From Actinomycetes bacterium (GTDB lineage: Bacteria; Actinomycetota; Coriobacteriia; WRKU01; WQUG01): a DNA stretch of 64,000 nt. The stretch spans positions 1 to 64,000 of the forward strand of contig JAISUC010000011.1 of the NCBI GenBank assembly GCA_031272275.1, read 5' to 3'. Positions 1-64,000 of the stretch are shown here, in pieces; position 1 is the first letter of the stretch; the number at the start of each line of letters is the position of its first letter. The notes below the pieces were generated by a model. It did not search any database, had not been told where the DNA came from, and saw nothing but the letters and a program-made list of their open reading frames with translations. Position numbers and translations under genes: made by a program.

Positions 1-2131
1 CGATCTTCTTCAGGGGCGTGCGTATCGTGCGCACGTCAGCCACCGTAACCGTACTGCCGCCGTTACCGGTACCCGGTGTAGTGTTACCGGGGGTGTTGTT
101 CCCGGGGGTGTTTCCGGGAATCTGCTCCCCCGCGTTGTTGCCACCGTTGTTGCCGTTGTCGGTATCCCCGCTGTTGTTGTTGTCATCGGGGGTGTCACTG
201 CCACCGCCCGGCACGTCCGGGGCGGCCAGGGTACGAAACGCCAGCGTCGCCGCATCGGACGCCGCGGCATCGGTCGTCGCCTTCAGACGCACGGAAAAGA
301 CGTAGTCCGTGTCCGGTGTCAGACCCGAGAACACGTTGCCGCTCTGCCAGTTGATGCCGTCGCGGCTGTATTCGGCGCCTGCCACCTGTGGCAACGTCAC
401 CGTGGTCGCGGTCGCGGTCACGTCGTTGCTGCTGATGACGGGCGTGTTTTGCAAGGACTTGGTGCTGATCAGCAGGCGCACGGCCTCACTCGCGGCCTTG
501 TCAGTCGCCGCCTTCATGCGCACAGCGAAGGTGTAGGCGGTACCGGGCTGCAGGTTGTCGAAGGTGTTGGCGTCCTGCCAGCTGGCGCTGTCGCCCACGC
601 TGTATTCGGCGCCCGCGATAAAGGGGAGCGTGATGTCGTGGGTGTTGCGCACGATGTGGCGGATGTCGATGCTCGGAGTCGCCTGGTACTCCATCCAGTG
701 GGCGTATAGGGTGGTTTCACCGGTGAACAGTCCCATCGTAGTGAGCTCAGTACCTGCATCCGGCTCGGTGAACCAGCCAAGGAAATCACGGTCGGGGTCG
801 CTGAGCGTCGGCAGCGTGATTTCGTCATCACCCAAGTCGAAGGTGTGTGCGCTGGGGTTGCTACCGTCACGAGCATCCAAACGCACGGTGACCGGGGTTG
901 TTTTGCGGGGGGTTGAGACCACTGAACCGGCTGTGGTGCCGCAGGTCAGTCCGTTGGTGTTCGATCCCCATATCCAAAGTGAGCCGTCAGCTTTGCGTGC
1001 CATCGCGACAGTTCCGCATGCGCAGATATCTATCCAATCGTTATCACTGCCGACCTGCACAGGTGTGCTGTTGACGAAGGCTGTGGTTCCGTTGCCCAAC
1101 TGGCCTCTGTTTCCGTACCCCCAAGCCCATAAGGTACCATCCTTTTTCAGGGCTAGAGCAAACGACATATCCGATTGAAGGCCTCCACCGGTTGCAATCA
1201 TTGCCCATTCGCCGGTGGCACCAATCTGAGCCATGGTTTTTCTGCCGGTGGTGGTTCCGTCCCCTAACTGCCCGTAGGTGTTTGCACCCCAACCGTACAG
1301 GGTCCCATCCGTTTTCAGTGCGTAGGCGGTTCGACCTTGTACCGCAACAGATGCCCAATCGGCGTCGGTTCCCATCTGCGTAGGATAGTGCTGATCGTGT
1401 TCGGCAAAGTACGGTTGGGCTCCGCCCCACTCCCACAAGGTGCCGTTGGTGCCAACTGCCAAGGTTTGCTCGTTACCTGCTGATACCGTCGCCCATATCA
1501 CGTCGTCCGATTGACTGTCACTCACCTTGATTTCTGCATCAACTTGCGAGGGTCCGCCGGTGACCGAACCCATATCAGTTCCGTCGCCCACCTGTCCGAT
1601 GTTGCTGAGACCCCAGCCATAGAGTTCACCGTTGGTCTTGATCGCCTCGGTGTATTCTCCGCCACACTCGACAAATTGCCAGTCAACATCCGTGCCGATG
1701 CGCACCGGGGTGTGATGATCGTTGGTGGTACCGTCCCCCAGTCGACCGTTTGCACCATAACCCCAGGCCCAAAGCGACCCGTCGGTTTTGATGGCAGCCG
1801 TATGATCATCGCCACAAGAAACACTCGCCCAATCCGTATCCGTGCCCACCTGCACGGGGTAGGTCCGGGTCGTTGTGCTTCCGTCCCCCAGCTTACCGTA
1901 ATCATTTCTCCCCCACGCCCAGAGTGTCCCATCGTCACGAATGACCACAATGTGAGCGCTACCTGCTGCGTAAGCCTTGACGGCGCCGACAGTGGCAGCG
2001 GCTGCAACTGCCGGAGCGAGCAGTCCGGTCGGCAGTGCGCCTACGACCAGCGCGACAATCAGCAGCAGCGCCATCAGCGCGCGACTGCGTCGTCGCATGG
2101 TCGGTGCCTGTGTGTGTAATGCCTCTGTCAT
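1..2131 (-). CDS. Secreted RCC1-repeat protein with InlB/Listeria-Bacteroides-type repeat and fibronectin-like region; C-terminus runs off window edge
   Basis: Minus-strand reading frame from ATG at 2131 ([30 protein letters not shown]...) with repeated '[20 protein letters not shown]..' RCC1 units, then '[35 protein letters not shown]...TLYAHW' InlB-like repeat. Absent from ORF track because no stop is inside the window. Confidence 0.85.
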
Positions 2132-2175
2132 CGTTTCATTCCTTTCCTCGTGTGTACGGTATGTACTGGTCGTGA

Positions 2176-2221
2176 GGATTGAGCCGAAAAAAGTTGTAAA
2201 GCTTTTTTCCAGGCTCAATCC
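2176..2221. repeat. GGATTGAG/CTCAATCC-flanked A/T-core hairpin
   Basis: GGATTGAGCCGAAAAAAGTTGTAAAGCTTTTTTCCAGGCTCAATCC. Confidence 0.85.
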
Positions 2222-2734
2222 GTCCCCGTCAAACCCAACGCATTGCCGCGGTGGGGTGGTGCAGGTGATAGGTCAATTGCTTCCTCGTTCTGTGCCTTGC
2301 TGTTCCCGCAAAGATTCACGCGGCGAAATGAATCGGGCCCGATTCTTATTGCCGGTGATTCTTTTTGAGCGGAAGAGCGTTTTGTATACTAGCAAGCTGT
2401 TTTCGTATATGCATCTGTTTTTCACCCATTTCATAAACTCCCCACGGTGGGTGGGCGTTATGTGGAAATTTCAGAAAAGGTGCAACTTTTTCCGTGCGCA
2501 TAAAATACAGCGGTCGATTGGTGATGTCCACGGGTTGTTTCATGACGATACTTCCTCCTGTGCGTGCCTGTACTGCGTGCCCTTGCAGTGCGTTTTCGCC
2601 GGTGGCTGTGGTGTGTGTGCCCTGTGTCACCGCCCGGCGTCCCCGGTTCCCCGCAGATATGCTTACATTGCACAAGAGGTTTAGGCAAAGCAAGAAATTC
2701 GAAAAACCGCAACCCGTATAGGACAAAATAGCGA

Positions 2735-2827
2735 CCCCGTGCTGCGCACGGACGTGTTATCCGGGGCGGGCATATGCCCGCCCCGGTGGATATTGCCGCG
2801 CCCGCCTACGGCGGGCTCGCAATGACG
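2735..2827 (+). repeat. Composite triple-hairpin repeat (copy 1)
   Basis: CCGTGC-tgc-GCACGG / CCGGGGCGGGCAT-ATGCCCGCCCCGG / ATTGC-CGC-GCCCGCC-tac-GGCGGGC-TC-GCAAT. Confidence 0.92.
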
Positions 2828-2880
2828 TTGGGAGGTGCTACCGCGCCGCCCGCGATGACGGTGGAGTGGGGATACTGAGG

Positions 2881-3405
2881 TCAGCGTTGGCTGTACAGGC
2901 GCCAGCCGGGAGGTCCCAGCGGTTGCGGACGTCGGTCCCCCATGACGAAACGCTCGAGGTTGCGCAAAAACAGCGTGTGCGGCAAATCGTGTTCCGCCAG
3001 AGGCAGCACCATCACGCCGGTCATCCCCAGCAGTGCCGCCCCCAGGCAATCGGTAAAGAACTGATCCCCCACCACAACCGCGTCCCGGCGCAGCACGCCC
3101 AGCCGGCGGAGCGCCATCAGAAATGCCGGCGGCAGCGGCTTTATCGCCTTTGCCACCAGCGCGCATTCCAGCTCGTCCGCGGCGGATTGCGCACGGTGAT
3201 GCCAGTTGTTCGACACCAGGCAGATCTTGATGCATGCGTCTTTCATCTGCTGCACCCAGGCTAAAACGTCAGCGGAGAACTGTTGCGTGTCGCGCGGCAA
3301 CAACGTGTTATCCAAATCCAGCAACAGGGCGGACTTGCCCCGCTGCTGCAACCATTCGGGTGTCAATTGCAAGACGTCGGTCGTATAATACGTGGGAATC
3401 GGCAT
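2881..3405 (-). CDS. YqeG family HAD IIIA-type phosphatase
   Basis: MPIPTYYTTDVLQLTPEWLQQRGKSALLLDLDNTLLP... ; start chosen at MPIPTYY (ORF extends to 3462). Confidence 0.85.
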   Translation of the reverse strand: MPIPTYYTTDVLQLTPEWLQQRGKSALLLDLDNTLLPRDTQQFSADVLAWVQQMKDACIKICLVSNNWHHRAQSAADELECALVAKAIKPLPPAFLMALRRLGVLRRDAVVVGDQFFTDCLGAALLGMTGVMVLPLAEHDLPHTLFLRNLERFVMGDRRPQPLGPPGWRLYSQR

Positions 3406-3468
3406 CGCGATCACACGACGCTTCCGGTCAAAACACCCCGTGCCGACATCCTGCCCGCCCACCGCATG

Positions 3469-4533
3469 TTATTCACCAAAGACGGCTTTCGATTTAGCTT
3501 TGGCCTTTTCGAACTGCGCGAGCGTCGAACAAAAGGTCTGCGAGCCGTCTTTGCCGGTCAGCACGAAATAGATGTAGTCGGTTTTCGCCGGATGCAGTGC
3601 CGCGTCCAGCGCCGCGCGCCCCGGGTTCGCAATGGGTCCGGGCGGCAAGCCCTGATGCAGATAGGTGTTGTAGGGGCTTTCGGTCGCCAGGTCCGCGTTC
3701 GTCAGGCGCAGCTTGGATTTTTCCTCGCCGGGCAACAGGAACTGGACCGAGCTGCACAGTTGCAGGCGCATGCCTTTTTTCAGGCGGTTTTGAATCACGC
3801 TGGAGACCAGCACGCGTTCGTCGTCGACCGAGACCTCGCGTTCCACCAAGCTGGCGATGGTCACGATTTCGGTGGTCGTATACCCTTTGGTCGTGGCAGA
3901 CGGCGCGTCGAGCGACGCCCACACGTCGCGGAATCGCGACAGCATAGTGGTGATAACCTGGTCAGCCGTGGCGTCGACGTCGAAATCATAGGTGTCCGGG
4001 AACAAGAAGCCCTCCAGGGAATCCTGATAGGCGCCGGCCAGGAACTCGAAACGGTCGACATAGTCGGGCGCCGCGCTGCGGGCAATCGTCGTAAAATCAT
4101 CAGCCTGAATCGGCAGTTTTTCCGCCAAAATCGCCGCCGTCTGCGCAATCGTTTTGCCCTCGGGGATCACCACGCGCACCGACTGACGCGCAGGACCGGT
4201 TTTCAGCAGCTCGATGATATCGTCATAGTCGGTGCCGGGCGTGATTTCAAAGTCGCCGGCCTTGATCTGGGCGTCCGCGTTCGCGAATCGCACGCGCACG
4301 CGAAACACCAGCGGGTTGTCGATCAGCCCCGCCGCCTGCAGCGTTTCGGCCACCTGCCGGGTTGACGACCCCGATTCGATGGTCACCGCCACGGGGGAGT
4401 CGGATGTCGGAACCCCGTTTTTTGAAAACAACAGCCACCAGCCCCCCACGATGCCCACCAGTGCCACCAGCACCAGAACCGTGAGGAACACCAGTCCCAC
4501 CGACGAACGTTTTTGTGAGCGCATACGCATCAT
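3469..4533 (-). CDS. mltG: Endolytic transglycosylase MltG (YceG-like)
   Basis: Single N-terminal TM; 'IASLVEREVSVDDERVLVSSVIQNRLKKGMRLQ...SPYNTYLHQGLPPGPIANPGRAALDAALHPAKTDYIYFV' MltG signature. Confidence 0.93.
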   Translation of the reverse strand: MMRMRSQKRSSVGLVFLTVLVLVALVGIVGGWWLLFSKNGVPTSDSPVAVTIESGSSTRQVAETLQAAGLIDNPLVFRVRVRFANADAQIKAGDFEITPGTDYDDIIELLKTGPARQSVRVVIPEGKTIAQTAAILAEKLPIQADDFTTIARSAAPDYVDRFEFLAGAYQDSLEGFLFPDTYDFDVDATADQVITTMLSRFRDVWASLDAPSATTKGYTTTEIVTIASLVEREVSVDDERVLVSSVIQNRLKKGMRLQLCSSVQFLLPGEEKSKLRLTNADLATESPYNTYLHQGLPPGPIANPGRAALDAALHPAKTDYIYFVLTGKDGSQTFCSTLAQFEKAKAKSKAVFGE

Positions 4534-4588
4534 CAGTCACAATTCCTTATCTGTCGAAACTACTGTTGCCGCGTTGCGGGATTGTCGT

Positions 4589-4616
4589 CAATAAAAAGCT
4601 TTGCAGCTTTTTTCGC
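4589..4616. repeat. A/T-core hairpin, copy exactly repeated at 4738-4765
   Basis: AATAAAAAGCTTTGCAGCTTTTTTCGCA. Confidence 0.9.
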
Positions 4617-4652
4617 AACTATCCGCACATCACATTTTCTGTGTACCTAACA

Positions 4653-4698
4653 GGGATTGAGCCGAAAAAATACTTTACAGCATTTTTTGACGCAACCC
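4653..4698. repeat. GGATTGAG-type A/T-core hairpin (decayed right arm)
   Basis: GGGATTGAGCCGAAAAAATACTTTACAGCATTTTTTGACGCAACCC. Confidence 0.75.
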
Positions 4699-4737
4699 GC
4701 AACTCTAACTCCGTTCCGCGTTGCGAAAGAACATGCG

Positions 4738-4765
4738 AATAAAAAGCTTTGCAGCTTTTTTCGCA
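4738..4765. repeat. A/T-core hairpin, exact second copy
   Basis: AATAAAAAGCTTTGCAGCTTTTTTCGCA, preceded by TGCG giving a TGCGAA...TTCGCA stem. Confidence 0.9.
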
Positions 4766-4777
4766 TCGTTTCGCAAC

Positions 4778-5206
4778 TCAATCATCCGCAGATGTATCCA
4801 AGTAGCGTTGCAGGATGACCGCCGCCGCACGGCTGTCTTTCTGTCCGCGCATCTGCTGTTCGGTCAAACCCGCCGCATGTCCCCGTTCGGTCGCCACAGC
4901 CGAGCTCTGCCGTTCGTCGACAAACACACACGGGGCATCGCACGCGCCGCCTGCCGCATCCAGCAGTTTCGCCGCCGTACTGCGCACATAGCGCGCCTGG
5001 CGACCCTCGCAGCCGTCTGTTTCCAGCGGCAATCCGATAACCAGCGTGTCGACCTGATAGTCGGACACCACCTGTGCCAGTCGGCGCCCCGCCGCCTGCA
5101 CATCGCGCGTATTCAGGACTTCCAGCGCCTGTGCCGCCCTGCGCGCGGCGTCACTGACCGCAACACCCGTGCGGACCTCGCCTATGTCAAGCGCTAAAAC
5201 TCGCAC
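4778..5206 (-). CDS. ruvX: Holliday junction resolvase-like RuvX/YqgF
   Basis: VRVLALDIGEVRTGVAVSD...VIGLPLETDG...VFVDERQSS; GTG start at 5206 overlaps alaS 3' end by 20 nt. Confidence 0.88.
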   Translation of the reverse strand: MRVLALDIGEVRTGVAVSDAARRAAQALEVLNTRDVQAAGRRLAQVVSDYQVDTLVIGLPLETDGCEGRQARYVRSTAAKLLDAAGGACDAPCVFVDERQSSAVATERGHAAGLTEQQMRGQKDSRAAAVILQRYLDTSADD

Positions 5207-7838
5207 GGCACGTCGCCAGCGTCTCGGCAATCCGACCCGCGTCCGCCGCGTCCGACCCACCCTGTGCCATCGCGGGTTTGCCGCCGCCGCGACCACCCAG
5301 CACATCATTCAGCTGCTTCACCACAGCACCGGCGTCAAAGCCGGCGGCAACGGCGGTCTTTGTCGCGGCAGCCAAGTATATCGCCTTTCCGCTGTCCGCA
5401 TCCATCGTCAGCAGCACACAGGCATCCACGCCCGCATCACGCACACCGTCCCAGATGCCGCGCAAGTCCCCGGCAGTCACGCCTGTGGGTGACGCCACAA
5501 CGACCCGGTATCCGGCGTCTGTCTGCACAGCGTCGGCAACCAGACCGGTCACCAGCGCACCGCCCGAGCCCGAACCGGCGGACTTCGCCGCCGCCTTCAG
5601 CTCGCGGTTGGCCTGCAGCAGACTGTTCACGCGTGCGGCGGCCTCGCGCGGGGTGACTTTCAAGGCCGCGGCGATCGCCGTCAGCTCATTCTGGAAACCC
5701 AGCGCATAGTCATAGGCATCCATACTGGTCACGGCCTCGATGCGGCGCAGGTTTGCACCGACCGATTCTTCACCGACGATCTTGAAGCTGCCGATTTCGC
5801 TGCTGCGCCCGATATGTGTACCACCACAGAGCTCTTTGCTGAAATAGCCGACCTCCAGGACGCGGACGTATTCGCCGTATTTCTCGCCGAACAATGCCGT
5901 CACTCCCCCGTCGCGTGCCTCTGCCAGCGTGGTTTCATACGCACGCACGGGGTGATCCTCGGCGATTTTTGCATTGATCAAGCGCTCGACCCGGGACAGC
6001 TGCTCGGCCGTCAGGCGCTCGAAATGGGTGAAGTCGAAACGCAGACGCTCGGGTGACACAAAGCTTCCCGCCTGGGAAACGTGTTCGCCCACGACCATAC
6101 GCAGCGCCCAGTGCAACAAATGCGTCGCCGTGTGATTGCGCCGAATGCGCTCGCGGCGCGCGACGTCGATGGCGGCGGTTACCGTTTCCTCGACGGCAAT
6201 CGCACCGGTTTCGACGTGCCCGCGGTGCACGTACAGCTTCTTTTCCTCGATGCGGGTATCCTCGACCACGAACACCGCGCCGTCAGGCGTGGTAATACGT
6301 CCCGTGTCACCCACCTGGCCACCCTGTTCACCGTAAAACGGCGTGCGGTTCAACACCAGGTCGCCGGCCTCGCCTGCCTGCAAGCGCTCGACGCGTTTAC
6401 CCTCGCGCACCAAGGCCACCACCACGCCCCCGTCCTCGTTCAGTTCATATCCGGTGAACTCGGTCGCGGGAATCTCGTTTGCCAAATCGGCATACACACC
6501 GCCAAAGGTCGTCCACGACACATCCTTGACCTGGGCGCGCGCACGTTCCTTTTGCTGTTCCATTTCAGATTCGAACCCGTCCAAATCGACCGGGTGTCCG
6601 GCCTCGGAGGCGATCTCGAGCGTCAAATCAATCGGGAATCCATACGTATCATGCAGTGTGAACGCCGCAAGGCCCGAGAGCTCTGCCCCATCCGCCAGCG
6701 CCTCAAGTTCGGCATCCAGATACGCCAAACCGGTCTTCAAGGTCGCGCTGAAGCGTTCCTCCTCGGCACCCACGATGCCCAAAATCAGCTCGGAGTGCTG
6801 GGATAGCTCGGTGTAATGCCCACTCATGAGCTCGATCACACGACCGACCATCCGCACCATAAAGGGATCGCGCACGCCCAACAGCCGCCCGTACCGCACG
6901 GCACGGCGCAGCAGCCGGCGCAGCACGTAGCCGCGGCCCTCGTTCGACGGCAAGATACCGTCGGCGATCATAAAGGCCACCGAGCGCGCATGATCGGTCA
7001 GAATACGCAGCGCGATGTCGGTTTTGGCGCTGCCGTCGCCGCCGATATAGGTGACCCCGGTGATGTCTTCGGCCAAATCCAACAGCGAGCGGAACAGGTC
7101 GGTCTCGAAGTTACTGCGCACCTGCTGCAAGATGGCCGCCATGCGCTCGAGCCCCATACCGGTATCGATATTCTGTTTCGGCAGCGGGGTCAGGTTGCCC
7201 GCTTCATCGCGGTCGTACTGCATAAAGACCAGGTTCCAGTACTCGACGTAGCGGTCACAGTCGCAACCCACCGTGCAATCGGGGCTGCCACAGCCGTATG
7301 ATTCGCCCTGGTCGTAATAAAGCTCGCTGCAGGGACCACAGGGTCCCGTGGGACCGGCCGCCCAAAAGTTGTCCTCCTCGCCGAAACGCACGATGCGCTC
7401 GGGCGGAATCGGGGTTTCCTCCAGCCAGAGACCGGCAGCCTCGTCATCATCGGTGAACACCGACGCCCAAATGCGGTCCGGGTCCAAGCCCAGCACGTCA
7501 ACCGAATACTCCCAGCTCCAACGAATCGCCTCGCGCTTGAAATAATCGCCGAAACTGAAATTCCCCAGCATCTCGAAAAAGCTCAGGTGGCGTCCGGTCG
7601 TACCGATGATGTCGATGTCGGTCGTGCGCACGCATTTCTGTGCGGTGGTCGCGCGTTTGAAATCGACCTTTTTCGCGCCCAGGAAAATCGGCTTGAACTG
7701 GACCATGCCCGCCGCCGTCAACAGCAGCGACGGATCGTCCGGAATCAGCGAAGACGAGGGCAGACGCCGACATCCCTTGCCCTCGAAAAAGCTCAAAAAG
7801 CTCTCGCGTATTTCATTGGTGCTTAACGCTTTCGTCAT
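5187..7838 (-). CDS. alaS: Alanyl-tRNA synthetase
   Basis: Full-length 883 aa; MTKALSTNEIRESFLSFFEGKGC..., catalytic and editing-domain motifs (HTATHLLHWALR, CGGTHIGRSSEIGSFKI). Confidence 0.98.
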   Translation of the reverse strand: MTKALSTNEIRESFLSFFEGKGCRRLPSSSLIPDDPSLLLTAAGMVQFKPIFLGAKKVDFKRATTAQKCVRTTDIDIIGTTGRHLSFFEMLGNFSFGDYFKREAIRWSWEYSVDVLGLDPDRIWASVFTDDDEAAGLWLEETPIPPERIVRFGEEDNFWAAGPTGPCGPCSELYYDQGESYGCGSPDCTVGCDCDRYVEYWNLVFMQYDRDEAGNLTPLPKQNIDTGMGLERMAAILQQVRSNFETDLFRSLLDLAEDITGVTYIGGDGSAKTDIALRILTDHARSVAFMIADGILPSNEGRGYVLRRLLRRAVRYGRLLGVRDPFMVRMVGRVIELMSGHYTELSQHSELILGIVGAEEERFSATLKTGLAYLDAELEALADGAELSGLAAFTLHDTYGFPIDLTLEIASEAGHPVDLDGFESEMEQQKERARAQVKDVSWTTFGGVYADLANEIPATEFTGYELNEDGGVVVALVREGKRVERLQAGEAGDLVLNRTPFYGEQGGQVGDTGRITTPDGAVFVVEDTRIEEKKLYVHRGHVETGAIAVEETVTAAIDVARRERIRRNHTATHLLHWALRMVVGEHVSQAGSFVSPERLRFDFTHFERLTAEQLSRVERLINAKIAEDHPVRAYETTLAEARDGGVTALFGEKYGEYVRVLEVGYFSKELCGGTHIGRSSEIGSFKIVGEESVGANLRRIEAVTSMDAYDYALGFQNELTAIAAALKVTPREAAARVNSLLQANRELKAAAKSAGSGSGGALVTGLVADAVQTDAGYRVVVASPTGVTAGDLRGIWDGVRDAGVDACVLLTMDADSGKAIYLAAATKTAVAAGFDAGAVVKQLNDVLGGRGGGKPAMAQGGSDAADAGRIAETLATCRASFSA

Positions 7839-7845
7839 ATGCTAA

Positions 7846-7950
7846 CCTCTACTATCCTCTACGAACTTCTACGAACTTCTGCGCATCTCTACGCATCTCT
7901 ACGAATCTCAACGGAACCCTTCGAACCTTCGCTATCCTCTGCTGTCTTCT
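7846..7950. repeat. ~10-bp degenerate tandem repeats (YYTCTACGMA) in alaS leader
   Basis: cctctactat/cctctacgaa/cttctacgaa/cttctgcgca/tctctacgca/tctctacgaa/tctcaacgga... read directly; runs into the DUF948 gene stop. Confidence 0.8.
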
Positions 7951-8348
7951 GCTTCCGCACGTTTGACCTTCCAGTTGTGGCGCAACTTATCCGCAATACC
8001 GCTGACGATATCGACCGGAGTCTGCACCACATTTCCCACAGCCTCGGTCGCGCTGGTCACTTTGTGGCCCGCCGCCTCGACCTGGTCGATAATGCTGTCC
8101 AGCCGCAACAGCTCGGCATTGACGGCGTCCACCGTCACGTTCAGCTTGTTCACGATGGGGACGGTGGAATCGCGCAGCTCAGCGACCGTCCGGTCGACAT
8201 CCGCCATGGTCGCCTTTGACGTCTTCAGCAGTTTCGCCAGATTCACCAACACCGCTATCAGCACGATAAACGCGATTGCCCCCAGTGCCATCAGGACGAC
8301 TTTCAGGATAGTGGTCACCAAAGCCCAGTCAATCAGCGTCAAATCCAT
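7932..8348 (-). CDS. DUF948-domain protein (membrane-anchored)
   Basis: TM helix then 'LLKTSKATMADVDRTVAELRDSTVPIVNKLNVTVDAVNAELLRLDSIIDQVE' typical DUF948. Confidence 0.8.
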   Translation of the reverse strand: MDLTLIDWALVTTILKVVLMALGAIAFIVLIAVLVNLAKLLKTSKATMADVDRTVAELRDSTVPIVNKLNVTVDAVNAELLRLDSIIDQVEAAGHKVTSATEAVGNVVQTPVDIVSGIADKLRHNWKVKRAEAEDSRG

Positions 8349-8389
8349 GGGTCTACCTCCTGTGCCCGATTTCGTTTACACGTAAGCTG

Positions 8390-9397
8390 TTATTTTAGCG
8401 CATCCGCGCCCGTTGCCGCCTCACACTCGTCCCCGGCTGCATCCTCGTTCGAATCGGCATCCGCATCCCGGGTCTCGTCCGCATCGTCATCAGGTGAAAT
8501 CGGGGGAGTGCGCCTGCCCGCGTCGTCCAATGCCCGCAACCACGGCGTGCGCTCTACAACCGCGCTGTACGAGACCTTTTCACTGCACAGGTTCAGTGCC
8601 AGCACCACCAACAGATACAGCACCAAGCCCCACCACGGCAACAACAGACACAGGAAAAAGCCCGCGACCGCCCCCATCGGGTTGGCACCGGCGTCCCCTA
8701 ACAGCGCGATTTCGTTTGCGTCATAGGTCCAGGTCGCGCACACCGGACCGACAAACCAGATGAAGAAAAACAAGCTGACCGTACGCAAATCGCGCACACA
8801 CAGTCCAATCACCAGCGCAATCAGCAGCAGAAACACGTAAACCTTGCTGGCACGCACCGGGCGCAGGTCACAGAGGTTCACAAAGTTCGCCGTCAGCGCA
8901 ATCGCCGCACCTGCAATCAGCGTCCAGCCCGCCACCGAAACCCAGGCCCAGCCGCCGGTCGTCGCAGGCATGGTCCAATAGTTGGCCTGGGACGCCACAA
9001 AACCGGCACCCAGTGAGAGCACGCCGATACCGAACAGTTTCAAGAGGCCGGTCGTGAAACTCCCCCGCAGCAGAGCCCGCATATGTCCGTGAAAGCCACC
9101 CGCGCCGCGCACGCCGCGCCGGTCGTCGATGTGCCCGAACACGAAACAGCCCACGGCCAGCACGATGGGGGCGACGGTTTGCCACGACGGAATCAGGATG
9201 ACGATTCCGATTGACAGCACCGCCCAGATGATCCAGATCCAGCCCAAGCCGCCATAGACCTGGCGTCCCGCGTAGTTCGTGATGATCCGGGAGTTTCGTT
9301 TCGGCTGCGTGATGGCGCGCATCAGGTACAGGATGCCGATCGTCTGCAGTACGATCATGACGACCTCGATCGCGTATATGAATAAGCCGCTCTGCAT
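8390..9397 (-). CDS. MraY/WecA-like glycosyltransferase family 4 membrane protein
   Basis: Multi-TM; 'FGHIDDRRGVRG', 'NFVNLCDLRPVRA', 'LLGDAGANPMGAVAGF' conserved PNPT family motifs. Confidence 0.8.
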   Translation of the reverse strand: MQSGLFIYAIEVVMIVLQTIGILYLMRAITQPKRNSRIITNYAGRQVYGGLGWIWIIWAVLSIGIVILIPSWQTVAPIVLAVGCFVFGHIDDRRGVRGAGGFHGHMRALLRGSFTTGLLKLFGIGVLSLGAGFVASQANYWTMPATTGGWAWVSVAGWTLIAGAAIALTANFVNLCDLRPVRASKVYVFLLLIALVIGLCVRDLRTVSLFFFIWFVGPVCATWTYDANEIALLGDAGANPMGAVAGFFLCLLLPWWGLVLYLLVVLALNLCSEKVSYSAVVERTPWLRALDDAGRRTPPISPDDDADETRDADADSNEDAAGDECEAATGADALK

Positions 9398-9421
9398 GTT
9401 TTCCTCCTGTGTCCCGGGTTT

Positions 9422-9467
9422 GGGATTGACCCGAAAAAAGCTTCCCAACTTTTTTCGGACTCAATCC
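9422..9467. repeat. Hairpin of the GGATTGAS-CCGAAAAA family (terminator-like)
   Basis: GGGATTGACCCGAAAAAAGCTTCCCAACTTTTTTCGGACTCAATCC. Confidence 0.8.
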
Positions 9468-9504
9468 ATGGTGTCCCTTCGAGCTACGGCGTTCAGTGCG
9501 TACG

Positions 9505-12105
9505 TTATGCGTCCTTGCCACGAACGGGTTGCAGCATCAGCCAAACCAACGCAGCACCCATATACAGCACCATCAGCGCCGGTAGCACAATCCCGCTGTC
9601 CTCGGTGAAATACGACACCACACCCCCGGTCAGCGTGCCTGCGATACCATAGCCGAAGTACGGATTCTGTGCGATCACGCGGGCGAAGTCGCCGGTCGGA
9701 CGCGCGCGCATATAGATGAGAAACGCGATCACCGCCGCAAACACCCAGGTCAGGCTGGACTGCGTAAACACCCGCAAGTTGATTCCGGCCTTGCGCACGA
9801 CGATCTGCCAGAGCTCTATCAGGCCGCCCGATGTGGCGGAATCGAGCGAGCGCGCCAAATGCGTCTGGGCACCCGTGCCGTACCGGTCCAGCAAAATCAA
9901 GGCGAACACAACCACGCAGACCGCCACAAACATCGCCGCAATCGTCCAGAAGTTTATTTTCCAGCGGTTCACCAGCAACCACAGCACCGCAAAACCCACA
10001 GTCGCCCAGGCAGCAACGCCCACGTTGGCACCCAGCCCCGGGGCCGCCGACACGAATACCGTCCCCAGACCGATGATCGGAACCCCCCACAGGCGCAGAT
10101 GTCGCGTCCATGCCGCATCCGGCCACTGGTCGATCATCAGCATCATGCAGACGATCACCGCCCCGAACAGCACCGCAGCACCTTCGTTGCCGATACCGTA
10201 AAACCGAAACGCCGCAATGGGGCTGTAGCCGAAAAAGCTGGTAAACGACGCCGGTGCGCCCAGCAACTGGTCAATCACGATGGTCAGCGTCGTCACCCCG
10301 GACAGCAGTATCACGGGGAGTCGGATCGCTCTGGTGTGTGCCGTCCGCGCGTCTGCCGCACCCGGGAAGCGGCGGCGCAAGCGCCACAGCAACAGCGCGG
10401 CGGCCCAGAGCACCACCTGTACTATCAAAAACTGGATGTTTGCCTGTGTCGGGGTGGCGGGCCAGCGATAAATCAGAAACATCAGCCAGCTGGCGGCAGG
10501 GATACAGAGTATTCCCAGAATCAACACATAGAGCACCGCCTTGATACCGCGCGTGGTAAACGCCGACCAGCGTTTATCGGCAAAGGTGATGACAACCGCG
10601 CCTGCAGCGAGTACCACCACGGCCGTCCACACACAGACGTTGATTACCACCGGGCGCAGGACCTCGACACTGATGGCGGTATTGTTCATTTTTTCCAGAA
10701 GGTCGATGCGGGATGCCGCCGCCTGGTCGCCGTAGCTGTCGCCTGCACCGTAACCGGTACCCTGCAGATAGTTGCCGATGTCTGACGGGTCGGGTTCGGT
10801 GTAGACCTGGGCTCCCAGTACCTGCACCGGAACGGTGACTTCCATGCTGGTCAGAATGGTCGCGGTCAGATCGACATTCGTGACCAAGCCGCGCCGATGG
10901 GTCGAATCCGACGACACCAAACCGACCGGGGTCTGCACATCCGACCGGTCTGCGGTGTCGTCGCCGGTCGCGGCGGGCGTGGTGATAAACAGCGGACCGA
11001 AGCCCTCGCGATTGAGCGTCCACGAGCGGCTGGCTTGGCTCGCGACAATAATGGTCGCGTCGTCGAAGATCTCGCAGGCGCGGCCATAGATGGTGTCGAG
11101 TGTGTCCAGCGATTCATGCCAGGTGCGCAGCGCCACGTCGGCTGCGACCTCGGTCGCGCTGGTGCGGGCACGGTAGCCATCGCCCGGGTCGAGCACCACC
11201 AAAGCCGGCGTGGTGTTGTCGTCGGGCAGCTGTTCTGCCACCTGTTTCATGGCTTTGTTAAAGGCATCGCGGTCGGTGCGCACGCCGAAGGGACTGGTCG
11301 TGTCTTTTTCCAGAATGTCTTCGGTGATCTGTCCGTAGCGCACAAAGCCCTGTTCGTTCATCGCGGCGATGGCGGCAGGGCGCAACAGCCGCTGCGCCTC
11401 GGTCGAATAACCCAGATCGCTGTTGCCGATGGCGGCGGTCACGCCGCCGGCGTCCTCGATGGCAGAGCCCAGCGTGCCGGGGACGACCTTGAACGAGTTC
11501 GTGGCGTTGACCTGAATGGTGCGCGGTAGCCCCAGGTAGGCGATTTCGTAGCCGTCCATGTCGCCTGACAGAACACGGCGGTAGGATTCCTCGACCGGGT
11601 TGGTGCCGAAGCGCTCGCCGCGCTGCAGTGCGGGGTAGGCCGATTCGTTGGTGATCGGCCAGGCGCCCGCGCTGATGGCGAGTGCGCCCTCGGCAAGCGA
11701 GGGGCGACCGTCGTCTTCTTTGACGCGGCTGCGCGCGTTCACGTCGCCGATGGCACCGGTGGCTGCGGCCTGCCAGAGGTTCGGGGTGTCGGTTGCGGTG
11801 ATGTCTTCCCAGCGCAGGAACGGTGCGAGTATCAGAACCACTTTGTGGGTTTCTTTGGCGGCGTCGCTGATCAGCTGTTCGTGCGCGGTGTCGACGGCAG
11901 GGTCGAGGGTGGCGGCGGACGTGCAGGTGGGATGTGACAGCGCGGTAACAAGCGGCAGCACGAGGGCGGCGGACAGGACGAGTGCGGACATGCGACGAGT
12001 GCGGCGCGTGGCGGTCTGCCGGCGGGTGCGGGACGTACTCCCCCCCTGCGTTTCGGGTGTTTCGGGTGTTTCGGGTGTTTCGGTTCGTGTTGTTGCGAAG
12101 GTCAT
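9505..12105 (-). CDS. Large multi-TM membrane protein with alkaline-phosphatase-like extracytoplasmic domain
   Basis: N-terminal signal, soluble ~400 aa domain (HKVVLILAPFLRWEDI...), then ~12 hydrophobic segments. Confidence 0.6.
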   Translation of the reverse strand: MTFATTRTETPETPETPETQGGSTSRTRRQTATRRTRRMSALVLSAALVLPLVTALSHPTCTSAATLDPAVDTAHEQLISDAAKETHKVVLILAPFLRWEDITATDTPNLWQAAATGAIGDVNARSRVKEDDGRPSLAEGALAISAGAWPITNESAYPALQRGERFGTNPVEESYRRVLSGDMDGYEIAYLGLPRTIQVNATNSFKVVPGTLGSAIEDAGGVTAAIGNSDLGYSTEAQRLLRPAAIAAMNEQGFVRYGQITEDILEKDTTSPFGVRTDRDAFNKAMKQVAEQLPDDNTTPALVVLDPGDGYRARTSATEVAADVALRTWHESLDTLDTIYGRACEIFDDATIIVASQASRSWTLNREGFGPLFITTPAATGDDTADRSDVQTPVGLVSSDSTHRRGLVTNVDLTATILTSMEVTVPVQVLGAQVYTEPDPSDIGNYLQGTGYGAGDSYGDQAAASRIDLLEKMNNTAISVEVLRPVVINVCVWTAVVVLAAGAVVITFADKRWSAFTTRGIKAVLYVLILGILCIPAASWLMFLIYRWPATPTQANIQFLIVQVVLWAAALLLWRLRRRFPGAADARTAHTRAIRLPVILLSGVTTLTIVIDQLLGAPASFTSFFGYSPIAAFRFYGIGNEGAAVLFGAVIVCMMLMIDQWPDAAWTRHLRLWGVPIIGLGTVFVSAAPGLGANVGVAAWATVGFAVLWLLVNRWKINFWTIAAMFVAVCVVVFALILLDRYGTGAQTHLARSLDSATSGGLIELWQIVVRKAGINLRVFTQSSLTWVFAAVIAFLIYMRARPTGDFARVIAQNPYFGYGIAGTLTGGVVSYFTEDSGIVLPALMVLYMGAALVWLMLQPVRGKDA

Positions 12106-12173
12106 CGGTTGGGGCTCCTGGGGTTCGGTCGCGGGCGGTCGTTCGGTAAAGCACCTGATGGTATCATAAGCGC

Positions 12174-13859
12174 GTGTTAGGGGGATTCAAGCATACCGTT
12201 GCGAAACGCTTATCTGGCTTATCCGGCCGGTTCGCGGGCGTGGTGGCGCGATTGGACCGCGGTGGCGTCGGGGCATTCGGCGCACTGTGGGTCGTGCTGG
12301 CTTGCGTGCGCGTGCCATACCTGGTCGCGCTGTGGCCGGGGGTGCTGAGCTTTGATTCAATCGAACAGTTGCAGCAGGTGGTCGGTGCCGTTGCGCTGAA
12401 AAACCACCATCCGGTGGCGCACACGCTGGTGGTGTCGGCGTGGGTGCACCTGGCGCAGGTGTTCGGAGGGGGAGTCGGTGCCGGCGTCGGGTTGTATTCG
12501 GTGTTTCAGCTGCTGGCGCTGACGGGGGTGTTTGCCTATGCGCTGGTCCGGTTGCGCGCATGGGGGATGCGCGGCTGGGCTTGGTGGGTGGCGGTCGCGT
12601 TTTTTGCGGTATATGACGTGCACGGGTACTATGCCGTCACGATGTGGAAAGATGTGTTGTTTTCGGCCGCGGTGTTGCTGAGCACGGTGGCTTTGGTTGA
12701 TGTGCTGGGGGCGCGAGCTGCCCGTCAAGCCCGTCGGACGGCCGTGCTGAGTTGGGTGCTGTTGATCGTCGGAGCGTTGGGAACGTTGCTGCTGCGCAAC
12801 AACGGGCTGTACGTGGTCGTGTTGACCGGTGTGGCCTGCGTTGCGTTCGGGCGCGGGCGGCGCGGGGCGTTTCTGGGACTGCTGGTGGGACTGTTGGTGG
12901 TGCACGTGGTGTGGACCGGGCCGGTATTTCGGGCGCTGGGGGTCGAGGCGGGCTCGAGCCGCGAGGCGCTGTCGGTACCGCTGCAGCAGCTGGCGCGGGT
13001 GTGCCGGGATAAGCCGCAGGCGCTGAGTGATGAGGCGCAGACGGTGTTGTACGAGCTGCTGGAGCGCACGCCCGAACAGATTGCCGCCGACTATGACCCG
13101 CTGTTGGCAAACCCGGTCAAAGATACCTTTGACGATGCCTGGTTTGCACAGCATAAGGGTGAGTTTCTGCGCGTGTGGCTGGAAACCGGACGCGCGGCGC
13201 CCGGGGTGTATGTGGCCTCGTTTTTGCAGGGGAACTATGGGTATTGGTGGCCGTTTACGCGCTATTGGGTGACCAGTGATCGCATCTATCCGAATGATTT
13301 AGGTGTCACGGAACGCCCGCGCGGCTGGGTCGCGCCCACACCCGCGGAGCTGTACCGGACCAAGACGGTCCCGCAGCGCCAACCGGGGGGGTGGGCGATG
13401 CTGAACCCGCGCAACATGCCGGTGGTGCAGCTGATCTATCATCCGGGGACGGCGTTTTGGGTGCTGTTGTGTGCCGCGTGTGTGCCGGTGGTGCGTGCCT
13501 GGCGGGTAGTGCGGGTGCGGGGGACACGCGGGTGTGGTCCTGTGGAGTCGGCGGGACGTACTCCCCCGCGTATGTCGCTGCAGCTGCTGTTGGCGTGGAT
13601 GCCGTGCGCGACCTTGTGGTTGACCTGTTTGGCAGGTCCCGTGTTTGACGAGTACCGCTATGTGTATGCGCTGTTTTTGTGTGCGCCGGTGCTGCTGTCC
13701 GCGGGGTCACAGATGCGCGTCAAGGACCGGAGCGAAGAGCCTGATTGCAAACACGACGAAAGAACCGCCCCAAGACCAATTGACTCGGGGCGGTTCTTCA
13801 ATTACCGGGGCGCAGTCGAAAGCCTACGCGGCAGTCGTATGCGACGGATCCGGGTTTAG
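12174..13859 (+). CDS. DUF6020-like multi-TM membrane protein (C-terminal end uncertain)
   Basis: GTG start; 'WPGVLSFDSIEQLQQVVGAVALKNHHPVAHTLVV' motif; last ~45 codons run through a strong hairpin. Confidence 0.6.
   Translation: MLGGFKHTVAKRLSGLSGRFAGVVARLDRGGVGAFGALWVVLACVRVPYLVALWPGVLSFDSIEQLQQVVGAVALKNHHPVAHTLVVSAWVHLAQVFGGGVGAGVGLYSVFQLLALTGVFAYALVRLRAWGMRGWAWWVAVAFFAVYDVHGYYAVTMWKDVLFSAAVLLSTVALVDVLGARAARQARRTAVLSWVLLIVGALGTLLLRNNGLYVVVLTGVACVAFGRGRRGAFLGLLVGLLVVHVVWTGPVFRALGVEAGSSREALSVPLQQLARVCRDKPQALSDEAQTVLYELLERTPEQIAADYDPLLANPVKDTFDDAWFAQHKGEFLRVWLETGRAAPGVYVASFLQGNYGYWWPFTRYWVTSDRIYPNDLGVTERPRGWVAPTPAELYRTKTVPQRQPGGWAMLNPRNMPVVQLIYHPGTAFWVLLCAACVPVVRAWRVVRVRGTRGCGPVESAGRTPPRMSLQLLLAWMPCATLWLTCLAGPVFDEYRYVYALFLCAPVLLSAGSQMRVKDRSEEPDCKHDERTAPRPIDSGRFFNYRGAVESLRGSRMRRIRV
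13760..13798. terminator. Bidirectional terminator-like hairpin between convergent genes
   Basis: AAGAACCGCCCC-N15-GGGGCGGTTCTT perfect 12-bp arms. Confidence 0.8.
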
Positions 13860-15991
13860 AGCTTGGCAACCTGTTCCTTGCGCTTCAGCAGGAAGTAGGA
13901 ACCTGCCAGAGCCGTTGCAATCGCGATCGAGAACAGCACGACGGGCATGACGGTGGTCTCGCCGGTGTCAGCCAGGTTGCTGGTCTTGGTCGGGGTCGGG
14001 GCATTTGCGGTGCCCGCCGGTGTCGTCGGAGTGGTGTTCGTCGGAGTCGTCGGTGCCGGCTCGTCGGCGAGAACGGTGAAATCATACTCCAAGGGTTTAC
14101 CGGCATTGTCGGCCTTATCCACAGCCCAATACTTCAGGGTGTAATCCCCTGCGGGCAGACCCGCACCCTTGCCGACGGTGAACGCCCCGTTGTACGTGTA
14201 CGTGGTGTTCAGGGCTGCAAAGGCCTTGACGCCATCCGCGCGCACGGGGGTCTTGGTGAACTCATAGTAGATCTTGTCCACGCCACTGCCGGCAACGCCA
14301 TCGTCAGCGGTGAAGGTCACCGAAACATCGTCTTTGGAAATCGGGGTAACCTTGATGACGGTTTCGGGACCCGCGCTGTCGACTGCGGCAAAGCTGTAAT
14401 CAGGGGCGGCCAACACCAGTTCGGGCGACGGAATAAAGACGGCGCCGGGGTTCGTGGCCAGCCAATCCTGCATCTCTTCCAGCAGCAGCTCACCATACTC
14501 GTAAGCCTGCTTGCTGATTTCACTGTACAGCTCGGTTGCCTTGACACTGGCAAGCTCAGGATCGGCGGCATAGACCTTCTTCATCTGGGTATCGATATCG
14601 GCCTGTGCGGCAATCAGCTTCTTTTGATAGGACTCCAACAGACCGGACACGGCCTCTTCCAACACGGCGCGCTTGTGGTTGGTCCAACCGAGTGCCTGTG
14701 AGCTGCAGATGGTGATATAGACCTCACGCCAGAGCCAGCTGAAGTTCGCCAGGTCGCGGTTGTTATACGTGGTGTCACCCACCTGATAGGCCTCATAGGT
14801 ATCTGTGATCAACGCGCCATAGGACGGCAGGTACAGTGCGAACTCGGACGGGGACTGTGTCAGCCACTGCACGGTCGCCAGTTCATCGGGATACCCGGGA
14901 CGAATCTGGAAGATATGGGCATCCAAGTTTGCGGCCATACCGATGGCAGTGCTGTTGCTGGTCGGGTTCTCGACATACTTACCGGCTGCAACATCGTCCT
15001 TATTTCCGTGATACGACAGCAAGCGCATTGCCTCGTACAGCGAGTAGTTCTTTGCGGGGCGCGGATCGATGAAGTAGGGATACCAGGTCTGCGTGGCCAG
15101 TTGACTGGCTGCTGCAGCACCCAGCAGGTAATAGTAGCCCAGATACATACGCCCGTTAATGCTGGTACCGTTGGTAGCCGCCATATAGGTCTCGGCTGCC
15201 TTGAGATTGCCATTGGCGTCAGTCACCAAGAAGTTATGTGCCTGCGCATAACTCACCAAATCGGGGGATGCCACAACGTTTGCGGTATCGGTCACGTCAA
15301 CTGCACCGATCATGCCGATGTTCGGCGAGAAACCGATTTGATTTGCGGGGGCCTTGACCGCCAGATACTGGTGACCGGTATAGAACTCCATATACCAGGT
15401 CTCGTTCGCATCACTGATGGTGACGCCGTTGCGCTCGGCAGATCCGACATTATCGACGATCTCAGCCAAAAACTCGACACCCTCGCGTGCGGTTGCGGCC
15501 TTCATCAGGACCATGGAGGGAATATTGAGCTCGGTCAAACCACCGCTTGAAGCCATCGGATCCCAAGTACGGGTCGTTCCACCGGTGACGGAACGATTCG
15601 AGTTCAGGGTCACCGTCGCGGTCACCGCAACACCCTTTTCGTTCATGCCGGCGGCGCCATAGTTGGCGTTATCCGTGTTGGTCTCTCCGTAGTTGTTGTA
15701 CATATCCGGAGTGACTTCATAGCGATACGTGCTTGCGGGATAGGGGTAGGTGAAACCGTCGTTTGAAACGAACATGTCCCCCGGGTCATGCTCGGCTGCA
15801 GGCACCACGATGTGCAGCTTGCCTTTGGTCGCGCTGATGTCTTCGTTACGACCATACAGGGTCGAGCCGTCATCAGTGGTGCCACTGCCCATGTAAAAGC
15901 CCGTACAGGCCAGTGCCTGTGCCGCCGGTCCCAGCACCAGAACCACGGCAAGCAAGGCTGCCACCAATACTTTCAACTGTCTCTTCTTCAT
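13856..15991 (-). CDS. C69-family dipeptidase with sortase-type C-terminal anchor
   Basis: MKKRQLKVLVAALLAVVLVLGPAAQALACTGFYMGSGTTDDGSTLYGRNEDIS (N-terminal Cys nucleophile after signal); C-term 'NLADTGETTVMPVVLFSIAIATALAGSYFLLKRKEQ'. Confidence 0.87.
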   Translation of the reverse strand: MKKRQLKVLVAALLAVVLVLGPAAQALACTGFYMGSGTTDDGSTLYGRNEDISATKGKLHIVVPAAEHDPGDMFVSNDGFTYPYPASTYRYEVTPDMYNNYGETNTDNANYGAAGMNEKGVAVTATVTLNSNRSVTGGTTRTWDPMASSGGLTELNIPSMVLMKAATAREGVEFLAEIVDNVGSAERNGVTISDANETWYMEFYTGHQYLAVKAPANQIGFSPNIGMIGAVDVTDTANVVASPDLVSYAQAHNFLVTDANGNLKAAETYMAATNGTSINGRMYLGYYYLLGAAAASQLATQTWYPYFIDPRPAKNYSLYEAMRLLSYHGNKDDVAAGKYVENPTSNSTAIGMAANLDAHIFQIRPGYPDELATVQWLTQSPSEFALYLPSYGALITDTYEAYQVGDTTYNNRDLANFSWLWREVYITICSSQALGWTNHKRAVLEEAVSGLLESYQKKLIAAQADIDTQMKKVYAADPELASVKATELYSEISKQAYEYGELLLEEMQDWLATNPGAVFIPSPELVLAAPDYSFAAVDSAGPETVIKVTPISKDDVSVTFTADDGVAGSGVDKIYYEFTKTPVRADGVKAFAALNTTYTYNGAFTVGKGAGLPAGDYTLKYWAVDKADNAGKPLEYDFTVLADEPAPTTPTNTTPTTPAGTANAPTPTKTSNLADTGETTVMPVVLFSIAIATALAGSYFLLKRKEQVAKL

Positions 15992-16290
15992 GTGTTGCTC
16001 CTCTCGATTGCTTGTGTTTCCGCCACACACATAGTGCAATTGCTTCCTCGGTTGAATAGTGCAAACAACCCCGCAGGGTTACTACCACACTTCGATTATG
16101 CGGGTATACGGGGCTGTCCGCTAGCGTCGTCGTCGGTTGCGAAACACGACGGTTACTCTATGCAAAAATGATGCATAATTATGCAGAGCAAGAACTCTCC
16201 ACCCGCATTGCATATGAACTCCACCACTCATAGTTGCATAATCTGACAGGAAATAACAGTCGACGCAAGTGGTATTGGAAGAAAAAGAAA

Positions 16291-16366
16291 TGGTGGAGCT
16301 TAGGGGGATCGAACCCCTGACCTCATGGCTGCCAGCCATGCGCTCTCCCAGCTGAGCTAAAGCCCC
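16291..16366 (-). tRNA. tRNA-Ala (anticodon GGC), CCA encoded
   Basis: GGGGCTTTAGCTCAGCTGGGAGAGCGCATGGCTGGCAGCCATGAGGTCAGGGGTTCGATCCCCCTAAGCTCCACCA folds as cloverleaf. Confidence 0.96.
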
Positions 16367-16401
16367 ACACCATACGAGCATGCGCGATTTTTGCGCGAGG
16401 G

Positions 16402-17010
16402 TCAGTCTAACACAGTGTCCGTTTTGGTTTCAAGTGCTTTCAGCGCAATTGGATAAGCAAATCCGCGTGAAACCATTTTTCGCAGTGCTTTATCGCGTGA
16501 TTTTCGGTCCGTGATCTCGATCCGGGCGATACAATCCAGTGCGCGTTGCAGTTCCGCATCCTCGGTCGGCGGCTCGATCCCCTCGATGTCGATGCCGCGC
16601 TGCTGCAGGTCGCGGCGAATGCGGTTCCAGCCGCGCTTCGCGGTAAGCGAGCCGTTGATGAACACCTCGGTGTAGCGCGCATCATCAATCAGCCCGACCT
16701 CGACAAAACGACCGACGACAGTGTCAATCGCCTTATGCCCGTAGCCGTCTTTGCGCAGTCGGTCCCGTGCCTCGAACTCGGTACGGTCACGGGAATTCAG
16801 AATGCGCAGCAAGCGATCGCGCGCCTGCTCGAGCTCTGCCGTATCCACTTGTTCGCGCAGCTCGCCGATGCGGGTAAAGGTGGCGCCTTCTTCCAAGCCC
16901 AGAGCTTTCACGACCTCGCGCGCAGTGCGCAGGGTTTCGGTGTTATCGAACACGATAAGACGTGCCCGTCTATCGGGACCCGCCTCTTCGATGCGTGCAA
17001 TCGTGACCAT
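16402..17010 (-). CDS. recX: Regulatory protein RecX
   Basis: 'RLLRILNSRDRTEFEARDRLRKDGYG...DDARYTEVFINGSLTAKRGWNRIRRDLQQRGI'; adjacent to recA. Confidence 0.88.
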   Translation of the reverse strand: MVTIARIEEAGPDRRARLIVFDNTETLRTAREVVKALGLEEGATFTRIGELREQVDTAELEQARDRLLRILNSRDRTEFEARDRLRKDGYGHKAIDTVVGRFVEVGLIDDARYTEVFINGSLTAKRGWNRIRRDLQQRGIDIEGIEPPTEDAELQRALDCIARIEITDRKSRDKALRKMVSRGFAYPIALKALETKTDTVLD

Positions 17011-17034
17011 ACGCAGCTCCCATGCATCACAACG

Positions 17035-17090
17035 ACAGGAACCGGGGACGGATAACAAGCTTTACGGCTTTTTTCCGCCCCGGTTCCTGT
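17035..17090. repeat. Long imperfect inverted repeat between recX and recA
   Basis: ACAGGAACCGGGGACGGATAACAAGCTTTACGGCTTTTTTCCGCCCCGGTTCCTGT. Confidence 0.8.
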
Positions 17091-17154
17091 ACGCTGCAAA
17101 GAAACGGTTCCACGTAATAACCCCGCGGCTTTCCGGTTTCAGTCGCCCGAACTG

Positions 17155-18279
17155 TTATGCTTCCGCGTCCGCTTGCCCGCCGGGTTCGACGGCAGCAGGC
17201 GCCGCAGCTGCAGCCGCAGGCGCAGGCGCAGCGGTCATCCCCAGCTCCGCGCGAACCTTTGCGTCCAGCTCGTCACGCAGTTCGGGATTGGCACGCAGCG
17301 TGTCTTTCGATGCCTCGCGCCCCTGACCCAGGCGCTGCTCGCCATAGGTGTACCAGGCACCGCTGCGCTTGGTGATACCCAGCTCGGTCGCCATGTCCAA
17401 GATGCCGCCCTCTTTGCTGATGCCCTCACCGTACATCAGGTCGAACTCTGCCACCCGAAACGGCGGAGCCACCTTGTTTTTGACGACCTTTGCCTTGGTG
17501 CGGTTCCCGATGATGTCACTCCCCTGTTTGATGGCCTCGCCCCGGCGCACGTCGATACGCACAGTCGAAAAGAACTTCAGCGCGCGACCACCGGTCGTGG
17601 TCTCGGGGTTGCCGTACATGATGCCGATTTTCTCGCGAATCTGGTTGATGAAGATGCAGGTCGTGTTTGATTTCGACAGCGACCCGGTCAGCTTTCGCAG
17701 CGCCTGACTCATCAAGCGTGCGTGCAAACCGACGCTAACGTCGCCCATCTCACCCTCGATTTCTGCACGCGGCACCAATGCCGCGACGCTGTCGATGACG
17801 ACAATGTCGATGGCACCGCTGCGCACCAACATGTCACAGATTTCCAACGCCTGCTCGCCGGTGTCGGGCTGCGAGACCAAGATCTCGTCGATGTCGACGC
17901 CCAGACGCGCCGCGTATGCCGGATCCAGCGCATGTTCGGCGTCGATAAACGCCGCGATGCCTCCGGCAGCCTGTGCCTCTGCGACAATCGACAAGGCCAG
18001 CGTGGTCTTTCCGCTGGATTCCGGCCCGAAGACCTCGATCACGCGCCCACGTGGCACGCCACCCACGCCCAGGGCGGCATCCAGCGCCAGCGATCCGGTC
18101 GGGATGACCTTAATATCCAGGGCTGCGCTGTCGTCGCCGTATTTCATGATGGATCCCTTGCCGAACTTTTTCTCGATCTGCTCGCGCGTCAAGTTCAGCA
18201 TTTGCTCTTTGCTTTGTTCCATCACGTTTCCCTTCTGTTCGTATCCGACTTTCGAGCTTGTTCCGGTCTTTTTAGCCAT
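17155..18279 (-). CDS. recA: Recombinase RecA
   Basis: '[38 protein letters not shown]', '[26 protein letters not shown]'. Confidence 0.98.
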
Positions 18280-18663
18280 GCAACATCCAATCCTTACTCC
18301 ATGATCAAACTACATCATTTGCTCCATCATGTGCTCCATCATTAAACAGTCATTCATGCCGTGCATCCGGTACCATTATCCGTTTCCGGCATTCCTCCGA
18401 CATACCGCAGCAGTCATTCCTTACCACACATACTGACACATCATACGGACATCCCATGGACATCAGCTTATCGAACACGTGTTTTCGTGTCAAGCACCTC
18501 CGCGCGTGTTACCGAACCGACACATCGCCTGCACCGCATACCCCGGCGGGTACGGGGGTGAACGCGCCGGCGCCGTTTTGTGCCGCTGACGCGCACAAAA
18601 CGCAAGCACGCGCCGTCTCGTACTTACCAGCTCGCGGGACGACCAAACCCGTCGGCCAACTCG

Positions 18664-18709
18664 CATGGATTGCCGCGGGCTGCACAGAACGCAGCCCTCG
18701 CAATGACGG
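18664..18709 (+). repeat. Single third-hairpin module of the composite repeat
   Basis: ATGG-ATTGC-CGC-GGGCTGC-acagaac-GCAGCCC-TC-GCAAT-GACGG. Confidence 0.9.
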
Positions 18710-18818
18710 CGTATGATGGACAGTCGCCGGTACGACCGGTGTCATTCGGGGCGCCGCATGCGTGCACCACCGAATTGAGCGTACCAGTTCGGCGGCGCGA
18801 TTACCATTCACACTTCTG

Positions 18819-20309
18819 TTAATTGTTCGCGGTCAACGTACGGGCGACCGCCGCGTGCCACGCCTCCTTGCGCCGTGCCGCCGCCTGCGGCGTCATCTGT
18901 GGCGTGAACACGCGCTGTACGCGGTGTTGCCGACATAGCAGCGCACGATCGGACCAAACCCCCAGCGCAAGGCCTGCCGCGTACGCCGCGCCCAGAGCGG
19001 TGGTTTCGATGCATTCGGGGCGATGCAGCTCGCAGCCCAACAGGTCCGCCTGAAACTGCATCAGAAAATCATTGGCGGCAGCCCCGCCGTCAACTCCCAT
19101 GACACTCAGACGGCGCCCCGATTCGCGGCGCATCAGTTCCAACACGTCGGCGGATTGAAACGCCAGACTTTCCAAGGTCGCGCGCACCAAGTGGGCAGCG
19201 GTTGCGGCCTGGGTGATACCGGTCAACATCCCGCGCGCCTCGCTGTCCCACCAGGGCGCCCCCAGCCCTGTGAAGGCCGGCACCAGATGCAGGCCTGCGG
19301 CGTCATCGACACTGCGGGCGATCGCGTCGGTGTCTGCCGCTTGCTGAATCAGCCCCAGCCCGTCGCGCAGCCATTTGATCGCGCTGCCTGCGGTAAAGAC
19401 GCTGCCCTCCAGCGCGTAATGCGTCACGGTGTCATCGGACCAGGCGATTGTCGTCAGCAGACCGCCGTCGGATTCGACGCAGGTCGTGCCGGTGTTCATC
19501 AGCAGAAAACAACCCGTCCCGTAGGTGTTTTTGACCGCACCGGCGTCAAAGGCGCATTGCCCGAACAGGGCGGCCTGCTGGTCGCCCATTACCGCGACAA
19601 TGGGGAGAGCGTCGCCCACCCGCGCCGAATCGGTCGTGGCGATAAGCCCGGACGGATGAGTGACCTGCGGCAACAGCGAGCGGTCGATGTCGAACAGCGC
19701 CAGCAGTTCGTCGTCCCATTTCAGCGTGTGAATGTTAAAAAGCATCGTGCGCGAGGCGTTGGTGGTGTCGGTCACGTGCACGCGCCCTGCCGTCAGATTC
19801 CAGATAAGCCAGGTGTCCACAGTCCCGAAGGCCAACTGGCCTGCAGCGGCGCGCCTGCGGGCATCGGGGATGTGATCCAGCAGCCACGCCAGTTTGCTCG
19901 CGCTGAAATAGGCATCAGGGATAAGACCGGTTTTCCGGCGGATGGTCGCAGCCAGTCCGCGTTCGACCAGATCGGTGATATAGTCTGCCGAGCGACGACA
20001 CTGCCAGACGATTGCCGGAGCCACCGGCCGTCCGGTCGCGCGATCCCAGAGAATGGTGGTTTCACGCTGATTGGCAATCGCGATACCCGACAGATCGGAC
20101 GCGGTCAATCCGGCGCGCGCCAAGGCCTCGGTCAGGCAGGCGATTTGTGTCGACCAGATTTCGTCTGCCGACTGTTCCACCCAACCGTCCGCAGGAAAGA
20201 AACGCTGCAGCTCGCGCTGTGCAGATGCCACGGGCCGCGCATCCGCGTCGAAAATGATCACCCGTGACGATGTCGTTCCCTGGTCGAGCGTCGCGATATG
20301 AGCGCTCAC
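18819..20309 (-). CDS. glpK: Glycerol kinase
   Basis: 'IATLDQGTTSSRVIIFD...FPADGWVEQSADEIW', 'GDQQAALFGQCAFDAGAVKNTYGTGCFLLMNTG'. Confidence 0.96.
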   Translation of the reverse strand: MSAHIATLDQGTTSSRVIIFDADARPVASAQRELQRFFPADGWVEQSADEIWSTQIACLTEALARAGLTASDLSGIAIANQRETTILWDRATGRPVAPAIVWQCRRSADYITDLVERGLAATIRRKTGLIPDAYFSASKLAWLLDHIPDARRRAAAGQLAFGTVDTWLIWNLTAGRVHVTDTTNASRTMLFNIHTLKWDDELLALFDIDRSLLPQVTHPSGLIATTDSARVGDALPIVAVMGDQQAALFGQCAFDAGAVKNTYGTGCFLLMNTGTTCVESDGGLLTTIAWSDDTVTHYALEGSVFTAGSAIKWLRDGLGLIQQAADTDAIARSVDDAAGLHLVPAFTGLGAPWWDSEARGMLTGITQAATAAHLVRATLESLAFQSADVLELMRRESGRRLSVMGVDGGAAANDFLMQFQADLLGCELHRPECIETTALGAAYAAGLALGVWSDRALLCRQHRVQRVFTPQMTPQAAARRKEAWHAAVARTLTANN

Positions 20310-20417
20310 AGCATCTCCTTAGTCAAAGCGTACGCGCTGAGTCCACAAAAAAGCTGCAAGGCCTTTTGGCTTGGCGCGTCCGGTGCCAATTGCGGGAATC
20401 GAACCCAAATCAAGCCA

Positions 20418-21425
20418 TTATCGGTCGTCTGTGATACGGGCATTCATCCAGTTCAGGATGTCTGCCATCACGTCCAGGCGGTTGGTTTCATTCAGGATCT
20501 CGTGGCGAGCCTCGGGATAGAGCTCGCAGGTCACGTCCGTGACCCCGGCCGCACGATAGGCGTCGGCCACCGCGCGCACGCCGGCACCGTTGCCCCCCAC
20601 CGGATCACGCGCACCCGAGATAATCAGCAGCGGCAAATCGGTTGGCGTGGTGCTATAGGCTGACGGCGCATTCGCGCGCTGAAAGACATCGATCAACACC
20701 CGGTTGGCAGCGAGCGAAAACGTCCCGCCGCAGCGGGGGTCTGCAATATAGGCGTCGACCTGTGCGTCGTCGCGCGACAGCCAGTCGAATTCCGTACGCG
20801 CCCCGCCGGCTGCTTTTTCGAAGGCTCCGTTATACGAACCCAGCGTCAGCTTCTTGAAAAACGGGCTGTGATAGTCCGGTTTGTGAAACAGGCCGAGCAA
20901 ACCCAATACGACCTTGGCAGCCCCCACCTGTCCTGCAGGAACGGTCCCGGTGCCACAGATAATGGCGCCACCAAGACCTGCGCCGTGCTGTGCCAAATAG
21001 GCGCGCAGCACAAACGAACCCATCGAGTGCCCGAACATGAAGTACGGCACATCCGGCCAGGTCTGTTGCGTGCGATGACGCAAGGTATCCATGTCGCGCA
21101 GCAACACGTTACCGCCGTCTGCCAATAGACGTCCGGTATGACCCAGCTGCAGGGCATCCGGGGCGCTGTCGCCGTGCCCGATGAAATCCATGCCGACCAC
21201 CAGAAAGCCGCTGTTGGTGGCGGCGCGGGCGAATGCCTCGTAGCGGTCGATGTATTCGACCATCCCGTGGTTCAGTTGCAGGATGGCGCGCGGCGGGGTG
21301 CCGTCGCTGAAAGTGGATGCGGGTTGCCATGTTTTGACGGAAATCGTCGCATAGTCGATGTCGCCCTCATAACGGGCTGCTGACGGAAAACCGGAGAGCG
21401 TCTTGTTGACACCGGGTTCAGACAT
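20418..21425 (-). CDS. Alpha/beta hydrolase (monoacylglycerol lipase/lysophospholipase-like)
   Basis: 'GMDFIGHGDSA', 'FMFGHSMGSFVLRAYL', C-terminal 'YPEARHEILNE' His. Confidence 0.85.
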   Translation of the reverse strand: MSEPGVNKTLSGFPSAARYEGDIDYATISVKTWQPASTFSDGTPPRAILQLNHGMVEYIDRYEAFARAATNSGFLVVGMDFIGHGDSAPDALQLGHTGRLLADGGNVLLRDMDTLRHRTQQTWPDVPYFMFGHSMGSFVLRAYLAQHGAGLGGAIICGTGTVPAGQVGAAKVVLGLLGLFHKPDYHSPFFKKLTLGSYNGAFEKAAGGARTEFDWLSRDDAQVDAYIADPRCGGTFSLAANRVLIDVFQRANAPSAYSTTPTDLPLLIISGARDPVGGNGAGVRAVADAYRAAGVTDVTCELYPEARHEILNETNRLDVMADILNWMNARITDDR

Positions 21426-21488
21426 ATTACTCCACCATCCTATAGCCGTAGTGAGCTGCGGGCGCGCGGATTCAAGGTGCCGGGCGAC

Positions 21489-22111
21489 CTAACGGACACC
21501 GATGTCGGGGCCGCCGTCCAGTGACAGCTTCCAAATCAGCACGTCGCCGTCGGCGAGCTCGAATTCGTTGAAGGGTACGTCGGGATAGACGTCGTTTACC
21601 TGGTAAAACCAGCGTCCTGTCGCGCCCTCGATCGTGCCGGAAAGGCCGGCCAGCGAGGTCAGCGTCCCGTCCCCGGTTTCGTAAAACAGCCCCGCGCCGT
21701 CCAGCGCGTCCTGCACGGTCGAGCCTGCGGGCAGCGTGAGTTCGGTCGGTTCCAGCATCACGCCGTCGACCGCAAACTGTTTGACGCGGTCGGGGTCTGC
21801 TTTCTGCATCGTTTTACATTCCACGCTGAGGCTTACGGTAATCGGTTCAGCCGTGTCGTTCGTATCGGCCTCGGGAGGTCGGCGGCATCGGCGACCGTGT
21901 TTTGCGTGTCCGTTGTTTGGATGTCAGTGGTGTCAGTTGATTTTGCGCAGGCGGTCCACATACCTGCGGCACCGGCCAGCAGGCATATCAGAACGACCGC
22001 CGTCAGCACCGGGCGCCATCGCACGGTGGTGCGCACAGATTCATTGCACGTGGCAGCAGTTTTCCTCAGTCGCCCGTCACGCATAAACGTCATCCCTCTT
22101 CTCGCTCGCAC
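21489..22111 (-). pseudogene. DUF4430-domain lipoprotein-like gene split by an apparent frameshift near 21875
   Basis: ORF 21833-22111 gives N-term TM/lipobox; ORF 21489-21824 gives the DUF4430 core. The intervening frame reads EADTNDTAEPITVSLSVECKTMQKADPDRV, continuous with the downstream ORF. Confidence 0.6.
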
Positions 22112-22344
22112 GTCTCAGTTACTTTCGTCACCCGGACACCTCTGTCGCCCGGGGATCGTGGGGTCTCCCTCAGCGCATATGTATGCAGTATACTCCCCTT
22201 TTGGCGCGGGTACAAGTGACGCCATCGGCTATTCGATCGCCTGCGCTATCGCTTACGTGCCCAACCACACTATCGGTAACGCGGAATGTCTCGCGTAAGA
22301 ATTCCGGCAACACCGGCACCAGAGACGCACTATGCAATTGTGTG

Positions 22345-23094
22345 CTATTGTTCCTTCAGGTGACCCAGGAAATCCTGTGTGCGTTCGTTTTGCGGATTGT
22401 CGAAAATGGCAGACGGCGTGCCCTCTTCCACGATGACCCCACCGTCCATAAAGACCACGCGGTCGGCGACATCACGCGCGAAACCCATCTCGTGGGTGAC
22501 CACGATCATAGTCATTCCGGCGCGCGCCAGGTCGCGCATGACGTTCAAGACGTCGCGTACCAGTTCGGGGTCCAGCGCACTGGTGGCCTCGTCAAACAGC
22601 ATGACGTGCGGTTCCATGGCCAGTGCACGGGCGATGGCAACGCGCTGCGCCTGTCCGCCGGACAGCTGGCTGGGATAATAATCGGCACGGTCGTCCATGC
22701 CGACGCGCTGCAGTTGTTCCATGGCGATACGCGCGCTGTCCTCTTTGTTGATCTTTTTCACTTTGCGCAACGCCAACTGCACGTTTTTGATGGCGGTCAG
22801 ATGCGGGAACAGGTTGAACTGCTGGAACACCATCCCCAGTGTCTCGCGCAGCTTATTGATATCGGTTCCTTTGGCATTGACCTGCGTGCCCTCGACCCAG
22901 ATTTCGCCCGAAGTCGGGACCTCCAGCATATTGATACAACGAAGCATCGTCGATTTGCCGGAACCGGACGGCCCCAGCACACAGACGACCTCTCCGCGGT
23001 CGACTTCCAGGTTGATGTCGCGCAGGACTTCGTTGTCACCAAAGACCTTGCGCAGATTCTTGATTTCGACGATGACGTTTCCGCTGTCAGCCAT
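22345..23094 (-). CDS. Polar amino-acid ABC transporter ATP-binding protein (GlnQ-like)
   Basis: '[19 protein letters not shown]', '[34 protein letters not shown]'. Confidence 0.93.
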
Positions 23095-24395
23095 CAGTCG
23101 CGTCCTTCCGACACCGCAAGCTTGCGCTCAAAGGTGGTGATCACACGCGTCAGCGGCATCGTCACCAGCAGGTAATAACAGGCAGCCACGATGTATGGCG
23201 TCATATTGCCGGTGTTTGCCACCAGCGATTTACCGAACATCATCATTTCCATGACACCCACGGCAGCAAGCAAAGCCGTGTCCTTGTACAACAGGATGAA
23301 CTCGCTGGTTGCAGTCGGTATGACCCGGCGTACCGTCTGCGGAATAATCACGAAAAACATCGTCTGCGTCGCCGTCATACCCAGCGAGCCTGCGGCCTCG
23401 AACTGTCCCTTGCTGATGCTTTGGATGCCGGCGCGGAAAATCTCGGTCAGATACGCGCTGCTGTTGACCGCCAGAACCAAGATACCCAGCAGATAATCAG
23501 GGATTTTGATACCCAGCGACGGCAGCCCGAAAAACGCCACATAAATCTGCAAAAACAGCGGCGTGCCGCGAATGATGTTCACGAATGCACCCGACAACCA
23601 TTGCAGCGGCTTGACCTTGGACATGCGCAGAAAACTGACGCCCAGTCCGATCGGTATCGCCAACGGGAACCCGACCAAGACCAAGCCCAAGGACCGCAGC
23701 CAACCGATCAGCAGCGTCGGGATGGCGGCAACCGCCATCTGGGGGTTCAGGAAAATGCGCAGGAACGACACCGAGTTCCAAGCCGAAACCCATTCCTGGT
23801 GATTCAGCCAGTTGATGATGGTTTCAGTCGGGGTCAGCCCGATGACCGTCATCTTGGTCGGGGCAGCAGGTAAATCGTGAGAGGCACCCGCGCCGTCCGT
23901 ATACGTGCCGGTCAGGGCATACTCCCCCGCCTTGGTGGGCAGAGAAAAGCTGAAGACCTCGATGCGCACCAACAGACCGTCTGAGCCCGCGGTCACGGTG
24001 TCGGGGAAAGTGATCGTCGCCGCCGTATCGGTCAGTGACACATCCTGTGCCGTTTCGACGCGCGTCAGCCCGTCCAGCACCGTGGCCTTGACCGACGAGC
24101 CCTCTTCGGCACGCGACCCGTCCGGGAAATCCAGCTGAATCGACGACAGCGACTCGCCGTCCGCCAGTTTGCCCTCCCAGGTCAGGCGCGTGGGCTGACC
24201 ACCGATAATCGCGTTGCCGTTCGACTGATTGGCGCGAGCCGTCGCCTTTTCAGTCGTCAGCGCTCCTGCCGGTACCGCCGCCGACAGCAGCAGCACCAGC
24301 ACGCACGCAAACAACGCCGCCACCGGAATTGCGCGCCTGCGCGGCCGGCTTATTCCGGTGACGACGTCGTGTCTCATCAGCACAAATTCAAACAC
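23094..24395 (-). CDS. Amino-acid ABC transporter permease with ~170 aa N-terminal secreted beta-rich-looking domain
   Basis: Signal peptide, '[30 protein letters not shown]...' domain, then HisM/GlnP-type permease '[27 protein letters not shown]'. Confidence 0.88.
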
Positions 24396-24400
24396 TCAGG

Positions 24401-25246
24401 TTAGAGGGTCGGCTCAAAGTCGAAGTACTTGGCAAAGATCTCTTTGTACTTCCCGTTGTCCTTCACGGTCTGCAGCGCCTGGTTCACGGCATCGCGCAGG
24501 CCGGTGTTGTTCTTGGACACGGCGAATCCGTACTGCTCGCCGGTCGGGATGGCCTCGATGATGGCGGCGTCGGTGTAGGTCGTGGCGACCTGCTCGGCGG
24601 CAACCGGCTCGTCAAAGAACGCGGCCTCGATTTTGCCTGCCTGCAGAGCTGCCAGCGCCTCGCTGGTCTGGGTGTATTCGACCAGTTCCGCGTTCGGCAG
24701 GTTCTCCTTGACCCAGTCGGCACCGGTGGTACCGGACTGAGCGCCGACCTTTTTGCCGTCCAGATCGGCGGCCTTGGTGTAACCGGCGTCCTTCATCGCG
24801 ACGCAGGCCTGGTTGCTGTCAAAATACGGGTCGCAGAAATCGACCAGTTCCTGACGCTCGGGGGTGATGGTAAACGACGACACGCCGATGTCCATCTTGG
24901 TCCCCTGGTCGACCGACGCCAAAATCGAATCGAAGTTCTGGGGCGACAGATACTTGATCGTCAGTCCCATTTCCTCGCCGATGGCGGTCATCAGGTCGAA
25001 CTCGAAGCCGGCGGGCTGCTCGCCATCCAGCTGGATGAACGGAGGATAGTCGCAGTCGGACCCGATGGTCAACACGCCGGCCTCAATGGTCGTGTAGGTC
25101 GGGGTCGTGGCTTCCACTTCCTCGTTCGTCGTGGTGTTGGCCTCGGTCGCCTCATCCTCGACCGTCTTGGCCGAACAACCTGCCCAAATCCCGGCGGCTA
25201 CAACCATCAGTACCGCCAGCCCGATCAAAAGCAATTTCTTCTTCAT
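24401..25246 (-). CDS. Amino-acid ABC transporter substrate-binding lipoprotein
   Basis: Lipobox 'GIWAGCSAK'; 'LTIGSDCDYPPFIQLDGEQPAGFEFDLMTAIGEEMG'. Confidence 0.93.
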   Translation of the reverse strand: MKKKLLLIGLAVLMVVAAGIWAGCSAKTVEDEATEANTTTNEEVEATTPTYTTIEAGVLTIGSDCDYPPFIQLDGEQPAGFEFDLMTAIGEEMGLTIKYLSPQNFDSILASVDQGTKMDIGVSSFTITPERQELVDFCDPYFDSNQACVAMKDAGYTKAADLDGKKVGAQSGTTGADWVKENLPNAELVEYTQTSEALAALQAGKIEAAFFDEPVAAEQVATTYTDAAIIEAIPTGEQYGFAVSKNNTGLRDAVNQALQTVKDNGKYKEIFAKYFDFEPTL

Positions 25247-25469
25247 GAGCCTTCCCTTCTTTCTGTCTCCGCGTTCATATTCGGATACTGAAATCCCGCT
25301 TTAGCTGACTATACCATAAATCGGGAATGCGTCGATTGTACAGCTGTTACGTCCTTTCTGCAAGGTATTGGGCGTTTATTCAGAAATAGTGCACGACTGT
25401 CATACTTTATGCAAATTGGAGGAGTTGGAAGCGCTTTCTGTTATTCGTGAATGGAACGATTCTCGTAAT

Positions 25470-26798
25470 TTACACGTAACAGAACAGCTGCCGTATGGCG
25501 GCGTGGACGGTGGCGGTGCGGATAGCTTCGCGACCGCCATCGAAGCGATACTCCCGCGCATCCGTGCCGTCGGGCGTGGCGTGCGCAATCCAAACCGTGC
25601 CCACCGGGGCTTCGTCCGCATCAGTCGCGGGACCGGCAACGCCGCTCACGGCGATCGCGCAATCGGCTGCATACAGCGCCTGTGCACCCGCGGCCATCTG
25701 CGCGACGCAGGCACGCGACACCACACCGTGCCGGGCGATGGTATCGGCGTCAACGCCCAACACACGCGTCTTTTCCGCCGTCTGATAGGTGACGGCCGAG
25801 CCCGCAAACCACGCCGAGGAACCGGCCACCGACGTGCAGGCAGCCCCCAGCATGCCGCCGGTCAGCGACTCGGCACAGGCAAGGGTCCACCCCCGTGCGG
25901 TAAGCGCGGCTGCGAGGGCCTCGATGTCGCGCGTAAGGTCAAGGTCAAGAGCTGGATTGCCACGCCCGCCTACGGCGGGCTCGCAATGACGGTGGGGGGT
26001 GGCTACGGCGGGCTCGCAATGACGGTGGGGGGTGGCTTCGGCGGGCTCGCAATGACGGTGGGGGGTGGCTTCGGCGGGCTCGCAATGACGGTGGGGGGTG
26101 TCGTCTGCGGGTGGGTGGGTGTGGCAGCAGGGGGTTTGCGCATCCGGCGGTGCCGACCAGGGTCCACGCAGGACCGCACGGGCGTGCCGAAAATAATCCA
26201 CCATCGACACCACGGTCAATACCACCGCCACCGCCATCAAGGTCCAGGCAAACACATTCAGCACCACCGCAGGCCAGGTCGCGTGAATCCCCAGGACGGT
26301 CGTGTACCCCTTGACGATGAACGCCACGATCGCAATGTCCTGAAAGGTTGTTTTCAGCTTGCCCCAGATGCTCGCGGCGATAACCACGCCCTCGGCAGAC
26401 GCAATCATACGCAGCCCGCTGATCACAAACTCGCGCGCGATGATAATCAGTGCAATCCATCCCGGTAAGGTGCCTGTCTGCACCAGCGCAATCAGCGCGG
26501 CGGTAACCAACAGTTTATCCGCCAAAGGATCGATGAACTTGCCGAATGTCGAGACCTCGTCGCGCCTGCGCGCCAAGTATCCGTCCACGGCGTCGGTTGC
26601 GCTGATCAGAATGAACACGACGGCTGCCACCCAGGGACGCAGCTCGAACAATATGGTCGACTGGCGAAACATCAGCGGCCAGTTCGACAGCAATACGACC
26701 AAAAACACCGGGATCAGCAATATCCGCAGCAAGGTGACGGAGTTTGCCACCCCGACCCGTTCGATGGAACGCGGTATTCTGCTTTCCGTCTGACTCAC
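25470..26798 (-). CDS. pgsA: PgsA (CDP-DAG--glycerol-3-P phosphatidyltransferase) fused to CinA C-terminal (PncC-like amidase) domain
   Basis: N-term 'SATDAVDGYLARRRDEVSTFGKFIDPLADK' CDP-alcohol phosphatidyltransferase motif; C-term 'LACAESLTGGMLGAACTSVAGSSAWFAGSAVTYQTAEKTRVLGV' CinA; separated by PHRHCEPAEAT repeats. Confidence 0.88.
   Translation of the reverse strand: MSQTESRIPRSIERVGVANSVTLLRILLIPVFLVVLLSNWPLMFRQSTILFELRPWVAAVVFILISATDAVDGYLARRRDEVSTFGKFIDPLADKLLVTAALIALVQTGTLPGWIALIIIAREFVISGLRMIASAEGVVIAASIWGKLKTTFQDIAIVAFIVKGYTTVLGIHATWPAVVLNVFAWTLMAVAVVLTVVSMVDYFRHARAVLRGPWSAPPDAQTPCCHTHPPADDTPHRHCEPAEATPHRHCEPAEATPHRHCEPAVATPHRHCEPAVGGRGNPALDLDLTRDIEALAAALTARGWTLACAESLTGGMLGAACTSVAGSSAWFAGSAVTYQTAEKTRVLGVDADTIARHGVVSRACVAQMAAGAQALYAADCAIAVSGVAGPATDADEAPVGTVWIAHATPDGTDAREYRFDGGREAIRTATVHAAIRQLFCYV
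25954..26101. repeat. 33-bp tandem repeat array (about 4 units) derived from the ATTGC..GCAAT hairpin repeat, inside pgsA-cinA
   Basis: Units at ~25970, 26003, 26036, 26069: c(t/a)(t/a)cggcgggctcgcaatgacggtggggggtgg; first unit preceded by the complementary arm GGATTGCCACGCCCGCC. Confidence 0.93.
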
Positions 26799-28156
26799 AA
26801 TGCCTCTCCGAATGCGTCGTACAGGATGGTATCGATTATACGCACATCCACGGTCTGTCCGACCACATAATCTGACGGATCGCCCTGCAGACGCACGATT
26901 CCGTCAATTTCAGGCGCAGCATGGGGAGTGCGTCCCAAAGCACAGCCCTCTTCGGCGTCATATCCTTCAATCAGAACCGATACTGTGTCGCCAATGCTTT
27001 GTGCCGCACGTTCCCAGCCCAGCCGGTCGGCCGCGTCGCGCAGCTGCTGTGCACGACTGTTACGCAGTTCATCGGACAACTGCCCGGGCAGGGTTGCCGC
27101 AACGGTGCCGTCCTCGGGCGAATAGGCGAACACACCGACATAATCAAAGTCCACACGGCGCACCCAGTCGAGCAGCGCCGCGAATTCGTCTGCGGTCTCT
27201 GAGGGAAAACCGGCAATCAGCGTCGTGCGCACCACCAGCCCGGGCACGCATTCCCGAGCGTGCGCAATCAGGCGCGCGTATTCATCCCCGTCACCAACAC
27301 GGTGCATCAGGCGCAGGATGCGCCGCTCACTGTGTTGCAGGGGGATATCCAGATAGGGAACCACATGCTGTAGCCCTGCCATACAATCCAGCAATCGGTC
27401 GGTCAGACCCTCGGGCTGCAGGTACATAATACGCAGGCGCTGCACCCCGGGAATGCCGTCCAAGCGCCGCAGCAGATCCGGCAGCGTGGCATCCGGCGTT
27501 CCCGCAGGCAGGTCGCACCCGTAGCGCCCGGTATCCTGGGCAATCAGGATGAACTCGCGCACGCCCCGTTCGGCCAAAGCGCCGACCTCGGACACGATAT
27601 CGTCAGCCGGGCGCGAGCGATAGGGTCCGCGTATCCCGGGAATCGTGCAATACGAACAGCTGCGGTCGCAGCCGTCTGCGATTTTCACATAGGTGTAAGG
27701 GGCGTCAACCGTGCGCGTAGTCCCCTCACAGGCAGCTTCAGGTATTGCAGCGGGCGAAACAGCCGGCTGTCCTCCCTCGTCCAGTTCCGCCACGACCGAA
27801 ACGATGGATGCCTCGTCGGCAATGGGGACAAAGGCTGCAACCTCGGGGATTTCGGCTGCCAAATCATCCCCATAGCGGTTGACCATGCAGCCGGTGACCA
27901 CGACCTGACGCAGGCGGGTGGAGCGTTCATCCTCTCCCGTGTGCCCTGCAGTGTTTTCCGAATCCAGCAGGTCCAGGATGGTTTCGATGGACGTTTCGGT
28001 GGCGGTCCGGATGAAAGCGCAGGTGTTCACGACGACCAGGTCGGCGGCGTCGGTGTCGTCGGTCACGGTGTGTCCGGCGCTGACCAGGGCTGCGCGCATG
28101 GTATCGGTGTCGACTTCGTTTTTCGGGCAGCCGATGGTGGTAAATGCGATGTTCAC
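26795..28156 (-). CDS. rimO: Ribosomal protein uS12 methylthiotransferase RimO
   Basis: 'IAFTTIGCPKNEVDTDTM', 'KIADGCDRSCSYCTIPGIRGPYRSR', TRAM-like C-term. Confidence 0.95.
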   Translation of the reverse strand: MNIAFTTIGCPKNEVDTDTMRAALVSAGHTVTDDTDAADLVVVNTCAFIRTATETSIETILDLLDSENTAGHTGEDERSTRLRQVVVTGCMVNRYGDDLAAEIPEVAAFVPIADEASIVSVVAELDEGGQPAVSPAAIPEAACEGTTRTVDAPYTYVKIADGCDRSCSYCTIPGIRGPYRSRPADDIVSEVGALAERGVREFILIAQDTGRYGCDLPAGTPDATLPDLLRRLDGIPGVQRLRIMYLQPEGLTDRLLDCMAGLQHVVPYLDIPLQHSERRILRLMHRVGDGDEYARLIAHARECVPGLVVRTTLIAGFPSETADEFAALLDWVRRVDFDYVGVFAYSPEDGTVAATLPGQLSDELRNSRAQQLRDAADRLGWERAAQSIGDTVSVLIEGYDAEEGCALGRTPHAAPEIDGIVRLQGDPSDYVVGQTVDVRIIDTILYDAFGEAL

Positions 28157-28187
28157 GGGCGTATTTGACGTGGGCGACGTGGCCGCA

Positions 28188-28688
28188 TCAGCGGTAATTC
28201 ACGTACTGCAGCGGAATGTCGTAGTCGGCGTCTTTCAGATAGGCGATGACTTTCTGCAGCTCATCGCGGCTGGGGCTGAAGACGCGGATTTTGTCGCCCT
28301 CGATCTGGGTTTTCAGTTTGTTGAATTTCTGCGCTTTGATATCTTTGTTGATTTTCTTGATCAGGTCCTCGTCGATGCCGGCAATCACGCTGCCGGTATA
28401 GCGGACCGTGCCGCCGGTGGCAGCCACCGGTGCCGACCAACGGATGGCCTTCAGGTCGATGTTTCGCCGGACCAGTTTGCTGTTCAGGATGTCTTTTACC
28501 TGACCTGCGACGAAGTCACTGGGGGCGCGAAGCGTGAACTCGTGCTTGCCCTTGTCGAATTCCAGTGTGGCGCCGCTGCCCTTCAGGTCGTAGCGCTGGA
28601 CCAGCTCCTTAGTGGTCTGGGTGTAGGCGTTGTCGACCTCTTGGTAGTCGACTTCGGATACGATATCGAAACTTGCGTCTTTGGCCAT
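28188..28688 (-). CDS. YajQ family cyclic-di-GMP/nucleotide-binding protein
   Basis: MAKDASFDIVSEVDYQEVDNAYTQTTKELVQRYDLKGS... full-length YajQ. Confidence 0.95.
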   Translation of the reverse strand: MAKDASFDIVSEVDYQEVDNAYTQTTKELVQRYDLKGSGATLEFDKGKHEFTLRAPSDFVAGQVKDILNSKLVRRNIDLKAIRWSAPVAATGGTVRYTGSVIAGIDEDLIKKINKDIKAQKFNKLKTQIEGDKIRVFSPSRDELQKVIAYLKDADYDIPLQYVNYR

Positions 28689-28790
28689 GGTTGTTTCTCC
28701 CCTTCGTCCGTCTGCGATGTTATCCGTCTGCGTTTTCAGTGTTGTCATTATAACTAATGACCGTACGTGTTAAGCACAGCCGGCGAGTCA

Positions 28791-30416
28791 TTAGGGGGTT
28801 GTGAGCCAGGAAAAGTCAAACGTGGACTTTTGTGAGAGCTTGTTGCCGTTCTTGTCATAGATGGCGTTCAGGTCGATGCGCCCGCCAATGCCGGCTAGTG
28901 AGCCCTCGCTGGTGTATTGCCACAGATCGGTCGGATAGGTCGGCAACGCCGAGCCCTGGAGCGACCCGTCGTTGGTCCCGTAACGCGGAATCCAGACGAA
29001 GTCGGGTGTTTTGGGATTGGTGACATCGGTCGTCAAGTTCAGATTGAGCTTGCTGTACAGGTGGTGTGCCACATAGATGCCGACTTTCACGCGCGCACGC
29101 GGGTTTGCGGTATCACTGGCGGCGAGGCTCCGCAGCGTCGAGATAAAGGCTTCGGTGTTGGCACGGGTTATGTAGTCGACCTCGCAGTCGACCACGAAAA
29201 AGACCGGCTTGCGCCCGCCCTGGGTGGCGCGGCTGTAAAAGAGCTTCGCCTCTGCCTGAGCCTCGGCCTTGGTCTCGTAACGTGCGAAATCGTAAACGCC
29301 GTAAGGGACTTCATATTGCACGCAGGCTTTGGAGTATTCCAGGTAGCGACTGTCGATGGCGTTCGGCTTTGACGCGGTGCCGCCGATGTCCTGTACGCGC
29401 AGAATAGCCAGATCAATCAGGGGACCGGCTTTGGTCCAGTCGATGCTCCCCTGCCATTTCGACAGATCGACGATAACCGGGTTTCGGGTGACAACAACCG
29501 AGACCTTGGTCGACAAGCCGGCGGCAGGTCCTTTGTTGGCCTTGATGGTGATGGTTGCCTTGCCCCTACGCAGAGCCATAACCGTGACGCTGCCGTTGCT
29601 GTTCATTTTGACGGTGCAGATGGTGGTGTCGCTGCTGACTGCGGTCCGTTTCGGGGCAGGTGTCGAGGGATAGACGTTCGATTTTAGGGTGAAGGACTTA
29701 CCCGGGGTCATCGTCAGGTCCTTTTGCGCGGTGATTCCGATGACGGTGATGGTTTTGGTGGCTTTCTTACCGCTGGAGGCGCGGGCGGTGATGGTGGCCT
29801 TGCCGGCGGATTTCGCCGTGACGAATCCCGCCTGGTTAACCGTGGCGACCGAGGTGTTGCTGCTGGTCCATTTCAGCGTGTTGGTGGTCGACTGAGCGCC
29901 GGGCTTGACCGTGAGTGTCGGTCGTTTGACGGTGCCGCGCTTCAGCGTGTAGCTGCCGCTGAAGCTGAGCTTGGTGATGGATTTGGTCTTGCTGACGACT
30001 TTGACTTTGATGCTGTCCTTGTGTCCTTGCCGTGTACGGGCCGTGATGGTGGCGGTGCCGGTCTTTTTGGCGGTGATTTTACCGGTCTTGCTGACACTGA
30101 CGACCGAGGACTTGCTGCTTTTCCAGCTTGTGACTTTGTCCCCGGACGGCAGAAAACGGGCTGCCAACTGACGTTTGCCGCCTTTTTTTATGCTCATCAG
30201 CGTGTGCGAGGGAGAAGTCCCCGTGATACGGAAGGCTGCGGCATGAGCGAGGGCGGGAGCGACCCACAAGACCGCCATCGCCCATGCCAGCACCAGTACG
30301 CGTACGTACCGCCCGTATATGTGTGCGTTCCTCTGTGTCCTCAGCTGTGTCGTCCGTGGCAGTGATTCTGCTGATTCCACTGATTCTGTTTTGAGTGCGC
30401 CTGTATGCATGATCAT
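28791..30416 (-). CDS. Secreted GH25 lysozyme with N-terminal BIG2 (Ig-like group 2) domains
   Basis: 'VTSWKSSKSSVVSVSKTGKITAKKTGTATITART' BIG2 units; 'VIVDLSKWQGSIDWTKAGPLIDLAILRVQD...FFVVDCEVDYI' GH25. Start set at MIMHTG; longer ORF runs into a hairpin repeat. Confidence 0.88.
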   Translation of the reverse strand: MIMHTGALKTESVESAESLPRTTQLRTQRNAHIYGRYVRVLVLAWAMAVLWVAPALAHAAAFRITGTSPSHTLMSIKKGGKRQLAARFLPSGDKVTSWKSSKSSVVSVSKTGKITAKKTGTATITARTRQGHKDSIKVKVVSKTKSITKLSFSGSYTLKRGTVKRPTLTVKPGAQSTTNTLKWTSSNTSVATVNQAGFVTAKSAGKATITARASSGKKATKTITVIGITAQKDLTMTPGKSFTLKSNVYPSTPAPKRTAVSSDTTICTVKMNSNGSVTVMALRRGKATITIKANKGPAAGLSTKVSVVVTRNPVIVDLSKWQGSIDWTKAGPLIDLAILRVQDIGGTASKPNAIDSRYLEYSKACVQYEVPYGVYDFARYETKAEAQAEAKLFYSRATQGGRKPVFFVVDCEVDYITRANTEAFISTLRSLAASDTANPRARVKVGIYVAHHLYSKLNLNLTTDVTNPKTPDFVWIPRYGTNDGSLQGSALPTYPTDLWQYTSEGSLAGIGGRIDLNAIYDKNGNKLSQKSTFDFSWLTTP

Positions 30417-30513
30417 GCATACAGTGTGCCATGCTGCTTTATCCGGTTTCCATTTGGTCACGAATGTTTCATCATTCCCACACAAATCGTGTTCTGTGCG
30501 CGGTGGGCTGATG

Positions 30514-30608
30514 CCCCGTGCTGACGCACGGGGGCTGTTATCCGGGGGGTGGGCAAATGCCCACCCCCCGGTGGATTGCCGCGCGATGCGTTGCATCGCC
30601 CGCAATGA
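30514..30608 (+). repeat. Composite triple-hairpin repeat (copy 2)
   Basis: CCCCGTGC-tgac-GCACGGGG / CCGGGGGGTGGGCA-aa-TGCCCACCCCCCGG / ATTGC-CGC-GCGATGC-gtt-GCATCGC-CC-GCAAT. Confidence 0.92.
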
Positions 30609-30650
30609 GGGGATGAATATCACACGCTCATCACGTCATTGCCCTTACGT

Positions 30651-33600
30651 TTATGCCTCCTTTCGGGTGCGGCGGTGCAGGGCAAAGCTCGCGACTGCTG
30701 CCGCCAGCAGTACCATGACCACGATCCAGCTCCAAGCGACTTCGCCGGTGCTCCCGGGTCGTACGGGCGTGGGTGCCGGTGCCGGCTTGGCAACCGCAGG
30801 TTTCTTGTACGCATAGACCGGCGGTTTCGCTGCCGTGGCACTGCCGATACGCGGGTTGTGTATCGTGTAGGAGCCGACGACGTTGCCGTCCGCATCCCTC
30901 AGCGTCACGGTGTAGTCGCCTGCGGGCAGGTGGTCAAAGCGATAGTTGTTCCCGTCACTGTCGACACTGCCGGTCGTCGTCACCGGACCGACCAGTTTGC
31001 CGTCCAAGTCATAGACCGGGTTTCCGTTCGGGTCGGTGATGGTCACGATGATGCCTGCCTTGGGCCCTTCGCCCGGATCCTGTTTGCCGTTGCCGTTCTT
31101 ATCGTCAAACACCAGACCACCGACGTCATAGCTGGGTACCAAACCGATGTCGATATGCGCCGTGTCGGTCGTGATGACCCCGGCTGCGGCGGCCGCCTGG
31201 GTCAGGTCGCCACGAGCGTTGCGGGTGCCGGTGCCGTCGCTGTCATAACGGTCATCACCGACATCCTTTTTCGCAACCTCATAGTCTGCCAGCTTGGTGC
31301 CGCTGCCGTCGGTGAACACCAAGCGATAGTCGCCCTGGGGAACATTCACAAAGTGATAGTTACCGTCGGCGGTCACCTGCGTGGTCGTGACGTACGGCGG
31401 ATACAGATTGCCTTCGCTGTCGCGCGCCGGCACGTATTGCCCGGTCGTCGGATCCTTGACGTACAGGTTCACGTTCACGCCGGCAATCGGCGGCTCGCCC
31501 GCGTCACGCACACCGTCGTTATCGGTGTCCTGCCAGACCAGACCGTCAATCGTGTAGGTCTTGACCAGGCCGAAGTCGGTGTGCCGTGCGCTTCCGTCGC
31601 TGTCATAGTTCGCGTTACCGACGACTGCATCGGCTCGGTCGGTCCCGCCGCCCGAATAGGTTCCCCGTGCATCGTTGTCGATGGTCGTGTTGCCGCCGAC
31701 CTGATGGCGCGTCACGCTGTAGTCGCTCAGCACGTTTCCTGCCGCATCCAGCAGCGTCACGGTGTAGCTACCCGGTGGCAGCTCTTCAAAGTAATACGTG
31801 TAACCATCCGTCGCATACAGGCTGTTGTCGACGATGCAGGTCGCCACCACAGATCCGTCGATGTGCCGCGCCCGGGTGCCGTCCGGCAGGTAGACCACGA
31901 CCTGCAGCCCGTCACCGATCAGCACCTCGCTGCCGTCGCGCACACCGTTATTGTTGCGGTCATCCCAAACCAGACCGCTGATCTCGTAGTTCTTGGTCAG
32001 ACCCATGTTGTTGCCGACGCTGACACCGTCACTGGTGACCGTGGACGGACCGACGATGATGCCGCCGATGTTGCCCTGTTTACCGCCACCCGGCGTCGCC
32101 GTCTGGGTTGCATCACTATCCAACAGCGGGTCTGCGCCCTGTCCGGTTTGTGTGACCGACATATCACCCAGGGTGTCACCGGACGGGTCGGTAAAGACCA
32201 CCCGGTACTGACCTTCGGGCAGGTCGGTGAACACATAGTTTCCGCCGCCCAAATCGACATCGGTGGTCACCACGGACAGCACCGGATCCCCGCCGGTATG
32301 CGTCGCCGGCACCCAGCCGCCGCCGCCCCCGTTAGCCGTCGGATCCCAGACCTCCAGATCCACGGTCGTGCCGGGTAGCAAGGGCTCGGTCAGGTCGCGG
32401 ATGCCGTCATTGTCCTCATCATCCCAGACGATACCGCCCAGGTCGTAGCAGGGCGTCAAACCGACATCGTTTCCGCCGGACACATTGTCGGTGGTCGTCG
32501 TGGACGGATCCAGCACAATACCGCTGATAACGGCCTGTTTGGCGCCGTTGACCACGGTCTGGGTCGCGTCGCTATCCAACCTGTCGTCGCCACCTTGATC
32601 GGCACGGGTGACACTCCAGCCGCCCTCGGCACCGCCGGCCGGGTCGGTGAACACGACTTGGTAGGTGCCTTCCGGCAAGTTCACGAAGTGATAGGTGTAG
32701 CCGGCCGACGCCGTATCGGTGGTGACGACCTGGGGCGGCACCTGTGCGCCGGATATGTCGGTCGCCGGGACGTACCCGCCCGCGCCGCCGTTCGCATCAG
32801 CGTCCCACACATACAGCGTGACGGTCGAGCCCGGCATCAGGTCTTCGCCCGGATCGCGCACACCGTCGTTGTCGGCGTCGTTCCAAACCAGCCCGTTCAG
32901 GTCGTAGGCCTGCACCAGACCGAAATCGATGTGGCGTGCGCTGCCGTTGGCATCATAGTCGGCCGCCCCCACCGCAGCGTCTGCCCGCTCGGTCACGTTG
33001 TCGGTGTAGATGCCCACCGCGTCATTGTCGACCACGGTGTTGGTCCCCACCCGCCTCTGCGTGACCCCATAGGTACCGAACACGGTGCCGGTCGGGTCGT
33101 ACAGGATGATGACGTATTCGCCGTCGGGCAGCTCTTCGAAATGCCAAGTGTAATCATTGGCGACGTAGCCCGCGTTGTTGATGGACTCGGTCGCCACCAC
33201 AGATCCGTCGATGTGACGCGCCCGCGTGGTCCCGTCCGCCTGATAGATCACCACGACACAGCCGGTACCGATCAGGCTTTCGCCGATGTCGCGGATGCCG
33301 TTGTTGTCGCTGTCCTCCCAAACCAGGCCGCTCATCTCGTAGTTTTTGGTCAGACCCATGTTGTTGCCGGTCGACGCCCCGCCGGTCGCCACGGTGGACG
33401 GACCGACGATGATGCCGCCGATGTTGCCTTGCTTGCCTGTGCCCGGCAGCGCGGTTTGCGTCGCGTCGCTGTCCAGCAGCTCGTCGGTGCCCTGGTTGGC
33501 GCGCGTCACCGACATGTCACCCAGCGTGGCCTCGCTGGGATCGGTGAACACCACGCGGTATTCGCCCTGGGGCAGATCTTCAAACAGGTAGTTGTAGCCG

Positions 33601-36600
33601 TTGTCGGTATCAGTAGTCACGATGGAGAGTACGATGTCTCCACCGGTGTGATGTGCCGGGACCCAGTCGCCGTTGCCACCGTTTGCCGTCGGATCCCAGA
33701 CCTCCAGATCCACGGTCGTTCCCGGCAACAGGGGCTCGCCTGTGTCCTTGATGCCGTCGTTGTCCTGATCATCCCAGACATAGCCGTTGATGTCATAGCT
33801 CGCAGACAGACCCAGATCGTTTCCGGTCGAAATGTTTCCGGTCACGCTCGGGTCCAGCACGATGTTGCTGATGGTCGCAGTCTTGGAACCATTCGGCAGC
33901 ACCGTTTGTGTCGCATCGCTGTCACGCAGGTCGTCTGTGCCCTGATTGATCTTCGTCGCGCTGTAATCGCCCAGGGTGGCGCCTGTTGGATCGCTGAATA
34001 TGACCTGATAGGTACCGGCCGGCAGCTCGTCAAAGCGATAGCCGTATCCGGCAGACGCCGTGTCGGTGGTTACCGTCTGGGGCAACACCGGCGTGCCGTC
34101 GACGTGTACGGCGGGCACCCAGTCGCCGCTGCCACCGTTGGCGGACGGATCCCAGACGTTCAGCTGTACGCTGCTGCCCGGCAGCGGCGTCTCGCCGCTG
34201 TCGCGAATGCCGTCGTTGTCCGTATCGTTCCAGACAGTCCCGCGGATTTCATAGCTGGGTACCAGACCGATGCCGACCGTGTCGATGTCGCGTGTCACGT
34301 ATCCGACGTCAACGGTTGCGGTCGTCAGGTCGCTGTTATCGTTCTTTGCAGCGACCGCGTCGCTGTCCAGACGGTCATCGGTGCCGACGTCCTTTTTGGC
34401 AACCTCGTAGTCTGCCAGCGTGGTGCCACTGCCGTCGGTGACGACGACTTTGTAGTCACCTTCGGGCAGGTTTTCGAACTTCCAGTTGGTGTTGCCGGTT
34501 GCGGTGTCGGTGGTCACAACCGCGGTATAGGTCGTACCCTGACTGTCCGTCGCCGGGACGTACTCCCCCGTTATCGGATCGCGCACCAACAGGTTCACGG
34601 TCAGATCGCCGATTGCAGGTTCACCCGGATCGCGCACACCGTCGTTGTCGGTGTCTTCCCAGACCAGGCCGCTGATGTCATAGGTTTTGACCAGGCCGAA
34701 GTCGATGTTGTAGGCATGCCCGTTGCCGTCGTAATCGGTACCACCCACGGCCGCCTGGGCCCGGTCGGTCACGCCACCGGTATAGACGCCCACGGCATCG
34801 TTGTTCACGGTCGGGTCGTTTCCGACCTTCGCGCGCGTGACGCCATAGACGCCCAGCACGGTGCCCGACGGATCGTACAGGGTCACCACGTAGCTACCCG
34901 GGGGCAGTTCGGTGAATTCATAGGTGTGCCCGGACAGGCCGTAGTCGGCAACGGTCACGGTTTCGGTCGCCACCAGCGTGCCATCTATATGATGCGCGCG
35001 CGTGGTGCCGTCCGATTCGTAAACCACGACCAGGCAGCCGTCCGCCAGCAGCACTTCGCCGGTGTCGCGGATGCCGTCGTTGTCGGCGTCATCCCAGACC
35101 AAGCCGCTGATTTCGGCGTTCGGCACCAAGCCGCAGTTCACGCCCGAAACCACTCCGTTGGTCCCGATACCCGGACCGGTGTCGATACCGCTGACGGTCG
35201 CGGTCTTGGTGCCTTCGCCGCTGCCGTGTTGTGTGGCGTCCGAATCGATCAGTTCGTTCGAGCCGACATCGCGTTTGGTGACCGACATATCGCCCAGCGT
35301 GTTGCCGGACGGGTCGCTGAAGGTCACGCGATACGTGCCTTCAGGGATGTCGTCGAATCGGTAGTTGTAGGTCGCGGACGGCGCGCCCGCGTTGTCCGTG
35401 GTCAGCTGCGAGGGCACCACAGCACCGGTCACATCGTGTGCCGGCACCCAGCCGCCGCTGCCGCCGTTGGCGGTCGCGTCCCAGACCTCCAGGGTCACGG
35501 TGGTCCCGGGAATCGGCGCCTCGGAGCTGTCGACCAGTCCGTCGTTGTCGGTGTCTTCCCAGACCAGACCGTTGATCTCGAAGCTGCGCGTCAGACCCAG
35601 GTCGTTGTTGCGACTGGACCAGCCGTCGACCAAGCTGTCGGCAGGCAGCGTGATACCGTCAATCGTCGCCGATGTCAGGGTGCCGTTTGCATCGTGTCCG
35701 CCCACACCGTCGTTATCGATGGTGTCGTCGCTGCCCACATTGGTCGCAGACACGCCGAATTCGCCCAGCAGGGCTCCTGATACGTTATCGGTGAACACCA
35801 CTTTGTATGTGCCATAGGGCAGGTCCTCGAACAGGTAGTTATGCCCGTTCAAAATCGCTGTCGTGGTGGTCTGCGGCGTGATGGTTCCCCCGTGGGCGTC
35901 GGTCGTCACCTGCGTCCAGGCGCCGCTTGAGGGGTTTTGCACGAACAGCGTCGCGACCACTCCGGCCAGCGCCGGCTCGCCCGGATCCTGCAGCCCATCA
36001 TTGTCGCGATCCTCCCAGACCAGACCGCTGACCTCGTAGGTTCGCCGCAATCCGATATCGTTCGAGACGCTGTCGGTGTTCGTCAGCGACAGCAGCGTCG
36101 CCGCGTCATCGATACTGACCGTCACCAGCTTGCCGGTACCGTCGGTGGTATGCGCGGTGGCATCACTGTCGACGGTGTCGTCTGCGCCGACGTCGCTGGC
36201 AGTCAAATCACAGGCACCCAGCCACTGCGTGTCGCTTTCAAAGGTCACGCGGTACTGACCTGCCGGCAGCGCGGTAAAGCAATAGTTAAACCCGGTCTGT
36301 GTCGCCGTGGACGACTCGGTCACCTGCGACGGGACCAGGTTCCCCTGGTCGTCGCGCGCAGCCACCCAGCCGCCGCTGCCGCCGTTGGCAGACGCGTCCC
36401 AGACCTCCAGCGACACCTTCACGCCGTCGATCGCCGGCTCATCCGGATCCTGAATGCCGTCCAAATCACGGTCATCCCAAACCAGACCCGCCAACACATA
36501 GGGCTTGAACAGACCGGCGTCGTTGTGTTCGCTGGCGCTGGCCGTGCCGTCCACCGAAATCACGTGATTTGCCTGTGTGGACATATCGACCAAATCGTGC

Positions 36601-39600
36601 AAGTTGGTATAGCGCCCGTCGACGTCGCTGTCCTTATCCTCGTTCGCCGTGCCCGTCAGGCGCAGCGTCGTCTCGTAATCGCCCAAGTTCGCCCCACCCG
36701 GTCCGGCCGTGGACGTGAACACCAGATAGTATTCCCCGTCCGGCAGGTTCGTGAACACATAGCCGTTCGTCGCGTCGGTCACTTGGGGCGTGATGGGGTT
36801 ACCGTCGCGGTCGGCCGTGACCGTGACCCCGGTCGAGGCATTCACCAAGGTCACCGTGACGCCCGAAATCAAATCCTCGCCGGCATCCTGCACGCCGTTG
36901 CGGTTGCGGTCCTCCCAAACCAGGCCGCTGACCGTACGCGGCAGCCACAGGCCCACGTCGTGGTGCTTCGACTGCCAGACCTCGTCGGCCGGGTTGTTCA
37001 CGATACTGACTCCCGGAATGGTCGCCGCGGTCAATTCATCGGGGGAGTACGTCCCCACGGTTGATCCTTGATAGTCGGTCGTCGTGGTATCAGGATTCGT
37101 ATGCGTGTAAGTGCTGTTCGCGTCACTGTCGACGGCGTCATCGCCTCCGGCGTCTTTGGGGCTTAAGCTATAGCGACCCAGATCGGCACCGGTACCGTCG
37201 GTGAACACCACCACGTAGTTACCCGCAGGCAGGTTGTCAAACGCGTAGTTGTGCCCATCCAGCCAGGGCGTCGCCGTCGGGGTTTCCTGATCACTGAAGA
37301 CCCAGGTGTTACCGGTCACGGTCGCCGTGACGGGGTTACCCCAGACGTCCACGGCAGGCGTCGTGCCGTCCGCCTGGTACAGGGACACCGTGATGCCGTC
37401 GATGGCAGGTTCGTTTGCCTCTCGCACGCCGTCGATGTCACGATCCAGCCAGAGCGATCCCGTGATTTCGTACTTGCGCGGATCGCTGACTTTTACGAAG
37501 GCGTCCACCGTGGTGTCACTGCTGGTGACATCTGCCCAAAGCACAGGCGTAGTCGCCCCGATGGTGTCTGCGTGCACGGGAATCTGCGGGAAGATGCGGT
37601 CGGTGATCCCGGTGATGGTGACCTTACCGTATCCCGGACGCACGGAGTACTGGGGCGGGGACGCAACTTCCTGCAGGTAATAGATACCCGGGTTCAGGTT
37701 GTTCACGATCAAAGTCCCCTGTGCGTCGGTCGTCAGTGTCGTCGTCACGCTGGTTCCGTCGGCATAGTACAACAGGAACTGCGCACCTGCCAGCTCGTTT
37801 TCGTTGTCGGCCTTGTACTTGGTCAGGACGATACGGTGGCTGGGCACCTTGTCTTCCAGCGTGATCCATTTGCCGCCGTTGGCCTTCATGCTGACGGCCT
37901 CGTAGCTGGGCTGATAAATAGTCAGCGTTTCGCTCAACATATACCCGTAAGGAGCTGTGATCTCGCGGAAGGTATAGGTGTGTCCTTCCGCGAACACCAG
38001 CCCGAACGGGATGGTAAAGCTGCCGTCTGCCGCCGTGGTCACCGTGTAGGTCGCATCCGGCGTGCCCAAATAGACGCTGCCGGTGTATTCGGCGACCTCA
38101 TAGGTCGCACCACCCAGACCGGCAATCAACTGAATCATGCCGTCGCTGCGCACCATCTGATGCGGGGTCAGCCCCATCGAGGTCAGCGTCGCGGCGTCGG
38201 CCGCCAGGTTCGTGCGTTCGTCGGCAATCGAGGGGTTGTAAACACGTGCGATGTCGCCTTTGACGATAACCGGCTGAATCGGGGTGTTCGTGTAGCTAAA
38301 GGTGAACTTTTGGATTTGCGTCGACGATGCCACGCTGAAGTACATGTAGTCCGCCGTCGACTGGGACAGGTAACCGGCAGGAACCGATTCGCGGATGCGA
38401 TAGTTCCCCAATGCCGGCACCGGGATGGTGATAACCACCTTGCCCGTGCTGTCAGTGGTACCCGTAAGCGACGGGACGTTTACATAGGTGCCCGTGGTGT
38501 CGTCGTATTTATCTATCAGGAACTGCACGCCGGCAAATCCGGTCGCCGGATCAATGGTTCCCAGCGTCCCGTTCGATGCCAGCTGTCCGTTTGCGCTGGG
38601 GGTGTACTTGGTCTTGGTGATGGTGATTTCAGCCGGCTGGATGTTCAGCAGGTTTTTCACGATCAGCATGTCGCTGCGATATGCGACTGACGAGGCATTC
38701 ACGATTTGCCCGGCGTTATTCACCTGGAAGCGAATGGGCGTGATAATCGCCACGTAATCGGTGGGCGGCGCCACTTCGCTCACGTAATACCAGGTGTTTG
38801 CGACCAGGTTCGTGAAGGTGATCTTTCCGGTCGCATCGGTCGCATAGGTACCCACCAAGGTCCCGGTGTTCGGCACGCCCTGGTACAGGCGGAACTGCAC
38901 ACCGGACAGAGCCTTGCCCGAAGACGGCGTCATGTCGGTTTCTGCCATCGCGCGCGCCGATTCGGTCAACGCCGCCAGTTTCAGCAGCGTCACATTCACA
39001 TAGGCATTGCGGATGGTGACCGTATTGCCCGATACCGTCGGGGCATAGGTCCCGGAGGCATAGGGGGCCGCAGGCGCGGTCGCAATCGTCACGGTGGATG
39101 CCGCGACCGCCACCGTGAACTCGCCGGTCGGGGTCAGAATCCCGGGTGCGGACATTTCCTTGATGGTGTAGTTTCCGACCGGGATGTGTTCCAAGCTGAT
39201 TTTGCCCGCACTGTCGGTGACCACCGAATAGGTCTGATAGGGCGAGGATACCTGGGTTATCAGGAAGGGCACGCCGGCAGCTGCCGTACCGGCCCCGCCT
39301 GTTTTGGTGATATTCAGGTTGCCATAGACCGGCTCTGCCGTGTTGGAATAATAGGCCAGTTTCGCCACCGGGCTGGTGGTGGTTCCGGGTGCGGTCAACA
39401 CAAAGCTGTTCGCGTTGACCGTTCGAATCAGGTCGGAGGGCAGATACCCGGCAGGCGGCGAGATTTCTTTGACGATGTAGTCGCCGCGCCACAGTTTCGC
39501 CGTATCCAGCGTGCTGCCGTTGGTGCTGGTCCAGTTGGGACTGGACGTGTCAGACGGGAAGACCACCCAACCGGTCTTGTTGGTGGCACTGGTGAACCAC

Positions 39601-42600
39601 GCCGCATCCAGCTGCGCGTGGTTGTTGTCCAAAGTGCCGCTGGTGGCGGTCATCAGCAGGTCACCGGTGGTCGTGTCATACAGTCCGAAGGTGGCTCCGT
39701 TCAAGCCGGCTCCGGTCAGTTCGTTCGCGGTGGTACCGGCGGTTTTCTTCATGATGATGGTCGCCGGGTTGTCCTTGAGCTCGTTGTAGACCGACAGCGT
39801 TTCCAGCAAGGGCGAGTTATCCGCCCCATAGGCAAAGGTGTTGTATGCCCGCATGCCCGGCTGAGCGATGGTGGCGGCAGCTGTCGACAACGTCGGCGCC
39901 TTCATCTTGATACGCACTTCCAAGGTATCGGGTTTGATCATTTCGGCCGTCGGGTTGACCTCACGCACGCGCACCGCGCGCACCTGACGAGCCCAAATAT
40001 CGCTCCACGTCCCCAACGCCGCCACCTGCGCCTGATTGCGCCAAGTGTATCCGGCCGGTGGTGTGGCATACCAAACGTCTGCGGTAACTCCGTTTCCGAA
40101 ACTGTCCGGAATCGGGTTGTTGCTCATCAGGTATTCGACCACATAGTCACTCGCCGTCATCGGCGTGCCGCCGTTCAGGGTGCCGGTGACAGTCACCGCC
40201 GTGGCGGGCGGGCCGGCTATCACGTCGGTGTTCGCGTCCTGGAACTCGCTGTAGCGCGGACCGCGATACCAGCTCATGTTCGGAACGATGGCCTTGTCAT
40301 CCGCGTAGGGCAAAACATCCAGCACCTGCACTCCGTCATAAGGGCTCGGCCAAGCATTCGAAACCGTCAATCGGTACTCGAAGTTATTCGTGTTGCCGAC
40401 AACGCCACTGGTCTGAATACCGGTCGCCGACCACGGACCGTAACTGCCGTCGGCCTGCATCGCGCGGATGGTCTTTTCAGCCAACAAGCTGGAGATACCG
40501 ATCACGTTCACCCGCGCCGATGCCTTCAGCACGCCGGTTGCCCCGAAGGGGTTGTTGGTATCGGTCGTCTCCCAATTCGAACTGTCCCCCACACCTTGGT
40601 GCACGGCTGACGGGTCGTTCGCATAGGTCATATAGGCGTTGTTCACCAGCGCGACTCCGCTGGGGGCGGTTTTTGCCACTTTACCCGACAGCACGCCCAC
40701 GATACCGGCATCCGAAAGCGCCTTACTCCCCGATTTGACCAACTTCGCCAAGGTCAGGGTATTGGCCTTAATCACCAGCAGGGGCGCGTTGATGTGGTTG
40801 TAGGTGGCACTGGCCGCCGCCGTGTCTTTGTCGACGTAGGTGACCGTAAGCCCCGTCGCCGCCAGCTTGAACTCGTTTGACGGCGTGAAGGTGTCATAGT
40901 TGAAATTGTCAGGCAGGACGTCGATAATCGTCACGTTGTTCAGCACCGTGTCGAATCCGTCCGGCATGACCTCGTCTACACCGTCATAGACATCGATCAT
41001 CAATCGATACGACATTTGGGAGGGCGTCCCGTCGCTCTGTGTCGCATAAACCGTCTCGGAACCCCCGTTGCGATCTTTGCTCAGACCGATTCCGGCGTTC
41101 ACCGGATGAATGCGGAAGCTGTGTTCATCGACCGCACTATAGGTGCGCTGCGTCACCGTGCCGTCCAGCAGGGTCCGCACGTTGGTGCGGGTCACAGTGC
41201 CATAGTTGTGGTAATAGCCCAAGGGGAAATCGGCGTCGAAATAATAGCTCTCGTCCACGCCGGTTAAGGGGTTATCGGTCTGCCGGTGACTGGTCAGCGG
41301 CCAGGCAGCCAAGGGCTCGCCGTTTGTCTGATAGTACGTCACCGCGATTTGCTTGAAGTTGTTTTCGGCTCCAGCCGGGTTCTTGAGCTTCGTATAGAAA
41401 TAGACTTCTTCAGATGTGTCACCCGGCTTGATGACCTTAATCGACTCGGTCACCGTGATGCGGGTAATGGACTGCTGCTGTGCGACGGTCAGGCCGGCTG
41501 CGGTAAAGTCCAGCTTGCCCACGACGTTTTGGCGATCCAGCACCACGACGTCTTTCGTGCCGTCCCAGTGATAGGCCGTCACACGCGCGGGCGCATAGCC
41601 GTTGGTGTTACCGCGTTTGGCGGAAATGTTATTGGCGGTCCCGTTTGTTCCGGTGGGGTCGACCCCACTGAAATACATACGGGTATCCATACCGCGCCGT
41701 TTGCCGTCGGGCTGCGATGCATCCGCATAGACGCCGTCGATGACGTCCTCATAGCTGATGTTCTTTGACAACCACCCGGTGGGCCAGGGGTCGCCGGCAT
41801 AGATCTTTTGGCCGTTATAGTACCCGCCGAACTCATCGACCTCGCCTTGTCCCCAAGCGGCACGGATGCCTATCTCCCACAGGAACTCGCCGGTTTTCTC
41901 GGCGTTCGTGTCCCAGAACCAACCCTGGGTGATCGGGATGATTTGCCCGTCAAAGGTCTTGTCCCCGGTAAAGTGCGGGGCGATCGCCCATTTGCTGAAG
42001 TTACCCGGATAGGTGGGTGCCGTGGGTGTGTTGATCGTGTCGCTGGCCTCGAAACTGACCGGTTGTCCCACCAGTGCCGGATCGAGCGTTTCACTGCGTC
42101 CCAAAGGCAAGGTGGGATCGGCGGCCAAGGTATAGAACTCGCTGCCACCCGGATCATCGATCGTCATGTGGAAACTGATTTCGTTTTCCCATTCCTGCAC
42201 GTCCAAAGCAAAGGGGAAACCCAGCACCAGTTCAGGTGTGGGGACATTCATCTTGACATTGGTATAGGTCCGCTGCACCTCCAGCGCGCGACCCTGCATA
42301 TCGGTCCGGGTCACCACCCAGCCGGGGTTGCGCGCGGGCACAAACTCGGCCGGTACCGTTTCCAGCGAACCGTCCGTTTGGTCGACCTTGATATAGGTCG
42401 GGATCGTGTCGATATAGGTGAAGGTATCGATATTGCGCCGGACATTGGTGACCTTGAACTTGTAGGTCAAAACGGCAGTCTTGCCGGGTGCATCGTATTT
42501 CACGTCGCCGTAAGACCAGGGGGTGTTGACACCGGCAACCAGATTGTTGTCGTCATCACGCGGCTGATGAATCGCGCCCAGATTGATACCGACATCGTCG

Positions 42601-45600
42601 CGCCATTCGTCCCCATGTCCGTCATTTGCAATTTTCTGTATCGTCGGGGCGTCGTAATAGCCGGACAGATAGACATAGGGGTCTGCCACCGCTATCGGAA
42701 CACCGGAGGTATTAATCAGGGTCGCGTACAGCGGGAAGCTCGCATTTTGTTGTGTGGGACCCTGTGCCAGCCGCCAGGTGGTGGTCGACGCCTGCCGGAC
42801 ACCGGCTGCGATATCGGACAACAGGGTAATGGTCAGGATTCCCTGTGACGCATCGTTTGCAAAACTATAGTAGCTCGAGGAAGCCGCGCCCTGGAAACTG
42901 ACGTAGGCAGGGTCGTAGAGCACCTCGATTTTGCTGCCGGCGTCAATTTTGCCGGTAATACCCGACATCATCGCCCCGATGTCGACTGTCAACAGCTCTC
43001 CGATCGGTGCATCCACCGTACCGGGAATCTCGACCACGTGGTATGCCGCATAGCCGGACGTGGGTGCGGTGTTGTACTCGAACACCATCGTGCCCGCAAT
43101 GGCGGTCGGTGAGGGATGTTCGGGCAGTTCAAAATGCTGCGTCTTACTGGAAGCCGTCGCCGTATAGCCGAACACATTGGGTGCCGACAGTGTCACGTTA
43201 CCGTTAGCCGGCAGGGTCATGCTGACCTGGCGATCCGGCATCAGGATGTGGCTGGTGTTTCCCGCCTCGACCATGCGGATTTTAATATTGACCGGATTCA
43301 TCACGTATCCGTTATGGGTCACCACATCATCGGCGGTGCTGGTGCTGCTGCCGCCCAGCTTGGTTTTATCCAACACATAGATGGGGACGGACTTGTTCAG
43401 GTTGAACCACTGATCCGAGGGACCCACACCCGTTGACGTCGGGGTGCCCGCATCGGTTGCAGAGAGCGTCTGGTTGTAGATGTTTCCGCTGGTGTTCTCG
43501 GGGCTGATGCCACCGATGATCACATAGCGGAGTGTACTGGAATCGAATGCGTGGTTCGCACGCCAGCTGCTCCAGTAATAGCGCCCGTCCGCCAGTTCGC
43601 TGGCGGCGGTGATGGCCTTGAAATGCGTGGCATCCGACAGGTCCAAGACATCGATCTTCGGTCCTTGGAAACTACCGTGTTCGATGACCTCCAGGTTTTC
43701 GCATCCCGTAAAGTCGATGCTGGTCACGGCAGTCTTTCCCCAAAACGATGCGAATTCGATGCGTTTCAGATTCGTGCAGCCCTTAAAGCTGATGCTGGTG
43801 AGCTTTGTGTTGACTTCGCCCGCGGTGGGATTCGTCGGTGTCACCAGGTATCCACCCCAGCTTTGGTCAAACAGTCCTGCACCGATGAGTTCCAGAGAGG
43901 TACAACCGCTGAAATCAATGGTCGTGCCGGCATACATCTGGAACGCCGATCCGCCAAGTATTTTCAACTTGCTTGATTTGCTGAAGTCCAAATAGGTAAT
44001 CGGACTGGCCAAGAAAGTCTGTGCGATGGTCCAGTTGGTGCGGGCCTGTCCCGCCGGCGTGGCACCGTTTGCGGGCTCGCCTGCAACACCCACCAGACGG
44101 GTGTCGATTCTGCCCTCGTTTTGGCACAGGTCATCCAGCCAAGTCAGGTTCGGCATTTCGGTCAGATCGAGTTCGGTCAGAATCGCGCCTTTGAAAGCAC
44201 GGGGACCGATGCGCTTCAGTTTCGCCAGACCGGTCACGTCCAGATGCGTCAAGGGGGCGCGCACAAAGGCGTCATCCCAGATAGTCAAAAGGTTCCGGTC
44301 GCCCGACAGGTCCAGATCGGTCATCTTGCTCTGCGCAAACGCCGCGCGACCGATGGCCTTCAGATTGGACAGCCCGGCGATACCCAACGCGAACATCGGG
44401 GAGTCGCGGAAGGCAAAGGGGCCGATTGCCTGGAGCTCGGGGCAGGTCGACAAGTCAAGTTTGGTGAGTTGTGCCTTTTCAAATCCGCCGAGGAACTTCA
44501 GGTGCGGGTTCCCGGACAAATCCAAGGTACTCAACTGTGCATAACCGAATGCGGCCCGTCCATAGAAACCGGTCGTCGGGGCAGGATCGGTCGGATAGCC
44601 GTCCTCGACCTCGCCGAAGAGCGCCGCCTGAGAATAGATATTCGAGCTCGGCATGTTCAGTGTTTCGGTGGCGGCGCCGGCACCCCAACCGGTTGCCGCA
44701 TTTTCATTGACGGCGCCGCCCGTCGGGGCCGTTTCCTTGGCGACCTCATCGGTCGGGTCATAGCTGATGTATTCCAAGCTCGCGCAGTCAGTCAGATCAA
44801 GCTTGGTCAACGTCGCCTTGTAAAAGGCATAGGCACCGATGGTGGTAAGCTCCGTCAAGCCGTCGAAAGAGATTGACGTCAAAGGTACCTGCTTGAAAGC
44901 ATCGCGACGGATCAGTTTCAGATGCTTATTCGCAGAGAGGTCAAGTGTCGTAATCTGCAGGTTGCGGAAGGCCGCAATGCCGATGACCTCCAGATTCGGC
45001 GCACCCGACAGGTCAAGGGTCGTCAACTCACAGCCCAGTGGAGTCGTACCGGAGGCACCACGCTCACGCTCGCCGGCGAAACAGTTTAGACCGATTACTT
45101 TCAACCCGGGCAGGTTTTCCAGGCTCAGGGTGGTCAAAGGTGCCGTCTGGAACGCCTGCTGGGCAATAGTTTCCAGCTTCGGACAGTCCTTTATGGTAAG
45201 CGACTCCAGCTTGGATCCGGGATAGGTTCCTGATTTTGTATAACACTCAAACGCACTGTTATTGATGATTTCCAGCTCGGGCAAACCCTCAATCACCAAG
45301 GTCTTGAGCTCCGTTGTGCGATAGAACGATGACATGCCGATGGTTTTCAATTTGGGTAGGTCGTTCAGTGTCAGACTGGTGACCTTGATGTGCGCAAAGG
45401 CCTGGTTTCCAATGGTTTCCAACCGCTTCAGCCCATTCAGATTCAGTGTGGACGAAGTCGACAGGTAAATCCATTGGAAGGCGCTGACTCCGATGGTTTT
45501 CAGGTTATCCAGACCGCTGAAGTTAATCGACTGGACCGAGGTCGCTCCCAGAAACGCATTCACGCCGATATATTCCAAGCTCTCCAAGGGGCTCAGGTCA

Positions 45601-46985
45601 ATGGTCGTGAGCAGCGTCTGGTTGGTGAACACGCCCTTGGCGGTTGCCGGGGGAGCAGTCGCCGTGTTGATGGCGGCATCTCCCGAGCCGTCGGCGATGG
45701 TTTTCAGTGAGGTCATCTGGCTGAAGTCGATGGAAGTGAACTTGAAGTTGTTGAATGCCAGACCTGCGCCGGCGTCACTGTTGACCTCGACCAAGGGCTG
45801 GTTGGTGTCGGGACGTACTCCCGGTAAGACCAGGTTTTTATAGGTCGCGAACTTTGCGGCACCCAGCGTGCTGAATCCGGTCAGTTTGTTGTTGTCATAG
45901 CTGAAGTCCTGGTACTGCCACACGGACAGCGTACCCGTTTTGTCGGGGATGTATTGTGCCATGACACCTGCCACAACGCTGACTTTGATGTTTTTCGAGC
46001 CGACATTGCCGTATTGGTCGACGACCGAATAGCTGACCGAGGTGTCGGACGGATACGAGGAATCGATCGTCGTCGGGGTGACGGTGATGTTGGCATCGGG
46101 GATCGCTTGGCCGTCCACACCGCTGACGGCACTGACCCAGCTGCGGAGCACGGTCTCATCAATGGTGGTGTTGAGCTCGACAATGCGGTTGGTCGCCGTG
46201 ATGACCGGGGCTGCCACGGCGGGTTTGTATTCAAAGGTGACCTCGGCGCCGGTGGCTGCCGTCACGGTTTTGGTGTCGGCCACGGGGCTGTATCCGGCAA
46301 CTGTGGGCGCGGTGATGCTGACGGTGTCACCTGCGGGGAAGACCTGATCGGTCGTATAGTCGGCACCCAGCACCTGATCGGAATAGATGGGGTTCGGGCC
46401 GTCGGGGGCGACCTTGTTATCAACACAGTGGACGGTAATGGTGACCGGGTTTATCGCATAACCGTCGCCTGCTTTGACGTTGCTGGTCAGTGCGGGGTTC
46501 GGGGTCGCGATGATCACGCGCACGACACTGCCGTTGCCGTCGAATGCGTCGGCCGCGATCGAGGTCACACTGTTCGGCAGGTTCACCGTGGTCAGCGCGT
46601 TGTTCGCGAACGCCTTGGCCGCGATGGTGGTGAGGTTTGCCGGCACCGTGATGCCCGTCAGGGCGTCGTTGGCAAACGCGTTGGCACCGATACCGGTGAT
46701 GGTGGTACCCGAGATAGTGTTCGGTATGGTGGGCGCATGGTCACTGTTCAGCTTGGTCTTGCCTGCAGTGGACAGACCGGTGATGGTGGCACCGCTGCGC
46801 GTGAAGTCGCTGCCGGTCCAGGTGGCGGCGTAGCTTAGCTGTGGCATCATCGACCACAGCATGCTGCAGGCCAGAATGAACGAGATCAGGCGTCTGCCGC
46901 CGCCGCGGGCCTTTATGAGTGCGTGACGCAATGCGCGGATACGCGCGGTGAACGTGCGGTGAAACCAACCCTGTAATGTATTCAT
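30651..46985 (-). CDS. Giant (~5,444 aa) cell-surface adhesin: signal peptide, LRR_5-type region, DUF11-like segments, Cna-B/SpaA-like domains, ~15 SdrD B-type repeats, C-terminal TM + KRR-like tail
   Basis: Single uninterrupted ORF; 'LTKLDLSTCPELQAIGPFAF' LRRs; 'GAGTAAAGVPFLITQ...GNYTIKEMSAP' Cna-B; 15 'SGLVWEDxDNDGxxDxGEP' units; C-term 'RPGSTGEVAWSWIVVMVLLAAAVASFALHRRTRKEA'. Confidence 0.92.
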   Translation of the reverse strand: MNTLQGWFHRTFTARIRALRHALIKARGGGRRLISFILACSMLWSMMPQLSYAATWTGSDFTRSGATITGLSTAGKTKLNSDHAPTIPNTISGTTITGIGANAFANDALTGITVPANLTTIAAKAFANNALTTVNLPNSVTSIAADAFDGNGSVVRVIIATPNPALTSNVKAGDGYAINPVTITVHCVDNKVAPDGPNPIYSDQVLGADYTTDQVFPAGDTVSITAPTVAGYSPVADTKTVTAATGAEVTFEYKPAVAAPVITATNRIVELNTTIDETVLRSWVSAVSGVDGQAIPDANITVTPTTIDSSYPSDTSVSYSVVDQYGNVGSKNIKVSVVAGVMAQYIPDKTGTLSVWQYQDFSYDNNKLTGFSTLGAAKFATYKNLVLPGVRPDTNQPLVEVNSDAGAGLAFNNFKFTSIDFSQMTSLKTIADGSGDAAINTATAPPATAKGVFTNQTLLTTIDLSPLESLEYIGVNAFLGATSVQSINFSGLDNLKTIGVSAFQWIYLSTSSTLNLNGLKRLETIGNQAFAHIKVTSLTLNDLPKLKTIGMSSFYRTTELKTLVIEGLPELEIINNSAFECYTKSGTYPGSKLESLTIKDCPKLETIAQQAFQTAPLTTLSLENLPGLKVIGLNCFAGERERGASGTTPLGCELTTLDLSGAPNLEVIGIAAFRNLQITTLDLSANKHLKLIRRDAFKQVPLTSISFDGLTELTTIGAYAFYKATLTKLDLTDCASLEYISYDPTDEVAKETAPTGGAVNENAATGWGAGAATETLNMPSSNIYSQAALFGEVEDGYPTDPAPTTGFYGRAAFGYAQLSTLDLSGNPHLKFLGGFEKAQLTKLDLSTCPELQAIGPFAFRDSPMFALGIAGLSNLKAIGRAAFAQSKMTDLDLSGDRNLLTIWDDAFVRAPLTHLDVTGLAKLKRIGPRAFKGAILTELDLTEMPNLTWLDDLCQNEGRIDTRLVGVAGEPANGATPAGQARTNWTIAQTFLASPITYLDFSKSSKLKILGGSAFQMYAGTTIDFSGCTSLELIGAGLFDQSWGGYLVTPTNPTAGEVNTKLTSISFKGCTNLKRIEFASFWGKTAVTSIDFTGCENLEVIEHGSFQGPKIDVLDLSDATHFKAITAASELADGRYYWSSWRANHAFDSSTLRYVIIGGISPENTSGNIYNQTLSATDAGTPTSTGVGPSDQWFNLNKSVPIYVLDKTKLGGSSTSTADDVVTHNGYVMNPVNIKIRMVEAGNTSHILMPDRQVSMTLPANGNVTLSAPNVFGYTATASSKTQHFELPEHPSPTAIAGTMVFEYNTAPTSGYAAYHVVEIPGTVDAPIGELLTVDIGAMMSGITGKIDAGSKIEVLYDPAYVSFQGAASSSYYSFANDASQGILTITLLSDIAAGVRQASTTTWRLAQGPTQQNASFPLYATLINTSGVPIAVADPYVYLSGYYDAPTIQKIANDGHGDEWRDDVGINLGAIHQPRDDDNNLVAGVNTPWSYGDVKYDAPGKTAVLTYKFKVTNVRRNIDTFTYIDTIPTYIKVDQTDGSLETVPAEFVPARNPGWVVTRTDMQGRALEVQRTYTNVKMNVPTPELVLGFPFALDVQEWENEISFHMTIDDPGGSEFYTLAADPTLPLGRSETLDPALVGQPVSFEASDTINTPTAPTYPGNFSKWAIAPHFTGDKTFDGQIIPITQGWFWDTNAEKTGEFLWEIGIRAAWGQGEVDEFGGYYNGQKIYAGDPWPTGWLSKNISYEDVIDGVYADASQPDGKRRGMDTRMYFSGVDPTGTNGTANNISAKRGNTNGYAPARVTAYHWDGTKDVVVLDRQNVVGKLDFTAAGLTVAQQQSITRITVTESIKVIKPGDTSEEVYFYTKLKNPAGAENNFKQIAVTYYQTNGEPLAAWPLTSHRQTDNPLTGVDESYYFDADFPLGYYHNYGTVTRTNVRTLLDGTVTQRTYSAVDEHSFRIHPVNAGIGLSKDRNGGSETVYATQSDGTPSQMSYRLMIDVYDGVDEVMPDGFDTVLNNVTIIDVLPDNFNYDTFTPSNEFKLAATGLTVTYVDKDTAAASATYNHINAPLLVIKANTLTLAKLVKSGSKALSDAGIVGVLSGKVAKTAPSGVALVNNAYMTYANDPSAVHQGVGDSSNWETTDTNNPFGATGVLKASARVNVIGISSLLAEKTIRAMQADGSYGPWSATGIQTSGVVGNTNNFEYRLTVSNAWPSPYDGVQVLDVLPYADDKAIVPNMSWYRGPRYSEFQDANTDVIAGPPATAVTVTGTLNGGTPMTASDYVVEYLMSNNPIPDSFGNGVTADVWYATPPAGYTWRNQAQVAALGTWSDIWARQVRAVRVREVNPTAEMIKPDTLEVRIKMKAPTLSTAAATIAQPGMRAYNTFAYGADNSPLLETLSVYNELKDNPATIIMKKTAGTTANELTGAGLNGATFGLYDTTTGDLLMTATSGTLDNNHAQLDAAWFTSATNKTGWVVFPSDTSSPNWTSTNGSTLDTAKLWRGDYIVKEISPPAGYLPSDLIRTVNANSFVLTAPGTTTSPVAKLAYYSNTAEPVYGNLNITKTGGAGTAAAGVPFLITQVSSPYQTYSVVTDSAGKISLEHIPVGNYTIKEMSAPGILTPTGEFTVAVAASTVTIATAPAAPYASGTYAPTVSGNTVTIRNAYVNVTLLKLAALTESARAMAETDMTPSSGKALSGVQFRLYQGVPNTGTLVGTYATDATGKITFTNLVANTWYYVSEVAPPTDYVAIITPIRFQVNNAGQIVNASSVAYRSDMLIVKNLLNIQPAEITITKTKYTPSANGQLASNGTLGTIDPATGFAGVQFLIDKYDDTTGTYVNVPSLTGTTDSTGKVVITIPVPALGNYRIRESVPAGYLSQSTADYMYFSVASSTQIQKFTFSYTNTPIQPVIVKGDIARVYNPSIADERTNLAADAATLTSMGLTPHQMVRSDGMIQLIAGLGGATYEVAEYTGSVYLGTPDATYTVTTAADGSFTIPFGLVFAEGHTYTFREITAPYGYMLSETLTIYQPSYEAVSMKANGGKWITLEDKVPSHRIVLTKYKADNENELAGAQFLLYYADGTSVTTTLTTDAQGTLIVNNLNPGIYYLQEVASPPQYSVRPGYGKVTITGITDRIFPQIPVHADTIGATTPVLWADVTSSDTTVDAFVKVSDPRKYEITGSLWLDRDIDGVREANEPAIDGITVSLYQADGTTPAVDVWGNPVTATVTGNTWVFSDQETPTATPWLDGHNYAFDNLPAGNYVVVFTDGTGADLGRYSLSPKDAGGDDAVDSDANSTYTHTNPDTTTTDYQGSTVGTYSPDELTAATIPGVSIVNNPADEVWQSKHHDVGLWLPRTVSGLVWEDRNRNGVQDAGEDLISGVTVTLVNASTGVTVTADRDGNPITPQVTDATNGYVFTNLPDGEYYLVFTSTAGPGGANLGDYETTLRLTGTANEDKDSDVDGRYTNLHDLVDMSTQANHVISVDGTASASEHNDAGLFKPYVLAGLVWDDRDLDGIQDPDEPAIDGVKVSLEVWDASANGGSGGWVAARDDQGNLVPSQVTESSTATQTGFNYCFTALPAGQYRVTFESDTQWLGACDLTASDVGADDTVDSDATAHTTDGTGKLVTVSIDDAATLLSLTNTDSVSNDIGLRRTYEVSGLVWEDRDNDGLQDPGEPALAGVVATLFVQNPSSGAWTQVTTDAHGGTITPQTTTTAILNGHNYLFEDLPYGTYKVVFTDNVSGALLGEFGVSATNVGSDDTIDNDGVGGHDANGTLTSATIDGITLPADSLVDGWSSRNNDLGLTRSFEINGLVWEDTDNDGLVDSSEAPIPGTTVTLEVWDATANGGSGGWVPAHDVTGAVVPSQLTTDNAGAPSATYNYRFDDIPEGTYRVTFSDPSGNTLGDMSVTKRDVGSNELIDSDATQHGSGEGTKTATVSGIDTGPGIGTNGVVSGVNCGLVPNAEISGLVWDDADNDGIRDTGEVLLADGCLVVVYESDGTTRAHHIDGTLVATETVTVADYGLSGHTYEFTELPPGSYVVTLYDPSGTVLGVYGVTRAKVGNDPTVNNDAVGVYTGGVTDRAQAAVGGTDYDGNGHAYNIDFGLVKTYDISGLVWEDTDNDGVRDPGEPAIGDLTVNLLVRDPITGEYVPATDSQGTTYTAVVTTDTATGNTNWKFENLPEGDYKVVVTDGSGTTLADYEVAKKDVGTDDRLDSDAVAAKNDNSDLTTATVDVGYVTRDIDTVGIGLVPSYEIRGTVWNDTDNDGIRDSGETPLPGSSVQLNVWDPSANGGSGDWVPAVHVDGTPVLPQTVTTDTASAGYGYRFDELPAGTYQVIFSDPTGATLGDYSATKINQGTDDLRDSDATQTVLPNGSKTATISNIVLDPSVTGNISTGNDLGLSASYDINGYVWDDQDNDGIKDTGEPLLPGTTVDLEVWDPTANGGNGDWVPAHHTGGDIVLSIVTTDTDNGYNYLFEDLPQGEYRVVFTDPSEATLGDMSVTRANQGTDELLDSDATQTALPGTGKQGNIGGIIVGPSTVATGGASTGNNMGLTKNYEMSGLVWEDSDNNGIRDIGESLIGTGCVVVIYQADGTTRARHIDGSVVATESINNAGYVANDYTWHFEELPDGEYVIILYDPTGTVFGTYGVTQRRVGTNTVVDNDAVGIYTDNVTERADAAVGAADYDANGSARHIDFGLVQAYDLNGLVWNDADNDGVRDPGEDLMPGSTVTLYVWDADANGGAGGYVPATDISGAQVPPQVVTTDTASAGYTYHFVNLPEGTYQVVFTDPAGGAEGGWSVTRADQGGDDRLDSDATQTVVNGAKQAVISGIVLDPSTTTTDNVSGGNDVGLTPCYDLGGIVWDDEDNDGIRDLTEPLLPGTTVDLEVWDPTANGGGGGWVPATHTGGDPVLSVVTTDVDLGGGNYVFTDLPEGQYRVVFTDPSGDTLGDMSVTQTGQGADPLLDSDATQTATPGGGKQGNIGGIIVGPSTVTSDGVSVGNNMGLTKNYEISGLVWDDRNNNGVRDGSEVLIGDGLQVVVYLPDGTRARHIDGSVVATCIVDNSLYATDGYTYYFEELPPGSYTVTLLDAAGNVLSDYSVTRHQVGGNTTIDNDARGTYSGGGTDRADAVVGNANYDSDGSARHTDFGLVKTYTIDGLVWQDTDNDGVRDAGEPPIAGVNVNLYVKDPTTGQYVPARDSEGNLYPPYVTTTQVTADGNYHFVNVPQGDYRLVFTDGSGTKLADYEVAKKDVGDDRYDSDGTGTRNARGDLTQAAAAAGVITTDTAHIDIGLVPSYDVGGLVFDDKNGNGKQDPGEGPKAGIIVTITDPNGNPVYDLDGKLVGPVTTTGSVDSDGNNYRFDHLPAGDYTVTLRDADGNVVGSYTIHNPRIGSATAAKPPVYAYKKPAVAKPAPAPTPVRPGSTGEVAWSWIVVMVLLAAAVASFALHRRTRKEA

Positions 46986-47217
46986 TTCTGTCTCCCTCGT
47001 GCCCCGGTGCTGCCCCCTCCTCGTGAAGAACAGCATGCGTGAAATCGCAACGGTTACAGTTTAGCGCAATTTAGGTCCATTGTGGTAAAGAAAAAGTGCC
47101 AATGCACCCGTGGCAATACAGCGGGTGTGCGGCATCACCCCGCGAACGTCATTGCGAGGGAGCGGGTTTGCGTTGAGGGCGCGGAGCGCCATCAACGGCG
47201 CCGTCGAGTCCGCAGTG

Positions 47218-47979
47218 TCAGCCCAGAACCAGACCGACGGGGCAGTGATCACTCCCCAACACTTCCGGATACAGCGGCGTCGACTGCACGCGCGAAAACA
47301 TTCGGCGCGAGCATAACACGTAATCGATGCGCCAGCCGACGTTGTTCGCACGGGCGTTGGCGCGGTAACTCCACCAGGTATAGGCGCCGGTCACGTCGGG
47401 GTGCCGTTCACGAAAACAGTCCACGATACCGTCACGCCCGGCATTAAGCAGCTGCCCGAACTTCGCGCGCTCCTCGTCGCTGAAGCCGGGTTTTCCCACA
47501 TTGGGGGCGGGGCGCGCCAAATCAATCGGCTGATGTGCCACGTTCAAATCCCCACAGATGATAACCGGCTTATCTGCGTCCAGTTCGGACACAAAATCGC
47601 GAAAGGCGTCTTCCCAGCGCTCGCGAAACGCAATGCGCGCCAGTTCCGGTTGCGCATTCGGCGCGTATTCGCAGACGACCCAATAGTCCTCGAATTCGCA
47701 CGCAGTCAGTCGACCCTCGGCGTCAAGCGCACTGTCCCCCACCGCGCGCAACACCTGCACAGGTTCGGTTCGCGTGAACACCGCCGTGCCCGAATAGCCC
47801 TTTTTTTCAGCATAGGACCAGACCTGCGTATACCCCGGCAGCTCCAGATCGATTTGCCTTGCCTGCAGCTTTGTTTCCTGCACGCAAAACACATCCGCAT
47901 CCAGCGCGGCAAACACATCCGCAAATCCCTTTTTGACGACCGCACGCAGCCCGTTCACATTCCACGAAACCAGTTTCAT
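47218..47979 (-). CDS. Exodeoxyribonuclease III (Xth/ExoA family)
   Basis: MKLVSWNVNGLRAVVKKGF...FCVQETKLQ...GDLNVAHQPIDLARP...WRIDYVLCS...GSDHCPVGLVL. Confidence 0.95.
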   Translation of the reverse strand: MKLVSWNVNGLRAVVKKGFADVFAALDADVFCVQETKLQARQIDLELPGYTQVWSYAEKKGYSGTAVFTRTEPVQVLRAVGDSALDAEGRLTACEFEDYWVVCEYAPNAQPELARIAFRERWEDAFRDFVSELDADKPVIICGDLNVAHQPIDLARPAPNVGKPGFSDEERAKFGQLLNAGRDGIVDCFRERHPDVTGAYTWWSYRANARANNVGWRIDYVLCSRRMFSRVQSTPLYPEVLGSDHCPVGLVLG

Positions 47980-48056
47980 CTGCTGTATAACCCCATCTGA
48001 TCAAACACGCTATCTGTACATCCGCCCTATCCGTTCATCCATATGTTCCGTCCGTA

Positions 48057-50324
48057 TTACTTTACGGTAATCGTGACCGATTTTTTGTGACTGCCGGCCC
48101 GAGCGGTCAGTTTCGCCTTTCCGGCTTTCAGCGCAACCAACCGACCGGTCGCATCCACCGCCAGCACAGCGGGGTTGGACGACGACCAGGTGACCGCCAC
48201 ATCGGTCGCCGACGCAGGCGACAGTTTCGCGCTGACCCGTTTGGTGGCGCCAATTGCCATCACGTGTCCGGCAGGCAACGCGGTCAGGGACACGCTCCCC
48301 AATTTCTTTGTTTTGCCCACGACGCGGATTTTCACCTTCACCGTTTTTCCCGCGCCCGGTTTCAGGCTGAGCGTTGCGCTGCCGACTTTCAGGCCTTTGA
48401 TGGCGATGGACAGGCCTTTCAGCGTGCCCGAGCTGCCGCCCGGTCGGGTCGTAGTGGCGATCGTCGTGTCGCGCAGGCTGCCGTGCCCGCGTTTAGCCGC
48501 CGCCTTTGTGCCCGAGGTCACCGTCGCCACGCTGCGTTTGCTGCTGGACCAGGTGATGGTCAGCGTTTCGTTGGTCGCGTAATAGTCGGCAACGCGCAGG
48601 TGCAGCGTCTTGCCGCGGCGGATGTAGACCGTGCTGCGCGACGAGGCCAGCGTCGGGTGCCCATAAGGCGCGCCGGTTTTTGCGGGACTGTAGCCGCCGG
48701 TTCCCCGTGCATTTTCGGCGGCGATGCGGAATTCGTAGGTCGCGCCTTCGGCCAGGCCGGTGACGGTGATGGTGGTCGCCGTGTTGGCCGCATGGGCATA
48801 GGTCGTCCAGGTCGCGGTCCCCGTTTTGCGGTACTGAATCGCATAGGTCCGCAAGGGACCGTTGGCATCACGCGGGGCGATCCAGTACAAGGTCACGCGG
48901 TTTTTGCCGGCGGCTGTACGCGTGATGGTGGGCGGGTCGGGCAGACCCAGCGCCGCGTCGACGGCGGCGGCGGCGTTAATGGCTCCGACGCCGGTCCAAA
49001 TGTCGGTGCCGGCGGCGGCGGGGCTTTGGGTGACGTCGACTGCGGTCTGAGTGATCAGCGCGGTCACCTGGGCTGCCGTCAGGTTCGGGGCGGCGCGCCA
49101 AATCAGGGCGGCGGTGGCTGCGGTATAGGGCGCCGAATAGCTGGTGCCCGCCGCCAACAGATAGTTACTGGACAGACCCAGTACGGCGATGTTGCTGCCG
49201 GGGGCGGCGACGTCCACCGCGCTGTTGTGCGTGCTGAAATACGACGGCGCACCGTCAATGTCAATCGCGCCGACGCTGACGACCGGCGCATAGGCGGCCG
49301 GGTAAATGACGGGGTTCGCGGCGGTGTTGCCGTAATTGCCGGCACTGGCGATAACTAGGATGCCGGCGGCAATCGCATCATCGATCGCGTCTTTCAGGTA
49401 ATCGGGAAAATCGGGACCGCCCAGCGACATATTGATGATGCGCGCGTTTTGTTTCTGCGTGATGTCGACGATGCAATCGGTAACCGCCGACAGATACAGC
49501 TGGTCCTGGTTGTTTGCGGCCTTATAGACGACGACGCGGTTATCCCAAGCAGCTCCGGCAATACCGATCGCATTGTTGGTTGCAGCCCCGATCAGACCCG
49601 CCGTCGAGGTACCGTGAAACACGTCGGCGTCGGTATCGCCCGGATCCGGATTCACGTTGCTGTCGCCGTCGCCAAAATCATAGCCGGCGACGATATTGCC
49701 CCCGTGATCGGCAACCGACATATCAAACCCGGTGTCGATCACCGCAACCGGCGCGGTCTGGGCATTCCCCGGCAACGTCGCCAGACGCGTCCACACATCG
49801 ACCGCGTCAATCCCCGGCGAGGTGCGCAAACCCCAGCTACCTCCGTCGTCATCGTAGGCAAAATAGGGATCGTTCGGGGTGGCGGTATAGGTGACCTGGC
49901 TGTATGCGCGCGCATCGGCGCCGATTCGACGGAATAGTTTTGTTTGGGAGAGTGCGTCCCGCAGCTGTTTTGCCGCGTTCGCGGATGCGGTTTGCAGCAC
50001 CAGTAAACTATGGGGGTGTGCGCTGTCGGGACGACTGACCACTGTAAAGGTCGGGGTTGTTTTATCGCCGGTGAGCTGTTTGATGGTGGCGGTGATCTGC
50101 GGCACGGTCGTCGCCGGCTTCAGGGATGCGACGACGCGCGCCGGTTCGCCGGCCGCGTACGCCGTCGGGGCTGCGGCGAGAAGGACGGTGAGTACTGCTG
50201 CTGCGACCCACAGCATCCGTAACGCGATGGTGCCCATCGTCGTCGGATACCGGCCCGTTGTGGGCGGTGATGGGGGGATACCGATTATTTGCCGGGTAGC
50301 TGTTGTGCGCGTCGCGCGTGCCAT
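48057..50324 (-). CDS. Secreted S8 subtilisin-like serine protease with FN3 and BIG2-type C-terminal domains
   Basis: Catalytic D 'VAVIDTGFDMS', H 'DVFHGTSTAGLIGA', S 'AAGTSYSAPYTAATAAL'; FN3 'PPTITRTAAGKNRVTLYWIAP'; BIG2 'DVAVTWSSSNPAVLAVDATGRLVALKAGKAKLTARA'. Confidence 0.92.
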   Translation of the reverse strand: MARATRTTATRQIIGIPPSPPTTGRYPTTMGTIALRMLWVAAAVLTVLLAAAPTAYAAGEPARVVASLKPATTVPQITATIKQLTGDKTTPTFTVVSRPDSAHPHSLLVLQTASANAAKQLRDALSQTKLFRRIGADARAYSQVTYTATPNDPYFAYDDDGGSWGLRTSPGIDAVDVWTRLATLPGNAQTAPVAVIDTGFDMSVADHGGNIVAGYDFGDGDSNVNPDPGDTDADVFHGTSTAGLIGAATNNAIGIAGAAWDNRVVVYKAANNQDQLYLSAVTDCIVDITQKQNARIINMSLGGPDFPDYLKDAIDDAIAAGILVIASAGNYGNTAANPVIYPAAYAPVVSVGAIDIDGAPSYFSTHNSAVDVAAPGSNIAVLGLSSNYLLAAGTSYSAPYTAATAALIWRAAPNLTAAQVTALITQTAVDVTQSPAAAGTDIWTGVGAINAAAAVDAALGLPDPPTITRTAAGKNRVTLYWIAPRDANGPLRTYAIQYRKTGTATWTTYAHAANTATTITVTGLAEGATYEFRIAAENARGTGGYSPAKTGAPYGHPTLASSRSTVYIRRGKTLHLRVADYYATNETLTITWSSSKRSVATVTSGTKAAAKRGHGSLRDTTIATTTRPGGSSGTLKGLSIAIKGLKVGSATLSLKPGAGKTVKVKIRVVGKTKKLGSVSLTALPAGHVMAIGATKRVSAKLSPASATDVAVTWSSSNPAVLAVDATGRLVALKAGKAKLTARAGSHKKSVTITVK

Positions 50325-50466
50325 GTCGATTCCTCCGATGTGTCCCTCAAACCAAACCCGTTTTCCCTCAATCTGCACAGCCAGTATAGCAGGTCGCCCA
50401 CCCGACAGACAGTGTGTGGTGCAGTATCGCAGGCTTAGGCAAATAGCTTGCACATTGAGGAAGTTC

Positions 50467-50560
50467 TGTAGCGCGGCACTCCGTGCCGCCCCGTGAGCGC
50501 AACCGGTTTTGTTGCGCGAACACCTGACGTTGAGGACGCGCGCGCTCTGCGCATCCGAGT
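50467..50560 (+). repeat. ~95-bp composite intergenic repeat (copy 1)
   Basis: TGTAGCGCGGCACTCCGTGCCGCCCCGTGAGCGCAACCGGTTTTGTTGCGCGAACACCTGACGTTGAGGACGCGC...GCGCATCCGA. Confidence 0.85.
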
Positions 50561-50790
50561 CAACGGCAGTGGGCGTAGGGACGCACTCCCCCAATATTTA
50601 GTTGAATTTAGGGCTGGACACCCCAAGATATTGTGGTATCGTTATCACCATACGGCGCGCCGGCTGAGGGGAGTCCAACGTGGGCACGTCGGGTCGGTAA
50701 TTGGAAAGACAAAGACGGGAAGAACAGGAAAGAACGGGTCAGACATCGGACGGGGAATCCGGATCGACAGAAAGGGAAAAGGAGCGAAAT

Positions 50791-51912
50791 ATGAAGAAAG
50801 TTCTGTTGGTACTGGCGGTTTTGCTGCTGGCGCTGGTGGTTGTGGCGTGCGGCGGCAATAAGGCCGCAAGCGATACGACGAGTTCGGGGACCGAGGCCTC
50901 TGAGCCTTTGACCATCGGGTTCATCTATATCGGAACCACGACCGACGGGGGCTACACGCAGGCGCAGCACGAGGGAACGGTTGCGCTGCAAGAGCACTTC
51001 GGCGACAAAGTCAACTGCATCTGGAAAGAGGAAGTCGACGACACGAACAAGCAGGCGACGACCGATGCGGCGCTGGAGATGATCGACCAGGGCGCAAAGG
51101 TGATCATCGGCACCAGCTATGGGTTTATGGATGCGCTGGACGAACTGGCGAACAACCCCGATTACGCCGAGGTTGATTTCCTGCACTTCAGCGGCAACAA
51201 GATGAACGACACGAACTTCGGCAACTATTTCGGCGCGATGGAAGAGCCGCGCTATCTGTCGGGTATCGTCGCCGGTTCGATGACAAAGTCGAACAAGCTG
51301 GGTTATGTCGCGGCGTTCCCGTATACCGAGGTCCAAATCGGCATCAACGCGTTCACGCTGGGCGCGCAGTCGGTGAACCCGGACGTTGAGGTCAAGGTCG
51401 TCTATATCAACAGCTGGTATGATCCTGCGAATGAAAAGGCCGCGGCAGAGTCGCTGCTGGATGCCGGATGCGACATCATCACCCAGCACGCAGACACCAC
51501 CGGCCCGCAGCTGGCGGCCGCCGCCGCAGGCAAGTACTGCATCGGCTACAACCTGGACAACAGTGCGGTCGAGGGTCTGGACAAGGCGTTTTTGACCGCG
51601 CCGGTGTGGCACCACGAGGTCTTCCTGATTCCGACCGTGCAGGCGATTTTGGACGGAACCTGGAAGCCCGAGAGCTATTACGGCACCATGAAGGACGGCT
51701 ACATCGGGTTGGCTCCGCTGACGGCGAACGTCCCCGATGAGGTGAAAGCCAAGGTCGAGGAAGTCCAGCAGAAGATCGAAGCGGGCGAGTTCCCGATCTT
51801 CGTCGGCCCCATCAAGGACAACACCGGTGCTGAAAAGGTGCCGGAGGGCACGACGCTGGATCGCGCGGGCATTTGGTCGATCGACTATCTGGTCCAAGGC
51901 GCGTCCGAATAG
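50791..51912 (+). CDS. BMP/PnrA-family nucleoside-binding lipoprotein
   Basis: MKKVLLVLAVLLLALVVVACGGNK lipobox; 'TIGFIYIGTTTDGGYTQAQHEGTVALQEHFG' BmpA/Med family. Confidence 0.93.
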   Translation: MKKVLLVLAVLLLALVVVACGGNKAASDTTSSGTEASEPLTIGFIYIGTTTDGGYTQAQHEGTVALQEHFGDKVNCIWKEEVDDTNKQATTDAALEMIDQGAKVIIGTSYGFMDALDELANNPDYAEVDFLHFSGNKMNDTNFGNYFGAMEEPRYLSGIVAGSMTKSNKLGYVAAFPYTEVQIGINAFTLGAQSVNPDVEVKVVYINSWYDPANEKAAAESLLDAGCDIITQHADTTGPQLAAAAAGKYCIGYNLDNSAVEGLDKAFLTAPVWHHEVFLIPTVQAILDGTWKPESYYGTMKDGYIGLAPLTANVPDEVKAKVEEVQQKIEAGEFPIFVGPIKDNTGAEKVPEGTTLDRAGIWSIDYLVQGASE

Positions 51913-51978
51913 CCGGCACGTATCGTCGGTTTGACGATGACGTACACGGGTTATAACGGCCTCATGTGAGACCAACCA

Positions 51979-52011
51979 GGGGGAGTGCGTCCGGCGGGGA
52001 TGCACTCCCCC
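51979..52011. terminator. Terminator-like hairpin made of two inverted copies of the dispersed motif
   Basis: GGGGGAGTGCGTCC ggcg GGGATGCACTCCCCC, 67 nt after the bmpA-like stop. Confidence 0.65.
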
Positions 52012-52138
52012 GTGTTATTGTGGTGGTAGGCTCTGTGGTATTACGTTGTGTTAAGTGGAGTTATAGGTGTTACGTGGTAAGAGTGTTGCAGTAAAGGTGT
52101 GAGACACACACGGTGAAGACGGCGAAAGGTACACGGTT

Positions 52139-53821
52139 GTGAGCGAGCACGGCGCCGATTGCGCCATAGAGATGCGCGGGATTTCAAAAAGCTTCGGGTC
52201 GGTCGTGGCGAACGAACGCGTCGACCTGGAGGTGCGCGACGGCGAGATTCACGCCCTGTTGGGCGAAAACGGTGCGGGCAAATCGACGCTGATGAACATG
52301 CTGGCGGGTATCTATCGGCCCGATACCGGCACGATTCGCATACGCGGCGAGGAAGTCCATTTCGCGACCCCGGCGGACAGCATCAAGCGCGGCATCGGGA
52401 TGATTCACCAGCACTTCAAGCTGGTCGAGGTGATGACCGCGACCGATAACATCGCGCTGGGGATGCGCGCGCAGAAACCGGCGTCGGGCGCGCGTTCGAG
52501 CGCGGGCGCGGACACAGACGCGACCACGGCGGGTGCAGGTGCGGGCGCAGGAGACGCACCGGCGGCGACAGCCGATGATAACGCGGGGCTGACGGGGCCT
52601 TTTCTGAATCGCGCAAAACTGGCGGAGCGCATTCGTGCGGTGTCGGACCGCTATGGGCTGGATATCGACCCGAACAAGAAAATCTACGAGATGAGTGTGG
52701 GCGAAAAACAAACACTCGAGATCATGAAAGTCCTGATGCGCGGGGCGCGGATACTGATCATGGACGAGCCCACCGCCGTGCTGACGCCCCAGGAAATCAA
52801 GCGACTGTTTGCGATTGTACGCAGCATGCGCGACGACGGCTGCGCGGTGGTAATCATCACGCACAAGCTGAACGAGGTCATGGAGGTCAGTGACCGCGTC
52901 ACGGTGTTGCGCCGCGGCGTCAGCGTGGGCACGGTCGAAACCCGCGGCGTGGCTTTACCGACCTTGATCGAGATGGTTGTGGGGCGCAGCGTCGACCTGT
53001 CCATACAGCGTCCGAGCTATACTCCCCCACCCGATGCACCCGAAACAAGCGAGCCGCTGTTGCGCTTGGATGCGGTCAGCGTCACCGACAAGGACAAAAA
53101 GGCTGCACTGGACGGCGTGTCGTTCGATTTGGCCGCAGGCGAGATTTTGGGCGTGGCAGGTGTTGCCGGCAGCGGACAAAAAGAGCTCTGCGAGGTCATC
53201 GCGGGGCTGACGCGCGCCAGCGGCGGGCGGATATTTTTCGAGGGCGACAACATTTTGGGCAAGACTCCGCGTGACATCATGCGGCTGGGGATTCGCATCG
53301 GGTTTATTCCCGAGGACCGGCTGGGTATGGGCTTGGTGGCGTCGATGGACTTGGTCGAAAACCTGATGCTGAAGGACTATCGCAAGTACGCCGGCCCGCT
53401 GTTGCGGCGCGCGCCCAGCGTCGAAAAGGCAGAGCGCATCGTCGAACGCCTGGACATCCTGACGCCGTCGATTCACACCCCCGTCAGTCAGCTGTCGGGC
53501 GGAAACATCCAGAAAGTCCTGCTGGGGCGCGAAATCGACAGCGACCCGCGCGTGCTGATTACGGCATACCCTGTGCGGGGGCTGGACATCGGGGCGAGTT
53601 ACCGTATCTATGACCTGTTGAACGAACAGAAAATGGCAGGTGTCGGCATTGTGTTCATAGGAGAGGACCTGGACGTCTTGCTGGAGCTGTGCGACCGCAT
53701 CGTGGTGCTGTGCGGGGGGGCCGTCACCGGTATCGTGGATGCACGGCGCGTCGGCAAAGAGGAACTGGGCTTTTTGATGACCGGCGGGCAGACCGAGGGT
53801 ACGGGACGTGATGCGGCATGA
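52139..53821 (+). CDS. Nucleoside/sugar ABC transporter ATP-binding protein (two NBDs)
   Basis: GTG start; 'LLGENGAGKSTLMNMLAGIYRPDTG', 'MSVGEKQTLEIMKVLMRGARILIMDEPTAVLTPQE', second NBD 'LSGGNIQKVLLGREI'. Confidence 0.93.
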   Translation: MSEHGADCAIEMRGISKSFGSVVANERVDLEVRDGEIHALLGENGAGKSTLMNMLAGIYRPDTGTIRIRGEEVHFATPADSIKRGIGMIHQHFKLVEVMTATDNIALGMRAQKPASGARSSAGADTDATTAGAGAGAGDAPAATADDNAGLTGPFLNRAKLAERIRAVSDRYGLDIDPNKKIYEMSVGEKQTLEIMKVLMRGARILIMDEPTAVLTPQEIKRLFAIVRSMRDDGCAVVIITHKLNEVMEVSDRVTVLRRGVSVGTVETRGVALPTLIEMVVGRSVDLSIQRPSYTPPPDAPETSEPLLRLDAVSVTDKDKKAALDGVSFDLAAGEILGVAGVAGSGQKELCEVIAGLTRASGGRIFFEGDNILGKTPRDIMRLGIRIGFIPEDRLGMGLVASMDLVENLMLKDYRKYAGPLLRRAPSVEKAERIVERLDILTPSIHTPVSQLSGGNIQKVLLGREIDSDPRVLITAYPVRGLDIGASYRIYDLLNEQKMAGVGIVFIGEDLDVLLELCDRIVVLCGGAVTGIVDARRVGKEELGFLMTGGQTEGTGRDAA

Positions 53822-54951
53822 GCGCATTGTCCTCACTGACATCGCGGCTACCGTTCGCCCTGGTCAAACGCCCCACCATGAGTACCCGCGCGCAGGTGCT
53901 GGCACGCATCGCGGCGGTCGTGCTGTCGATAGTGTTCGCCAGCCTGGTGTTGTTGCTGTTCAGCCTGAACCCGATTCAGGTGTTCGCGACCATCATCAAG
54001 GGCTCACTGGGCACGAAAATGCGCATCCAACAGACGGTGGTCAAGGCAATACCCTTGACCATCACGTCACTGGGCATCCTGGTGGCATTCAAAATGAAGT
54101 TCTGGAACATCGGCGGCGAGGGGCAAATCGTCATGGGCGCGCTGGGCGCGACTGTGGTGGCGCTGCATTTCCCCGAAACGCTGCCCGCACCGGTTATGCT
54201 GGTGTCGATGGCTGCAGCCGCGATGATCTGCGGCGGCATCTGGGCGTTGATACCGGCGGCGTTCAAGGCGCGTTACGGCACGAACGAAACCATCTTCACC
54301 CTGATGATGAACTATCTGGCCATCAAATTCGTGACCTATCTGCAGTACGGACCCTGGCGCGACCCGAACAGCGCGGGCTTCCCCAAAATCCCGCCCTATC
54401 CGGACAACGCCGTACTCCCCCGCCTGTTCGGCGTGCACATCGGCTGGGTCATCGCGCTGGTGCTGGTGGCGGCCGTCTGGCTGTTTTTGAACCACACCAA
54501 AAAGGGCTTTGAAATCAGCGTCGTGGGCGAATCGCTGCCGACGGCGCGCTATGCCGGCATGAACATCAGCCGCGTGATTCTGGTCGCGATGGCGGTATCG
54601 GGCGGGCTCTGTGGGCTGGTCGGGATGATTCAGACCTCCGCCATCGAAAAAACCCTAACCTACGGAATCGGGGGAGGATACGGCTTCACCGCCATCATCA
54701 CGGCATGGTTGTCGCGACTGAACGCGATTGTCGTGCTGTTCGTGTGTATCGCATTTGCGATGCTGCTGCAGGGCGCGGCATTCCTGCAGCTGCAACTGCA
54801 GGTACCCGCCAGTGTCGCCGAAATCGTACAGGGCGCGATTCTGTTCTTTGTGTTGGGCAGCGAGTTTTTCCTGAACTATCGCATCGGGCGGCGCCGGGCG
54901 GCGGCTGCGGGTGGCGACGGGATCGGGACGAATGCGGAGGTCGACGCATGA
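53818..54951 (+). CDS. ABC transporter permease (YufP-like)
   Basis: ATGA overlap with preceding CDS; 'NIGGEGQIVMGALGATVVAL', 'ETIFTLMMNYLAIKFV'. Confidence 0.92.
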   Translation: MSALSSLTSRLPFALVKRPTMSTRAQVLARIAAVVLSIVFASLVLLLFSLNPIQVFATIIKGSLGTKMRIQQTVVKAIPLTITSLGILVAFKMKFWNIGGEGQIVMGALGATVVALHFPETLPAPVMLVSMAAAAMICGGIWALIPAAFKARYGTNETIFTLMMNYLAIKFVTYLQYGPWRDPNSAGFPKIPPYPDNAVLPRLFGVHIGWVIALVLVAAVWLFLNHTKKGFEISVVGESLPTARYAGMNISRVILVAMAVSGGLCGLVGMIQTSAIEKTLTYGIGGGYGFTAIITAWLSRLNAIVVLFVCIAFAMLLQGAAFLQLQLQVPASVAEIVQGAILFFVLGSEFFLNYRIGRRRAAAAGGDGIGTNAEVDA

Positions 54952-55874
54952 TAGCCTTTTTTGCCGCGGCCGTGATAGCCGCAACCCCGCTGTTGTTTGC
55001 GACACTGGGCGAGCTGCTGACTGAAAAATCGGGCAGCCTGAACCTGGGTGTCGAGGGCATGATGTTGATCGGTGCGGTCATCGGTTTTGTGACCGGGTAT
55101 TCGACCGGCAGCGCCGTACTCGCCCTGATCGGTGCCTTTGTCGCCGGTGCCGCAGGCGGCCTGATCTTTGCCGTGGTGACCGTGACCCTGCGCGCCAATC
55201 AGGTGGTCACGGGGCTTACGTTGACCATATTCGGCGGTGGGGTCGCACGCTTTTTGGGAGACGATCTGATTGGCCTGTCGGTACCGCTGTCGGTGCAGGC
55301 GGTGTTCAAACCGGTGGCAATACCGTTATTGTCGGCGATACCGGCACTGGGACCGATTTTCTTCAAGCAGGACATCTTTGTCTATCTGGGCTACCTGTGC
55401 GTCGTGTTGGTGGCGATCTATCTGTACCGCACACGCACGGGGTTGAACATGCGCGCCGTGGGTGAAAACACGGCTGCGGCGGATGCTGCAGGCATCCCGG
55501 TGACGCTGCATAAATACGTGCATATCTGCCTGGGCGGGGGGCTCTGTGGACTGGGCGGTGCCTATCTGGCGCTGGTCACGGTCCCCATGTGGCAGGCCGA
55601 CGTGGTGAACGGGCGCGGCTGGATCGCGGTGGCGTTGGTCATTTTCGCCAGCTGGAATCCCATCAAGGCGTTTTTGGGTAGCTATCTGTTCGGGGGCTTG
55701 TCGATACTGGGTCTGCGCCTGCAATCGGCCGGTATCCACATCAGCCAGTATCTGGTCGATTTGTTCCCCTATTTGGCGTGTATCGTGATTGTGGTGATTT
55801 CAACGCACAAGAATAGGAAGGAAGATTTGCCGCCGGCGAACCTGTCGGTGCCTTACTTTCGCGAAGAACGCTAA
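54948..55874 (+). CDS. ABC transporter permease (YufQ-like)
   Basis: ATGA overlap; 'AATPLLFATLGELLTEKSGSLNLGVEGMMLIGAV'. Confidence 0.92.
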   Translation: MIAFFAAAVIAATPLLFATLGELLTEKSGSLNLGVEGMMLIGAVIGFVTGYSTGSAVLALIGAFVAGAAGGLIFAVVTVTLRANQVVTGLTLTIFGGGVARFLGDDLIGLSVPLSVQAVFKPVAIPLLSAIPALGPIFFKQDIFVYLGYLCVVLVAIYLYRTRTGLNMRAVGENTAAADAAGIPVTLHKYVHICLGGGLCGLGGAYLALVTVPMWQADVVNGRGWIAVALVIFASWNPIKAFLGSYLFGGLSILGLRLQSAGIHISQYLVDLFPYLACIVIVVISTHKNRKEDLPPANLSVPYFREER

Positions 55875-55879
55875 CGACG

Positions 55880-55920
55880 CCTCAGGGGGCGCAAAAACTG
55901 AGTCAAATCTCCCCCTGAGG
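55880..55920. terminator. Terminator-like hairpin
   Basis: CCTCAGGGGG ... CCCCCTGAGG perfect 10-bp arms just after the permease stop. Confidence 0.7.
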
Positions 55921-56015
55921 TGTGCGCCGGGACTGCGTGTATAGGATACGACTGCACCATTCGTCCTGCTCCCCGCATAATGGCTCTTCGTAGTGAAGAG
56001 AGGAGCCAAGCCCGT

Positions 56016-56750
56016 ATGTACGAACCCGAAGTCGTGTTAGAAACCCATAATCTCAATAAGGACTACCGCCGAACCCGCGCGTTAAGCGATATCAACATCG
56101 CGCTGGATCGCGGACGCATCTATGGTCTGGTCGGCCAAAACGGCGCCGGTAAAACGACGCTGATGCGCATAATCGCCGGTCTGTCCCAGCCCACTCAGGG
56201 CAGCATCACCCTGTTCGGCGCTTCGTCGCAGCCATCTCTGGTCCGCGCGCGGCGTCGCCTGGGTGCGATCATCGAGACCCCGGCCTTGTATCCGGATCTG
56301 TCGGCCGCACAAAATCTGGAAATCGAGCGCCTGATCCGCGGTGTCGCCGACCGCAGCCGCGTGAAACGGCTGCTGCAACAGGTCGGTCTGGACGGCACCG
56401 GACGCAAACGCGTACGCGATTTCAGCCTGGGGATGCGCCAGCGCTTGGCGATTGCCGTGGCCTTGCTCGCAGACCCTGCACTGCTGCTGCTGGATGAGCC
56501 CATCAACGGTCTGGACCCGATGGGCATCATCCAGGTTCGCCAATTGCTGACGACCCTCGCCCACGAACACGGCTGCACCATACTGATCAGCAGCCACATC
56601 CTGTCCGAGCTGGATCAGCTGGCCGATGAGTACCTGTTCGTGAGCGACGGACGCATCATCAAGCAGCTGACGGCAGCCGAGCTGAGCACGCAACATGACA
56701 ACCTGGAAGGCTACTTTTTGGAACTGCTGAAAGAAGGGACACCGCAATGA
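56016..56750 (+). CDS. ABC transporter ATP-binding protein (lantibiotic/bacitracin-resistance type)
   Basis: 'IYGLVGQNGAGKTTLMRIIAGLSQPTQGSITLFG', 'FSLGMRQRLAIAVALLADPALLLLDEPINGLDPMGI'. Confidence 0.9.
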   Translation: MYEPEVVLETHNLNKDYRRTRALSDINIALDRGRIYGLVGQNGAGKTTLMRIIAGLSQPTQGSITLFGASSQPSLVRARRRLGAIIETPALYPDLSAAQNLEIERLIRGVADRSRVKRLLQQVGLDGTGRKRVRDFSLGMRQRLAIAVALLADPALLLLDEPINGLDPMGIIQVRQLLTTLAHEHGCTILISSHILSELDQLADEYLFVSDGRIIKQLTAAELSTQHDNLEGYFLELLKEGTPQ

Positions 56751-57490
56751 AAGGACTGCTGTACGCCGAGTTCTATCACCTGCGCCGCTCGCGCTGGTTT
56801 CATATCATGCTGGTGGCGGACGTGCTGATCAGCATCGTATTTGTATTCGCCGCCAAAGACGCCCATCCCCTGCCCGGGCGCACGGTGCTGCGCAGTGCGC
56901 TCATCGACCTGCCGCTGATGATGATGCTCTGCGCGATATTCGCCGGCCTCTACATCGGACCTGCCTTCACGAACAAAACAGTCGCGCGCGCCATCACGGC
57001 AGGCCACAGCCGCACGCGGGTCATGCTGGCAAAATGCATCGTCTACCTGATTGCCACTGCGGTGATTCTGCTGGTCTACCCGCTGCTTTCCTCGGGTATG
57101 GCGTGCGCGCGTGCCGGTTGGGGTGTGACAATCACCTGGGGGGAGTGCATCTCTGTCGCGCGCGTTATCGCGTTGGCCGTGTTGTTGAACGCGGCTGTGT
57201 GCATGCTGTTCGCGTTTTTGTCCTTTATGCTGCAAGATACAGGAAAGGCCATCGGAACGTCGGTGGTGGTCTATTTGTTGCTGACGATTCTGGCAACCCC
57301 GCGCCCGGCGTTACCTGTCTGGTTGAATGGGCTGCTGGTGCTGCTGCCCACCAACATCGCCCGCGACGTGGCGTTTGCCCGTCCCCTGTCGGCAGGGCTT
57401 GCCTGGCAGGCACTGGCGGGCGGAGTCGTGTGCCTGGTCCTGTTGTTGTTACTGACCGGATTCGCGTTCAACCGCAGCGAGCTGAAATAG
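56747..57490 (+). CDS. ABC-2 type permease partner
   Basis: ATGA overlap; six hydrophobic segments, 'ITAGHSRTRVMLAKCIVYL' typical ABC-2. Confidence 0.85.
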   Translation: MKGLLYAEFYHLRRSRWFHIMLVADVLISIVFVFAAKDAHPLPGRTVLRSALIDLPLMMMLCAIFAGLYIGPAFTNKTVARAITAGHSRTRVMLAKCIVYLIATAVILLVYPLLSSGMACARAGWGVTITWGECISVARVIALAVLLNAAVCMLFAFLSFMLQDTGKAIGTSVVVYLLLTILATPRPALPVWLNGLLVLLPTNIARDVAFARPLSAGLAWQALAGGVVCLVLLLLLTGFAFNRSELK

Positions 57491-57496
57491 CGCTGA

Positions 57497-57590
57497 TTCG
57501 GATGCGCGTGTACGCGCATCCTCAATGTAATGTGTTCGCGCAACAAAACCCGGTTGCGCTCACACGGGGGCACAGGAGTGCCCCCCTACA
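57497..57590 (-). repeat. ~95-bp composite intergenic repeat (copy 2, inverted relative to copy 1)
   Basis: Reverse complement TGTAGGGGGGCACTCCTGTGCCCCCGTGTGAGCGCAACCGGGTTTTGTTGCGCGAACACATTACATTGAGGATGCGCGTACACGCGCATCCGA aligns along its length with 50467-50560. Confidence 0.85.
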
Positions 57591-57730
57591 AGGGGTTCTC
57601 CGATTGAAGCATAACCGGTTGGCTTTCAAGCAGAACGTAGACCCTGGCACATCGCCGGCAATTGCTGGGCGCCCTGTAGGGGGGCACTCCGTGCCCCCGC
57701 GTGGCGGCGATGGCCGCCACGTAAAAAGGT

Positions 57731-57829
57731 CCCGTCGCGCTCTGCGCGACGGGGGCATTGAACCGGGCGGGCTACTGCCCGCCCGCATGGATTGCCGCGC
57801 CCGCCTACGGCGGGCTCGCAATGACGGCG
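57731..57829 (+). repeat. Composite triple-hairpin repeat (copy 3)
   Basis: CCCGTCGCGC-tct-GCGCGACGGG / CGGGCGGGC-tact-GCCCGCCCG / ATTGC-CGC-GCCCGCC-tac-GGCGGGC-TC-GCAAT. Confidence 0.92.
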
Positions 57830-57891
57830 GTAAGTGCTACACCGCTACGCAAGTATTCCTGCGACACCGAGATGTGCCGCAGGCTATCCGC

Positions 57892-60729
57892 TCAGGCGTC
57901 TTCGTCCCCTGCAAACTGTGAGTTATAGAGCTCCGCATAAAACCCATCCGCCGCCAACAGTTCGTCGTGGCTGCCGCTTTCGACGATGCGCCCGTGGTTC
58001 ATGGCAACAATCAGGTCGGCGTCACGGATGGTTGACAGACGGTGCGCAATGACAAAACTGGTCCTGCCCTGCATCAGGCGTGCCATGGCGGTCTGTATCA
58101 ACTGCTCGGTACGGGTGTCGACCGAACTGGTGGCTTCATCCAGTATCAGGATCGGCGAATCGGCCAACACGGCACGCGCGATGGTCAACAACTGCCGCTG
58201 GCCTACGCTGATGTTTCCGGCGTCTTCCGCCAGCACGGTGTCATAGCCATGCGGCAGGGTGCGGATGAAGTGATCCGCCAGGGCGGTATCTGCGGCCGCA
58301 TGTATCTGTTCGGGTGTCGCGTCATCACGCCCGAACGCGATGTTATCGGCGATGCTGCCGTTAAACAGCCAGGTATCCTGCAGCACCATTCCGAACAGTG
58401 CACGTACATCGCTGCGCTTCATGGCCGCCGTGTCAACCCCGTCGATGCGGATGCTACCCTGCGTAACGTCATAAAAGCGCATCAACAGATTCACGATGGT
58501 GGTCTTGCCCGCACCGGTGGGACCGACGATGGCTATCATCTGTCCGGGTTTCACATCCAGGTACCAATCGCGAATCAGCGGGGATGCCGGGTCATAGTCA
58601 AAGTCGATGTGGTCGATGGTGACCGAACCCTGTGCGACGTCAACGGTGGCAGCCGGGTCGGGATCGGGGGCTTCCTCAGCCTCATCCAACAGGATAAAGA
58701 CGCGTTCGGCCGCGGCAATCGAGCCCTGGATGACGTTTGCGATCTGTGCCATCTGTACCATGGGCTGCTGGAAGCTGGATACATACTGTATGAATGCAAA
58801 GATGGCGCCCACGGTCATACCACCGATGTTGATTCCCGCAAGCGTCACATCCGGTCGCGTCAGTATGGCGGCAATAACCACGATCACCACGTACTGCAGG
58901 TTGGTGACGGCATTGATCACCGGCATCAGGACGCTCGAGATAAACTGGGCCTTCCACGCGCTGCCGTACAGCTGCTTGTTCGTCGCACGGAATCGCGTGA
59001 GCGAGATTTCCTCGCGGTTAAAGGCCTTGATGATATTGTGACCACCGTAGTTCTCTTCGATTTGTCCGTTCAGCTCACCCAGTTGCGCCTGTTGACGGGC
59101 AAAGAATTTCTGCGCTTTGGGGGCGATGATGCCGGTCAATACCAGCGTCAGCGGAATGGCGACGCAACTGACCAGCGCCAACACCCAACTGATCGAAAAC
59201 ATCATAATCAGGATACCCAGCAACTGAAAGACCGAACTGAGCGTCTGGCTGAGTACCTGTTGCAGGTTCGTGGAAATCAGGTCGATGTCGATGGTGATTT
59301 TCGACAAAATCTCGCCGTGGGTCTGCCCGTCGAAATACTTCAGCGGCAGCGTATCGAGCTTTTCTGAGACCTGCGTACGCAGCCTGCGCACCAGCTCCTG
59401 GGTCATCGTGACCGTCAGACGCTGCTGCACATACGCAAACAGGGCATACAGGAAATAGAGCCCGATCAACACCAGCGCAATCATACCGATGTAGTTGTAA
59501 TCCAGCACCGGCTCATCGGTCAGCGCCAAAGCCTTGGCAAAAATCAACAGCTGTTGGTCGGATGCGTCTTTGACCCGATCGAACTCGTCGCGATTGGTGT
59601 CGACCGCGACGGTGGCTGTGGTCTCGGAGGCCTCGTCACTTGCCTTGTCCGCCGAATCGTCCCCGAAATCCCCGAAACTCAGGTCACTTTCCGCGGTGCT
59701 CGACTCGTCGTCACTTGCCTGATATTCGTTGATCAGCGACTTCAGCGCAGCAATCCGCGTGTCATCGTCATCGCTTGCGCGGATGGCGGCGATGTCGGCG
59801 TCGATGCGATCCAGCGTTTCCGTCGCATCCGCAAACATGCCCGAAACCTTGCCCTTGGCGGCAGCCAGCTTATAGCCCGCCTGTTTGAACTCGACGGTTT
59901 TCTCATCCAGTTTCTTTTGACCCTTGTCCAGCTTGCGTTCGGCTTTTGCCAGTTTCGCACGCGCCGACGCCAGTTGCGCACGTCCCTTACTCAGCGCAGA
60001 CGCCAGCTGCTTTTTGCCCGCGGCGATTTTCTTCAGAGCGGCCGCCTTTTTCGTCGCCAGTTGTTTCGTCGCCGACGCCAGCTGGGCTGATGCCGCCGCA
60101 TATTGCTCGGGCGGCATATAGGCTTTGCCGGCTTCCAGTTGTGCCTTTTTGGCTGCCAACGTTTTGTCCGCCTTACGGAAACCCGCTTTGGCCTTTTTTT
60201 CCGCCGCTGCCAGCTTCTTTTTCGCCTTCGCCGATTCACGGTTCAGCTTCGCTTGGCCGTCCGCCAGTTTCCGTCGCGCATCACGCAGCTCTGCCCGCGC
60301 GTCATCGATCTTTTTCTGGGCTTTCTTCAGCTCTTTGGCGCCGTCGGCCATCTTATCATCGGCCTCGGCCAGCTTGTCGTCTGCCTCTGCCCGTTTGTCC
60401 GCAAGCGTTTCCCGAGCATCACTGAGCCCCGTATGCAAATCCTGCACCTGCGGATAGATCATCTTTAGCTGCACGTATTCCTGCAACTCGTTGGTGGCCT
60501 TTTCCATGGTTTTCGGCGCCATGATGAAACAGGCGATACTCGCAATGGAAAACACCACGGCCAGCCCAATCCGCCACCAGTCACGCCGCAGCATCAACAG
60601 CAGCCGGCGCAGCGTCCCCTTAAAGTCTGCGGCCTTTTCAACCACCGCAACCATCCCGGCAGGACCCGGTCCCGGTCCCTGTCGGCGTTGCTGACGTTCG
60701 GGCATCTTTGTTTTCTTCTGCTCAGCCAC
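57892..60729 (-). CDS. ABC exporter (TMD-NBD) with ~330 aa coiled-coil-like insertion between TM1 and TM2
   Basis: NBD 'AIVGPTGAGKTTIVNLLMRFYDVTQGSIRIDG', 'ISVGQRQLLTIARAVLADSPILILDEATSSVDTRTE'; Ala/Lys/Leu-rich heptad-like segment between first two TMs. Confidence 0.93.
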   Translation of the reverse strand: MAEQKKTKMPERQQRRQGPGPGPAGMVAVVEKAADFKGTLRRLLLMLRRDWWRIGLAVVFSIASIACFIMAPKTMEKATNELQEYVQLKMIYPQVQDLHTGLSDARETLADKRAEADDKLAEADDKMADGAKELKKAQKKIDDARAELRDARRKLADGQAKLNRESAKAKKKLAAAEKKAKAGFRKADKTLAAKKAQLEAGKAYMPPEQYAAASAQLASATKQLATKKAAALKKIAAGKKQLASALSKGRAQLASARAKLAKAERKLDKGQKKLDEKTVEFKQAGYKLAAAKGKVSGMFADATETLDRIDADIAAIRASDDDDTRIAALKSLINEYQASDDESSTAESDLSFGDFGDDSADKASDEASETTATVAVDTNRDEFDRVKDASDQQLLIFAKALALTDEPVLDYNYIGMIALVLIGLYFLYALFAYVQQRLTVTMTQELVRRLRTQVSEKLDTLPLKYFDGQTHGEILSKITIDIDLISTNLQQVLSQTLSSVFQLLGILIMMFSISWVLALVSCVAIPLTLVLTGIIAPKAQKFFARQQAQLGELNGQIEENYGGHNIIKAFNREEISLTRFRATNKQLYGSAWKAQFISSVLMPVINAVTNLQYVVIVVIAAILTRPDVTLAGINIGGMTVGAIFAFIQYVSSFQQPMVQMAQIANVIQGSIAAAERVFILLDEAEEAPDPDPAATVDVAQGSVTIDHIDFDYDPASPLIRDWYLDVKPGQMIAIVGPTGAGKTTIVNLLMRFYDVTQGSIRIDGVDTAAMKRSDVRALFGMVLQDTWLFNGSIADNIAFGRDDATPEQIHAAADTALADHFIRTLPHGYDTVLAEDAGNISVGQRQLLTIARAVLADSPILILDEATSSVDTRTEQLIQTAMARLMQGRTSFVIAHRLSTIRDADLIVAMNHGRIVESGSHDELLAADGFYAELYNSQFAGDEDA

Positions 60730-62605
60730 GGTGCATCTCTTCTTCCGTCAGCTGGGACGCGGCGATCTCGCGATACACGGCGTTATCCGCCAGCAGTTCC
60801 TCGTGGGTGCCGATACCGACCGCACGGCCCTCTTCCAGCACAATGATTTGGTCGGCATCCATAATGGTTGAGATGCGTTGCGCGACGATCACCGCCAGCG
60901 AATCGCGCAACAGCGGGCGCATCGCCGCGCGCAGCGCCGCATCCGTCGCCAGATCCAGCGCGCTGAAACTGTCGTCGAACAGGTAAATGGCGGGACGTTT
61001 GACCAGCGCACGCGCAATCGCCAAACGCTGTTTCTGTCCTCCGGAAAAGTTCGTTCCGCCCTGCGCCACATGCGCGTCGATACCCTCATCCAGTTCCGAC
61101 ACGAACTCCCAAGCCTGCGCAGTTTTCAACGCATCAATGACCTGTTCTGCGGTAGCATCCTCGCGCCCGAAGCGGATATTTTCAGCAATCGTGCCGCTGA
61201 ACAGCACCGCCTTTTGCGGGATGTAGCCTATCAGGTCATGCAGTTCGTGCTGACGATGTTCGCGCACGTCCACCCCGTTCACCAGCACAGAGCCCGAACT
61301 GACCTCGTACAGGCGGTCAATCAGGTTCAGAATCGTCGATTTCCCGCTGCCGGTGCTGCCGATGATCGCCGTCGTGGTGCCGGCTGATGCGGCAAAGCTG
61401 ATGCCGGTGACCGCCGGTTCCTCGGCGCCCTCAAAGCTGAAACCGACGTCACGGAATTCCAGCGACGCTTTCGGGGAGTGCGTCCCGGCGTCCACCGCGA
61501 CCAGTGTGTCGGACACCGACCCGGCGCAGAGCTCCCGCTCCCCCGCGTCCGTAGGCGCGTCCGCCCCCGCATCGTCCGGATCCAGGATGGACGAATGCGT
61601 GTCCAGGACTTCGTCGATGCGTTCGGCGCTGACGCTGGCGCGCGGCAACATAATGGTGACCATCGTCAGCATCAACAGGCTGAACAGCAGTTGCATCGCG
61701 TACTGCATGAACGCGAACATGTTACCCAGCGATATGTGATCGGCGGCGACCATATGGCTGCCGAACCAGACCGTCGCGATGTTTGCCAGCATGATGGTGA
61801 ACATGACGATGGGTATCAACATGACCACCATGCGGTTGACCTTGATGGCGGTGTCGGTCAGGTCGTCGTTTGCCACCGCAAAGCGTTCCTGTTGGAAGGC
61901 CTGGCGGTTGAATGCGCGAATGACGCGCACGCCGGTCAGCCCCTCGCGCGCAATCAGGTTCAGGTGGTCGGTCTTTTTTTGGATGCTGCGAAACAGCGGC
62001 AGCGCGCGGCGCATCGCAACCAGAATCACCGTCACCAGCAGCGGGATGATGGCGGCGATGATCCATGCCAGGCTTTTGCCTTTGTCGATTGCCATCACCA
62101 ACGCGATGATGCTGGTCATCGGTGCCATCATGGCCAGACGCATCAGCATAAACGACATCTGTTGAATCTGCTGGACGTCGTTGGTGGAACGAATTATCAG
62201 GCTGGCGGTCGAAAACCGGTCGAATTCTTTCAGGCTGAAGCTCTCGATGCGTGCGAACAGTTTCTCGCGCAGGTCACGCGCCAGTGCGGCCGAGGCACGC
62301 GAACACAACCAGCCGGCGAACACCGCGCCTGCGACCGACAACGCGACGATTCCCAGCATCTTTGCGCCGTGCTGCAAAATGTAGTCCATCTGGGTCGCAT
62401 TACTGGAGTTGATGATTTGTTCCTGCACGACAGACTGCGTCGCATCTCCCGGGACACCGCGCTGCAGGATGCCGATGTTCACGATGTCGGACATCACGTT
62501 CGGCAGCGACAATTGCGCGCCCACCTGCAGCGCCGTTGCCGCCGTAATCAACAGCAGCATCAGCCAATAGGGCTTGAATAGATATCGTTTCAATAGCTTA
62601 AACAT
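60722..62605 (-). CDS. ABC exporter (TMD-NBD), heterodimer partner
   Basis: MFKLLKRYLFKPYWLMLLLITAATALQVGAQLSLPNVMSDIVNIGI...; 'FSGGQKQRLAIARALVKRPAIYLFDDSFSALDLATDAALR'. Confidence 0.94.
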   Translation of the reverse strand: MFKLLKRYLFKPYWLMLLLITAATALQVGAQLSLPNVMSDIVNIGILQRGVPGDATQSVVQEQIINSSNATQMDYILQHGAKMLGIVALSVAGAVFAGWLCSRASAALARDLREKLFARIESFSLKEFDRFSTASLIIRSTNDVQQIQQMSFMLMRLAMMAPMTSIIALVMAIDKGKSLAWIIAAIIPLLVTVILVAMRRALPLFRSIQKKTDHLNLIAREGLTGVRVIRAFNRQAFQQERFAVANDDLTDTAIKVNRMVVMLIPIVMFTIMLANIATVWFGSHMVAADHISLGNMFAFMQYAMQLLFSLLMLTMVTIMLPRASVSAERIDEVLDTHSSILDPDDAGADAPTDAGERELCAGSVSDTLVAVDAGTHSPKASLEFRDVGFSFEGAEEPAVTGISFAASAGTTTAIIGSTGSGKSTILNLIDRLYEVSSGSVLVNGVDVREHRQHELHDLIGYIPQKAVLFSGTIAENIRFGREDATAEQVIDALKTAQAWEFVSELDEGIDAHVAQGGTNFSGGQKQRLAIARALVKRPAIYLFDDSFSALDLATDAALRAAMRPLLRDSLAVIVAQRISTIMDADQIIVLEEGRAVGIGTHEELLADNAVYREIAASQLTEEEMHRG

Positions 62606-62673
62606 ACGTCGTATGGGGAAACCCGATCAGGGGGAGTGCGTCCCGGCGCTACCCGTGCCCCGGCAGTTTCCCT

Positions 62674-63258
62674 TTAGTCCTCCCAGTCTTGTTCCAGCCC
62701 GGCGCTGTGCAGTTTCTTTTGCAGTTGACGTCGGAATATTTTGATGGCGTCGCTGACCGTTTTACGCTCGTCTGCGGTCAGTTCCTCGATTTCGGCGATC
62801 ATGCGCGCGCGGATGTGGCCGGTATCGACTTCCAGTCGTTCACGTCCGCGATCGGTGATGCTGATGACGTACTGGCGGCGGTCATCGGGACTGACACTGC
62901 GCGCGACCAGACCGTTGCGCTCCAACCCGTCCAGCAGGCGCGAAGCCGCAGGCGGCGACAGGCGCATCATTTCGATCAGTTGCCCCTGCAACATGGGCTT
63001 GCGCTTGAGCAGGTGCAGGACCATACCCGATTGTTGCCGCTGGTGCGGATGCATCGGCATGATGCCCCCCGAAGCCTGTTCCGCCGCCGACAACGCGTCT
63101 ACACCCAAAGGGGCCTTGTGCTTGCGAATCAGCAGCCGTTTCATCGAGCCCTGTACATAGGGCATGGCGGTCAGAATCTGGTCTGCCACATCGGTGGCAG
63201 TGGGTTTGGTGTTATCGGTGGTGCCTGTGTTGCCTGTCGTGCCGTCTTTGGCGGTCAT
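62674..63258 (-). CDS. MarR-family transcriptional regulator
   Basis: 'LHLLKRKPMLQGQLIEMMRLSPPAASRLLDGLERNGLVARSVSPDDRRQYVISITDRGRERLE' wHTH. Confidence 0.93.
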   Translation of the reverse strand: MTAKDGTTGNTGTTDNTKPTATDVADQILTAMPYVQGSMKRLLIRKHKAPLGVDALSAAEQASGGIMPMHPHQRQQSGMVLHLLKRKPMLQGQLIEMMRLSPPAASRLLDGLERNGLVARSVSPDDRRQYVISITDRGRERLEVDTGHIRARMIAEIEELTADERKTVSDAIKIFRRQLQKKLHSAGLEQDWED

Positions 63259-63673
63259 GCGCGCCGGTCCCCCTTCCGCAATGGTCGCAATGGTCGCGAT
63301 GGTATCGGGCAGTCGCTCGGATGCAGTCAGTCAGGTGCTGTCGTTCAAGTGCAAACAATCAGCTGCAGTCGGTCGTAAATGTTTACCGAACGATAATATT
63401 GCAAAGTGGAACTATTGTCAACCGGAAATATTTTACTACGCGAGTGCGCACGTCGTGCATCGCGCACCCGAATCGTGTCCCGACCCTTTCACGCACTGCG
63501 TTTTACATTTTGCTCATCATATTGAGTATTTTGCAAATATGCAGGTACATGCCCTGTTTTCCTGCACTCAACCCCGGGCAGATACCACCGCTTCCGCTGG
63601 ATGCGGATGTTCAGCAGTCGGGATGGGCAATGCCGGCAGAAAGCCGGATCACCATTGCGTTTTCACGGGAATA

Positions 63674-63750
<77 letters not shown>

Positions 63751-63860
63751 ACCTAAGACAGCTTAGAAATAATACCACAAGTACCAACGGGATTGACACG
63801 CCGATTGCGCCGATTGTGCGCGAGCCGCGGCGAACTACAGCCCCAACCGATCAGCCGCCA

Positions 63861-64000
63861 TCAAGACGCACCCACGACCGTTTCCAGGATACTGCGCGCG
63901 ATCAGTGCCTTCGAAGCCCGGGGGAGCATGATGTCGGCACCGTCGCGGCCCAGCAGGCGTACCTCGTTATCCGCGGCATCAAACCCGATGTCTGTCCGCG
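63861..64000 (-). CDS. coaBC: C-terminus of CoaBC (phosphopantothenoylcysteine decarboxylase/phosphopantothenate-cysteine ligase), partial
   Basis: Minus-strand frame ...TDIGFDAADNEVRLLGRDGADIMLPRASKALIARSILETVVGAS*. Confidence 0.7.
   Translation of the reverse strand, partial: RTDIGFDAADNEVRLLGRDGADIMLPRASKALIARSILETVVGAS

Follow-up and report, generated by a model that had tools for sequence, protein, structure and literature searches.

The locus described here raises the question of how two separate genes came to be read as one, and what part a dispersed repeat may have played in joining them. PgsA is a lipid-making membrane enzyme and CinA is a nucleotide-recycling enzyme. In an uncultivated bacterium of the Coriobacteriia, both are encoded in a single protein, connected by a linker that consists largely of a repeat. 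We analyzed the locus within a 64,000-nucleotide stretch of contig JAISUC010000011.1 (the window) and compared it with nine relatives from the same family and five further members of the order; the source genus is represented by one genome.

A fusion gene in a single frame

The pgsA-cinA fusion gene (25470..26798, minus strand) is an uninterrupted frame of 442 codons plus a stop. Its predicted product is 47.1 kDa, and the ~46 kDa given in the initial annotation is accordingly corrected to 47 kDa. The PgsA part (residues ~1-213, ending in GPW; 26159..26798, minus strand), delimited by TIGR00560/PF01066, by alignment and by the junction, is complete: PF01066 covers residues 17-196, TIGR00560 scores 156.9 bits (cut-off 109.1), and the CDP-alcohol phosphotransferase motif D..DG..AR...G...D...D is intact. 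The CinA part (PncC-type amidase, residues ~287-442; 25473..25940, minus strand), placed by domain matches and motifs, is a complete short form, with PF02464 at residues 293-438 (170.9 bits), TIGR00199 at 139.2 bits (cut-off 68.9), and both ESLTGG and TYQTAEK present. The proposal that PgsA, linker and CinA belong to one gene thus holds, with both domains full by profile match in one 442-codon frame. Directly upstream lies a rimO-like gene (26795..28156, minus strand); the rimO-pgsA order is conserved in nine of ten relatives checked, and in the tenth the contig stops at this point.

A linker made from a palindromic repeat

The linker (residues ~215-286, about 71 residues; 25941..26156, minus strand) has a predicted pLDDT below 50 and lies in a stretch, codons 200 to 316, where we found no in-frame ATG, GTG or TTG. 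Most of it is a 33-bp tandem array of 4.2 copies (25973..26111, minus strand), by far the strongest in the window (Tandem Repeats Finder: period 33, 96% matches, score 250). The copies stay in register, in agreement with the earlier suggestion that the linker grew in units of 11 codons. The array is laid out as three 5'-arm half units of the form CGTCATTGCGAGCCCGCCG(A/T)AGCCACCCCCCAC (25992..26090, minus strand) followed by a complete palindromic unit, CGTCATTGCGAGCCCGCCGTAGGCGGGCGTGGCAATCCA (25953..25991, minus strand), four 33-bp units in all; the complete unit has family members elsewhere. This bears out the description of the linker as a hairpin module plus partial 33-bp copies, and the 42-base module quoted there sits at 25954-25995. 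In the protein, PHRHCEPAEAT occurs twice, followed by PHRHCEPAVAT and then by the end variant PHRHCEPAVGGRGNPA. As the initial annotation suggested, the number of units may differ between strains.

On the 3' side of the complete unit is TTGACCTTGACCTT (25935..25948, minus strand). Because this flank also trails repeat copies at other places, the part derived from the element probably reaches as far as 25935 and would then supply the residues LDLDL. The first ~19 linker residues, ahead of the array, contain no recognisable repeat. His and Cys are abundant in the linker (10 and 6 of its 71 residues, respectively), and the predicted structure of its mRNA is not much more stable than that of shuffled sequences (z -1.24).

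A dispersed CGTC-like repeat family

The repeat is far more abundant than expected by chance: CGTCATTGCGAGCC (at most 1 mismatch) occurs 108 times in the 1.77-Mb genome, versus once for a reversed control. This count, together with the Tandem Repeats Finder score of 250, rules out an origin of the array by chance or from low complexity. A coding minisatellite born inside the gene and unrelated to the dispersed repeat would explain the regularity at 33 bp, but the array unit corresponds to the 5' arm of a palindrome with more than 100 occurrences in the genome, and a complete palindrome closes the array; this explanation is already contradicted, and we give it next to no credence.

In the stretches of DNA fetched from this genome, the 12-base head (at most 1 mismatch) is found in 145 copies at ~86 places, nearly all of them intergenic or at gene starts. 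A complete copy has a CGTC head, an ATTGC...GCAAT stem, an inner G+C-rich stem whose sequence differs among copies while its complementarity is kept, and a CCA tail. The head CGTCATTGCGAG, including TGTC variants, runs through the 145 copies, and the pattern CGTCATTGCGAG-N(10-24)-GGCAATCCA has 86 exact matches in the genome and 0 in the reversed control. As read from the sequence, the copy in the window has a stem of 5 bp and then 7 bp, separated by an internal loop and closed by a loop of 3 bases. Neighbouring copies less than 150 bp apart are on the same strand in 40 cases, head-facing in 12 and tail-facing in 3. Its distribution across the class is patchy: 4 of 301 genomes carry the full pattern, with 86 matches here and 16, 6 and 3 in the others. 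An Rfam search gave no match above noise, and the repeat was not found printed in the literature in the forms searched.

Screening all copies by codon usage flagged five places as lying in strong reading frames. Only in pgsA-cinA does the repeat lie between two conserved domains. In the RCC1-type, lipoprotein and IspD-like frames (named by eye, not by search) it comes before or at a plausible start, and the fifth frame appears to be antisense. The initial annotation had called the repeat normally intergenic, and with one truly internal copy among ~86 dispersed places this description stands. A block of six copies in both orientations precedes the RCC1-like repeat protein frame (L195, 8323-10401), and the likely start of the lipoprotein-like frame (L198, 8123-8896), MCRPWQSTPIG..., lies inside a repeat copy. 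A second common sequence, TTTGACCTTGACCTTG, mostly continued by CTGAAAGATGATGCCAATAAAAAGCTT, is found just after several copies (five loci). Several contig ends of this genome fall in or near repeat copies (for example C9:81, C18:48409 and C22:214), so repeat clusters probably break the assembly.

The closest known group is the super-family of CGTC-tagged REPs (Di Nocera et al. 2013, PMC3733652). As that paper describes them, these are high-copy, dispersed and mostly intergenic elements, at times found in genes. One end carries an unpaired tetranucleotide, CGTC or else TGTC or CCTC; the first two base pairs of the stem are A-T, and the tail is CCA. The four described families have stems of 8-9 bp and loops of 4-5 bp, and head-to-head dimers predominate, with head-to-tail dimers negligible. 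The repeat described here shares the CGTC end, the basal A-T pairs, the CCA tail, the high copy number and the mostly intergenic placement. Unlike those families, it has a longer stem interrupted by an internal loop and a mostly direct rather than head-to-head arrangement, and its host belongs to the Coriobacteriia ("Actinobacteria" is absent from the text of that paper, the species-list figure aside). Judged by sequence, it is a CGTC-like REP family outside the four described; we do not file it under any of them because its stem design and arrangement depart.

The genome encodes one RAYT-like gene (contig C14 of this genome, G000:C14:7579-8031; L157 1384-1839, minus strand), with an NF047646 score of 76.9 bits, just under the cut-off of 80. 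It has inverted hairpin cassettes on both sides, with GTAGCGCGCCACTCCGTGGCGC upstream, and resembles a REPtron or TIRtron. A REPtron would be recognised by copies of the repeat flanking the RAYT gene, and none were found in the RAYT loci of G000 and G008. Within the order, 2 of 15 genomes carry the repeat (at least 2 copies), and RAYT genes are found in just these two (p 0.0095); class-wide, RAYT-like genes are found in 142 of 301 genomes and in 3 of the 4 repeat carriers (p 0.27). Because there is no class-wide association and the repeat is absent around the RAYTs, we do not claim a RAYT as its mover.

Loss of the pgsA-cinA boundary

In four of the nine family relatives pgsA and cinA are adjacent and separate, and they are also separate in the five further members of the order. 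The initial annotation had asked whether relatives keep the two genes apart: all nine order relatives that have both do so, and within the order the boundary was lost solely in this lineage. The other five family relatives (draft genomes) gave no CinA match in the search, beside pgsA or elsewhere; they may lack cinA, and the gene may be dispensable in the family. Among family relatives pgsA ends in GPWN* or GPWS*. At seven of the nine order-relative junctions the cinA ATG, which is in a different frame from pgsA, lies inside GGNCCATGG, at the GPW codons of pgsA, with the pgsA stop no more than a few codons further on. The junction in the window reads GGACCCTGGTCG, with neither the pgsA stop nor the cinA ATG.

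In a tree of both domains, this fusion is nested among members of f1, f2 and f3 with separate genes; on this phylogenetic placement, the fusion is derived. The Eggerthellaceae have PgsA-CinA fusions of their own (eight loci), whose linkers of 18-96 residues lack the repeat. They fall on another branch of the tree and apparently arose independently. The two domains stand in the same order and in one frame in both groups, unlike the linkers, which here come from the repeat and in the Eggerthellaceae are repeat-free, each with a separate origin. Since a repeat-free fusion arose independently, the repeat is not required for PgsA-CinA fusions, and since the Eggerthellaceae have an identical domain order with other linkers, the architecture is viable. 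A fusion without the repeat in relatives had been named as the finding that would count against a role of the repeat; such fusions do exist, but on the tree they represent a separate event.

We propose that, in this lineage, a CGTC-like REP copy with some of its flank inserted where pgsA meets cinA. Ancestrally, the two genes would have overlapped by a few bases that contained the stop of pgsA and the start of cinA; both signals would have been lost, bringing cinA in frame with pgsA. We infer both the order of events and the removal of the stop by the element itself, as opposed to its arrival in a fusion already formed. Tandem copies of the palindrome's 5' arm and C-rich spacer would then have built up, the hairpin probably giving rise to slippage or a switch of template. 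Selection on the frame presumably retained only a step that is a multiple of three, and the product would be one tethered protein that is made and active. Taken as a whole, we consider this course of events likely.

Alternatively, a deletion or stop loss could first have joined pgsA and cinA, with the repeat inserted later, in frame, in a free linker and expanded there. The repeat-free Eggerthellaceae fusions with their 18-96-residue linkers are consistent with such an order, as are the ~19 non-repeat residues ahead of the array and the view that intragenic REPs are tolerated in linkers (PMC3733652); close relatives show no intermediate that would favour either order. However, no repeat-free fusion is known in this order, and the one member with the fusion is also the one in which the repeat is most abundant. 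We regard a fusion that preceded the repeat as unlikely.

An assembly or sequencing artefact would mean that the true array has another length, with a stop or frameshift that splits two genes. The genome is a draft in 27 contigs, several of which end at or near repeat copies, but the array spans only 139 bp, its units are distinguishable by substitutions, the contig continues for 82.8 kb, and a frameshift would still not restore the missing cinA start near the junction. Such an error is very improbable.

Growth of the array

At other places in the genome, 5'-arm half units lie 32, 34 or 35 bp ahead of a same-strand copy; a step of 33 is found only in the pgsA-cinA array. No tandem 3'-arm orphans were found among the repeat copies. 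The simplest inference is that the hairpin caused slippage or a template switch from which the array grew, and that selection acted as a filter on the frame. As 33 is one of four common steps (32-35), the step itself is weak evidence for selection on the frame.

The predicted protein

In an AlphaFold2 model, PgsA helices extend to residue 210 (last helix 175-210), residues 212-284 have a pLDDT below 50, and the CinA fold begins at residue 282. The alignment behind this model had 14 rows, few of them covering CinA, and the pTM was 0.46; only the domain/linker pattern is used here. Based on this pattern, the product is most likely one protein in which membrane-embedded PgsA tethers CinA by a disordered linker of ~70 residues. 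The same predicted disorder would allow the linker to be cleaved, and CinA could be freed by proteolysis, by a non-standard start or by reinitiation, giving two proteins from one frame. Against internal initiation stand the absence of in-frame ATG, GTG and TTG noted above and the fact that an ATC, at codon 292, is the sole other candidate start in the stretch ahead of the CinA motif; we consider separate products quite unlikely.

In the tethered protein both halves probably retain activity, and the fusion itself is likely to be nearly neutral. A metal role for the His/Cys-rich linker is speculation. It is very doubtful that the repeat served as an evolutionary device by which the enzymes were fused, CinA was anchored at the membrane where phospholipids are made, and a His/Cys-rich linker of variable length came to tune the double enzyme, or regulate it by metal, between strains.

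Repeats in genes and the meaning of the fusion

Two papers provide precedents. Rickettsia palindromic elements (RPE; Ogata et al.) are palindromic repeats in frame within conserved proteins, and palindromic clusters in genes encode 43-82 residues in Thauera and R. conorii (per PMC3733652, PMC2229807). The repeat in pgsA-cinA is likewise read in frame in conserved proteins, but it sits at the join of two genes rather than interrupting one, and has grown into a regular 33-bp array. As in MITE/ORF fusions, a small mobile element gives coding sequence and joins frames; the examples considered from PMC2229807 either insert into one gene or give rise to new proteins, putatively of the membrane or exported, whereas here two conserved enzymes are linked. 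REP inserts in linkers are regarded as harmless in PMC3733652, and in Rickettsia a guanylate kinase carrying such an insert remained active with changed substrate affinity (PMC2229807). Our literature search found nothing on a pgsA-cinA fusion and nothing on a REP-made fusion of two genes. Intragenic REP insertion is already known, and the capture of a REP by a pair of genes, well documented here, extends it.

With a palindromic mobile repeat at the join of two conserved enzymes, and the ancestral junction still readable in relatives, the repeat is more than decoration. The locus also extends the CGTC-like REPs to a further host group and a further stem design. The same two genes were fused independently, without the repeat, elsewhere in the class, which suggests that cells at least tolerate, and may benefit from, a CinA tied to PgsA.
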